41,564 nucleotides of DNA from Lewinella cohaerens DSM 23179 (GTDB lineage: Bacteria; Bacteroidota; Bacteroidia; Chitinophagales; Saprospiraceae), in contig NZ_KB903543.1 of the NCBI RefSeq assembly GCF_000379805.1, positions 276,116-317,679 on the forward strand, read 5' to 3'. Positions 1 through 41,564 of this stretch are shown piece after piece. The notes beneath the pieces were generated by a model that searched no databases, was not told the DNA's origin, and saw only the letters and a list, made by a program, of their open reading frames with translations. Numbering within the stretch: position 1 is the stretch's first letter; the number at the start of each line of letters is the position of its first letter. Both the position numbers and the translations under genes were made by a program.

Positions 1-881
1 GAATTGAAACTTTTGGCACAGAAGAACAAAAGGAAAAATACCTCCCAAAGCTGGCAACAGGCGAATGGATTGGTTCTTTCTGTCTCAGTGAGCCCGAAGC
101 CGGTAGCGATGCTACCATGCAGCGCACCACTGCCGTAGACATGGGGGATCATTACCTGCTCAATGGTACCAAAAACTGGATTACCAGCGGCGGTTCGTCC
201 AGCCTACATTTGGTGATTGCACAAACGAACCCCGAGAAAAAACACAGAGGCATCAACGCCTTTATTGTCGAAACCAGTTGGGACGGCGTAGTGGTAGGTG
301 CCAAAGAAGACAAGCTGGGTATTCGCTCTTCGGACACCCATACCATTATGTATACCGATGTAAAAGTGCCTAAAGAAAACCGGATTGGCGAAGATGGATT
401 TGGCTTCAAATTCGCCATGAAGACGCTTTCTGGTGGCCGTATTGGCATTGCCGCTCAGGCATTGGGAATCGCTGGTGGTGCTTATGAACTGGCCTTGGCG
501 TATTCTAAAGAGCGCGAAGCTTTTGGTAAACCTATCAGCCAGCACCAGGCTATCGCCTTCAAGTTGGCCCAAATGGCGACGGATATCGAAGCTGCAAAAA
601 TGATGGTCTACCGCGCCGCCTGGTTGAAAGACAACGGAATGGACTACTCTCAGGCGAGTGCCATGGCAAAACTCTATGCCTCTGAGGTAGCCATGAAACA
701 TACGGTAGAAGCAGTGCAAATTCACGGCGGCTATGGCTTCGTCAAAGAATACCATGTCGAACGCCTGATGCGTGACGCCAAAATCACCCAGATTTACGAA
801 GGTACTTCCGAGGTACAGCAAATCGTGATCAGCCGAGGTGTGTTGAAAGGTGACGTTTATTTGCCTGTCGGCGAAAATTAG
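1..881 (+). CDS. Acyl-CoA dehydrogenase, 3' part (start outside window)
   Basis: FAD enzyme that oxidises acyl-CoA thioesters to trans-2-enoyl-CoA in beta-oxidation or branched amino-acid breakdown, passing electrons to electron-transfer flavoprotein. The reading frame is open from base 3, so an ATG at 117 is internal and the true start lies left of the window. About 292 residues are visible. They contain the first family signature ([12 protein letters not shown]), then WITSG, then the second signature around IHGGYGF, and [10 protein letters not shown] near the C-terminus. The Glu in YEGT is the catalytic base in the short/medium-chain and butyryl-CoA dehydrogenases. The order and C-terminal length are normal for a family member of about 380 residues. 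Substrate chain length cannot be told from the sequence. A strong hairpin follows the stop codon. Confidence 0.95.
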
Positions 882-894
882 AATTATGGGCCAT

Positions 895-933
895 GCCGGT
901 AGGGGGCGTTTGCAAGGCAACGCCCCCTACGGC
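895..933. repeat. GC-rich inverted repeat, possible terminator
   Basis: The left arm (895-910) and right arm (919-933) pair over 15 bp with one bulged G; the core is tagggggcgtt against aacgcccccta, and the loop is tgcaaggc. It starts 14 bp after the acyl-CoA dehydrogenase stop, so it could end that transcript, but no T-run follows. The form, a GC-rich palindrome with TTGCAA at the tip, recurs near 34461-34475. That suggests a dispersed repeat rather than a dedicated terminator. Confidence 0.6.
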
Positions 934-1102
934 ACTAGGCTATCCACTGCTCCGTGAGTGCAGGTTTGAAATCCGCCCCTATGAAGCAACTCCTATCCTT
1001 TGGGCTCCGCCTTTCGCACCTATAGCTGGGACTTTATCTCTTTATTTTTTGACCTTGGCTAGGTACACATTGGTAAAATATCCACACACAAAAACATAGG
1101 CG

Positions 1103-1126
1103 GATTGTAGTCTCCGAACTACAATC
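1103..1126. repeat. Inverted repeat, 9-bp arms
   Basis: The arms gattgtagt (1103-1111) and actacaatc (1118-1126) are perfect, with a 6-nt loop. It lies far from any gene end, inside the palindrome-rich intergenic stretch, so it is better read as part of a repeat element than as a terminator. Confidence 0.5.
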
Positions 1127-1575
1127 TAATATACCGCTCTGGTCCCCTGACCAGCTAACGGGAGCTGATGTAAGACCTGCTAGCTGGAAACTAACATGCG
1201 CACTAGCATTTAATGGAGGTAAAACCACAGGCCCCAACTTATCCAAAATCGTTGTGGAGCGAACAGCGGAGCACGGCGCAACAGAGAGAGCAGTAGCAGT
1301 GATAGCAGCGGTACCGACCACCGGGAGGTGAGAGCGAATAGCGCGATGGCCAGCCGCCAGGCGAGGCCAGCTGCCCTGATCGTATTACCACGCTTAAATA
1401 AAACTTAGTAAAAGTCCTACTGCTTATGATATTCGTAATACCAGATTTCTGAAATTACTCCCGTTTATAACAGTAATAAAGATTTTTTTCTAATCCTCCT
1501 GATGATTAAAAACTTAATTTAGCCGTCTAACGTTTTTCAACCACCATTATCAAAATTCGTTGCATCTTTAAGTCC

Positions 1576-2706
1576 ATGAAAACCAGTCTGCAAATCGGTC
1601 GTATCGCGGGTGTACCACTTCAATTTCATTGGAGTTTTCTGCTGGTGGGCATATGGCTTGTTTACGATAGCTGGACACCTGGTCGTGATTTCAACTGGGA
1701 TAATTTCCAGTGGCTTTTGGTGTGGATCAGTATGGTGTTTTTGGCGGTGCTTTTGCACGAACTGGGTCATGCACTCGTAGCACGGCGATGGGGTATTGAT
1801 ACAGAGAAAATTGTGCTCTACCCGATTGGCGGTGGTGCTTTCCTGGAAAAAATGCCCGAAGTACCCCGAGAAGAAATAAGTATAGCGCTAGCCGGCCCTG
1901 CAGTCAACTTCATCTTGGCCGGATTGATGGCACCCATTATTTGGTATAGTGGCAACGAAGATTTTCTGCTCATCCTGAAGTTGTTCATCCAGCCCAATGG
2001 GAATATTGTAATCTTTGATGCCAGTATTTGGGAATACCTTGTTGTGGTGTTCTTTGCACTTAATCTATTGTTAGGCGCTTTCAATCTTATCCCCGCATTT
2101 CCGCTTGATGGTGGCCGTGTATTGAGGGCTATCCTCAGTATGCGATTTTCACGAACGCGGGCTACCGTCCTCGCAGGCAGGATCGGCATGTGGGGAGGGT
2201 TTTTCTTGCTCGCTGCAGGTGTCTATCTCCAAGATGTTGTTTTTGGTATTGGCGCCCTGTTTATTATCATCCTGGCGGCTTCTGAAATCCAGGTTCAGCG
2301 CCGCCGAGAGCGGCTTTCCAAAGCGGTAGTCGGTGATTATTTGCGCGAAGACTTCCAACGACTCTACCTTTCTCCTCAGCTAAGCCTGGCTGCTGCCAGA
2401 ACAAAAGTTACTCCTTGGCCAGATCAGCCCATTCTGCTACTGGATCAGTGGCAACAACCCCATGGCATCACGAACAAACAATCGCTACTGACCAAAGACC
2501 TGGATGAGTACGCCGACAATGCTATCACTACGCTGGTAGGGCAAGCGAAATGGGAAGGTCTGCACCCTGAGGAAAGCCTCTTGCGCGCCGCCGAAAAACT
2601 AGACGAGCACCAGCTATTCGCCTTCCCTGTTCTCGACCATTACGGTCGTATCCTTGGCTTGTTGGATCGTAGTGCAGTGGAAAAGGTGATTCGGAGAAAG
2701 AAATAA
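1576..2706 (+). CDS. Site-2 protease-like M50 family membrane metalloprotease with C-terminal CBS-like region
   Basis: Probable intramembrane zinc protease of the S2P/SpoIVFB type, 376 residues. The zinc motif HELGH is at residues 61-65 and the third-ligand motif NLIPAFPLDGGR at about 170-181. Hydrophobic segments lie near 15-32, 47-62, 103-122, 153-177 and 200-235. Residues about 240-374 are soluble, and HQLFAFPVLDHYGRILGLLD resembles the second half of a CBS pair. Many bacterial M50 proteins carry such a CBS tail, which may sense adenine nucleotides. The ATG at 1576 is right for the family, which begins with a short amphipathic stretch. The gene stands alone, with a hairpin pair after the stop. 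The substrate is unknown; such proteases often release membrane-tethered anti-sigma or signalling proteins. Confidence 0.9.
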   Translation: MKTSLQIGRIAGVPLQFHWSFLLVGIWLVYDSWTPGRDFNWDNFQWLLVWISMVFLAVLLHELGHALVARRWGIDTEKIVLYPIGGGAFLEKMPEVPREEISIALAGPAVNFILAGLMAPIIWYSGNEDFLLILKLFIQPNGNIVIFDASIWEYLVVVFFALNLLLGAFNLIPAFPLDGGRVLRAILSMRFSRTRATVLAGRIGMWGGFFLLAAGVYLQDVVFGIGALFIIILAASEIQVQRRRERLSKAVVGDYLREDFQRLYLSPQLSLAAARTKVTPWPDQPILLLDQWQQPHGITNKQSLLTKDLDEYADNAITTLVGQAKWEGLHPEESLLRAAEKLDEHQLFAFPVLDHYGRILGLLDRSAVEKVIRRKK

Positions 2707-2710
2707 GCTT

Positions 2711-2746
2711 GACTTTGGTTACGCCAAAGTCTGTATATAGATACAG
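2711..2746. terminator. Two abutting hairpins after the M50 gene
   Basis: gactttgg/ccaaagtc (2711-2718 and 2724-2731, loop ttacg) is followed directly by ctgtat/atacag (2731-2736 and 2741-2746, loop atag). They begin 4 bp after the stop codon. No clear U-tail follows, so termination is plausible but not certain. Confidence 0.4.
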
Positions 2747-3019
2747 GCCGCTTCGCGCCCTTTAGAGTATAGGGTATAGAGATAGAAATACCCGTCATTT
2801 ATGTCGATGGTGGGAATTAAAAAGTTAGTTCCTACTAGAATGATCTAGTCCCCTCTACCTTCTACCTCAAGGGGCGATAGAATCGTCCCGCATCCTTCTA
2901 CAGTTTTGTCATAGACATACCTCCGGGATAGCCCAATTGCTAGTCAAAATACTTTAATACTCTTTGACACAACGTTTTAGGTTACTTATACGTTATTGCA
3001 TGAACTCAAAACCATCCCT
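2747..3019. other. Intergenic stretch before a lipoprotein gene
   Basis: No gene is seen. It should hold the promoter of the lipoprotein gene at 3020; tactctttg at about 2958-2966 resembles the TAnnTTTG box but has one base too many between TA and TTTG. Nothing else is recognised. Confidence 0.35.
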
Positions 3020-3571
3020 ATGAAAAATCTTTACCCTCTTCTTTTATTGGTCTTAATCTTTGGTTCCTGCGGAGATGACGAAGCGATGACGCCCGATCCT
3101 TACGAAGCAGAATTGCAGCTAGAGATCGTAACCGGCATCAATGTCCGGGACACCAACGGATCGCCGATTGGGAGCTATGGCAACCCCAATGTTTTTTCCG
3201 GAGAAGTAGACTTTTATCCCAACCCGGCCATCGGGCAAGCAAATGTCATTTACTTTGGTGGAAGTGGGCTTAGTGTTAAGCAATATTGGATTTTTTCGGC
3301 GACCAAAAACACGGAATATCCCGACATTGATTACAATATATTGCTTGATAACGCCACCTACTCTCCTGATGAAGTAGCGGCGCTAACGGTCGTTCAGACC
3401 AATACGGTCAACTTGGGGAACTTTGCCCTTAACGTAGACAATTTCACTCCTGGCTACTATCGCATTTTCTACCTCATGAGCGATAATACCCTGTTGTGGG
3501 ACAATATCTACGTTGACCCAACAGCAACCGACTTGAGCTTGTTGACCAGTGAGCGGAGTGACGATTTTTAG
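3020..3571 (+). CDS. Predicted lipoprotein of unknown function
   Basis: 183 residues from the ATG at 3020. A TTG 24 bp upstream is in frame, but only the ATG places a normal lipoprotein signal at the N-terminus: MKNLYPLLLLVLIFGSCGDD, with lipobox FGSC and the lipid-bearing Cys at residue 17. The mature part is acidic and rich in beta-forming, Asn/Tyr/Asp segments (for example GINVRDTNGSPIGSYGNP), with no cysteine pair or catalytic motif that I recognise. The gene converges with the DUF5686 gene at 3628. It is probably an outer-membrane-anchored periplasmic or surface protein; the function is unknown. Confidence 0.75.
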   Translation: MKNLYPLLLLVLIFGSCGDDEAMTPDPYEAELQLEIVTGINVRDTNGSPIGSYGNPNVFSGEVDFYPNPAIGQANVIYFGGSGLSVKQYWIFSATKNTEYPDIDYNILLDNATYSPDEVAALTVVQTNTVNLGNFALNVDNFTPGYYRIFYLMSDNTLLWDNIYVDPTATDLSLLTSERSDDF

Positions 3572-3602
3572 AAAACAACCTCCCGGCTGGTAATAACTGC
3601 GA

Positions 3603-3620
3603 GTTCTGATGCATCGGAAC
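3603..3620. repeat. 18-bp near-perfect palindrome between convergent genes
   Basis: gttctgatgcatcggaac is self-complementary apart from one T/G pair. It lies between the 3' ends of the lipoprotein gene (3571) and the DUF5686 gene (3628). It could act as a weak two-way terminator, but there is no T-run. Confidence 0.3.
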
Positions 3621-3627
3621 AGACACC

Positions 3628-6096
3628 CTACACCGAAATATTCACCGTAAACTGCACCCGCATATTGTTCTTGAAAACAGGTAAATGATAAGCCCCCCAG
3701 CGGTACCACACGCTTGCCCCCAGGCCGATATAGACCGTCTTGAAATAAGGAATCCGGAGGATGTTGTCGAGACCGGCCCCTGATTCCAGGTAGCCGCGAC
3801 GCATATCCTGAAAGTCAAGCCCTTGGTGTTGTGTGGGCGTTGATAACTTTCCCCAGCCCAATTGTTGCATCAGTCGCAGCTCAGGGCGAAAATAAGGAGT
3901 TTTTAATCGGCCGAGTAAGGTACCGAAACGGTGAGTAAAAAACAGGTAAGCAAATTTTTCTTGCGCAAATTCCGTAACCCCAGCAGTATTAAAAAGGCCG
4001 TTGCCTGTAATTCCATTCTGGCTATTTCCCGGGGCTTGAAACAAATAGGGATAAGGCAATGCTTTGCTGAGCCAGCCTGTTTCCAGGGTAATCTCCGTCA
4101 TGCCCATAAACTTCCAACGTTGCTCGTGTTGCAAGCGGGCGGTGAACCGCTGAGCGGTAAAATCATCTACCGCCAGGTGGGCAATAGTAAAATCGAGGAT
4201 AGGAAAAACGGGGTACAAAATAGCTTCGAATTGTTCCATCTTGACCAAGCGTTCGCGGGGTGCCCAGCGCAGGCGTGTGCCGAATTCTTCTGTTTGGTAA
4301 TGCAGAGGCGCTTCCGTGGGAGCAGCTCCGAAAGCATAGATGTAACTAAGTTTTCGTTCCTCTTTTTGGGCATAAAAATTGAGTTGCACGCTTCCGTGGG
4401 GGCGATAGATCAGGTCTGCACGGATTTGCTCCTGATTGTCAAGGCGTTCAAGAATCAGATTTCTAGCCGACCAATTGGCCCAAGGGTTATTGACACTGGA
4501 AAGGTAATCAATGCTTCCTGGGGCGACTAGGTCATTGCGGTAGCTAAAACGGAGCTTTAAATCACGTTGCGGGTAAATCTTCAACTCCAATGCGCCACCG
4601 TATTTCCATTCTTGATCACGAAACCCATAGCCCCCGTAGGCATAAATAGAACCCGCCCGCCATAACTCGGGGCTGGTTTTGAGTCCTAGCCCCAATCGGG
4701 TGCCTTCGCGTACATTGACGTTGAGTAAATCGGGAACGACGAGGTCTATTTTGCGCCCACTCCACAGTCCGCTGCTGACGACCTGTATGAGGCCATTGTA
4801 AGCACTAAGCACGCGATAGGCAGGGCGTAACTCTGGCAAAGAATCCCAATAAACGTAGGTATTCGCCTCTCGCGGGTGGAGGGGCAGCAATCGCAGACTA
4901 TCGTCCAAGCCATTGGTACTGGATTGAACTTCTTTTAAATAATGATTAAAAAAGCTGGCAGGAGGCGGATTCAACGAGATTTCCGTGAGTACGCTCCGGT
5001 TGCGGAAACCATACTTTATAAAAAGTTCTCCCTGACCAATTTGGAAGAAAAGATCGGCATGTAAAACCACCGGAAACCAGCTACCTTCTACACGTTGGCT
5101 TTCCTGTTGGATACTAAACTGAATAGTCTGCCGGGGATCAGCAGGCGTAGCGATCACCCGCTCAATAGCGTAACCATCTGTGTGGATATACAAGACGCCT
5201 TTCAGGGCCGTGAAATATTTATTGGGCAGGGGACGAAATTCAATGACAAAGGTGGTGTCTTGTGAGTGTACAATCGTATCGGACAAGAGAAAATCGTAAT
5301 GTTGGAAGGTGCCTTTGCTTAGTGGGTTAACGTAGTTTTGGTCGGTCACCTCCATCCTGATCACTTCTTTGTAAAAACCAAAAGGCTGAAAGTTGATCGG
5401 ATTTAGGCCACCCGTAAAGTCATTGGGCAAGGAGGATTGGGTAGCTAGAATAATTTCTTTCTGCTGGTGAGGTGCCCGAAAAGCATGTTGGCTGCGCGTT
5501 TCTGTTACCCATAGGTGCATTTCGTCGGTGAAGAGTTCTTGGCGGCGTTGCTGTAAGGCAGCTGCTTCAAGTAAAGCCGAATCGCGTTTAGCAGAACGCC
5601 TCCTTGTCTTTTCACGGACTTTAACTGGCGGAGCCGCGAGGGTATCTACTCCTAATACTGTCTTGTGATAAGCTTGGTAGGAGTAGCCGTCTTTTTGGGC
5701 AGGATCGTGCAGGTCCCGAGCAGCAAGTGCCCTTCGGATGATACGCCAGGCAGGGTTTTCTTCTGGGCGAACGACCACTTCCTCCAGTGAAACACCAGCC
5801 GTGGTTATCGTGAGGGTGAGATTGCTTTGTGATTTCAGCACCACAAGTCGTTCTTCATAACCTACGTATCGCAAGCGCAAAGTGTCGCCAGGCTGTGCTT
5901 TGATTTTAAAGTTCCCGTCCACATCAGAGTAGCTACCTTCCGTGGTACCCATTCGCTGAATGCTGACAAAAACCAAGGGTTCTCGAGTATCTGCGTCAAG
6001 GACTACACCTTGGTAATTACTGACCTGCGCATTAGCTTCTTCCTGGAAGAAGACGATAGACAGGAGTGATAAAGCAAGCAGGAAGACGTTCTTCAT
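3628..6096 (-). CDS. DUF5686 family outer-membrane protein with carboxypeptidase-regulatory-like N-terminal domain
   Basis: 822 residues when started at the ATG at 6096. An in-frame upstream start at 6198 would add 34 residues before the signal peptide MKNVFLLALSLLSIVFF...NAQ and is rejected. Residues about 25-110 form a carboxypeptidase-regulatory-like beta-sandwich (GVVLDADTREPLVFVSI, then DVDGNFKI and LRLRYVGYEE). The linker SLEEVVVRPEENPAWRIIRRAL is typical of DUF5686 proteins. The remainder is long and rich in alternating beta-strands, ending in an aromatic-containing strand as in outer-membrane beta-barrels. These proteins resemble TonB-dependent receptors without a plug; their role is not established. 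Bases 6097-6260 separate it from the divergent T9SS protein gene. Confidence 0.9.
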   Translation of the reverse strand: MKNVFLLALSLLSIVFFQEEANAQVSNYQGVVLDADTREPLVFVSIQRMGTTEGSYSDVDGNFKIKAQPGDTLRLRYVGYEERLVVLKSQSNLTLTITTAGVSLEEVVVRPEENPAWRIIRRALAARDLHDPAQKDGYSYQAYHKTVLGVDTLAAPPVKVREKTRRRSAKRDSALLEAAALQQRRQELFTDEMHLWVTETRSQHAFRAPHQQKEIILATQSSLPNDFTGGLNPINFQPFGFYKEVIRMEVTDQNYVNPLSKGTFQHYDFLLSDTIVHSQDTTFVIEFRPLPNKYFTALKGVLYIHTDGYAIERVIATPADPRQTIQFSIQQESQRVEGSWFPVVLHADLFFQIGQGELFIKYGFRNRSVLTEISLNPPPASFFNHYLKEVQSSTNGLDDSLRLLPLHPREANTYVYWDSLPELRPAYRVLSAYNGLIQVVSSGLWSGRKIDLVVPDLLNVNVREGTRLGLGLKTSPELWRAGSIYAYGGYGFRDQEWKYGGALELKIYPQRDLKLRFSYRNDLVAPGSIDYLSSVNNPWANWSARNLILERLDNQEQIRADLIYRPHGSVQLNFYAQKEERKLSYIYAFGAAPTEAPLHYQTEEFGTRLRWAPRERLVKMEQFEAILYPVFPILDFTIAHLAVDDFTAQRFTARLQHEQRWKFMGMTEITLETGWLSKALPYPYLFQAPGNSQNGITGNGLFNTAGVTEFAQEKFAYLFFTHRFGTLLGRLKTPYFRPELRLMQQLGWGKLSTPTQHQGLDFQDMRRGYLESGAGLDNILRIPYFKTVYIGLGASVWYRWGAYHLPVFKNNMRVQFTVNISV

Positions 6097-6129
6097 GAAA
6101 AATAACGGGTATAATAAGCGGCCAAGCCG

Positions 6130-6137
6130 TAGCTTTG
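6130..6137 (+). promoter_or_regulatory. Possible -7 promoter box (TAGCTTTG)
   Basis: A perfect match to TAnnTTTG in the intergenic gap, 124 bp before the ATG at 6261. No TTG lies at the usual 17-23 bp upstream, so this is only a half-match. The 11-mer ccgtagctttg around it recurs at 26803-26813. Confidence 0.3.
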
Positions 6138-6260
6138 TGTCAGTGGCTATTAATAGTACGAAGCTACTATAAGTTAATCTTCCTTTAGCCCATTTCATTG
6201 CTCAATAGGCTTAACTTAACTTAGTGGCTAGGCTCTTCCCCAATAAACGCTGTTTTACTG

Positions 6261-8588
6261 ATGAAAAAATACTCCTCCTTCCTTTTATCACTATTATGTC
6301 CTGCACTTGTTTTCCTACAACCGGTTCCGTGCACCGATGATCCGCCAGCAATGACGCCTACTTGCGAGGAGGCTTGTGTTATTTGCGACATTGATGGTTT
6401 TACAGGCCGCCATGAAAGCAATGTGCCCGGAGTGGCTCCCGATGATTTCTGTACCATCGTGGTTCATAATGCACAGTGGATCGCCTTTATTGCGGGTAGT
6501 GAAGATTTGACCATCAGGATTACGGTATCCAACTGTCAAATGTCAGCTGGCCTGGAGATCGGTTTGTATGAAGGGATAGATTGTACCAATTTTCGCCGAG
6601 TTTCAAACTGTGAAGGAGGTACAACGACGATAGTCTCACCTGGTATTCCGCGGTTGATTAGTAACACCGAACCTCTGGTGATTGGTCAATACTACTACCT
6701 TGTTATGGACGGTGCTTTTGGCGACAATTGCGACTGGACCCTGGAGGTTACAGAAGGAAGTACGGAGGCCGCCCCTTTAAATACAGCGCCTTTGATTGAA
6801 GGCCCGGAAGTATCCTGTCCGGAATTGATAACGACTTACACTACTCCCGGACTGATGGGCGGCACGGAATACGAATGGAGATTGGATGGCACGCTGATAA
6901 GTACATTGGATAGCGCGGAGGTGGTTTGGCCAGGGGACGGTGTTTTTGAATTATGCCTCCAGATCAGCAATGCTTGTGACGAGGCTCCACCTACTTGTAG
7001 AAATATTTTGGTGCAGTCTATTGCCCCGACCTTTTACCAAGAAATAATATGTTCAGGAGAGTGCTTTGAGGTTCATGATTCACTGTCCTTATGTGAAGAA
7101 GGGTTTTACGAATTCAATTTCCCCACTGACGCTGGTTGCGATAGTATGGTGATTGTAGACCTTACCGTTTTTGAATCAGCAGAAACACAACTGAGTGCTA
7201 ATATCTGCGAAGGAGACAGCCTCTTTATTGGCGGAATTCCTTATTTCTCTACGGATATTCACACAACAGTGCTTGAAAATTATCTCGGCTGCGACAGTAC
7301 AGTTATTCTAGACCTAAGCCTGATTGTGTGCGAAATAGAAGGAGAAATCGACGAGGTTCCCGTGGTTTGCCGTGGAGAATCATCAGGGCAACTTAATTTT
7401 TTCGTAACTGACGGTACCCCACCGTTTTCCTATAATTGGACGCAACTAGGAAGCAGCGCTTCCGGCAGCGGCTCATTGAATACGATCAATACTCCTGCAA
7501 ATATTGCTAATCTAGAAGCAGGTACTTACCTCATTACGCTCAATGATGACTTTGGCAACGACCTTGTCTTGATTCAGGAAGTAACACAACCAACATTACT
7601 CAGCGTAACACTAGTGGCCAGTGACCTTAGCTGTTCTGATAGCGACGATGGGATGATTACAGCTTTGCCAATGGGTGGCGTCGGTCCTTATGAATACAGT
7701 TGGGACAATGGTCCCCTAACCGCAGGTATTGAAAATTTGACAGCGGGAACCTATACCGTGCAAATAACGGATGCCATGGGTTGTTCCGTCGCAGCATCAC
7801 TCATGCTGGCAGAACCTGCACCTTTAGTTATGACGACTGAATTTATTGACCCGGATTGCGGGGGAAATGACACTGGCCAGGCCATTATCACGTCCATATC
7901 AGGGGGTACTGCTCCTTATCTTCATGCCTTAAACGGAGGTGTATTTAGCGAACAGCTTGAATACTCCAACCTCACTGCGGGCACCTACACACTGACAACA
8001 GAGGATGCAAATGGCTGCATTACTGAGATAAGCGAAACGCTGCAAGCCCGCATCATTCCAATTATTGATTTGGGGGTAGATACCAGTATTGAATTGGCGG
8101 AACAATTGACTTTGCGTCCAATTTCAAGTGTGCCTTTGGATAATTTTTCTTGGTCGCCAATTGATGGCCTGTCTTGCATCGATTGTCCAAACCCAATATT
8201 GACGGCCATTTTGCCTACCACTTACACATTGTCTGTTACTTCCGTGGACGATTGTACGACGACTGATTCCATCCGTATTAGTATCCTGGATGTACGTGAC
8301 GTTTTTGTACCCAATGCTTTCAGCCCCAACAACGATGGTGTAAATGATGAGTTGATTGTTTTCGGTGGGCCAGAAGTTGTTTTAATTAAAAACTTCCGCG
8401 TTTTCAATCGTTGGGGCGATTTGCTTTTTGAAGCAAAGGAACTGCTACCTAACTCGAATACCATGACCTGGGATGGTCGTTATCAAGGAGAAATCCTGGG
8501 GAGTGATGTCTTCGTTTGGTCTGCCGAAATAGAATTCATTGACGGGGTGACGCTGGATTACTCAGGGGATGTTTTGTTGTTGAAATAA
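6261..8588 (+). CDS. Large secreted surface protein with SprB-like repeats and T9SS type B sorting domain
   Basis: 775 residues. It has a signal peptide (MKKYSSFLLSLLCPALVFLQPVPC). A cysteine-rich N-terminal domain covers about 30-170. PKD-like or cysteine-paired segments cover about 175-360. Two or three SprB-type repeats follow, each with a core such as LTAGTYTVQITDAMGC (about 365-600). The C-terminal 95 residues begin VFVPNAFSPNNDGVNDELIV and include FRVFNRWGDLLFE, the gliding-motility-associated (CHU_C) domain used as a type B signal by the type IX secretion system. The protein is therefore expected on the cell surface or released. SprB is the gliding adhesin of Flavobacterium; this protein shares only the repeat type. 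It ends 9 bp before the convergent TPR lipoprotein gene. Confidence 0.9.
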   Translation: MKKYSSFLLSLLCPALVFLQPVPCTDDPPAMTPTCEEACVICDIDGFTGRHESNVPGVAPDDFCTIVVHNAQWIAFIAGSEDLTIRITVSNCQMSAGLEIGLYEGIDCTNFRRVSNCEGGTTTIVSPGIPRLISNTEPLVIGQYYYLVMDGAFGDNCDWTLEVTEGSTEAAPLNTAPLIEGPEVSCPELITTYTTPGLMGGTEYEWRLDGTLISTLDSAEVVWPGDGVFELCLQISNACDEAPPTCRNILVQSIAPTFYQEIICSGECFEVHDSLSLCEEGFYEFNFPTDAGCDSMVIVDLTVFESAETQLSANICEGDSLFIGGIPYFSTDIHTTVLENYLGCDSTVILDLSLIVCEIEGEIDEVPVVCRGESSGQLNFFVTDGTPPFSYNWTQLGSSASGSGSLNTINTPANIANLEAGTYLITLNDDFGNDLVLIQEVTQPTLLSVTLVASDLSCSDSDDGMITALPMGGVGPYEYSWDNGPLTAGIENLTAGTYTVQITDAMGCSVAASLMLAEPAPLVMTTEFIDPDCGGNDTGQAIITSISGGTAPYLHALNGGVFSEQLEYSNLTAGTYTLTTEDANGCITEISETLQARIIPIIDLGVDTSIELAEQLTLRPISSVPLDNFSWSPIDGLSCIDCPNPILTAILPTTYTLSVTSVDDCTTTDSIRISILDVRDVFVPNAFSPNNDGVNDELIVFGGPEVVLIKNFRVFNRWGDLLFEAKELLPNSNTMTWDGRYQGEILGSDVFVWSAEIEFIDGVTLDYSGDVLLLK

Positions 8589-8597
8589 AAAAGCTGA

Positions 8598-9446
8598 CTA
8601 CATCTCCTCTTCCAAGGCTATCAAGTCTACTTCGTATAACTGGTAAAATTCTTCCACATAAGGCCGCCGATTGTAGTCCCTTTCGGCAAAAGCAAGTTTG
8701 GCTTGATCCAGGTAGCTACGTGCTTGTGCCTTACGGCCTTCCTCTGCATGAGTTTTAGCCAGCCAATACATCAAATCTGCATTGTAGTCTTCCAGGCTGA
8801 GGCCAGTTTCGAAGGACTGGATGGCCTCGTCGGGTTGTTTTAATCCTAGGTAGGCGATACCCCGAAAGAGGAAAGTTTCTGGCGCTATGTATTTAAAACC
8901 GGTAACACTCGTCTCATATTCGATATGCTGATCGAAGTAGTCAACGGCTTTCTTGTACTGCTCTAACTGTAGGTAACAAATACCCCGCATAAAGTCTACA
9001 CTGACCGATTGTGGATAGTCGACAACGCCGGGGGTAATGGTATCCAGACGATTAAAATCGGTGAGAGCACGTTCATAATCTCTGTAAAAATAAAGGTATA
9101 GGTAGCCTCTCCAGCCCATCCAGCCAAGAGGGTCGAGGTCAGCAGCTTTGCCGTAATAATGAGGAAAGGCCGAGGCTATACCCCGCTTGAGGTAAGGCAC
9201 TCCAATCTCGCGGTAAACGGTTGCGTTATTGGGGGCGAATCCCTTTGCTTCTTCCAATAACAGCTGACATCCAGGAGACCCCTGATAGTAACTGCCGATG
9301 CTTTCTGTAAGTTTTTTTGCGAGGGTTATCTGTTCTTCCTGTGTGAATGATTTTCGGTACCAATTATGACGCTGTTGCCCACAAGATGCGACTAACAACA
9401 CCAATAAAACTATACAACCAATGTAGCGTAGAAGTAAGGCATTCAT
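8598..9446 (-). CDS. TPR-repeat lipoprotein
   Basis: 282 residues. The N-terminus MNALLLRYIGCIVLLVLLVASC is a lipoprotein signal with lipobox VASC (Cys22). From about residue 70 to 260 there are helical repeats with TPR character, for example ALTDFNRLDTITPG, VDFMRGICYLQLEQYKKAVD and FLFRGIAYLGLKQPDEAIQS. TPR proteins act as protein-binding scaffolds; the partner is unknown. It converges with the T9SS protein gene, and another lipoprotein gene lies upstream on the same strand across 68 bp. Promoter elements were not identified. Confidence 0.85.
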   Translation of the reverse strand: MNALLLRYIGCIVLLVLLVASCGQQRHNWYRKSFTQEEQITLAKKLTESIGSYYQGSPGCQLLLEEAKGFAPNNATVYREIGVPYLKRGIASAFPHYYGKAADLDPLGWMGWRGYLYLYFYRDYERALTDFNRLDTITPGVVDYPQSVSVDFMRGICYLQLEQYKKAVDYFDQHIEYETSVTGFKYIAPETFLFRGIAYLGLKQPDEAIQSFETGLSLEDYNADLMYWLAKTHAEEGRKAQARSYLDQAKLAFAERDYNRRPYVEEFYQLYEVDLIALEEEM

Positions 9447-9514
9447 AATCTTCCGTAATTAGTTAATGATTTAGAATATTGGTTTCCCATCAAATAAAAA
9501 TTATCAACAAGCGC

Positions 9515-10636
9515 TTAAGGCAATATTTCTACCAATGCTCCATCACGGAACTTCAAGGTGAGATAAGCGTAAGTGTCAATCGCTTCTTCCCAAGCTACAG
9601 CGGCCTCCCAATCGTCAAGATTATAGATAATCTCAAAGCAATGCTGAACCAAAGGTGCAGGAAATTCCATCCGTTTAAAATCTAAACTGGCTTCTTCTGT
9701 TACAAATCGCCCGGCCTGTCCTTCACAATTGATCACAAAACGATAAGTAAGATAACCAGAGACTTCTTTGAAAAGGGAGGGGTCAAGCTGTTCACGAAAA
9801 ACTGCTTCTAGCCCGCGCTTCCCTGTACGGTAGCCTGCCTTAGGATTGCCATTGTAATAGTCATGAATCCATTCGTGAGGGTCACAAATTTTAAATTGAG
9901 TACTATTATCTAACGTACTTGCAGGGTTAATATATGCTACACGCTCGGGAGCAGAGGCCCTGCGTTTCAGAAAAGCCTTGCGGGGCATTTGCTCTACCAA
10001 TTCCATATTCCCGGTGCCTGTTTCCAGGTAAAGCTCCTGCTTATAGAGCCCCATCCCTGCCAGGTAAGTGCTCTGGATTTGGGTCTGATAAGTTTTGTCC
10101 TCTCGCTCAGCGTAGTCGTAATGCCGCTCTAATTCTTTATAGAAGACTTTAGCTGGCTGATTTTCAATCATGGTGTCTACTACATGTGTTTGGCGCATCA
10201 GCAATTGTTCCTCCGTCCCCCCGTTAAATGTTGTTTGCGTGGCTAACCGGGCAGTATCCCCTTGCCAATTAAGTAAAACAGGTTCTAAAATATTTATAAC
10301 GAAAGTGTCTTTTTGCCAGAATTGTTTTCCTTGTTCCAGAAACTCTTGATTATCTTTAAAATAAACTTGGCTGGTCTCAAGAGGCTCAAATCCCGCATTA
10401 TAAGATGTGATTTCTAGCCGATCATTTGCGTGAAGCTGATAAAGGTAATAGCGGATGTCTGTAGACTCCTCGTAGCCGTCAGCACTAGTAAAATGAAAAT
10501 AATATTTACTGACAACCCCCTTGCGGAGCAATTCTGTAGGGGGAAGATAATCGGCAGCAATTCCGAGAGGAGAAGGCGCGGTTTCGCAACCAAAGAAAAA
10601 ACAGGCAAAGCCTGACAAAAAGAGCAGGTATTTCAT
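9515..10636 (-). CDS. Predicted lipoprotein, possible TonB-C-like C-terminal domain
   Basis: 373 residues from the ATG at 10636, which opens a lipoprotein signal (MKYLLFLSGFACFFFGCETAP, Cys17). An upstream in-frame start at 10702 would bury this signal and is rejected. The middle part, from GIAADYLPPTELLRKG, is a beta-rich domain of about 220 residues seen in Bacteroidota lipoproteins. The last 90 residues (SGYLTYRFVINCEGQAGRF onwards) resemble the fold of TonB C-terminal domains, which also have a strand like RFVIN-x-x-G followed by a helix; I hold this loosely. No enzyme motif is seen. It is followed by the TPR lipoprotein gene on the same strand. Confidence 0.75.
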   Translation of the reverse strand: MKYLLFLSGFACFFFGCETAPSPLGIAADYLPPTELLRKGVVSKYYFHFTSADGYEESTDIRYYLYQLHANDRLEITSYNAGFEPLETSQVYFKDNQEFLEQGKQFWQKDTFVINILEPVLLNWQGDTARLATQTTFNGGTEEQLLMRQTHVVDTMIENQPAKVFYKELERHYDYAEREDKTYQTQIQSTYLAGMGLYKQELYLETGTGNMELVEQMPRKAFLKRRASAPERVAYINPASTLDNSTQFKICDPHEWIHDYYNGNPKAGYRTGKRGLEAVFREQLDPSLFKEVSGYLTYRFVINCEGQAGRFVTEEASLDFKRMEFPAPLVQHCFEIIYNLDDWEAAVAWEEAIDTYAYLTLKFRDGALVEILP

Positions 10637-10725
10637 TGGAAAAGAGGCAGCACAAAAATAAATTGAGCATTCGTTCTTCAAATGAATGACTAAGCGGTTC
10701 ATTTCAAGCGTGTTAATTATTTGAA

Positions 10726-10754
10726 AAACTTAGAGAAGGCTAAGTTTGTTTTTT
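10726..10754 (-). terminator. Bidirectional hairpin terminator, probably of hpt
   Basis: aaacttag (10726-10733) pairs with ctaagttt (10740-10747) across a 6-nt loop. Read on the minus strand it is followed by a U-run, and on the plus strand by gtttttt. It lies 118 bp past the hpt stop, so it is the likely end of the hpt transcript. Confidence 0.55.
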
Positions 10755-10864
10755 GCGCAATACACAGATGGATTACTCACGAAAAGTAATCACTTTTTTG
10801 CCCGCAAAAAGAAAGAGACGTTCTACTTAACAATCTATTAGCAGAATAAGCTAGCAGCCTACCC

Positions 10865-11416
10865 TTATTTCGGATCTTCTGCCAGTTGATAGATCGACCG
10901 AATGTTTCTCCCTAGTCCATTATAATCCAAGCCGTATCCAACGACAAACTTAGGCGGAATGGAGAACCCCACGTGATCAATCTTAACTTCTTTTTGTAGC
11001 ATCTCTGGTTTCACCAACAGGCTTACCAAACTAATAGAACGGGGTTGCTGAGCCTCAAGGATAGGGAGGAAACGATTCATTGTATGCCCACTATCGACAA
11101 TATCTTCGACGATGATAATATCACGCCCTTGAACCTCCTCAGGCGTAGGGCCAAGAATAATTTTTACATCCTGGGTCGTTTCTGTACCAATGTAAGATTG
11201 GGTTCGGACAAAACTCACCTCTGCCGGGCCGTCAAAATACCGGACTAGGTCTGTTGCAAAAACAAAGGCACCTTTCAGCATCACCATGAATACCGGCTTG
11301 CGGCCAGCATATTCTTTACTGAGTAGTTTTCCTATTTCTGCTACCCTTTGCTGAATCGTTTCCTCTGTCAGGTAAGGTTTAAAACGAAAGTCGTAGAGCT
11401 GTATGAGTTCGGTCAT
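10865..11416 (-). CDS. hpt: Hypoxanthine phosphoribosyltransferase
   Basis: 183 residues, a normal length for the family. It salvages hypoxanthine (and often guanine) by joining it to PRPP to give IMP or GMP in the cytoplasm. The PRPP-binding loop IIIVEDIVDSGHTM (about 100-113) has the two acidic residues and the small-residue loop expected. LKGAF (48-52) matches the pyrophosphate-binding loop, and VGYGLDYNGLGRNI near the C-terminus contains the conserved metal- and base-binding region (VGYGLDY). It is transcribed alone. The 166 bp upstream hold three dyads (see repeats), which may regulate it or end the upstream peptidase transcript. Confidence 0.95.
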   Translation of the reverse strand: MTELIQLYDFRFKPYLTEETIQQRVAEIGKLLSKEYAGRKPVFMVMLKGAFVFATDLVRYFDGPAEVSFVRTQSYIGTETTQDVKIILGPTPEEVQGRDIIIVEDIVDSGHTMNRFLPILEAQQPRSISLVSLLVKPEMLQKEVKIDHVGFSIPPKFVVGYGLDYNGLGRNIRSIYQLAEDPK

Positions 11417-11435
11417 TACTGGGGCTTTTAGTACT

Positions 11436-11455
11436 GCAAGTTTAGTAAAACTTGC
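11436..11455. repeat. Perfect 8-bp inverted repeat in the hpt leader
   Basis: gcaagttt and aaacttgc with the loop agta, 20 bp before the hpt start codon. On the minus strand the right side also reads taaacttg, one base from a TAnnTTTG box, so the dyad may overlap the promoter or form a leader hairpin. Confidence 0.5.
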
Positions 11456-11471
11456 TTTCTACTCCAACTGT

Positions 11472-11494
11472 TTAACCAGTCTTTTGGTTTAAGC
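11472..11494. repeat. Direct repeat copy 1 with internal dyad
   Basis: This 23-bp element matches 11522-11544 in 22 of 23 bases, with start points exactly 50 bp apart. Each copy has internal dyad symmetry around ccttttgg-type sequence (aacca/tggtt), so each could form a small hairpin or bind a dimeric regulator. It sits between the peptidase stop and the hpt start. Confidence 0.6.
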
Positions 11495-11521
11495 CCACCT
11501 TCTTACTTTTATAAAGACCAG

Positions 11522-11544
11522 TTAACCAATCTTTTGGTTTAAGC
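11522..11544. repeat. Direct repeat copy 2 with internal dyad
   Basis: Partner of 11472-11494, with one base different (a for g at the eighth position). On the minus strand it reads aaccaa-aaga-ttggtt, a 6-bp hairpin 39 bp past the peptidase stop codon. Confidence 0.6.
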
Positions 11545-11582
11545 ACCTCAAGCCCTGAAATTACACGCCTCTGAAACTGTAA

Positions 11583-12986
11583 TTATTTCAACCCATATTT
11601 ATCCAGCAAGTAGACCAAAGCCGTAATAGAAGCTGCCCCTAATTCCAGTTCCCGCTTATTGACGGCTTCAAAAGTATCAATTGCTGTATGGTGATAATCA
11701 AAATAGCGCTGTGAGTCTGGTTCAAACCCAATCAGTAAACCTTGCTGTATCTTGAGTCCAGAAATATCAGCACCGCTTCCTCCCTTTTTCAAGCCAAGCC
11801 CGTAGGGTTCTAAAAGTGGCAGCCACTCATAGACTTGTTGAAACTTTGATGTAAACACATTGTCGTCAGCATCAAAGGTGAAGCCGCGAGGAGTAAAACC
11901 GCCTCGATCTGATTCAATAGCCGCCATGTGGTACTCTTCGGCATCATTAGAGGCCTTCCAGTAGGCACGAGCACCGCCCAGGCCACTTTCTTCATTCATA
12001 AAAAGAACACAGCGAATGGTACGCTGAGGCTGGTAATTCATTTTTTTGAGCAATTCAATAACCTGCATCGCGTGTACACAACCCGCTCCGTCATCATGCG
12101 CTCCTTCACCAACATCCCAAGAATCGAGGTGACCACCAATAAGTATGATTTCATCAGGGTAGGTGCTGCCTCGAATCTCACCTATAACATTATAGGAGGT
12201 GGCCGGTGGTCTAGGCTCGCAAGTGGAACGCACAAAAACATTGACCTCTTCTTTTTTGAGCAAACGACTCAGTAGTTCAGCATCATTAGTACTAATCGCA
12301 AAAGCAGGAATAGGAGTAACACCTTCCTTGTACCCCATTGCTCCTGTGTGAGGAATATTATCAAGGCGAGTAGTCATGGAACGAACTAAGGTAGCTACCG
12401 CCCCATACTCCGACGCTTTAGAAGCGCCGATGCCACGCTGATCGACAGCACCTCCGTAAGCCGAGAAGGTATTCATTTGGGTAGGATCCATCGGGCGATT
12501 ATAAAAAACGATTTTGCCAGCAAGTTGCTCTCTTCCTAACTTTTCTAGTTCATCCAAGCTTTGTACCTCTACAACACCAGCGACCAAGCCATCAGGACCA
12601 GTGCCTACACTGTGCCCCAAAGCAAGTGCATGAAGCTCCTGGGTGCCAATTTGCTCAGAGTTTACAATTCGCACCTGCTCTTCTTCACCTCTCACCCAGG
12701 TCGGCACAGTACATTCTTCTAAATACACCGCATCCATTCCTAAAGTATCTAATATATGCTGGCCATAAGCAACCGCAGCTACAGACTGGGGCGAACCGGC
12801 CAATCTGCCCCCTACCTCTTTGGTTAGATGGTAAAGCCATTGGTAACAGGAACCTTCCGTAAGTGCTTTATTATAGATTTCACGAATCGTTCTTGCGTCT
12901 TCTTCTTGCTGGATTTCCTGAGCGTTCAATAACGGTGCGGTAGCACCAAATAGTAGTAACCCGAAAAAAATTGACTTTATTTTCAT
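11583..12986 (-). CDS. Secreted M28 family metallopeptidase (carboxypeptidase Q-like)
   Basis: 467 residues from the ATG at 12986; a start 36 bp upstream would put 12 extra residues ahead of the signal peptide MKIKSIFFGLLLFGATAPLLNAQ. A protease-associated domain is likely between about 120 and 250. The di-zinc catalytic part shows GGHLDSWD (His at about 286), HDDGAG, MNEESG, ESDRGG and a late DYHHTAIDT, in the order expected of M28 aminopeptidases and carboxypeptidase Q. It should act in the periplasm or outside the cell on peptides; the specificity is unknown. It has no C-terminal T9SS domain. It lies on the same strand as hpt, 166 bp upstream of it. Confidence 0.92.
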   Translation of the reverse strand: MKIKSIFFGLLLFGATAPLLNAQEIQQEEDARTIREIYNKALTEGSCYQWLYHLTKEVGGRLAGSPQSVAAVAYGQHILDTLGMDAVYLEECTVPTWVRGEEEQVRIVNSEQIGTQELHALALGHSVGTGPDGLVAGVVEVQSLDELEKLGREQLAGKIVFYNRPMDPTQMNTFSAYGGAVDQRGIGASKASEYGAVATLVRSMTTRLDNIPHTGAMGYKEGVTPIPAFAISTNDAELLSRLLKKEEVNVFVRSTCEPRPPATSYNVIGEIRGSTYPDEIILIGGHLDSWDVGEGAHDDGAGCVHAMQVIELLKKMNYQPQRTIRCVLFMNEESGLGGARAYWKASNDAEEYHMAAIESDRGGFTPRGFTFDADDNVFTSKFQQVYEWLPLLEPYGLGLKKGGSGADISGLKIQQGLLIGFEPDSQRYFDYHHTAIDTFEAVNKRELELGAASITALVYLLDKYGLK

Positions 12987-13022
12987 CTTTTTGGAATAGT
13001 AGAAAAATGAGTTAAACGACAC

Positions 13023-13269
13023 TCCCTGCTTCTAACTAACTGATAACTAGACACTAGAGAATACCCGGTGAATTTAGAGAATTATTCCGCATTTCTTTCA
13101 TCAGCAAAATTTAATTTGATCAAAATGCTTAATTCTTGCAAAAACTCGTCATTCCAACAATCAACACTAGCACTAAAACCGATTAATCTTTTACAAAAAA
13201 GATGATCTCTTCAATTTTGTCATAAGCTTATAGATCGTAAAAAGCGAAGAGGTGATGGATGTGGAGTAA
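13023..13269. other. AT-rich intergenic region
   Basis: No coding sequence recognised. It should contain the promoter of the minus-strand M28 peptidase gene. The part to its right (13270-13445) holds a probable small RNA gene with its own promoter and terminator. Confidence 0.4.
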
Positions 13270-13300
13270 TTGTATTTTGTACAATAACTTCCTATATTTG
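13270..13300 (+). promoter_or_regulatory. Bacteroidota-type promoter of a small RNA
   Basis: TTG at 13270-13272, a 20-bp spacer, then TATATTTG at 13293-13300. This fits the known TTG-N17-23-TAnnTTTG promoter without mismatch and predicts transcription from about 13305-13307. No protein gene follows on the plus strand for over 4 kb. Confidence 0.7.
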
Positions 13301-13305
13301 TTTCA

Positions 13306-13445
13306 TCATCAGAAAGGACATAGGTCTTTTCTACGATATAATTTGGTTTTATTTGGTTAGGGCTGAGGTAGTGCTGTGGTGGCGCTGCCTCTTTTTGATG
13401 ACAGCGCTTTGTTTCTTTAACAGAAAACAAAGCGCTGTTTTTTTT
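13306..13445 (+). ncRNA. Candidate small RNA of about 140 nt
   Basis: A transcript from the promoter at 13270-13300 would fold into three successive hairpins. The first is 13311-13332 (9 bp with one G-U, loop ATAG). The second is 13366-13390 (9 bp with two G-U, 7-nt loop). The third is 13401-13438 (14 perfect bp) followed by eight Ts, a strong intrinsic terminator. Between the first two lies a single-stranded U-rich part with atttggtt twice (13341-13348 and 13351-13358), a possible base-pairing region. No start codon with a sensible reading frame exists. It lies between two minus-strand genes, so it is not a leader of either. I do not recognise it as 6S, SRP RNA, tmRNA or a riboswitch class. 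Confidence 0.65.
13401..13445 (+). terminator. Strong intrinsic terminator of the candidate small RNA
   Basis: Perfect 14-bp arms acagcgctttgttt (13401-13414) and its complement (13425-13438), a 10-nt loop, and a run of eight T (13438-13445). The T-run is on the plus strand only, and no plus-strand protein gene precedes it. Confidence 0.85.
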
Positions 13446-13446
13446 G

Positions 13447-14052
13447 CTACAAACTCCACGCCTTACCTACGTCGCTGAGTGGAATACAACCTTGATAAGG
13501 CCCTGGGATGGGGTCGTAAGCCAACACTTCGGTCCCCACCTTTTCAGACGCAAAGTAACTATTAATCGCCAAGGATTTTAAATCCAACCACCAGGGCTGC
13601 TTCTCCTCTAATTCATCTTTATCTAAATCCTGCTCCTCCAGACTTTCCGCAGTCGCAATAGATTCTTTGTCCAACACATTAAGCAACCGGAGCTGATCTT
13701 CAGCTGATAAACTGTGGTAGGGCTTGCGTTCTGAATCCTGAATACTCGATAACCAGGATTGAAAACCATCGACCATTTTCTGACGGTCTTCCTCCTCTGT
13801 GTATTTGTCTAGAACAAGGTCTATGAATTCTGGCACTCCAACTTCCAGTGCACCAGGGGTATCTGTTTTTGGAAGCATCGTGTCTACGACTGCTTTCAAA
13901 TTGAGATAGGTATCCTCAGAAAGAAAAGAAGGCATATAATCCGGTGCAGCAGGCTCTGCTTTGCAACCACTCAAGAAGGCGCTTGTCAAAGGAGCTGTAA
14001 TGGCGTAACCCGTAACGTATGCTGTATATTTTAGGATAGCTCTGCGATCCAT
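13447..14052 (-). CDS. Gluconate 2-dehydrogenase subunit 3-like small subunit (Tat lipoprotein)
   Basis: 201 residues. The N-terminus MDRRAILKYTAYVTGYAIT carries a twin-arginine-like DRR motif, a hydrophobic stretch and a lipobox ending in Cys30 (FLSGC), so it is probably exported folded and lipidated. The body (NLKAVVDTMLPKTDTPGALEVGVPEFID, written here in two parts: NLKAVVDTMLPKTDTPGALE, then VGVPEFID) is characteristic of the small-subunit family paired with membrane-bound GMC dehydrogenases. It probably chaperones or co-exports the flavoprotein encoded just upstream (14073-15797), with a 20-bp gap in one operon. The stop codon lies one base past the T-run of the small RNA terminator on the opposite strand. 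Confidence 0.88.
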   Translation of the reverse strand: MDRRAILKYTAYVTGYAITAPLTSAFLSGCKAEPAAPDYMPSFLSEDTYLNLKAVVDTMLPKTDTPGALEVGVPEFIDLVLDKYTEEEDRQKMVDGFQSWLSSIQDSERKPYHSLSAEDQLRLLNVLDKESIATAESLEEQDLDKDELEEKQPWWLDLKSLAINSYFASEKVGTEVLAYDPIPGPYQGCIPLSDVGKAWSL

Positions 14053-14072
14053 AAGTTTAGTTTTTTACTGGT

Positions 14073-15797
14073 TTAAAGGTTCATTTTCTTCAACTCACTT
14101 ACAGCGTAATCCGCTGCTCGGGCAGTAAGAGCCATATATGTAAGCGAAGGGTTCTGGCAGGCTGCCGAGGTCATGGCCGCACCATCGGTAACGAATACAT
14201 TAGGAGCTTCCCAAACCTGGTTCCATTTATTGAGCACGCTGGTTTTGGGATCACGCCCCATACGAGCCGTTCCCATTTCGTGGATACCGAGACCAGGGTA
14301 AGAGCCATCATCGTAGGTTTCAATGTCTTTGAAACCAGCTGCTTCTAGCATTTCTGCCGCACTGGCCGCCATATCCTTACGCATGGCCATTTCATTGCCC
14401 TTAAACTCCGCATCCATAGTCAACGTAGGTAACCCGTGAATGTCTTTGACATCATGATTAAGGTAAACACGATTATCTTCATAAGGAAGGCATTCACCAA
14501 AGCCATTCATCCCCAGTTGCCAAGGGCCAGGCTGTACCAGGGCATCCTTAAAGTCAGCGCCTACGGTCATTTCTAGTTCTTTGACACCACGCATCCAGTT
14601 GGTTCGGCTAGCGCCTCCTTGGTAGCCGAATCCCCGAATATAATCTTTGCGCTTACTCGCATCATCTATGTTTCGGAAACGAGGAATATAAAAGCCATTC
14701 GGACGGCGGCCTTTATAATACATGTCTTCAAACCCTTCGTAACGCCCGCGAGCACCTACCTTAAAGTGGTGATCCATAAGGTTACGGCCCAATTGGCCAC
14801 TGCTACTGCCAAGGCCTTCGGGCATATCTTCGGTTTGAGAATTCATCAAGATGAAGGTACTGCCCAATGCCGAGGCACATAGGAAAACGATTTTGGCAAA
14901 AAACTCATGCTGCTCGCCGGTCTCACCATCAATCACTCTTACTCCCTTGGCTTTGCCTGTCTCTTTATCCATAATGATGGAATGAACGACCGAATGAGGA
15001 CGCAAGGTCATATTTCCCGTTGCTTCAGCAGCAGGTAAAGTAGAAGCATTACTGCTAAAATAGGCACCGAAAGGACAGCCCCGCATACAACGATTCCGGG
15101 ATTGGCACTTTCCTCTTGTCCCGTGAATAGCTGGATTAGGCTCCGTTAGATGAGCGGTACGGCCAATGGTCAGTAAGCGACCATCAAAGTTGGTAGCCAT
15201 ACTTTTTTTAAGCTCTTTTTCTACACAGTTGAGCTCCATAGGTGGCAAAAAGTTGCCATCAGGTAGATGGGCTAAGCCTTCGGCTTGGCCACTGATGCCG
15301 GCAAAGGTTTCTACATAATTGTACCAAGGAGCCATGTCTGCATAACGAATAGGCCAATCTACAGCGATACCATCACGTTCATTGGCCGCAAAATCGAGGT
15401 CACTAAGGCGATAACTTTGGCGCCCCCACATGAGAGAACGACCACCTGTATGGTAGCCTCGTATCCAGTCAAAGCGTTTTACTTCACTGTATGGATGCTC
15501 GCTGTCTTTAACGAAAAAATGCTTGCGTGACTTCCGAACGGTATAACCAGTGCGATCCTGTTTAGGATAATGCTCAGCTACCTCTTCGGGTGGGACCCTG
15601 TCCCCGCCTTCATAATCCCAGGGGTCATCCCCTGCAGTTGGATATTCACCGTGTCGGACATTACGGCCGCGCTCCAGCACCAATGTTTTTAAGCCTTTTT
15701 GACTGAGCTCTTTGGCAGCCCAACCTCCACTAATCCCCGAACCTACTACGATCGCATCGTACGTAACTTCGGCCTTCCCCTGTGAATTGAAAAACAT
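14073..15797 (-). CDS. GMC family FAD-dependent oxidoreductase (large subunit)
   Basis: 574 residues. It oxidises an alcohol or sugar using FAD. The dinucleotide fold starts VVGSGISGGWAAKEL (about 17-31). A cysteine cluster RCMRGCPFGAYFSSNA lies mid-protein, near residue 240, as in other GMC enzymes of this subgroup. The C-terminal catalytic pair appears as the His of IHEMGTARMG and the Asn of ACQNPSLTYMALTARAA. It has no signal peptide of its own, which fits export together with the Tat-bearing small subunit encoded immediately downstream. The substrate is not predictable from sequence; relatives are annotated as glucose, fructose or gluconate dehydrogenases. Confidence 0.92.
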   Translation of the reverse strand: MFFNSQGKAEVTYDAIVVGSGISGGWAAKELSQKGLKTLVLERGRNVRHGEYPTAGDDPWDYEGGDRVPPEEVAEHYPKQDRTGYTVRKSRKHFFVKDSEHPYSEVKRFDWIRGYHTGGRSLMWGRQSYRLSDLDFAANERDGIAVDWPIRYADMAPWYNYVETFAGISGQAEGLAHLPDGNFLPPMELNCVEKELKKSMATNFDGRLLTIGRTAHLTEPNPAIHGTRGKCQSRNRCMRGCPFGAYFSSNASTLPAAEATGNMTLRPHSVVHSIIMDKETGKAKGVRVIDGETGEQHEFFAKIVFLCASALGSTFILMNSQTEDMPEGLGSSSGQLGRNLMDHHFKVGARGRYEGFEDMYYKGRRPNGFYIPRFRNIDDASKRKDYIRGFGYQGGASRTNWMRGVKELEMTVGADFKDALVQPGPWQLGMNGFGECLPYEDNRVYLNHDVKDIHGLPTLTMDAEFKGNEMAMRKDMAASAAEMLEAAGFKDIETYDDGSYPGLGIHEMGTARMGRDPKTSVLNKWNQVWEAPNVFVTDGAAMTSAACQNPSLTYMALTARAADYAVSELKKMNL

Positions 15798-15895
15798 ATG
15801 TAAATCGTGTTAAATCCATCAAAAATTTCGCCCAAACACTAAGGTATAAATTAATGTGTGATTTTTACACGAAGCAACATAAATGATTTGGTTTC

Positions 15896-17050
15896 CTAGT
15901 CGACAATAAGGACTGTCTCAGGAAGGAAAATTCGACCATCTTGGTTACCGTAACCAACATAGCCATCAGGGTGAACGAGTCGGAAATAATAGCTAAATTC
16001 AGTAATACTCGTGAAAACAGCCGGAAAAATCTGATATCCACGGTAATTCGCCAATCCTATTACTTCACCTTTATAGAGATAAGCTAATTGCTCATAACGA
16101 GCAGATCGCTGCCATTTTATACGGTCGTATTTAGCAGGTGTTGCTGCTACGCCATTGTGGGCCCAGAAACCAAACTTACCATCCTTCTCCACGAGAATGT
16201 AACCCAACTGAGAGCGATTGTAACCCTGGATTATTGTTGTTTTTTCAATATTGTATTCCTCTGGAACGGTGACGCGTTCTGTCTCACTTCCGTTTTTGGC
16301 AAGAACAACATCGATCCCTCCTCCAGGATTTCGTTGACGGTTAATTTCCAATCGCGGGGCGGCATCTTCATCAACGCTCTGATCTTCAAAAACCATGTCG
16401 TCTCCCCACATTTCCAGTTCTTCTTCTTTTTCCCGCATTTCCTCAAACGGTAGCGCTTCGCCAAAGGCATCTATATAGCGATCTTCACCATTCAGCGTAA
16501 GCTTATAGTCGGGATAGTCTGAATAGTCATCCAGTAGTTTAACCTTATCATAAATACAAGGAGCGATAAGCTTACCTTCACCATTGATAACTCCCCATCG
16601 GTCATTGATAGCTACTGCGGCCAGCGCTACTTTTCTACCGTCAAAGTCTGTTACTGCTGTAAATTTGGGCTTGGCCAACCACTTCGCTTTTGCCCCTTCT
16701 GTATGGAGTAATCCAAACTTTCCCTTACGCAAAGCCCAGTGGTTGTTCTTGGCATAGTACTGCATTCTCCCAATGCTATCCAGCTTGGGTTTAGCAAGCC
16801 AGGCTCCATCCGTCTTTAGTAAACCATAACGGCTATTGTCAATAACAATAGCATAACTCCCCGTTGAGCTAGCATGATTAAAAAAACCAATACTATCCAA
16901 TTCAGGAGCCATTACCAAGGCGCGGTTTTCATCAACGATACCCCATTCGTTTTGGTAAGAAAAAGGATAAACCTTAGGAGCCTTCTGAGCAATCAAAGTC
17001 GTGCTCCAAAAGACAACACATAACAATAGGAAAGTAAAATAGTGACGCAT
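15896..17050 (-). CDS. Secreted WG-repeat protein
   Basis: 384 residues, with the signal peptide MRHYFTFLLLCVVFWSTTLIAQ. It carries repeated WG-type units, each with a core such as NEWGIVDENRALVMAPELDS, RYGLLKTDGAWLAKPKLDS, DRWGVINGEGKLIAPCIYD and GKFGFWAHNGVAATPAKYD. An acidic stretch rich in Glu and Asp interrupts them at about 205-235. WG repeats form beta-rich, probably protein-binding modules of unknown function, common in Bacteroidota. The gene is probably transcribed alone: 98 bp separate it from the GMC gene and 91 bp from the phosphatase gene. Confidence 0.88.
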   Translation of the reverse strand: MRHYFTFLLLCVVFWSTTLIAQKAPKVYPFSYQNEWGIVDENRALVMAPELDSIGFFNHASSTGSYAIVIDNSRYGLLKTDGAWLAKPKLDSIGRMQYYAKNNHWALRKGKFGLLHTEGAKAKWLAKPKFTAVTDFDGRKVALAAVAINDRWGVINGEGKLIAPCIYDKVKLLDDYSDYPDYKLTLNGEDRYIDAFGEALPFEEMREKEEELEMWGDDMVFEDQSVDEDAAPRLEINRQRNPGGGIDVVLAKNGSETERVTVPEEYNIEKTTIIQGYNRSQLGYILVEKDGKFGFWAHNGVAATPAKYDRIKWQRSARYEQLAYLYKGEVIGLANYRGYQIFPAVFTSITEFSYYFRLVHPDGYVGYGNQDGRIFLPETVLIVD

Positions 17051-17141
17051 ACTTTTTTGATATTCATTGCGAATGTGCCATAAAGGTAATCGTAAGCAAT
17101 AAAAATTGCCAACGCAAGGAAAAATCAGCTACTTGACACAA

Positions 17142-17606
17142 CTAGTGACTTACTCTTTCTTCAACAATACCAGGAAGTAAGCTACAAGCTTGATCCAGCA
17201 TTTGGTAAACCTGCTCAAAACCATTATCATCCCAATAAGGGTCAGGAACATTATGATCGGCAGCACCAGTGAATTCAAGAATGAGATGCACTTTTTCTCG
17301 CTGCTCTTGTGTGGTAGCCAGCGCCAGGATATTGCCCTGATTACTACGATCCATTGCGAAAACAAGATCAAATTCGTCGAAATCAGAAGCTCTAAATTGA
17401 CGGGCTCGCTGGATACTTATATCAAGGCCATACTTTTTTGCTACCGCCTGAGAACGGGGATCAGGTTGTTGCCCTACATGATACGCGCCTGTGCCTGCAG
17501 AGTCTACTTGCCAGTCTAGTTTGTGCTGCTTGACTTTGTTTTTCAAAATGCCTTCCGCTAACGGGCTACGGCAAATATTTCCTAAGCAAACCATTAAAAT
17601 TTTCAT
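17142..17606 (-). CDS. Low-molecular-weight protein-tyrosine phosphatase
   Basis: 154 residues, the usual size. The active-site loop CLGNICRS (Cys7-X5-Arg13) is at the N-terminus, and the general-acid motif DPYWDD lies near residue 120. It removes phosphate from tyrosine in the cytoplasm; family members also act on arginine phosphate or on tyrosine-kinase-controlled polysaccharide export. No kinase or polysaccharide genes are nearby, so its partner is unknown. It is divergent from trkA, with 147 bp between the two starts. Confidence 0.93.
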   Translation of the reverse strand: MKILMVCLGNICRSPLAEGILKNKVKQHKLDWQVDSAGTGAYHVGQQPDPRSQAVAKKYGLDISIQRARQFRASDFDEFDLVFAMDRSNQGNILALATTQEQREKVHLILEFTGAADHNVPDPYWDDNGFEQVYQMLDQACSLLPGIVEERVSH

Positions 17607-17741
17607 GGGATAAACATTTATGTGTAGTTGTTAATAGGTTCGTGACCAGAGAAAAACTCGCTGCTGTTAAAGTAACGTATTTAGATAACGAAATGTGACT
17701 GTTATCACCAAAAATCTCCTGATTTGTTGGGATTTATGCTT

Positions 17742-17749
17742 TAAATTTG
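17742..17749 (+). promoter_or_regulatory. -7 box TAAATTTG directly before trkA
   Basis: A perfect TAnnTTTG followed by C, only 4 bp before the trkA ATG. If used, transcription would begin at about the start codon, giving a leaderless or nearly leaderless mRNA. The TTTG at 17723-17726 is about 15 bp upstream, a little closer than usual. Confidence 0.45.
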
Positions 17750-17753
17750 CGAC

Positions 17754-19094
17754 ATGAAAATAATAATTGCCGGAGCAGGAGATGTAGGTTTTCATCTTGC
17801 AGAGTTGCTCGCTTATGAAAATCAGGACATCACACTCATCGATTTAGACCAGGAGGTACTGGATTATGCAGCGAGCCATCTCGATGTATTAACCATAAAA
17901 GGCGATTGTGGTTCAATTGACGTTTTAGAACAGGCCGAAGCAGGCAGCGCCAACATGGTCTTGGCTGTTACTACCTCTGAAAAGACCAATCTTATCGTTT
18001 GTATTCTGGCAAAAAAAATGGGAGCCCGGCAGACCATCGCCAGAGTAAACAACCAGGAATACCTCGCAGAGTCCCAGCGCCAGACCTTTGCAGAGCTAGG
18101 CGTTGACAACATCATCTCTCCGGTTTATTTGGCTGCTGAGGAAATTCGTCGTTTAGTAAAGCAGGCTTATTTTACTGATATTTTTGAGTTTGAGGAAGGG
18201 CGTATCAGCTTGGTAGGCGTAACACTAGATGAATCCTCTCCCCTTATAAATATTTGTCTTAAAGACTTACCCGATCATGCCAAAGAGATTGACCTACGCC
18301 CAATTGCAGTTTTGCGAGGACATCGGACTATCATTCCCCGAGGTGAAACCATTCTACGACAAAACGACCACGTCTATTTTATTACTGCAAAATCGAGAAT
18401 TGATGATTTACGCAAATTCATCGACTGTAGAAAAATAAATGTGCGTAAAATCATGATCATGGGAGGCTCGGAACTCAGTCGTGCCACTGCCCAGTTATTG
18501 GAAAAGGATTACAACGTTACCTTGATTGCCAACAATAAAGAATGCTGTAAAACTTTCTCAGAAACGCTTACGGAGACACTGATCATCAATGGCGACTTCA
18601 GCAACGTAAACCTCTTGGTGGAAGAAGGTTTAGACAATATGGATGCCTTTATTGCACTGACGGAAAATGCTGAAACCAATATCATTGCCAGTCTTACGGC
18701 AAAAAACCATGGCGTATATAAAACCATTGCCCAAGTGGAGAACAAAGAATACGTTCATATCTCACAAAACATTGGAGTAGACACCCTGATCAACAAGAAA
18801 TTGATTGCAGCCAACAACATCTTTCGCTTCGTCCGCAAGGGAAAAGTAGAGGCCATTACCAGTCTTCACGGCGTAGATGCAGAAGTTATCGAATTTATCG
18901 TCCACAAGCCCAACCAGCTAACAAAAAAGCCATTGCGTGATTTACACTTCCCGGAAGCTGCATTGATTGGAGGCGTAATTCGCGGAGAGGAAAGCCTTTT
19001 CCCCGATGGCAATTTTCAGCTTGAGGTCAATGATAAAGTAATCGTTTTTACACTACCCGAAGCGATCAGTAAAGTGGAGAAATTGTTTAGATAG
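17754..19094 (+). CDS. trkA: Trk system potassium uptake protein TrkA
   Basis: 446 residues: two RCK units in tandem, each with an N-terminal NAD-binding fold and a C-terminal domain. The first fold is canonical (IIIAGAGDVGFHLAELL, with an acidic residue ending strand two in LIDLD). The second is looser (IMIMGGSELSRATAQLL), as is common in the second half of TrkA. It is the cytoplasmic gating subunit of a TrkH/TrkG-type K+ transporter. No TrkH gene is in the window. It is divergent from the phosphatase gene and is followed by 128 bp without genes. Confidence 0.95.
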   Translation: MKIIIAGAGDVGFHLAELLAYENQDITLIDLDQEVLDYAASHLDVLTIKGDCGSIDVLEQAEAGSANMVLAVTTSEKTNLIVCILAKKMGARQTIARVNNQEYLAESQRQTFAELGVDNIISPVYLAAEEIRRLVKQAYFTDIFEFEEGRISLVGVTLDESSPLINICLKDLPDHAKEIDLRPIAVLRGHRTIIPRGETILRQNDHVYFITAKSRIDDLRKFIDCRKINVRKIMIMGGSELSRATAQLLEKDYNVTLIANNKECCKTFSETLTETLIINGDFSNVNLLVEEGLDNMDAFIALTENAETNIIASLTAKNHGVYKTIAQVENKEYVHISQNIGVDTLINKKLIAANNIFRFVRKGKVEAITSLHGVDAEVIEFIVHKPNQLTKKPLRDLHFPEAALIGGVIRGEESLFPDGNFQLEVNDKVIVFTLPEAISKVEKLFR

Positions 19095-19222
19095 GCCGTT
19101 TGGGGTTTTCCCTAACAAGTTCTTATCTTCGTCGTTCCACGAACGCACTGCACCACGCGTCCACGAACTCTCTTTCCCTTCCTTCATAGCAGTGTCTTTT
19201 TCTTCATTTTAGACTTTTAATA

Positions 19223-20092
19223 ATGAAAAAGACCAATCAGTTGCTTTTTGCACTACGCAACGAACAATGGGTACATGTTAGTGAAGTTCCACGCGGCCGT
19301 GCTTGTGCTTGCGAATGTCCTGCTTGTAACGCTTCTCTCGTGGCTAAAAAAGGCCAGCAAAACCAGCATCATTTTGCGCATCAAAAAGGACATTTGTGTT
19401 CTTTAGCACTGGAAACATCCTTACATCGGCTAGGCAAAGCCATAATTGTCGAAAAGAAAAGCCTCTATACCCCCTTACTCGAAGCTTACCGCTCGAAACT
19501 CTTACGAAAAGGCAGACTGGAGACCTATCAAAAGGCACAAGAAGAAACCCGGCTGCGGAATACTCAGGTAGACGTGCTTCTACAAAATGGCAACTCGAAA
19601 TTGGGTGTAGAAATAAAAGTCACCCACCCCACAGGCAAGCAGAAGATTCGCCGCTTGGCGCAACTTAATTTGCCCACTGTGGAAATCGACATGCTCAGAA
19701 TTTATGAGCAGCACCTACTTCACTACCCACAAGGGGATTTAAAGCAATTAGTACACACATTACTATACGGCACGCAAAATCGAGTATGGTTGTTTCACCC
19801 CTGGCAGCATCGCTATGAATATAAACTGGCGCAAACGGCTACCCCACGCAAAGTCCATATCAACAAGCAAGGAAATTACTACCATTACCATGTATATCAT
19901 TGTCCGCGAAATCTGCGGTTCGTCCGGCGTGGCTTTCGTGAAGGGTACTCCTACGCCCGGATTTTCCAGGATTGTTTACACTGTCAGCATTGCCGAAAAA
20001 TTAATTATCAACAGGAATTTGTAGGTTACCATAATATCAACACTTTGCCTGCGGAAGTACTTTGTGATTCGGAAGCAGAGATTAGCCGATAA
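19223..20092 (+). CDS. CoiA-like protein with PD-(D/E)XK-type nuclease core
   Basis: 289 residues, cytoplasmic. The N-terminus has the zinc-binding pattern of CoiA proteins: CECPACN (Cys30/32/35) followed by QHHFAHQKG (His49-His53). LETSLHRLGKAII follows, and then a nuclease-like core TQVDVLLQNGNSKLGVEIKV, in which Asp117, Glu130 and Lys132 fit a D...ExK site. A second CxxCxxC cluster (DCLHCQHCRK) lies near residue 258. CoiA is needed for DNA processing during natural transformation in Firmicutes; in Bacteroidota its relatives are only annotated as competence-like. No other competence gene is next to it. The start at 19223 is chosen because the zinc motif begins soon after. Confidence 0.8.
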   Translation: MKKTNQLLFALRNEQWVHVSEVPRGRACACECPACNASLVAKKGQQNQHHFAHQKGHLCSLALETSLHRLGKAIIVEKKSLYTPLLEAYRSKLLRKGRLETYQKAQEETRLRNTQVDVLLQNGNSKLGVEIKVTHPTGKQKIRRLAQLNLPTVEIDMLRIYEQHLLHYPQGDLKQLVHTLLYGTQNRVWLFHPWQHRYEYKLAQTATPRKVHINKQGNYYHYHVYHCPRNLRFVRRGFREGYSYARIFQDCLHCQHCRKINYQQEFVGYHNINTLPAEVLCDSEAEISR

Positions 20093-20154
20093 AGTGGCAC
20101 AATTCGTACTTACTTAGCTAACTTTATGCAAGCAACAACTAATCCCCCTACCCT

Positions 20155-21330
20155 ATGATGACTCGATACCTATCCTTCTTTATTTTTTTAATCGCCACTT
20201 CCGCATTAGCAGGCCAAACTGACGACCAGTGGGATTTGCTCATCACGGATGTCCAAGTGTTTACGGGTAAAAAAACATTAAAGGCCACGGACCTGGGCGT
20301 AAAAGACGGTATCATCACCCACATGGGGCCAGAACTTGATCGCCAACGCCGGGCACTCAACACCATCAATGGAGAAGGCTATACAATCCTTCCCGGCCTC
20401 GTCAACACCCATGTTCACGCCTGGTTTCCTTTACACTTACAGCAAGCTGCACAGGCTGGCGTACTGGCCGTGTGTGACATGCACGGATCGGCTTTCGCCA
20501 CAAAGTTTCTTGGTCAATTTCAGGATTCAGTAGGCTATGCTCGTTATTACGCGGCGGGTTCAGGAGCGACCGTTCCCGGCGGGCACGGCACCCAGTTTGG
20601 AATGATTGTACCTACCATTGACAGCAGCACCTCTGCCCGCCAATTTACGCTTGACCGTATTGCCGAAGGGGTTGACTACATCAAAATCCTAAGGGAACCC
20701 ATGCGGCCTACCCTTAGTTTTGCTCAAATCGATACCATCATCAAGACTGCTCACGAGAAAAACGTAAAGGTTGTTGCCCACGTTTCCCGTTGTGCCGATG
20801 CCGTAGAGCTTGTACGACTGGGCATTGACGGCCTCGTCCACATCTGGTTTGATCGGGCAATGACAGATGAAGAACTCAAGGTATTCGAGCAGCACGAAAA
20901 TCTTTTTATTGTTCCTACTGCACTTACTAATATAAAGGTGTTCGCCTTTTTTGAGCAACAAGCAGAAAAACCGGAAGTATCCCTTGACAGCATAGGCTTA
21001 CTTGATGAGATTCGGCGACTACACGAAGCTGGGGTGCAAATACTGGCCGGAACAGATCCGCCAAATTTTGGCATCAACCATGGCAGTGACCTCTACGAAG
21101 AACTGATCTTACTTGCCGCAGCAGGTATCCCTAATCAAGAATGTCTTGCCGGAGCTACAGTGGAAAGTGCTCGTTACTTTGGTTTGGTCGGGCCACAACC
21201 TATTCAGGTGGGCGTAGCCGCAGATTTCTTCCTTGTAAAAGGTGACCCTTTAAAATCAATGGAAGCTTTACGCGAACTGGAAGGCGTTTGGCAAAAAGGG
21301 CAACGAATTTACCCAAATGACAAACAATAA
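20155..21330 (+). CDS. Secreted metal-dependent amidohydrolase (imidazolonepropionase-like)
   Basis: 391 residues. An N-terminal signal (MTRYLSFFIFLIATSALAGQ) indicates export; ATG codons at 20155 and 20158 are equally possible starts. The amidohydrolase metal ligands are all present: His86 and His88 in NTHVHAW, Lys177 (the carboxylated lysine) in DYIKILRE, His209 in VVAHVS, His229 in GLVHIW, and Asp301 in AGTDPP. It should hydrolyse a C-N or related bond in the periplasm; secreted relatives include peptidases and Xaa-Pro/Arg dipeptidases. The substrate is unknown. It is 62 bp downstream of the CoiA-like gene, possibly with its own promoter (taacttta at about 20119, one mismatch). Confidence 0.9.
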   Translation: MMTRYLSFFIFLIATSALAGQTDDQWDLLITDVQVFTGKKTLKATDLGVKDGIITHMGPELDRQRRALNTINGEGYTILPGLVNTHVHAWFPLHLQQAAQAGVLAVCDMHGSAFATKFLGQFQDSVGYARYYAAGSGATVPGGHGTQFGMIVPTIDSSTSARQFTLDRIAEGVDYIKILREPMRPTLSFAQIDTIIKTAHEKNVKVVAHVSRCADAVELVRLGIDGLVHIWFDRAMTDEELKVFEQHENLFIVPTALTNIKVFAFFEQQAEKPEVSLDSIGLLDEIRRLHEAGVQILAGTDPPNFGINHGSDLYEELILLAAAGIPNQECLAGATVESARYFGLVGPQPIQVGVAADFFLVKGDPLKSMEALRELEGVWQKGQRIYPNDKQ

Positions 21331-21523
21331 TGCTAACGAAAAATAAGGCTTCTGCCCCCTAAAGGGAGATAATCATCTTGAAGGAACTGATGGGGTGTTC
21401 ATATTATAGTGTCCCATTTTATAATCTGATAAACTTGATGATTGAAGAATCAGAAGTGATATAGAAATCATTCAAGAGTCATAAGTAATAATTGTTATAC
21501 GTTTATTTTATTAAAAGAAAACA

Positions 21524-22177
21524 ATGAGGGAATATACCGAGCTTGAAATAGTCGATTCTTTAAAAGACATTGATTCTATTTTAGCGATAAGAAGCCACGT
21601 ATCATTCCTCTTTGAAGACAACCGTCTTAGCCGTAGATTTATTGGAGGCAGTCCAATATCAAAAGTTGGTTTAAACACAATTAAATTTCTAACCCAAGGT
21701 CATTATGAAGGTGTTTCGTTAGGTGAAGTAAAACCAGGGACTAAATTAGAATTGTTTGAAGGCGGGAAGAAAGAAGTAAAAATTTCAGATGCTATAATAC
21801 AGAAAAGGTATTTTGAAAAACCTTCTAAAAAAAGTTGGTCCATTACAGAAGAAATAAATCCTTCTGATTGCATTGTTTATCAACTTGAAATACGCTTATC
21901 AAATACGGAGAAAGAATGTTTAGAACTTGGAAAGACTCCGCTTCAAATGGAGGATAAATGGTTTTCATTTGTAGAAAATAATGTTATCCGTTTTTTTAGA
22001 AGTTGGACAGGAATAGAAGTGTTCCAAGCTGAAATTTCACAAATTGCGCATGATAATTGGGTAATAAATGAATTACGCTCGACCAAAAATCCCAAAATTA
22101 ACTTTCAAGATAAGAAATCACTTTTCGAAGACTTGGTCAAATATCAAATCATGCGAATAGAAAAAATAATAAAATAA
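21524..22177 (+). CDS. Hypothetical protein, AT-rich, probably acquired
   Basis: 217 residues, no signal peptide or membrane segment. I do not recognise a family with confidence. Visible features are a short helical N-terminus (EYTELEIVDSLKDID), a basic middle part, and a C-terminal segment KWFSFVENNVIRFFRSWTGI in which RSWTG stands out as a motif shared by some small conserved hypothetical proteins. Its base composition and codon use are clearly AT-richer than neighbouring genes (many AAA, ATA and TTA codons). That fits horizontal transfer, though low expression could also contribute. It is flanked by about 190 bp and 180 bp of gene-free AT-rich DNA. Confidence 0.65.
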   Translation: MREYTELEIVDSLKDIDSILAIRSHVSFLFEDNRLSRRFIGGSPISKVGLNTIKFLTQGHYEGVSLGEVKPGTKLELFEGGKKEVKISDAIIQKRYFEKPSKKSWSITEEINPSDCIVYQLEIRLSNTEKECLELGKTPLQMEDKWFSFVENNVIRFFRSWTGIEVFQAEISQIAHDNWVINELRSTKNPKINFQDKKSLFEDLVKYQIMRIEKIIK

Positions 22178-22205
22178 AAGCAGCATGAAACTTTGCTGTA
22201 CATCT

Positions 22206-22234
22206 ATGCTTCGCTACGCACAGCGCACAAGCAT
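22206..22234. repeat. Imperfect hairpin after the AT-rich gene
   Basis: atgctt-cgct (22206-22215) pairs with agcg-cac-aagcat (22222-22234), with a 3-nt bulge. It lies 29 bp past the stop at 22177. It may mark the edge of an inserted segment or a weak terminator; no T-run follows directly. Confidence 0.3.
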
Positions 22235-22363
22235 GAGTTACTAGAAGGTGATTCCATGTTGATAAGTATTTTTTTTTAAAACATAACATGCTCTTTATAC
22301 TCCAGTCTCATATCTAAGTGACTAATAACCAGTTATTACGTCTTAACAGCAAAGCTGTTGACC

Positions 22364-23386
22364 ATGAGAAACCTATCCTTGTTGCTTTTTATTACTGGAC
22401 TAATGTTAAGTGCGCTATTATCTGCACAAACACAGCCTGCATCTGTAGACACCAGCCGTGTTTTGCAGTCAGATTCTTTAGTTGTTAAGGATACTTTAGC
22501 TCAGGATTGGACCACTCGTACTCCGCTTACAGAGGATGAACTTCAACGCCGCGCTGATAACCGCGCCGAAGTGGAAGACATGAAAAAACGGTTCCGGCGC
22601 TTTCACCAAGAAGCAGCTACCCAAAACGAGGAAGAGCAGACTGCTCAGGAAGACGATAATTACCTCTGGTCTGACTCCGAGGTCGGAGGACAGGTTATTT
22701 CCACAAAAGGAACGCCGGAGACGCCCGCTTCAGAAAACCCGGAACACCTGAGGATGGAAATTAGCAGAAACCTCCAGGAAGGTCGAAATCCTAACGCTAC
22801 TGTTCCAACTTCTCCGGTACTGCCTATTTATGATACTAGGGATGCAGAGATACCGCAAGAATACAATGCGCCTATCTCGTTCAAACAACCGGATCTTTCA
22901 CCCGCAGAACTTGAAAATACGATTCAATCTTCTTTTCAAACGAAGGGAGATACTACCAATGATTGGCAAGCCAAAGTAGGTGGTGAGAAAATGCCATTGG
23001 CCAACCCTACCAGTGGAACGCCCCTACAAGCAGGGCAAGTAATCACCTTGGAAGGGGTTCGCTTTTTGCCTAATGGCAGTGAAATACAGCCCGCAGCTCA
23101 ACAGGTTTTGAACCAGTGGGGTGTCTTGCTCAAAACTTACCCAACCCTTACCGTAGAGGTAAGATCACACACTTTTGGTGTCGCCGATGCAATTACCGCC
23201 CAACAAATTACACGTGAACGTGCCCAAAACATTATAGATTACTGGTTAACCCAAGGTGTTGGTATCCAACAACTAGGCTTCCGTGGATATGGCAATTTAT
23301 CCCCTCTCGTTCCAAGTAGCTCGCATCTTGCTCAACAAAAAAACGAACGAATAGAGTTGATAATTTTGGAATTGCCGGATCGGTAA
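22364..23386 (+). CDS. OmpA family protein
   Basis: 340 residues from the ATG at 22364 (a TTG at 22358 adds only two residues). Signal peptide MRNLSLLLFITGLMLSALLSAQ. The region 40-220 is low in hydrophobic residues, acidic and probably extended. The C-terminal 110 residues form an OmpA-like peptidoglycan-binding domain: VRFLPNGSEIQPAAQQVLNQ, then LTVEVRSHTFGVADAITAQQ and RERAQNIIDYWLTQG, then FRGYGNLSPLVPS. The helix with xxRAxxIxxYW is diagnostic. The domain usually binds diaminopimelate in peptidoglycan; the canonical NxxLSxxRA motif is here QQITRERA. The likely location is the periplasm, anchoring to the cell wall. Confidence 0.85.
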   Translation: MRNLSLLLFITGLMLSALLSAQTQPASVDTSRVLQSDSLVVKDTLAQDWTTRTPLTEDELQRRADNRAEVEDMKKRFRRFHQEAATQNEEEQTAQEDDNYLWSDSEVGGQVISTKGTPETPASENPEHLRMEISRNLQEGRNPNATVPTSPVLPIYDTRDAEIPQEYNAPISFKQPDLSPAELENTIQSSFQTKGDTTNDWQAKVGGEKMPLANPTSGTPLQAGQVITLEGVRFLPNGSEIQPAAQQVLNQWGVLLKTYPTLTVEVRSHTFGVADAITAQQITRERAQNIIDYWLTQGVGIQQLGFRGYGNLSPLVPSSSHLAQQKNERIELIILELPDR

Positions 23387-23395
23387 ATATCTTTG
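23364..23395 (+). promoter_or_regulatory. Bacteroidota-type promoter before the 158-residue gene
   Basis: TTG at 23366-23368, within TTTTG at 23364-23368, then a 19-bp spacer and TATCTTTG at 23388-23395. It is a perfect match whose -33 part overlaps the end of the OmpA-family gene. Transcription would start at about 23401, 32 bp before the next start codon. Confidence 0.65.
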
Positions 23396-23432
23396 GGTTA
23401 GGACTCACTCCAAAAGAGTCCTTTATAGCGGT

Positions 23433-23909
23433 ATGGTCGAAGCTTTCGTAATTGATGAAGTAACCGAAGAGTTGAGCGCCTCAGAGAAAGCACTCGAACA
23501 CACCCTTGATTTAATGAATCAAGAGCAGCCCATTTTATTGGCCTACCTTTTCTCTGAAAATTTTGAAGTGTTCACCGAACGGGAGCGAGAATTTTTACTC
23601 TTCCTTTCTTGTGTCATCTGGAAATCGGTCTTTCGTACCTATGGTTCACAAGCAACTATTACCGAGACCCACCTCTCAACCGCCGAAGATCATAACTGGG
23701 GCTTGCTACAAGAAGCTACCTCTCGCCAATTCCGAGAGCGAATGACCGTTTTTTTTGATGAGCATCCAGCGGAAGAAGAATTATTGGCCTTTGTGGAAGA
23801 TGCTATTCTCGATGACGAAGAATCCCCCGTTACTAAAGAAGGCCGGGAGCCTATCTTTGTAAGCCTGAAATCCATCGTTGACTGCCTCTTGTTACCCAAT
23901 CTTAGTTAA
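23433..23909 (+). CDS. Conserved hypothetical acidic protein
   Basis: 158 residues, soluble, helical and strongly acidic (for example FVEDAILDDEESP). I do not recognise a named domain. The hydrophobic helix LLFLSCVIWKSVFRTYG at about 55-71 is probably a buried helix rather than a membrane segment. The frame begins with ATG at 23433, just after a perfect TAnnTTTG promoter, which supports a real gene. It lies 193 bp upstream of lon on the same strand, so a shared transcript is possible. No function can be proposed. Confidence 0.7.
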   Translation: MVEAFVIDEVTEELSASEKALEHTLDLMNQEQPILLAYLFSENFEVFTEREREFLLFLSCVIWKSVFRTYGSQATITETHLSTAEDHNWGLLQEATSRQFRERMTVFFDEHPAEEELLAFVEDAILDDEESPVTKEGREPIFVSLKSIVDCLLLPNLS

Positions 23910-24102
23910 TCGCCATTAAGGCTGCTTTACTGTCGTTTTGTCTCAAGCTGTCCGTTATCAGGCAATTTGTCGCGCTAAATAGCTGTTAAAACGGCTACAT
24001 TTATGGTATGGCATAAATATTGCCAAGTATACCGATAATCCATTGAACAATAGATACTGCCAGATTGACACCTGGCGGAATCCTGATAATATCCAGATAC
24101 GT

Positions 24103-26505
24103 ATGTTTGAAGAATTGCGCTTACAAAGAAGAATTGAAGAAGAAGCTGACTTTCTACCTTTTATCTCTGTAGAGGAGGAAGAGTCGGAACAACTGGATGC
24201 TATACCCGAAGAAATCTCTGTACTAGCACTTAAGAATACAGTTCTTTTTCCGAACAATGTTATTCCTATCACCGTTGGTCGCGACAAATCCATCAAGGCT
24301 ATTAATCAGGCTTATGAAAGCGGTGGCCGAAAAGTGGCCGTTTTTTCACAAAAAGATATTGACATTGAAGACCCCACGGCGGCTGACCTCTACGAGGTGG
24401 GCACAGTGGCTCATATCCTCAAGTTACTGAAGATGCCAGACGGTACGCTTACTGCTATTTTGCAGGGGAAAAAGCGCATTCAACTGGAAGAAATGGTATC
24501 GGAAGACCCCTATCTACGAGGCCGAATAAGTGTTTTGGAACATACCGACCCAGGTGACAGTGCCAAATTTAAGGCCCTGATAGCAAGCGTAAAGGATTTG
24601 GCACAAAATATCATTGACCTGTCTCCAAATATCCCTTCGGAGGCGGTTGTGGTATTGCGAAACATCAAAGGCCCTAGTTTTTTGCTCAATTTTATCGCCT
24701 CAAATATGGGAGCGAACCAAGAGTGGAAGCAAAAAATCCTTGAGATGGCCAATCTGCACCAAAAAGCCGAAGCCATCCTTAAACAACTCAATAGTGAGTT
24801 ACAGATTCTGGAACTAAAAGACCAGATCGATAGTAAGGTGAGGGTAGATATTGAGAAACAGCAGCGTGATTATTATCTGAATCAGCAGCTTAAAACGATT
24901 CAGGAAGAGTTGGGTAACAACCCCCAACACGAAGATATCTCCAAGCTAAAGACCAGGGCAGAAGCCAAAGATTGGCCAGAAGAGGTAGGCAAACTTTTCA
25001 AAAAAGAAATGGAGCGCCTCCAACGTATGAACCCCCAAGTACCGGATTATAGCATACAGCTCAATTACTTGGAACTCTTGCTAGACCTCCCTTGGAACGA
25101 AACCTCTTCCGATAACTTTGATCTGAAAAATGTTCGTAAAGTGCTCGATAAAGATCACTACGGACTGGAAAAAGTAAAAGAGCGGATCATCGAGCACCTT
25201 GCTGTCCTCAAGCTGAAGGGCGACATGAAGGCGCCTATTATTTGCTTGGTAGGCCCTCCAGGTGTTGGTAAGACTTCTCTTGGAAAATCGATTGCCGAAG
25301 CACTTAACCGTGAATTCGTACGGATTTCTTTGGGCGGCCTACACGACGAGAGTGAGGTACGAGGGCACCGCCGTACTTACATTGGCGCTATGCCGGGCCG
25401 GATCATCCAGTCTTTAAAGAAAGCTGGTGCTGCTAACCCCGTCTTCATTCTTGATGAAATTGACAAGGTAGGAAATAGCTTCCGTGGCGATCCTAGCTCA
25501 GCACTACTGGAAGTTCTTGATCCTGAGCAGAACAGCAATTTTCACGACAACTATCTGGACGTTGACTACGACCTTTCAAAAGTGTTGTTTATCGCAACAG
25601 CCAACGCACTTAATACCATTCAGCCAGCATTGCTTGACCGAATGGAGATTATCAATGTGACAGGTTATTCAACCGAAGAGAAAATAGAAATCTCCAAGCG
25701 CCACCTGATACCCAAGCAACGTAAAGCCCACGGCGTAAAAGCCAGCCAGGTTAAATTACGCAACGCTGTCATCAAGAAAATCATCAGTGGCTATACCCGA
25801 GAATCTGGTGTTCGATCTATGGATCGTCAGATTGCTGGTGTTATGCGTTATGTTGCTAAATCGGTAGCCTTGGAGGAAGCCTATGATGTTAGTATCAAGG
25901 AAGATCAATTGACCAATATCCTGGGCCCGACAAAATACTCCCGTGATGCCTATCAGGTCGTCAAAGTACCCGGTGTTACCATTGGGCTTGCCTGGACAAG
26001 TGTAGGCGGTGAGATTCTATTTGTAGAAGGCAGCCTCAGCCCAGGTAAAGGCAAGCTCACCCTAACCGGCAACCTCGGTGATGTTATGAAGGAATCTGCC
26101 GTAACGGCACTAAGTTTCCTCAAAGCCAATAGCCAAGCGCTTGGGGTTGACCCCGAGCAATTTGAAAAGAACGATATTCACTTGCACGTTCCTGAAGGAG
26201 CTATCCCCAAAGACGGCCCTTCTGCTGGTGTAACCATGCTAACGACCTTGATGAGTTTGTTTTCTGACAAAAAGGTAAAATCTTACCTGGCAATGACCGG
26301 GGAGATTACGTTACGTGGCAAAGTGTTGCCTGTTGGTGGAATCAAAGAAAAAATCTTGGCCGCTAAACGTGCAGGAATAAAAGAGATCATCCTCTGTAAG
26401 GAAAACAAGAAACACATCGACGAAATCAGTGAGCAGTACCTGAAAGGACTAACTTTTCACTTTGTGGAAAGAATGGAAGAAGTGCTAGAGATTGCCATCC
26501 CGTAA
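24103..26505 (+). CDS. lon: ATP-dependent protease Lon
   Basis: 800 residues from the ATG at 24103; an in-frame TTG at 24043 would add 20 residues with no support. Order of domains: an N-terminal substrate-binding domain ([20 protein letters not shown] near 40-60), a coiled helical part, an AAA+ module with Walker [14 protein letters not shown] (residue 384 onwards) and Walker [11 protein letters not shown] (about 447), and the proteolytic domain with [10 protein letters not shown] (catalytic Ser at about 707) and [14 protein letters not shown] (Lys at about 748). It degrades misfolded and regulatory proteins in the cytoplasm. A small membrane-protein gene starts 9 bp after its stop and is probably co-transcribed. 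Confidence 0.97.
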
Positions 26506-26514
26506 CAAAGGATA

Positions 26515-26763
26515 GTGAATACCACCGACCTACTGGGGTTTGCAGGTGTAGCGCTCATCCTAATCGCCTACTTCCTTAACCTTAACCAGCGGCTTGCAGC
26601 AAATGACTTGAGATATATTCTTATGAATTTGGTGGGAGCAATTCTCGCTTGCCTGGCTTCTGTGTTAATGAAATATTACCCCTTTGTCCTACTTGAGGGT
26701 ACTTGGGCTATAGTTTCTCTCGTTGCTTTGGTGAAAAAACTTAAAGACGCCACCAAAACATGA
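26515..26763 (+). CDS. Small CBU_0592-like membrane protein
   Basis: 82 residues starting at GTG 26515, 9 bp after the lon stop codon. It has two or three membrane segments: LLGFAGVALILIAYFLNLN (5-23), YILMNLVGAILACLASVLM (34-52) and FVLLEGTWAIVSLVALV (57-73). The pattern GFAGVALILIAYFLNL followed by LMNLVGAILA matches the small CBU_0592-type family. Its function is unknown. The tight spacing to lon suggests one transcript. Confidence 0.75.
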   Translation: MNTTDLLGFAGVALILIAYFLNLNQRLAANDLRYILMNLVGAILACLASVLMKYYPFVLLEGTWAIVSLVALVKKLKDATKT

Positions 26764-26805
26764 TGGTTGATTTGAATGTTTCAAAGCCGTTGGTCTAAAA
26801 AACCG

Positions 26806-26813
26806 TAGCTTTG
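26806..26813 (+). promoter_or_regulatory. Possible -7 box TAGCTTTG
   Basis: A perfect TAnnTTTG, 87 bp before the ATG at 26901. The closest TTG (26790-26792) is only 13 bp upstream, so the -33 part is not convincing. The surrounding ccgtagctttg is identical to 6127-6137. Confidence 0.35.
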
Positions 26814-26900
26814 AGAAGGAAAACAAACCAAAAGGGTTTGTCAGTCGTCTTAAATAAGGACAAGGTACTAAAGCCAGGTTCCGGAGACTCAATTTTTGCT

Positions 26901-27551
26901 ATGATACGTAAGCTCACGATCTTATTAGGGGTTTTTACCCTTTTCTATTGTTCGCCTCTGTCGGCACAGGTGGATTCTAACCTCGTACAATTTTCGGGAA
27001 TGGTGCTTGATGGCACTACCCAAGAATTGATGCCAGTGCCGTATGTGAATATATTGGTACAGGAAAAAGGACGAGGAACCTACTCGGATTTCAGTGGTTT
27101 TTTCTCTATTGTTGTCGAAAAAGGAGATATTATTGTCTTCTCAGCAGTCGGTTACCAAACCGTTCGATACACAATTCCAGACTCCCTGACAGATAATAGA
27201 TACTCTTTAGTGCAACTTATGACGCAAGATGCCGTAAACCTACCTGAAACAGTCGTTTTTCCGTGGCCTAGCCGGGATCATTTTAAACTGGAGTTTTTGG
27301 CCATGGATGTAACGCCTGAGTTGCAGGAGCGAGCTAATCGCAACATCGCCAACGAAACATTAGAGCGCATGCGCTCAGAAGTAGCATCAGACGGAGTCGA
27401 AAACTCTAGCTACTATCTACGACAACAATCCAGAGAATTCTACTACATCGGCCAACGCCCGCCAATGAACATCTTTAGCCCGGTAGCTTGGAAGCAATTC
27501 TTCGATGCCTGGAAAAGAGGGGATTACAAACGCGAGCGTGACGACCGTTGA
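26901..27551 (+). CDS. Carboxypeptidase-regulatory-like domain protein, secreted
   Basis: 216 residues from the ATG at 26901, which begins the signal peptide MIRKLTILLGVFTLFYCSPLSAQ. An in-frame start at 26811 is rejected because it precedes the signal by 30 residues and lies inside the possible promoter. Residues about 30-115 form the beta-sandwich domain (FSGMVLDGTTQELMPVPYVN, then YSDFSGFFSIVVEKGD and FSAVGYQTVRY). The C-terminal part contains an ETVVFPWPSRDHFKLEFLAM segment and a helical tail. Short proteins of this kind resemble the first domain of DUF5686 or SusC proteins but lack a barrel. The role is unknown. Confidence 0.82.
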   Translation: MIRKLTILLGVFTLFYCSPLSAQVDSNLVQFSGMVLDGTTQELMPVPYVNILVQEKGRGTYSDFSGFFSIVVEKGDIIVFSAVGYQTVRYTIPDSLTDNRYSLVQLMTQDAVNLPETVVFPWPSRDHFKLEFLAMDVTPELQERANRNIANETLERMRSEVASDGVENSSYYLRQQSREFYYIGQRPPMNIFSPVAWKQFFDAWKRGDYKRERDDR

Positions 27552-27727
27552 TTTTAGTAAAAAAGCCTTACCTTGTGACTTATATGACTTATTCAGTCTC
27601 TAACGAGTGGAGTAAGTGCTTTGCTTGAATAATGAACAAACGATTTTCCTGAGAGAACTACTTCGACTAATTACTGTACTTACACTACTCCAATTGTCTG
27701 TATATATCAGTGTATCGAACAACTCAG

Positions 27728-28615
27728 ATGAAGAATCTAAAAAACAAGGTGTTAATCATCACCGGAGCGGGCTCAGGTATTGGTAGAGCATTGGCTTTAC
27801 ACTTGGCTCAGGAAGGTGCGCGACTAGCCCTTAACGATTGGAACAAAGAAACACTACAAGCTACTGTTGATCTCATCGGTCAGGAGAAGGTACGTGTTTA
27901 CAGCCAGGTTTTTGACGTCAGTGATCGTCCGACTTGGGAGCTCTTTGCTAAAAAGGTCAATGACCATTTTGGCCAGATCGATGGTATATTCAACAATGCG
28001 GGTATTACAACATTTCCCGAAACCATTCCGGAAACAGACCCTATAGACTTCTCTCGGCTAATAGAAATTAATCTTTGGGGAGTTATCCACGGCTCACAAG
28101 TAGCCATTCCTTACTTACTCAAGCAAAAAGAATCTTTACTTGTTAACGTTAGTAGCCTTCTTGGGCTAATGGGCTACGCTGGCCAAGGGGCTTATGTAAC
28201 ATCTAAGTTTGCCGTAAGAGGGTTTACGGAAACACTCCGTCAGGAACTCGTAGGAACAGGTGCTCTAGTCACAGCAGTTCACCCCGGTCCGGTGAAAACC
28301 AACCTCACTCGGAATATTAAATACCACGACCAGGATCTTTTAAACAGGCTGTCTCTATTCTTTGATGATGCGGCAACAACAACTCCTGAAGAAGCAGCCG
28401 AAATTATCATTAAGGGTATTAAAAAAGGAAAGCACCGCGTTTTATTAAGCCCACGTACCAAAATGCTGGATCGCTTAACACGCCTTCTCCCTAATAGTTA
28501 CCATCGCTTTCTTCCCCGCAACTTCCGCCCAGGCCACTTGATAAAAAAAGCATTGGCTAAGCGTGCTGCTGAAAAGAAAGGGGTTCCTTTAGAGGAAGGT
28601 GTCCGCACAAAATAA
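27728..28615 (+). CDS. Short-chain dehydrogenase/reductase
   Basis: 295 residues from the ATG at 27728 (a GTG at 27710 is in frame but gives six residues of no known use). The NAD(P)-binding motif TGAGSGIG is at about 12-19, NNAG at about 90, and the catalytic Ser-Tyr-Lys set appears as VSSLLGLMGYAGQGAYVTSK. The Asp-Trp at the end of the second strand (LNDWN) suggests a preference for NAD. A basic C-terminal extension (HLIKKALAKRAAEKKG) is present. SDRs of this type act on alcohols or ketones in the cytoplasm; the substrate is unknown. It lies 176 bp after the preceding gene and 36 bp before the convergent gamma-carboxylase-like gene. Confidence 0.93.
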   Translation: MKNLKNKVLIITGAGSGIGRALALHLAQEGARLALNDWNKETLQATVDLIGQEKVRVYSQVFDVSDRPTWELFAKKVNDHFGQIDGIFNNAGITTFPETIPETDPIDFSRLIEINLWGVIHGSQVAIPYLLKQKESLLVNVSSLLGLMGYAGQGAYVTSKFAVRGFTETLRQELVGTGALVTAVHPGPVKTNLTRNIKYHDQDLLNRLSLFFDDAATTTPEEAAEIIIKGIKKGKHRVLLSPRTKMLDRLTRLLPNSYHRFLPRNFRPGHLIKKALAKRAAEKKGVPLEEGVRTK

Positions 28616-28651
28616 ACTATTCTGCGCGACAAGCATTTATTTGAGGACTCC

Positions 28652-30028
28652 CTAATTTTCAGGTAATATCCAGGGAGAAGCCTCCCAAAGCGACCATTCT
28701 ATCTTGGCCAAATCTACCTCTGGATCAATATATGGATGGTACTGGCCATCATTTAATTTGACTTTTACTTTTGCAAAAATAGCAACGCTATCCCCTCCGG
28801 CGAGGGCTTGATCACGTAGGTGATGGGCGTATTGCAAAATCATATCGGGATGCGTCCATAACTTCCGGGCTTGCTTTGCCGAAAGCTCTTTTCGTGGATT
28901 TACACGCTCCTCCTCTCCGCTCGCTAGGTTTTTGATAACAAAATGCCCGCTACCTCGCTTGGCACGTAGCATCATGCGCCAAGCATAACGATGCCCCTCT
29001 TCCGACCAGGCAACTTCACTGGCATATAACCAGTGCCTTAACGGAAGAAGACACTGTAGGCAAATCAACAACCCAAAAATTATCGTCAGCCCATTCTGCC
29101 AATTGAGATCGGCTTGCCAATAAGCTCGTGGAGCGGGGTGTATATCTTTAAGCTGTAACTGCCAGCTGAGGTACCATTTTCCGGCTTTAGCCCATCGCAA
29201 ACGCACAAAATCAATAAACTTTCGTGGCCAATCTGGTGGAAAAAACAAGGCCGTAAGTGCCACCGAGAGGTATGGGAATATGCCTATATTAAAGACCAAG
29301 TGATTGGTGAGATGAAAAGCAATAGCAAAGGCGAAACCAAATTTTCGGGTCCGTTTATTTAACATCAAAAAAGCAATACTGAGATCAAAGACGGCACCTG
29401 TCCAGGCCATGATCCAGGCCGTAGGCTCTTTTGCCAGTAAAGGGCCAATTAAAAACAGGTCAGCTTTGCTTTTTAGCCAAAGTTTTAAGGGCATCGCTGC
29501 CAGTAACCAATCAGCATTGAGTTTGGCTATACCGCCAAAAAAGTAAACGACTCCCATTAAAAAAGGGAGTATTGCCCAAGTCCAGCGAGGAACAGATGCC
29601 ATATATTCTGTAGGCTTCCGCCAAACATCTACCGACAATGCCCGCCATGCCGGCAATACGGCCATTACCCAGCTTAACCAGCAAAAAAGATAGCCGTGAT
29701 TAAGATAATGTGCTTTCTCTAAAAAGAAATAATAGGTAAAAAAGCAGGCAAATAAAGGCGCAGTAATTCGATAGCGCCATCCCAGGGCGACTGCAATAGC
29801 CAACCCCATGCCTATTAGGAAAAACAGACTCATCAGTGGTTCCGGAAATACGGTCACCCACTCAAAACCATAATAGCGGAATTGAAAATTATCAGGATTA
29901 AAGGCGTCCACCCATAGGTGATAATAAGCGAAACCGCCCATCAAATCAGCAAAACCCAGTATACCAAAAACGATCCGAAAAAACACCAGACTCGCAATGT
30001 CTACGGGTTGCCAGAGCCACCTTTTCAT
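28652..30028 (-). CDS. HTTM-domain membrane protein, vitamin K-dependent gamma-carboxylase homologue
   Basis: 458 residues with several membrane helices across roughly 15-290, followed by a soluble C-terminal part (about 340-458). Strong local similarity to human gamma-glutamyl carboxylase is visible: YFFGGIAKLNADWL (158-175) aligns with the GVKKLDADW segment, keeping Lys169 at the place of the catalytic lysine, and FHLTNHLVFNIGIFPYL followed by FPPDWPRKFID aligns with the FHxxN...IGMFxY...PEWPRK region. KAHYLNHGYLF (about 105-115) supplies His residues at the place of the active-site His. Vertebrate enzymes carboxylate glutamate using reduced vitamin K; bacterial relatives are known but mostly uncharacterised. 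The ATG overlaps the stop of the K+ channel gene by 4 bp (ATGA). Confidence 0.9.
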   Translation of the reverse strand: MKRWLWQPVDIASLVFFRIVFGILGFADLMGGFAYYHLWVDAFNPDNFQFRYYGFEWVTVFPEPLMSLFFLIGMGLAIAVALGWRYRITAPLFACFFTYYFFLEKAHYLNHGYLFCWLSWVMAVLPAWRALSVDVWRKPTEYMASVPRWTWAILPFLMGVVYFFGGIAKLNADWLLAAMPLKLWLKSKADLFLIGPLLAKEPTAWIMAWTGAVFDLSIAFLMLNKRTRKFGFAFAIAFHLTNHLVFNIGIFPYLSVALTALFFPPDWPRKFIDFVRLRWAKAGKWYLSWQLQLKDIHPAPRAYWQADLNWQNGLTIIFGLLICLQCLLPLRHWLYASEVAWSEEGHRYAWRMMLRAKRGSGHFVIKNLASGEEERVNPRKELSAKQARKLWTHPDMILQYAHHLRDQALAGGDSVAIFAKVKVKLNDGQYHPYIDPEVDLAKIEWSLWEASPWILPEN

Positions 30029-31077
30029 GAAGTATGTGTTTTACAGAGTATGCGTAATTTCTTGAGTTGCTCTTCATTGCCCAATACAATAAAAGCCTCT
30101 CCTGGCTTCAGGACCACCGAGGGAGCAGGGTTTACTTGATAATCTCCCTGTTGATTGCGGTAGCCAATGATGTTTGCTCCCGTTTGAGAACGCAGGGCCA
30201 GGTCGCTGATCGGACGGCCTTGGTACATCTCGGGAAGATCGCGGTAATGCAATTCCTCAAACCCCATATCAGAATGATACTCACTAGTAATAAAAGAGAA
30301 AAACTCCACGGCCCCCGGCTTGTTCATGAGCATAGCCATATAGAAACCTCCAATATTTTCGGGCATGACCACATGGTTCGCACCAGCTTTGATCAACTTG
30401 GCCTGCGAGCGCTCGAGGATTGCCCGGCTAACAATCGTCAAATTAGGGTTCAATGCTCTCGCAGACAACACCAAAAACAGATTATCACTGTCTTCCCCAA
30501 GGGCGGCGATCAAACCACGGGCCTTCTCTATACCTGCTTTCTGTAAAATTTCATCTAGTGTAGAATCTCCCTCTAAATAAAGGATGTCGCTATCCGTTTG
30601 CTGGATAATTTCGATCTTTTCCGGATCATTTTCAATGATCACATAGGGTGTTCCATGGAGCGCAAGGCTAGAGGAAATTTCTTTCCCATACTTTCCAAAG
30701 CCACAAAGAATAACGTGGCCTTCCATCTTACTAATTCGCTCTTCAATCTGGTTGAGGTGCATACGTTTAAAGATTTCCCCTTCGATAATGTAATAACTAA
30801 AGGTTGCCAATAGATAGGCAAATACCCCGATGTTGACAAAAATAAGGCCAGAAGTAAATATCCGCCCTGCTTCACTCAACGGCTCAATTTCGGAAAAACC
30901 TACCGTAGAAATTGTAATAACCACCATGTAAAAGGCATCCGGGAAGTTGTAATCCTCCAGGGCAATGTAACCAATCACGCCTAAAATGATTTCTAAAAGC
31001 AACAAAAACAGTGCCGCCCGCAAACTGAGGAAGTTGGCAGGGACACGGGAAAAATTTAAAAAACGCAGGTTGGCCAT
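30025..31077 (-). CDS. Potassium channel family protein with RCK (TrkA-N/C) domain
   Basis: 350 residues from the ATG at 31077. A TTG 42 bp upstream (31119) is in frame but has no advantage, so the ATG is chosen. There are two membrane helices (about 17-37 and 70-95) with a pore loop between them; the selectivity filter is TISTVGFSE, a variant of TVGYG in which Tyr is Phe and the next Gly is Ser. The cytoplasmic RCK domain begins HVILCGFGKYGKEISSSL, an NAD-binding fold, followed by a TrkA-C-like domain (residues about 260-345, GANIIGYRNQQGDYQVNP). The protein should form a gated K+ channel in the inner membrane. Its stop codon overlaps the start of the gamma-carboxylase homologue, so the two are translationally linked. 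Confidence 0.9.
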   Translation of the reverse strand: MANLRFLNFSRVPANFLSLRAALFLLLLEIILGVIGYIALEDYNFPDAFYMVVITISTVGFSEIEPLSEAGRIFTSGLIFVNIGVFAYLLATFSYYIIEGEIFKRMHLNQIEERISKMEGHVILCGFGKYGKEISSSLALHGTPYVIIENDPEKIEIIQQTDSDILYLEGDSTLDEILQKAGIEKARGLIAALGEDSDNLFLVLSARALNPNLTIVSRAILERSQAKLIKAGANHVVMPENIGGFYMAMLMNKPGAVEFFSFITSEYHSDMGFEELHYRDLPEMYQGRPISDLALRSQTGANIIGYRNQQGDYQVNPAPSVVLKPGEAFIVLGNEEQLKKLRILCKTHTS

Positions 31078-31131
31078 AAAGTAATGGGTCAAATCACTGC
31101 CAGCTGTGGCATCCGCCAAAAATAGGATGTT

Positions 31132-33294
31132 TTACCGTAAAACAATCAAACGCGTCGATCCTATTCGCTGACTTCCTGCTTTAAGAGACAAGAAATAAAC
31201 GCCTGCGGGGAGATCTTCTTGGTCAAAAGAAAAAAATTGGTCACCCGCAGCGGTAGCATTCAGCTCCCAGGTTCGGACAACCTGCCCATTCTCTGTAATA
31301 ATATCCAGTTGATACCCCCCTGGCTTGAGTGCCTCCCAACTTATCTCGTATTGACAACAGCCAGGGTTCGGGTATACTGCTAGACTTGTAGAAGAAGGCC
31401 GCTCAAAGGGCTTAATAACTGGGGTGTCAGGAGAATAAACGGTGACACTCGATTGGCTGGAAAACCAGATGCGACCAAGATGATCACACAAAATATCCGT
31501 GATATAGCCATCTATCAGGCCGGAATTTTCCGGCGTCAAATATTCCCAGTCTGTACCATCAAAATGCAATACGCCCTCTTGTGAATACAAACTTACCCAA
31601 ACCTCTGGATAGGTACCACAGATAATTTTCTTTACGCCGTGTTGAGCAGCCAAATCTGACACCTCTTCTACTACCCTCCATTCCCCATTTGCCTCACGTC
31701 TTAGGCCATCATAGCGCAAAGAGAGCCACTTATGTCCTTTCTCATCTACGGCGATAGACTCTATTGAATGCGCGCCCGCGTGATATGTACTTGGTTCGGT
31801 ATGTGTAAAAGAAAATCCATCATAATTGAGCAGTCCATTATCTGTACCTATCCACATAGAACCATCAATACCTTGGGTAAAGCAAAGAAAAGAGCTAATA
31901 ATAGCGGGCACATCATTTAGCCGATACCGGTACCACTGCCCCCTGTAACGCACCGAAAAGAGATTGTCAGAAGCACGTAACACCCACAGGTTCCCATTAC
32001 GGTCCCATTCCAGATGAGTAATAGGGAGAAAAGATGCTACCGTGATTGCGTTAGTCAGCGTATCCCAGGAAACGCCGTTCCATTCTCTTACCTGACTATC
32101 AGGGAAACCGAAAATAAATTGATCCCCTGATCCAATTATGGGAGTCCCATCGTCCTTAAAAACAATGTCGTTTATGCCGATTGATAAAAAACCTGTACTA
32201 TCTAGCAAAACATTATGCCAACGCCCCCCCATCAGGTAGGCAACTTTATTACTGCCCCCTACCCATACTTTCCCTTGGGGGTCCAGGCCTAAAGTATTTA
32301 TTCCACTGACCTCTAACCAAGGGTTGACAATAGCTTTCTCCGGAGCATTTAGGGTTCCTATTTGCCAGGACAAGATTTCTCGGTGGTAATTTTGATACCA
32401 AAGCAGGCCATTACTATCTTGAAAACCATAACTCCCTGGCAGCTCTGCAAAAGCAAAAGCATCCGTCAATTCCGTATTTTGAAAACTGTCATCACTATAG
32501 CTGATTTGAAAAACACGCCCATTGACCGTAAAAATCGCCTCCTGCTCTGAAACAGCACTTATGACTCCTCCTGATGAGTTAATGCCTAAATCATCGAGGG
32601 GAAGTTGTACAAATTGTTGCGCTTCATTAAGCCACAAGTAAATATACCTATTGGTCGTCAACCAAACATTATCACTATGATCCATTTTCATATCATAGAG
32701 GTAATCTTCCTCAAAAACTGAGCTAAACAAGGTCGTACCATCTACGGCTAGTTGTGTAACAAAAGCATGCCCTTTGATCCAAATGCGGTCTTCACTGTCC
32801 AGTGAAACTTGTTGGATAGAATTGTTTTGGGAGGCCTGCTCTGTAAAAGGGATCTGCTCAAGGTTCCCTTCTGAGGACAAGGAGTAAAGCTTTTGATTGT
32901 TGACCATCAATAAAGAACTATTGTCAGTATTGCCAACAATCTTTCGGAGATTATCCTCACTCGCAGGCAGCTGTAGTTGATTCTTTGTCCATACGCCTTC
33001 TTCCCACGTAGCCAATTCATTGTTGCTTCCTAAAACCGTGAATTTGTTTTCATTACTTTTTTCTATATCCAAAATCTGCTGGGGCAACAGGCTGTTTTGA
33101 AAATGGAATAATTCTGCCTTGCCGGTAGTTTTATCAAACCTGGCGACAGAGTTTACGGTAGCAATCCATCTATAATCTTCGGTTTCGGCACCCCCCACAA
33201 GGTAATTTGCAAACAAATAGGATTGCCACCCCACCGGCTGAGCAGCTAAAGAAAAATTGACCAGCATTAAGAAAATGATCGAGCGCAGTAGCAT
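31132..33294 (-). CDS. Beta-propeller protein with T9SS type A sorting domain
   Basis: 720 residues, with the signal peptide MLLRSIIFLMLVNFSLAAQ. Many repeating units of two-component-regulator-propeller type, for example RIWIKGHAF, KVWVGGSNKV, NLWVLRASDN and SMWIGTDNGLLNYDG, cover about 40-620 and suggest one or two seven-bladed propellers. The last 75 residues (SLAVYPNPGCCQYEISWEAL, then LPAGVYFLSL) form a typical type A T9SS sorting domain ending in a basic RLIVLR. The protein is exported across the outer membrane and attached or released. Unlike hybrid two-component sensors with this propeller, it has no kinase domain, so any ligand or function is open. Confidence 0.9.
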   Translation of the reverse strand: MLLRSIIFLMLVNFSLAAQPVGWQSYLFANYLVGGAETEDYRWIATVNSVARFDKTTGKAELFHFQNSLLPQQILDIEKSNENKFTVLGSNNELATWEEGVWTKNQLQLPASEDNLRKIVGNTDNSSLLMVNNQKLYSLSSEGNLEQIPFTEQASQNNSIQQVSLDSEDRIWIKGHAFVTQLAVDGTTLFSSVFEEDYLYDMKMDHSDNVWLTTNRYIYLWLNEAQQFVQLPLDDLGINSSGGVISAVSEQEAIFTVNGRVFQISYSDDSFQNTELTDAFAFAELPGSYGFQDSNGLLWYQNYHREILSWQIGTLNAPEKAIVNPWLEVSGINTLGLDPQGKVWVGGSNKVAYLMGGRWHNVLLDSTGFLSIGINDIVFKDDGTPIIGSGDQFIFGFPDSQVREWNGVSWDTLTNAITVASFLPITHLEWDRNGNLWVLRASDNLFSVRYRGQWYRYRLNDVPAIISSFLCFTQGIDGSMWIGTDNGLLNYDGFSFTHTEPSTYHAGAHSIESIAVDEKGHKWLSLRYDGLRREANGEWRVVEEVSDLAAQHGVKKIICGTYPEVWVSLYSQEGVLHFDGTDWEYLTPENSGLIDGYITDILCDHLGRIWFSSQSSVTVYSPDTPVIKPFERPSSTSLAVYPNPGCCQYEISWEALKPGGYQLDIITENGQVVRTWELNATAAGDQFFSFDQEDLPAGVYFLSLKAGSQRIGSTRLIVLR

Positions 33295-33319
33295 AAGGTT
33301 GAGATTAAGGATGTAAAAG

Positions 33320-33359
33320 AGATAGTATATAGTCTGCCTTGGCAGATTATATACTATCT
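33320..33359. repeat. 19-bp-arm palindrome between divergent genes
   Basis: The left arm 33320-33338 and right arm 33341-33359 are complementary in 18 of 19 positions, with a 2-bp centre. Both neighbouring genes (31132-33294 minus and 33524-34423 plus) start outward from it, so it is not a terminator for either. It may be an operator for a dimeric or tetrameric regulator, an RNA leader hairpin, or a repeat element; its AT-rich outer arms differ from the GC-rich palindromes elsewhere. Confidence 0.7.
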
Positions 33360-33523
33360 AGACCACATTTACCTTGTCAGACGTTGGGTAATTGGCTTTT
33401 GAAGTTGTCTAAAGTTTTCTTTACGGCCTCATAATACTTTACATAATTCAATTCAGCCCAATAAGAAAACCCTGCGCTATTTAATAAAACCCGTACTTTG
33501 CACCGCATTTTATAAACAACGGG

Positions 33524-34423
33524 ATGGACAAATCAATTGCTGCTGCCGACAGCCCCATATCTGACTGGCAAGCCTGGGGCATTTTGGTGGTTTTGAGCAT
33601 CATCTGGGGAACGTCTTACGTGCTCATCAAGTGGGGGCTCCTCTACTTTCCACCAGTACAGGTAGCAAGTATACGCCTTGGGGTATCCGCCCTTGCGTTC
33701 TCTCCTATCCTTTTGCGGGAATTAAAAAAAATCGACTACCGCCAACTCCCAATGCTCTTGTTTGTCGGCTTGATGGGAACCGGCTTGCCAGCCTTTTTAT
33801 TCCCTGCCGCCCAGCAAGAAGTCAACAGCTCGCTGGCAGGTATCCTCAACTCACTCACCCCCCTCTTTACCTTATTGCTGGGTTTGATGTTTTTCAACTC
33901 CCGGTTTACCTGGTCCAAAACCCTAGGCATCGTTATCGGCTTGGCAGGCGCTATTTGCCTCTTTGCTTTTGGCGAACAAGCAGGTCTTGAGGGCAAATGG
34001 ACCTACGGCTTACTCATTGTTTTGGCCTGCCTTTGCTATGCAACCAGCACCAATCTCGTAGGTTTTCGCCTCAAAGGCATGAAGGCCCTCACCATTAGTG
34101 CCGTCTCTTTCTCGCTCGTCGGTATCCCCGTTTTGCTTTATCTCTTACTGGGTACTGATTTTATCAGCACGCTCCAACAAACACCGGAAGCTTGGAAGGG
34201 TGTCGGCTATATCACCGTACTGGCACTTTTCAGCACCGTACTGGCAGGCATTGTTTTCTTCCAACTCATCCAGTGGACCAGCCCCGTCTTTGGCAGTACC
34301 GTCAGCTATCTCGTACCCATGGTGGCCATGTCCTGGGGCGCACTCGACGGCGAAGTCATTTCCATCATTCACTTTGTGGGCATGGCGCTGATTTTATCAG
34401 GCGTCTATCTCAGTAAACACTAA
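33524..34423 (+). CDS. EamA (DMT) family transporter
   Basis: 299 residues with ten predicted membrane helices and two EamA units (about 15-152 and 165-297). The first unit contains LSIIWGTSYVLIKWGL and the second ALFSTVLAGIVFFQLIQWTS. Such permeases export or import small metabolites across the inner membrane; RhaT and the amino-acid exporters are relatives, but the substrate cannot be predicted. It is divergent from the propeller protein gene. A cluster of palindromes starts directly at its stop codon. Confidence 0.9.
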   Translation: MDKSIAAADSPISDWQAWGILVVLSIIWGTSYVLIKWGLLYFPPVQVASIRLGVSALAFSPILLRELKKIDYRQLPMLLFVGLMGTGLPAFLFPAAQQEVNSSLAGILNSLTPLFTLLLGLMFFNSRFTWSKTLGIVIGLAGAICLFAFGEQAGLEGKWTYGLLIVLACLCYATSTNLVGFRLKGMKALTISAVSFSLVGIPVLLYLLLGTDFISTLQQTPEAWKGVGYITVLALFSTVLAGIVFFQLIQWTSPVFGSTVSYLVPMVAMSWGALDGEVISIIHFVGMALILSGVYLSKH

Positions 34424-34475
34424 CGGGCCACGGCCCGCCCATGTACCCCGCTGGCGGGGTCGACTTGCAAAGTCG
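34424..34475. repeat. Cluster of three abutting palindromes
   Basis: cgggcc/ggcccg (34424-34429 and 34432-34437), accccgc/gcggggt (34445-34451 and 34454-34460) and cgact/agtcg (34461-34465 and 34471-34475, with the loop tgcaa) follow one another from the EamA stop codon. The third continues the GC-rich, TTGCAA-tipped style of the 895-933 repeat. The gene-free stretch continues to 34640 and holds nothing else I recognise. One of the hairpins could end the EamA transcript, but no U-tail is present. Confidence 0.6.
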
Positions 34476-34640
34476 GGGGTGGTTATCCCGCTAGTAGGGT
34501 CAACTCTCAGCGTTGGAATGTGCTTCTCCCAAAAGGCTATTCACAAAGGTGGTGAAACGCCCCCGACCTGCACCATATTTGCAGTTGATTGGTATTTCTT
34601 GTATCTTGTTATTATCAAAAGACAGCAGTAAAATTAAATT

Positions 34641-35240
34641 ATGTCACTTGTCTTAACTTTTCCAGATAAACGTTTCAAACTTCAATTGGAACACCCCATG
34701 AGTGTAGCTGATTTTTATAACTACAGCCACGCCAACCCTGAGTTGGTCATGGAACTGGAAACCGATGGCTCAATCACTGTTATGTCTCCTGTAACTTTTC
34801 GTTCTGGTAAAATTGAAAATCTATTTAGTGCTTATCTTACTATCTGGTCTATAGAAACTGGCTTGGGCGAAGTATTTTCTTCCTCTACCGGCTTCACCCT
34901 GCCGGATGGCTCTGTGCGAGCTCCCGATACCGCCTGGGTCAGTGATGAAAAAATTGCGCAGTTATCCGAAGAAGACCAGCAAAGCTTTGCCCCTCTGGTA
35001 CCTGAGTTTATTGTTGAAGTTCGTTCTAAAACGGATCGTTTACCAGATTTGCAAACCAAAATGCAGGATACCTGGATTGGCAATGGCGTACATCTTGCTT
35101 GGCTCATTGATTTAGCAAACGAGCAAGTATTCATCTACCGAGCCGATCAAAGCGTAGAAATAGTAAATGGCTTTGCTTCTCTACTCAGCGGTGAACAAGT
35201 TTTACCTGGCTTCAGCTTTGACCTAAAGCATATCAAATAA
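34641..35240 (+). CDS. Uma2 family (DUF820) putative endonuclease
   Basis: 199 residues. It has the PD-(D/E)XK-like core of Uma2 proteins: RAPDTAWVS (Asp96), FIVEVRSKTD (Glu126, Lys130), then QTKMQDTWIGNGVHLAWLID and a C-terminal beta-hairpin (GEQVLPGFSFDL). These proteins are common, multi-copy and of unknown biological role in Cyanobacteria and Bacteroidota; the nuclease assignment comes from fold similarity. The stop is 3 bp from the convergent TlpA-like gene. Its start follows a palindrome-rich stretch. Confidence 0.85.
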   Translation: MSLVLTFPDKRFKLQLEHPMSVADFYNYSHANPELVMELETDGSITVMSPVTFRSGKIENLFSAYLTIWSIETGLGEVFSSSTGFTLPDGSVRAPDTAWVSDEKIAQLSEEDQQSFAPLVPEFIVEVRSKTDRLPDLQTKMQDTWIGNGVHLAWLIDLANEQVFIYRADQSVEIVNGFASLLSGEQVLPGFSFDLKHIK

Positions 35241-35243
35241 CCC

Positions 35244-36425
35244 CTACTCCATCACCCGCCTTACATACTCCATCAACTCCTCTCCATGCAAATTCTTGGC
35301 GACCACTCTACCCTCAGCATCAAGTAGAAAATTAGCAGGAATGGTCGTTAATCGGAGTAGCTCAAAAAGTGGAGAATCATCGCCCTGCAAGTCAGAAGCA
35401 TGGGGCCAGCGGTAGGCACCATCGGTTTCAATCGCCCTTGTCCAAGCCTTCGAACTGGCCTCTAGGCCATAGCCTACAACCTGGAAGCCACTCTCATGAT
35501 ATTTATCCCAAAGAGGGACCAGGAAATTTCGGTTTTGCACACGACAAGGCCCACACCATGAGGCCCATAAATCTACGAGAGTTAAGCGCTCGCCCAGTAA
35601 GCTATGCAATGAGACCGTATCCCCCGCCAGCATTGGCATTGGATAATCAGGCAGCAAATCACCTACGAGTACCGGGAGCTTTCTACGATCACCAACAGCC
35701 GCCAATTGTTGCACCCAAGGGTGCTCGGGCTCCTCGGCTGTCCAACGCTCTGCTTGTTTGACCAAAAACTCTGGAATACGCTCGTAATTGCCTGCAATAC
35801 TCACCCAACGAATGGCCGTCAATGCAGGCAGCAGATGTGGACTATCCTCTGCAAACTGCATCAGCTCGCTTTGAAAAGCCAGCAATGCGTCCTCTTCCGC
35901 AAGTAGCTCCTCATGGCTTTCTTCCGAACCTGCTTCCAGGTATTCAGCGAAAGCTGCTTGTCGTATATTACAAAGCTCCAGCATGGCCGCATTCCGTGGA
36001 GTGGGGTTACGAATAGCAAAAGTAGCTTGAAAACGGTCCGCTTCCGCCGTAATCACAACCTGCTCCCCATCTTGCCAAACCAGAGGAAAGTAATTAGAAG
36101 TAGTTGGCTGTTCATTGTCAAGACGATTAGGGAAACGTTCGCCAACTCTTTGTATCGCTAGTTGTAGCAACATGGGCTCCTCTGCTATAGGCAACTCTTC
36201 GAAGGCAAAACCTCCATCGGGCCCAATGCTCGCCGAATCAACGACGGTTCCGACATAACTACTCCCCACTCCTTTCCAACTTCCCGGATCAATCAGATAG
36301 ATCATTGAGCCCCAACTACTATCTTCCTCCAACTCGATGGTGCCTGATAGATGGGGTTGTCCAGAACAAGCAGAGATGCTTAGTAAATAAATAGAGAACA
36401 GAAGATAAAAGGCTGGTGATTTCAT
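35244..36425 (-). CDS. TlpA-like thiol-disulfide oxidoreductase lipoprotein
   Basis: 393 residues. Lipoprotein signal MKSPAFYLLFSIYLLSISAC, with the lipidated Cys20. An N-terminal DUF4369-like beta domain (about 25-130) and a helical linker precede a thioredoxin fold at about 260-393. The redox site is WCGPC (290-294) in LWASWCGPCRVQN, and the cis-proline is in TTIPANFLLD. Such proteins reduce or oxidise disulfides of extracytoplasmic proteins, often for cytochrome maturation. It is probably anchored to the outer or inner membrane facing the periplasm. No cytochrome genes are next to it. Confidence 0.92.
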   Translation of the reverse strand: MKSPAFYLLFSIYLLSISACSGQPHLSGTIELEEDSSWGSMIYLIDPGSWKGVGSSYVGTVVDSASIGPDGGFAFEELPIAEEPMLLQLAIQRVGERFPNRLDNEQPTTSNYFPLVWQDGEQVVITAEADRFQATFAIRNPTPRNAAMLELCNIRQAAFAEYLEAGSEESHEELLAEEDALLAFQSELMQFAEDSPHLLPALTAIRWVSIAGNYERIPEFLVKQAERWTAEEPEHPWVQQLAAVGDRRKLPVLVGDLLPDYPMPMLAGDTVSLHSLLGERLTLVDLWASWCGPCRVQNRNFLVPLWDKYHESGFQVVGYGLEASSKAWTRAIETDGAYRWPHASDLQGDDSPLFELLRLTTIPANFLLDAEGRVVAKNLHGEELMEYVRRVME

Positions 36426-36434
36426 ACGTACATT

Positions 36435-36632
36435 TTATAAAGTACAAGTGCAAACAATTGCAAGTACTGAAAAATGTGGATTAAAATTAGTGATTGGTAT
36501 CACCAAATACGATGGGGGAACAACACTTTGAGAACTTTCTTCAGAACGAGCAAGTAATAAATCTGACAATACTCTAGCAACTCTTCCACTACCGTCATCG
36601 AAAGGATGAATAATGATGAACCAAAAATGCAC
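36435..36632 (-). pseudogene. Fic-domain gene fragment
   Basis: The minus-strand frame reads AVHFWFIIIHPFDDGSGRVA followed by RVLSDLLLARSE, a clear match to the catalytic segment of Fic proteins (HPFxxGNGRxxR, here at 36573-36608). A TGA stop lies only six codons upstream of the visible start (GTG at 36632). After LLLARSE the sequence no longer resembles Fic proteins. The conserved Asn of the motif is Ser. The rest of a normal Fic protein is missing on both sides. Fic enzymes transfer AMP or other groups to target proteins; this remnant cannot do so. It lies just upstream (to the right) of the TlpA-like gene and left of the Roco remnant. Confidence 0.7.
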
Positions 36633-36771
36633 TGCTCGTATTCATAAATGTATCGTGCCATAAGCTAGCTACCTGTTTGAGGTAAACCACGCATTAATTA
36701 ATCTCCGCATATTCAATGAGAATACAACCAGTTTTCTCCACACGTGATTTTGGGATTAGCTCAACTATTTT

Positions 36772-38484
36772 TTACTTCACCCCCCCCCCTTTAAACTCCG
36801 CCCAAGTCCTTGGCATTTTTGCGCCCGACGTCTCCAATTCCTTTTCCCATTTCAATGATACCCCCGGCACCAGTGCCAGCAGATCGACGGCCAGCTTGAT
36901 CTTGGCCTTGGCCGGCTGGTCGTACCAGTCGTCGCCAGGCTGTTGGGCGGCGGGGAGTTGCTCCACCGTTTCCTCCAGCTTGCTCATAAAACGGCGCTCC
37001 TCCTGGCGACTGGCGAAGAGGTCGCCACGCATGGTTTCCACCTCCTGGCCGACGTGGAGCAGGATTTGCCCCATGACACCCACCTTTTCGTTCGTGTCTT
37101 TGCCCGTGGCCTCCATCCTATCCAGCTGGGCACGAATCTCGGGGAGCTGCTCCTCAATGGTTTTCCGTTGTTGCTGTTCACTGGGCTGCTGAACCATCAT
37201 ATTGGCCAATTTAAGCAAGCGAGCGGTAATTTGATTGGATACGCGCCGTTCTTCGTCTCCACTCAGGATACCCATTATGCGATCTGATTCCAACTGCGCG
37301 TACTCCCGCGCAAGGGCAGCGGTAGCGTTGGAGGGATATTGGCGATCCAGTAGCTCAATGGCTTCGGTCAGCTTGTTTTTGGCGACCAGCTGACGAACGT
37401 CGTTGGCAAAATCCATGGGGGATTGTTTTTCTAGTTGTTGCATGCCTTCCAGTAAGTGGATCAGTTCACTCGCACGCTGGTTGGCGCAGGTGGCTGCCTT
37501 GTCCCCCGCCCGGCGGAGTTGCAGTAATTGATCATAGGAGAAATAAGCCTGAGCCCACTCCTTGCTGCGACAGCGTTCGCAGGGGCAGGGTCTCTCCCGC
37601 GCAAACTTGATCCGGGGAAAAGACCGCTGGTGAATCGTCTCCAATTCCTGCACTACCAAAGACAGCAGCGCATAATGCCGCGGAGCCTTTCCCTCTACGA
37701 TGATTTCGATGATCCGCTCCCCGTCCTTGTTAGCCAGCGGGATGCTAACCATGGCCCGACAAGCCTCGCGAACCAGGAAAATGCCGTTCTGCCAGTAGTG
37801 GCCGGCCTCCAGGTGTTGGTGTAGGCGGACGATCAGCTGGCCCAGCAAGCCCTTTGATAGGTAATCATAGTGGAAGCGCAGACCCAGGTCGGGCCGGACG
37901 GGCTCCGCATCCGGCATTTCTGGAGAAAAAAGGGTAGGCGTCAGGTAATCCCCCTTATCCGTTTGCCAGCACAACTCGAAGGCATCCGTTTGCAGGAGTT
38001 GCAGCATCAGCTAGTGGTCGCTGCGGTCGGTGACGCCCTTGTTGGCCCAGACCGCGATGATCTCTTCGCGGGTAAAGCGGCCGTTGCGTTTGATGATGGC
38101 CTGGTTCTCTGTGATGCCGTAAACGGCGGTCGTGATCCAGTCGATGTCGAACAAAACATTGTCGAACAGCAGCCCGCCCAGCGGAACAAGATCCTTAATT
38201 TCGTTGTTCTGAAGCCAAAGTGATTGCAAATCCGTCAGTCCACTCAGCGAGGCAAGATCCTTAATTTTGTTACCGCTAAGAAAAAGCATACGTAAATCCG
38301 CCAGTCCTCCCACTTCCGGCGGAATCTCCGGTAGCTTCAATCCTCTCAAATCAAGTACTCTTTTACCTTCCTCCCGGCAGGCCTCAATGCGCCGTAAAGC
38401 CTCCGCGTGTCCTACTTCGGGGGGGCATTGATTAGATCCTCTCCATAGTTGAACTATCAAATTTAAATCATCCTTTTGATCCAT
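36772..38484 (-). pseudogene. Roco-type LRR-COR gene lacking the Roc domain, interrupted by an in-frame TAG
   Basis: From ATG 38484 the frame encodes leucine-rich repeats (LDLRGLKLPEIPPEVGGLA, LRMLFLSGNKIKDLASLSGL). It then passes straight into a COR domain (FDNVLFDIDWITTAVYGI, then KRNGRFTREEIIAVWANKG). A TAG codon at 38011-38013 follows; the same frame continues LMLQLLQTDAFELCWQTDKG and LRFHYDYLSKGLLGQLIVRL, with CPCERC and a coiled-coil tail to 36772. The Roc GTPase, normally between LRR and COR (about 200 residues), is absent. Either the gene is decaying, or it is a Roc-less form read through TAG. A start at 38583 would overlap the transposase and is not used. The segment is GC-richer than its surroundings. 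A G10 tract (36780-36789, C on the plus strand) sits three codons before the end. Confidence 0.8.
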
Positions 38485-38509
38485 TGGGCGAATCCACCTT
38501 ACATTCGAC

Positions 38510-38527
38510 GCATAGCGGCTCAACCGG
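38510..38527. repeat. REP-like half-site at the transposase 3' end
   Basis: gcatagcggctcaaccgg matches gcacagcggctcgaccgg at 39245-39262 in 16 of 18 positions, in the same orientation. The transposase stop codon lies inside this copy. The two half-sites thus flank the transposase gene. Confidence 0.55.
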
Positions 38528-39188
38528 GGCGGAAAAGCGTGTCGAAATCCGGGTTTAAGTAAGTACCACCCCATTCCCACCAATGACTGACCAAGCCCAC
38601 TTTAACGGGATTATTGAGTACGTACCACATCACCTGCTCAAACCTGTTTTGCCGAACCGTCCGATCAAAATAGACAGGTTCCCAGAAAGGAGAGCCTGTT
38701 TTGCCGATTATCTTATTACACACCCGTGCGGTGTGTGCTTTATGGCGGTTCATCACGCGGCCAATGTCTACCTCTTCCCGATCGTTGGGAGCACGGACTA
38801 TGGCGTGGACATGATTCCCCATAACACAAACAGCGTACAGATAAACATCCTCATGATCGTGCAAGAATTTCCAGGATTGAATCACCTCTTCTGCCGACAA
38901 TGGCTCCTGTAGGTAAAAAGGACCACTTTTTATTTTATGCAACACCTCGTCGATATCCAGCTCAAATCTAGCATTTATCACAAAAGCTTCGTGGGCGTAA
39001 AGGCCCGACCGGAGTAGTTCAGGATTGTCCTTAAACTTTGTCTCCATCTGCCTTTTCCTTTCCTCGTATTTCAAACGGATGTCTTCCAACACGCGCACAG
39101 GCAAACTACCAGACAGGCGGTAGGTCAGATGTACCGGACGGTAGCCTAGGTTTTGGTGAGGGATTTTGGCATTTTCTTTTTGCATCAT
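38520..39188 (-). mobile_element. REP-associated tyrosine transposase (RAYT, Y1 transposase family) gene
   Basis: 222 residues. It is a single-strand DNA transposase of the IS200/IS605-like Y1 type; RAYTs move or maintain REP palindromes. The HUH motif is GNHVHAIV (His126 and His128) and the catalytic Tyr is probably Tyr189 in MWYVLNNPVKVGL. RVMNRHKAHTARVCNKIIG and SPFWEPVYFDRTVR are typical of this family, including the late W-E-P-x-Y-F-D. The N-terminus RPVHLTYRLSGSLP is normal, so the ATG at 39188 is accepted. A strong inverted repeat lies just upstream (39206-39260) and a related half-site at the 3' end. No cargo gene is linked. It ends 36 bp before the start of the Roco remnant on the same strand. 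Confidence 0.9.
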
Positions 39189-39205
39189 CGCTAAATATAG
39201 GAGAT

Positions 39206-39260
39206 GGTCGAGCCGCTGTGCGGCGAATCAACGCCACATTAGCCGCACAGCGGCTCGACC
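39206..39260. repeat. REP-like palindrome upstream of the transposase
   Basis: ggtcgagccgctgtgcggc (39206-39224) and its exact complement (39242-39260) are separated by 17 bp. A 19-bp perfect GC-rich stem is the sort of structure that RAYT proteins recognise. It starts 18 bp from the transposase start codon, and the outer gg/cc continues into the ccgg seen at both half-sites. Confidence 0.75.
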
Positions 39261-39286
39261 GGACACCTCGCGAGGCAGGGCCCATT

Positions 39287-39832
39287 CTACAACATATCCA
39301 GGTACTTATTAGGAACCAAGTCTGTCAGCCAAACACCGTTCGCTGATTGGTAGAAGTGATAACCATCGCGAAACATCGCGCCAGAAAAGACTTTGAAGAT
39401 CATGGTGTCACCACGGCGATCCCCTACTTCAGTGGCCGTCTCGACATCCTCTGACAAGTGGACATGATTACGAGAGCGCGGCTCAATGCCTTTCAGCATA
39501 ATGCTTTGTACAAAACGCTCGGTAGTACCGTGATAGAGGATTTTTGGTGGCTTGACGGGCTCCAATTCCAGGTCAACCTTGACGGAATGCCCCTGATTGG
39601 CCCGAATTTTACTTTTATCTTCATTGAAGGTATACCGCTGCTTCTCGTCGCTGGCCACAATAGCTTCTAGGATAGGAAGATCTATTTCCTTTTTTTTGTC
39701 CATGGCTCCTTCAATCAGTGCATCGACATCTGCCCAGCCATTTTCATCCAGTTTAATCCCTATCACTTCTGGTTTGTGACGCAAGATCAGGGATAAAAAC
39801 TTGCTCAGGCTTTTCAAATATTCCGGACTCAT
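39287..39832 (-). CDS. kptA: RNA 2'-phosphotransferase (Tpt1/KptA)
   Basis: 181 residues, the usual length. It transfers an internal 2'-phosphate from RNA to NAD+, giving ADP-ribose 1'',2''-cyclic phosphate and nicotinamide. The N-terminal RNA-binding part begins KSLSKFLSLILRHKPEVIG with the conserved Arg18-His19. The NAD-binding part shows LYHGTTERF (His), the motif RNHVHLSED, then GDRRGDTMIFKVF and FYQSANGVWLTD. In bacteria the natural substrate is uncertain, because they lack the tRNA splicing that makes 2'-phosphates in fungi. No RNA ligase gene is next to it. The convergence with the RAYT segment suggests the neighbourhood was rearranged. Confidence 0.93.
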   Translation of the reverse strand: MSPEYLKSLSKFLSLILRHKPEVIGIKLDENGWADVDALIEGAMDKKKEIDLPILEAIVASDEKQRYTFNEDKSKIRANQGHSVKVDLELEPVKPPKILYHGTTERFVQSIMLKGIEPRSRNHVHLSEDVETATEVGDRRGDTMIFKVFSGAMFRDGYHFYQSANGVWLTDLVPNKYLDML

Positions 39833-39915
39833 GAGTTGGTCTGTTTTATCGTCAATATTATGTCAGAGAATTTGTAAAAACTAGCTCGTTACTGGAAAAG
39901 CTTCCCTAACAAGCC

Positions 39916-39923
39916 TAACTTTG
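39916..39923 (+). promoter_or_regulatory. -7 box TAACTTTG before the lipoprotein-SCO1 pair
   Basis: A perfect TAnnTTTG followed by C, 34 bp before the lipoprotein ATG at 39957. No clear TTG lies at the right distance upstream, so the -33 part is weak. Confidence 0.5.
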
Positions 39924-39956
39924 CTTTTACTTAATTACAAACCTAAGAATAAAACT

Positions 39957-40415
39957 ATGTTTAATCGTTCCTTTTTACTTTTTTTCGTCGTCACTTTTGT
40001 CGTTAGCTGTGGCCCAGAGCCTAAATTCAACAAGGAAGACCTTGCCGAGCAAGAGCAGGCCTGGGCTCAAATGATGGAAGGCCACGACGTGGTTATGCCT
40101 CTGATGAACGATTTGTACCAAGTGTCTACCCAACTTAAGGAACTCGCCGCAGATGCTATGGTTGAAGCCAGTGATTTTCACCCACGGGCACAGGAAGCCC
40201 TTGCAAATATTGAAAAAGCAGAAGACGGAATGATGGAATGGATGGGAGGCATCAAAGATAATCCGAAGGATTCGGTAAGAGCTCGATACGAAGACCATGC
40301 CGCCGTAATGGCTTTTATTGACAAAGAAAAAACGGATATCGACCAAGTAGCGGAAGACATGAAAGCTAGCCTCTCTGCTGCAAAAGCCTTGATCCAGGAA
40401 CGGACAGGAAATTAA
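39957..40415 (+). CDS. Small predicted lipoprotein
   Basis: 152 residues from the ATG at 39957; a TTG at 39921 is in frame but would put 12 residues ahead of the lipoprotein signal and overlaps the promoter box. The signal is MFNRSFLLFFVVTFVVSCGPE (Cys18). The mature protein is helical and acidic, with Met-rich segments such as WAQMMEGHDVVMPLMNDLY and DGMMEWMGG. Methionine- and histidine-rich helices of this kind sometimes bind copper, and the next gene is a SCO1-like copper protein, but this is an inference. It is probably co-transcribed with SCO1, with an 80-bp gap containing a long palindrome. Confidence 0.75.
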   Translation: MFNRSFLLFFVVTFVVSCGPEPKFNKEDLAEQEQAWAQMMEGHDVVMPLMNDLYQVSTQLKELAADAMVEASDFHPRAQEALANIEKAEDGMMEWMGGIKDNPKDSVRARYEDHAAVMAFIDKEKTDIDQVAEDMKASLSAAKALIQERTGN

Positions 40416-40420
40416 GCTTC

Positions 40421-40448
40421 CCGCCCCTCCGTAGCTACGGAGGGGCGG
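40421..40448. repeat. Perfect 28-bp palindrome
   Basis: ccgcccctccgtag (40421-40434) is followed directly by its exact complement (40435-40448) without spacer. It lies 5 bp after the lipoprotein stop, in the gap before SCO1. No U-tail follows. It may weaken read-through into SCO1, stabilise the 3' end of the upstream mRNA, or belong to the GC-rich palindrome family seen at 895 and 39206. Confidence 0.75.
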
Positions 40449-40495
40449 AAGATCATAAATTATATAGACTACATTAAACAACCTCCTCAGCTGCT

Positions 40496-41137
40496 ATGAA
40501 AATTACTACGCTATTTGGCATCATTGTTACCAGCCTTGTCTTGGTCGCTTGCAATTCTTCTGGTAAGGGCGAATTAAAGTACTATGGCTTTCACGATACA
40601 GACCCCAATACTGGGGATACCATTTATCATCAAATCCGTGACTTTTCTTTTGTCGATCAGGATAGTCAGGAAATCACCAATGCTTATTTTAATGATAAAA
40701 TCTACATCGCAGATTTCTTTTTCACTTCCTGCCCTACCATTTGCCCAAAGGTGAAGGCACAGATGCTGCGCATCTACGAAAAATACCAGGATGATGACCG
40801 GGTTGCTTTACTATCGCACACCATTGATGTAAAAAGAGATACGGTGGGCAAGCTCAAGAAGTATGCTAAAGGACTAGGAGCCGATTCTCCGCAGTGGCGT
40901 TTTGTCACTGGCGATCGCGATTCTATCTATGCTATTAGCTACGATTATATCAGTACCGTACTGGAAGCCCCCGAAGTACCTGGAGGCTTTGATCATTCGG
41001 GATGGGTACTGCTGATTGACAAAGATCGCCATTTAAGAGCTTACGCTGATGGCACCAAAGAGGAGAAGGTGGATGTTTTTCTGAAGCAGATTGACCAGCT
41101 GTTAGAAGAATACGACAAACCGGAGGCTGTTCAATAA
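40496..41137 (+). CDS. SCO1/SenC family copper chaperone lipoprotein
   Basis: 213 residues. Lipoprotein signal MKITTLFGIIVTSLVLVAC (Cys19). It has a thioredoxin fold with the copper site CPTIC (Cys79, Cys83) in FFTSCPTICPKVK and the third ligand His167 in GGFDHSGWV. SCO proteins deliver copper to the CuA centre of cytochrome c oxidase or act as thiol reductases there; no oxidase gene is in the window. Its position after a Met-rich lipoprotein suggests a joint role. The start follows a GC-rich palindrome, and the stop overlaps the A-run of a hairpin. Confidence 0.93.
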   Translation: MKITTLFGIIVTSLVLVACNSSGKGELKYYGFHDTDPNTGDTIYHQIRDFSFVDQDSQEITNAYFNDKIYIADFFFTSCPTICPKVKAQMLRIYEKYQDDDRVALLSHTIDVKRDTVGKLKKYAKGLGADSPQWRFVTGDRDSIYAISYDYISTVLEAPEVPGGFDHSGWVLLIDKDRHLRAYADGTKEEKVDVFLKQIDQLLEEYDKPEAVQ

Positions 41138-41142
41138 AAAAC

Positions 41143-41173
41143 GGCCGATACTTCCTGACAGAAAGCATCGGCC
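41143..41173 (-). terminator. Hairpin after SCO1, with U-tail on the minus strand
   Basis: The arms ggccgatactt (41143-41153) and aagcatcggcc (41163-41173) pair with one mismatch. On the minus strand the hairpin is followed by six Ts (41136-41141 on the plus strand, overlapping the SCO1 stop). It therefore can end a minus-strand transcript coming from the right, and perhaps SCO1 as well. Confidence 0.55.
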
Positions 41174-41356
41174 ACAACGAAAACCAGTGTCAAATTCTTT
41201 AATAAAAATTACTGAGAGCGTTTCAGATGGAGCGCGCTGGGGACGTTTTTTGGGTGTTTATTTACCTTCAAGACCTTTTTTCAAAAGCCGTTCCACTTCC
41301 GTCTAACAAATAGACGGAAGCGAAAGCAGCGCGAAAATCAGCCATAAAATCATTCA

Positions 41357-41381
41357 AGCTCACCCTTTGGTGGGCTTTTTT
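41357..41381 (+). terminator. Plus-strand intrinsic terminator
   Basis: agctcacc (41357-41364) pairs with ggtgggct (41369-41376) with one G-U, loop cttt, followed by six Ts. It is the best terminator for the SCO1 transcript, or for something transcribed within the preceding 220 bp. Confidence 0.65.
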
Positions 41382-41449
41382 ATTTGTATCAGATACAAGC
41401 TTTAGTGTTGCTTCCTTCTGACAGTGTAAAGATACACAAAAAAGATAAA

Positions 41450-41502
41450 TTATAATCAAATAGAAGATTATTTGTTCAAATAAATTATTTTATAATCAAA
41501 TA
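41450..41502. repeat. AT-rich 13-bp direct repeat
   Basis: ttataatcaaata occurs at 41450-41462 and again at 41490-41502, 40 bp apart, in a stretch that is almost pure A/T. It may be a regulatory site or part of a promoter region, but there is no clear TAnnTTTG match on either strand. Confidence 0.4.
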
Positions 41503-41510
41503 AATTACAA

Positions 41511-41537
41511 AAGCCGTCCCCCTTGCGGAGAACGGCC
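41511..41537 (-). terminator. Possible minus-strand terminator at the window edge
   Basis: gccgt (41513-41517) and acggc (41532-41536) pair around a 14-nt loop. On the minus strand the hairpin is followed by tttt (41509-41512 region). It would end a minus-strand gene lying right of the window. Confidence 0.35.
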
Positions 41538-41564
41538 AATTCCTAAATGGATATGTTTAACGGA

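Follow-up and report, generated by a model that had tools for sequence, protein, structure and literature searches.

Positions 13270-13445 of the window carry a member of an sRNA gene family of the Saprospiraceae, and we consider it likely that this RNA acts in trans by base pairing and represses amino-acid and acyl-CoA catabolism. The window is the whole 41,564-nt stretch of DNA analysed here, positions 276,116-317,679 of the forward strand of contig NZ_KB903543.1 (assembly GCF_000379805.1) of Lewinella cohaerens DSM 23179, whose GTDB lineage is Bacteria; Bacteroidota; Bacteroidia; Chitinophagales; Saprospiraceae. The gene has its own promoter and an intrinsic terminator and no conserved reading frame, and it contains a conserved strand that is complementary to mRNAs above chance, namely at the starts of hbd. 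The free-standing, trans-acting RNA proposed in the first-pass annotation is thus favoured, as its core is conserved, its hairpin at 13365-13391 covaries, and the complement of its linker sits at gene starts. Its expression, the direction of regulation (repression rather than activation), the signal and any protein partner we infer. From 5' to 3', the family consists of a promoter with a palindrome, a variable 5' part, a near-invariant strand, a hairpin and a T-rich tail, which in the window lie as follows, together with a neighbouring gene and a second terminator:

11583-13022, minus strand: M28 family peptidase gene, the conserved divergent neighbour (Pfam Peptidase_M28, 84.5 bits)
13270-13300, plus strand: promoter of the Bacteroidota-type consensus, with TTG at 13270-13272, a 20-nt spacer and TATATTTG at 13293-13300
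13270-13284, plus strand: palindrome TTGTATTTTGTACAA (TTGTA-N5-TACAA) overlapping the -33 TTG, a candidate operator
13306-13338, plus strand: variable 5' part of the RNA, including a hairpin at 13311-13332, with the probable start near 13306 placed from the -7 box
13339-13364, plus strand: invariant single strand (seed) TAATTTGGTTTTATTTGGTTAGGGCT, 26 nt, delimited by comparison of copies and complementary to hbd starts
13365-13396, plus strand: family-wide terminator, the hairpin 13365-13391 followed by T5, identified by covariation
13401-13445, plus strand: second terminator, the hairpin 13401-13438 with a 14-bp stem, followed by T8 at 13438-13445

The promoter had been described as matching the Bacteroidota consensus without a mismatch, and it does; 0.73 such matches are expected by chance per window, however, so that the match is unremarkable alone and conservation became the question. 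That figure is what would favour reading the locus as an unrelated promoter-like match together with a strong terminator, an explanation that family-wide conservation and covariation refute and to which we attach almost no probability. Recurrence takes the combination beyond chance: of 143 copies, 80 have a promoter-like match no more than 260 nt upstream of the core, and the hairpin covaries. The sequence TTGTA-N3-8-TACA is found within the same distance of the core in 57 of the 143 copies, and when one mismatch is allowed the palindrome is present in 59 of 79 intergenic regions between the M28 gene and the sRNA, as against 26% of mononucleotide-shuffled ones. Its position over the -33 element suggests a dedicated regulator.

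Conservation in relatives, on which the first-pass annotation had staked its reading, is extensive within one family. With 13250-13455 as a BLAST query and 100 relatives as the database, every match below 1e-5 was in Saprospiraceae, and a 24-nt core with up to two mismatches is present in 198 of 398 Saprospiraceae genomes and 58 of 112 genera, mostly as one copy per genome and as two in some; the reversed pattern was found in one genome among the matches listed. In the 80 listed of at least 118 matches, the named isolates with the core belong to Lewinella, Neolewinella, Phaeodactylibacter and Flavilitoribacter; they include the culturable strains Neolewinella persica DSM 23188 and Phaeodactylibacter xiamenensis KD52. 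Those loci, at least 118 in number, were found with an exact 20-mer, so the invariance of their seed is by construction. A less biased sample is provided by the 30 best BLAST loci, 29 of which have the exact 20-mer. The two-mismatch search is likewise less biased with respect to invariance, and it yields a seed variant with a T-to-C change, TTTGGTTTCATTTGG. A covariance model built from 69 sequences gave matches of 48 bits or more only in Saprospiraceae (43 genomes) among 248 genomes of the order; in a draw of 296 genomes across the phylum, 31 had matches at E 0.01 or better, and those outside Saprospiraceae scored 41 bits at most. Divergent copies retain mostly the second repeat of the seed, ATTTGGTTAG. 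One of the 143 copies, in a "Bacteroidales" MAG (L071), has the 20-mer without a terminator and looks like chance. Near-exact cores without a terminator hairpin were also seen in two genomes outside the order (L222 and L220; ATTGGTTTTATTTGGTTAGGGCTGA and CATTTGGTTTTATTTGGTTAG).

Of the two stems named for a covariation check, that at 13366-13390 gives a clear answer. In the hairpin 13365-13391 (-17.4 kcal/mol), 10 of 11 pairs are changed on both sides, a count that none of 500 shuffles reached, and 94.6% of cells are paired, with far lower values for slid controls. Of 140 copies, 107 have at least six T in the first eight bases beyond the stem, and many of the remaining 33 tails were judged to be mis-trimmed. 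The 14-bp hairpin with T8 that had been taken as the terminator of the RNA is present (13401-13438, -20.2 kcal/mol), and a scan of the 41.6-kb window found no other perfect stem of 10 bp or longer with a run of six or more T behind it. A simple terminator scan, which found 8 against 7.8 expected, is weak alone. The 14-bp hairpin is a second terminator at the level of the genus, the conserved one being 13365-13391: second hairpins follow the conserved terminator in three of four same-genus loci (L003, L004 and L005, not L006), with differing sequences. The second hairpin may catch read-through past a terminator that has only T5. In several copies (e.g., L012, L014 and L089) the T-run is followed by GCCC, a complement of the AGGGC that precedes the terminator hairpin, and stems at the DNA level thus extend across the T-run.

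Two other elements with a terminator hairpin were noticed. One, of the same design and also in Saprospiraceae, consists of TTTTCATTTGGTTTTTTGGGGTTAT followed by a GAGGCAAT hairpin and a T-run (L244 at about 1399-1456, G000:C12:25598-25655; also L245, L235, L236 and L237), and is perhaps a paralogous sRNA or a 3'-end family. The other, noted by eye, is TTTTATTTGGTTAGTAAAATC with a terminator hairpin after the stop codon of a Lys/Ala-rich, H1-like gene in four genomes (L233, L241, L250 and L251) of one genus from another family in the order. The enrichment examined for a general terminator-associated role of the repeat ATTTGGTT was uninformative because the loci had been chosen for matching the model, and this idea was dropped.

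As a whole, 13300-13446 folds at -56.6 kcal/mol, compared with a mean of -31.5 for shuffled sequences (z -7.8, none of 200 shuffles as low). Both further hairpins that had been reported between the promoter and the T8 hairpin, 13311-13332 and 13365-13391, are there. The former (-8.9 kcal/mol) is not conserved in sequence, although the 5' part (median 34 nt, range 19-113, in 76 copies) folds better than shuffled sequence, at z -2 or lower, in 35 of the 76. Within the seed the mean unpaired probability is only 0.42, owing to a weak G-U hairpin that lacks two-sided changes, and this counts against the base-pairing reading.

No protein gene accounts for the locus. Up to 17754, the neighbouring open reading frames in the list lie on the minus strand, as had been said of the flanking protein genes, and no plus-strand frame is conserved across the 143 copies, with an in-frame ATG upstream of the core in 1, 7 and 3 of them for the three frames. 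One frame across the core, open in the window, reads I-W-F-Y-L-V ahead of the terminator, as a leader peptide in an attenuator might, but it is the frame with an upstream ATG in only 3 of 143 copies, and the next downstream gene in the window is on the opposite strand. Lacking a conserved start, a leader peptide is disfavoured, and we consider it very improbable.

The description of the gene as an "orphan" was too strong, since it has a conserved divergent neighbour. Of 120 loci with at least 1 kb of upstream sequence, 94 have the M28 peptidase gene in divergent orientation no more than 1.5 kb away, the distance from its ATG to the core having a median of 322 nt (79 placed). A phosphoribosyltransferase gene is also upstream in 39 of the 120 loci, and the Gluconate_2-dh3 and GMC genes that lie downstream are each retained in 3. 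The M28 mRNA was considered as a target and rejected, as its 79 starts pair with the seed at a mean of -11.5 kcal/mol, no better than background; these starts served as a negative control for seed pairing.

Complementarity at gene starts exceeds the controls strongly for hbd and moderately for hmgA and for the whole set of sites. The gene hbd encodes 3-hydroxybutyryl-CoA dehydrogenase, and 28 of 30 RNA-carrying genomes yielded an ortholog, of which 25 starts were placed and three dropped. For the 25 starts, the mean energy of pairing with the seed is -18.46 kcal/mol, compared with -12.17 (sd 0.84) for 300 dinucleotide-shuffled seeds, none of which was as low; on 300 background starts the value for the real seed is -12.63, a level reached by 10 of 100 shuffled seeds. 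With 40-nt windows, the energy is -17.4 at the hbd start, -9.9 upstream and -11.6 in the coding region, and a reversed seed gives -12.3 at the start. The pairing often covers most of the core, at about -25 to -1. For hmgA, 7 of 28 starts are at -20 kcal/mol or lower, as against 1.1% of 640 background starts, and the median of -13.95 (n=28) reflects complementarity at background in many genera. Only 1 of 300 shuffled seeds was as low on 30 hmgA starts, and the same-genus starts are all at -20.7 or lower (4 of 4). Palindrome-like runs such as AACAATTGTT and TGTCATGACA were noticed by eye upstream of hmgA (L461, L462, L467, L471 and L476) and are perhaps sites for a transcriptional regulator. In one genome (G132) a second, one-mismatch copy of the core (C136:99716-99739) lies about 740 nt upstream of hmgA (100477-101634).

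The linker between the hairpins had been noted for containing ATTTGGTT twice, which it does, with the repeats 10 nt apart, and it is this linker whose complement sits at gene starts. Such a repeat might instead point to a binding site for a protein, such that the RNA titrates, or rides on, an RNA-binding protein (e.g., an RRM protein like RbpB) and pairing with mRNAs is secondary; excerpts of PMC11697453 describe RbpB as binding single-stranded parts of seed-plus-terminator sRNAs in Bacteroides. Near-identity covers the whole 20-22 nt of the seed, beyond the repeats, and complementarity to hbd start sites is not expected of a protein site, so that we think this account quite unlikely as the main one, although protein binding and mRNA pairing can coexist.

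In four same-genus genomes the 10-mer CTAACCAAAT, the complement of the second repeat, precedes a gene start (an ATG 8-30 nt after the site that opens at least 60 codons outside another frame) at 15 of 68 distinct sites, compared with 6 of 81 for the reversed 10-mer (p 0.017). When the spacing is restricted to 14-23 nt, 11 of 14 are gene starts, compared with 3 of 10 for the reversed 10-mer (p 0.035). Only hmgA recurs among the 15, in two of the four genomes, exact 10-mers being rarely common to orthologs; others precede genes for PepT, an S46 peptidase, arginine deiminase and a methionine-gamma-lyase-like protein, and the hbd gene of one genome (G002) has the 10-mer twice in tandem. Two other searches were abandoned. 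Long target matches (a 21-mer with up to three mismatches, four genomes) comprised the sRNA itself and one near-gene site in the orientation of the sRNA rather than of its complement, while an early scan of seed k-mers in 675 starts had too small a sample and showed enrichment of A-rich k-mers in general as well.

Across the family, with one genome per genus (112 of the 398), CTAACCAAAT-N1-16-ATG and its reversed control occur 285 and 252 times in the 54 genera with the core and 176 and 258 times in the 58 genera where the core was not found (Fisher p 1e-4; Mann-Whitney on log ratios p 0.003), in statistics that ignore phylogeny. Target density differs at p 0.04 and control density at p 0.15. 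The count for genera with the core is slightly inflated, as 8 of 143 copies match the pattern on their own other strand, and the genera without it include some with a divergent RNA detected by the covariance model alone. One small sample is contrary: of 12 sites in genomes with the core, 1 is a gene start, as against 4 of 17 sites where the genome was called negative. Genus g96, in which the covariance model detects a divergent RNA (G105 and G197), accounts for two of these four starts, those of GcvP and of a glutaryl-CoA-dehydrogenase-like gene.

The genes concerned share a catabolic theme, with complementary 10-mers at starts of hmgA, hutH, methionine-gamma-lyase-like, arginine deiminase, icmF and tryptophanase/tyrosine phenol-lyase genes, on weaker statistics than for hbd. 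We sampled 109 CTAACCAAAT-N4-13-ATG sites in 110 loci of a longer list from core-carrying genera, and 39 of these sites precede a gene start by the filter used. Catabolic enzymes, meaning proteins with an NCBIfam match at E 1e-40 or better to a model for the catabolism of amino acids, aromatics or acyl-CoAs, are found at 13 of the 39 starts, as against 3 of 40 control proteins from non-start sites (p 0.005, with classes assigned non-blind and phylogeny uncorrected). Of the 39 starts, 38 were annotated, and L574 was left out and counted as not catabolic; 40 of 67 control proteins were annotated, and two controls (L546 and L571) may be true starts that the filter missed. Many NCBIfam matches are below the model's cut-off because the proteins are cut by the stretch. 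The cystathionine-gamma-synthase/methionine-gamma-lyase type occurs at matched starts in three genera, HutH, IcmF and acyl-CoA dehydrogenases in two each, and arginine deiminase, tryptophanase/tyrosine phenol-lyase, 3-oxoadipyl-CoA thiolase and acetoacetate-CoA ligase are also present. Outside the theme are GAPDH, HtpG, NuoF, MiaE and several unknowns. Homologous pairs recur more often at matched starts (8 of 741) than in the control (6 of 2211, p 0.010). A C before the 10-mer is commoner at starts (18 of 39 vs 18 of 70, p 0.035), and the duplex energy around it is no better there (-18.6 vs -18.4 kcal/mol elsewhere, p 0.14).

With hbd by far the strongest case, and the remaining support at p 0.003 to 0.02 with contrary small samples, one could argue for a base-pairing sRNA that has hbd as its single main target, or that activates its targets, with the wider catabolic list mostly chance. 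We regard this as unlikely, since the contrast between genera with and without the core over 112 genera rests on more than hbd, and matched starts of the methionine-gamma-lyase type, of HutH and of IcmF are each seen in at least two genera.

In GcvB of enterobacteria, a G/U-rich strand pairs with C/A-rich sequence near the starts of many amino-acid genes; GcvB is Hfq-dependent and aimed mainly at uptake and biosynthesis. By general description, the Saprospiraceae RNA resembles it in its G/U-rich strand, C/A-rich sites near starts and amino-acid genes, and differs in that its proposed targets are catabolic. No Rfam family (4227 models) matches the window at or above the gathering threshold, in agreement with the earlier failure to recognise a known family; at E 5 or better, nine matches are listed among the whole set, none at this locus. 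A FopS/GibS model, if included in the copy of Rfam used, thus gave no match at E 5 or better; the FopS structure was deposited in Rfam according to an excerpt of PMC11697453.

Trans-acting sRNAs of Bacteroidota with tested targets include GibS and FopS of Bacteroides and Rfp18 of Flavobacterium (excerpts of PMC11697453, PMC7366714 and PMC9723704). In design, the nearest relatives known are the FopS family and GibS from Bacteroides thetaiotaomicron, which, in the excerpts of the first two reports, share with our family a long, single-stranded seed, a Rho-independent terminator, a Bacteroidota promoter and pairing at translation starts, here predicted. Unlike theirs, which is at the 5' end, the Saprospiraceae seed lies directly before the terminator; the Saprospiraceae sRNA usually has one copy per genome rather than 12-15, and its proposed targets belong to amino-acid and acyl-CoA catabolism rather than to SusC and polysaccharide functions (same excerpts). 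FopS and GibS are set apart here by design and description rather than by direct sequence comparison. The closest by theme is Rfp18 of Flavobacterium psychrophilum, compared by description in an excerpt of PMC9723704, which is likewise intergenic, structured, conserved beyond the species and tied to proteases, but pairs via its third stem-loop and has metalloprotease targets. Thus the seed-plus-terminator kind is known, while the family and its proposed regulon appear new; a literature search of partial coverage turned up neither this RNA nor any sRNA described as acting on amino-acid catabolism in the group.

Pairing of an sRNA at a translation start blocks initiation, and repression is therefore the likelier direction. 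The transcript would begin near 13306 and measure about 92 nt if it stops at the conserved hairpin, or about 140 nt if read-through carries it to the second terminator. A duplex of up to about 22 nt would then form between the U/G-rich strand at 13339-13364 and C/A-rich sequence located at about -25 to -1 in target mRNAs, blocking the ribosome and repressing the targets. Most of these would be catabolic enzymes for amino acids, aromatics and short acyl-CoAs, hbd being the best-supported case. The timing of RNA production is probably set by a regulator at the TTGTA-N5-TACAA palindrome. A wider reading, quite possible but held tentatively, is that the seed is nearly fixed because one strand pairs with start sites throughout an entire programme of catabolism (histidine, tyrosine/phenylalanine, tryptophan, methionine, arginine, glycine, short acyl-CoAs and acetoacetate), and that the RNA would be the master post-transcriptional switch by which the Saprospiraceae either spare amino acids or burn them. 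It would do so by extended pairing, as proposed for Bacteroides sRNAs, and a long fixed strand fits the long seeds reported for Bacteroides, which is described as having no obvious Hfq or ProQ homologue (excerpt of PMC7366714). If the base-pairing reading is true, the Saprospiraceae would have a family-level regulator whose target code can be read from the sequence, as CTAACCAAAT- or AAAACCAAA-like stretches where genes start, together with a regulon testable at once and a candidate operator, and the sRNA would bear on why such RNAs use very long seeds.
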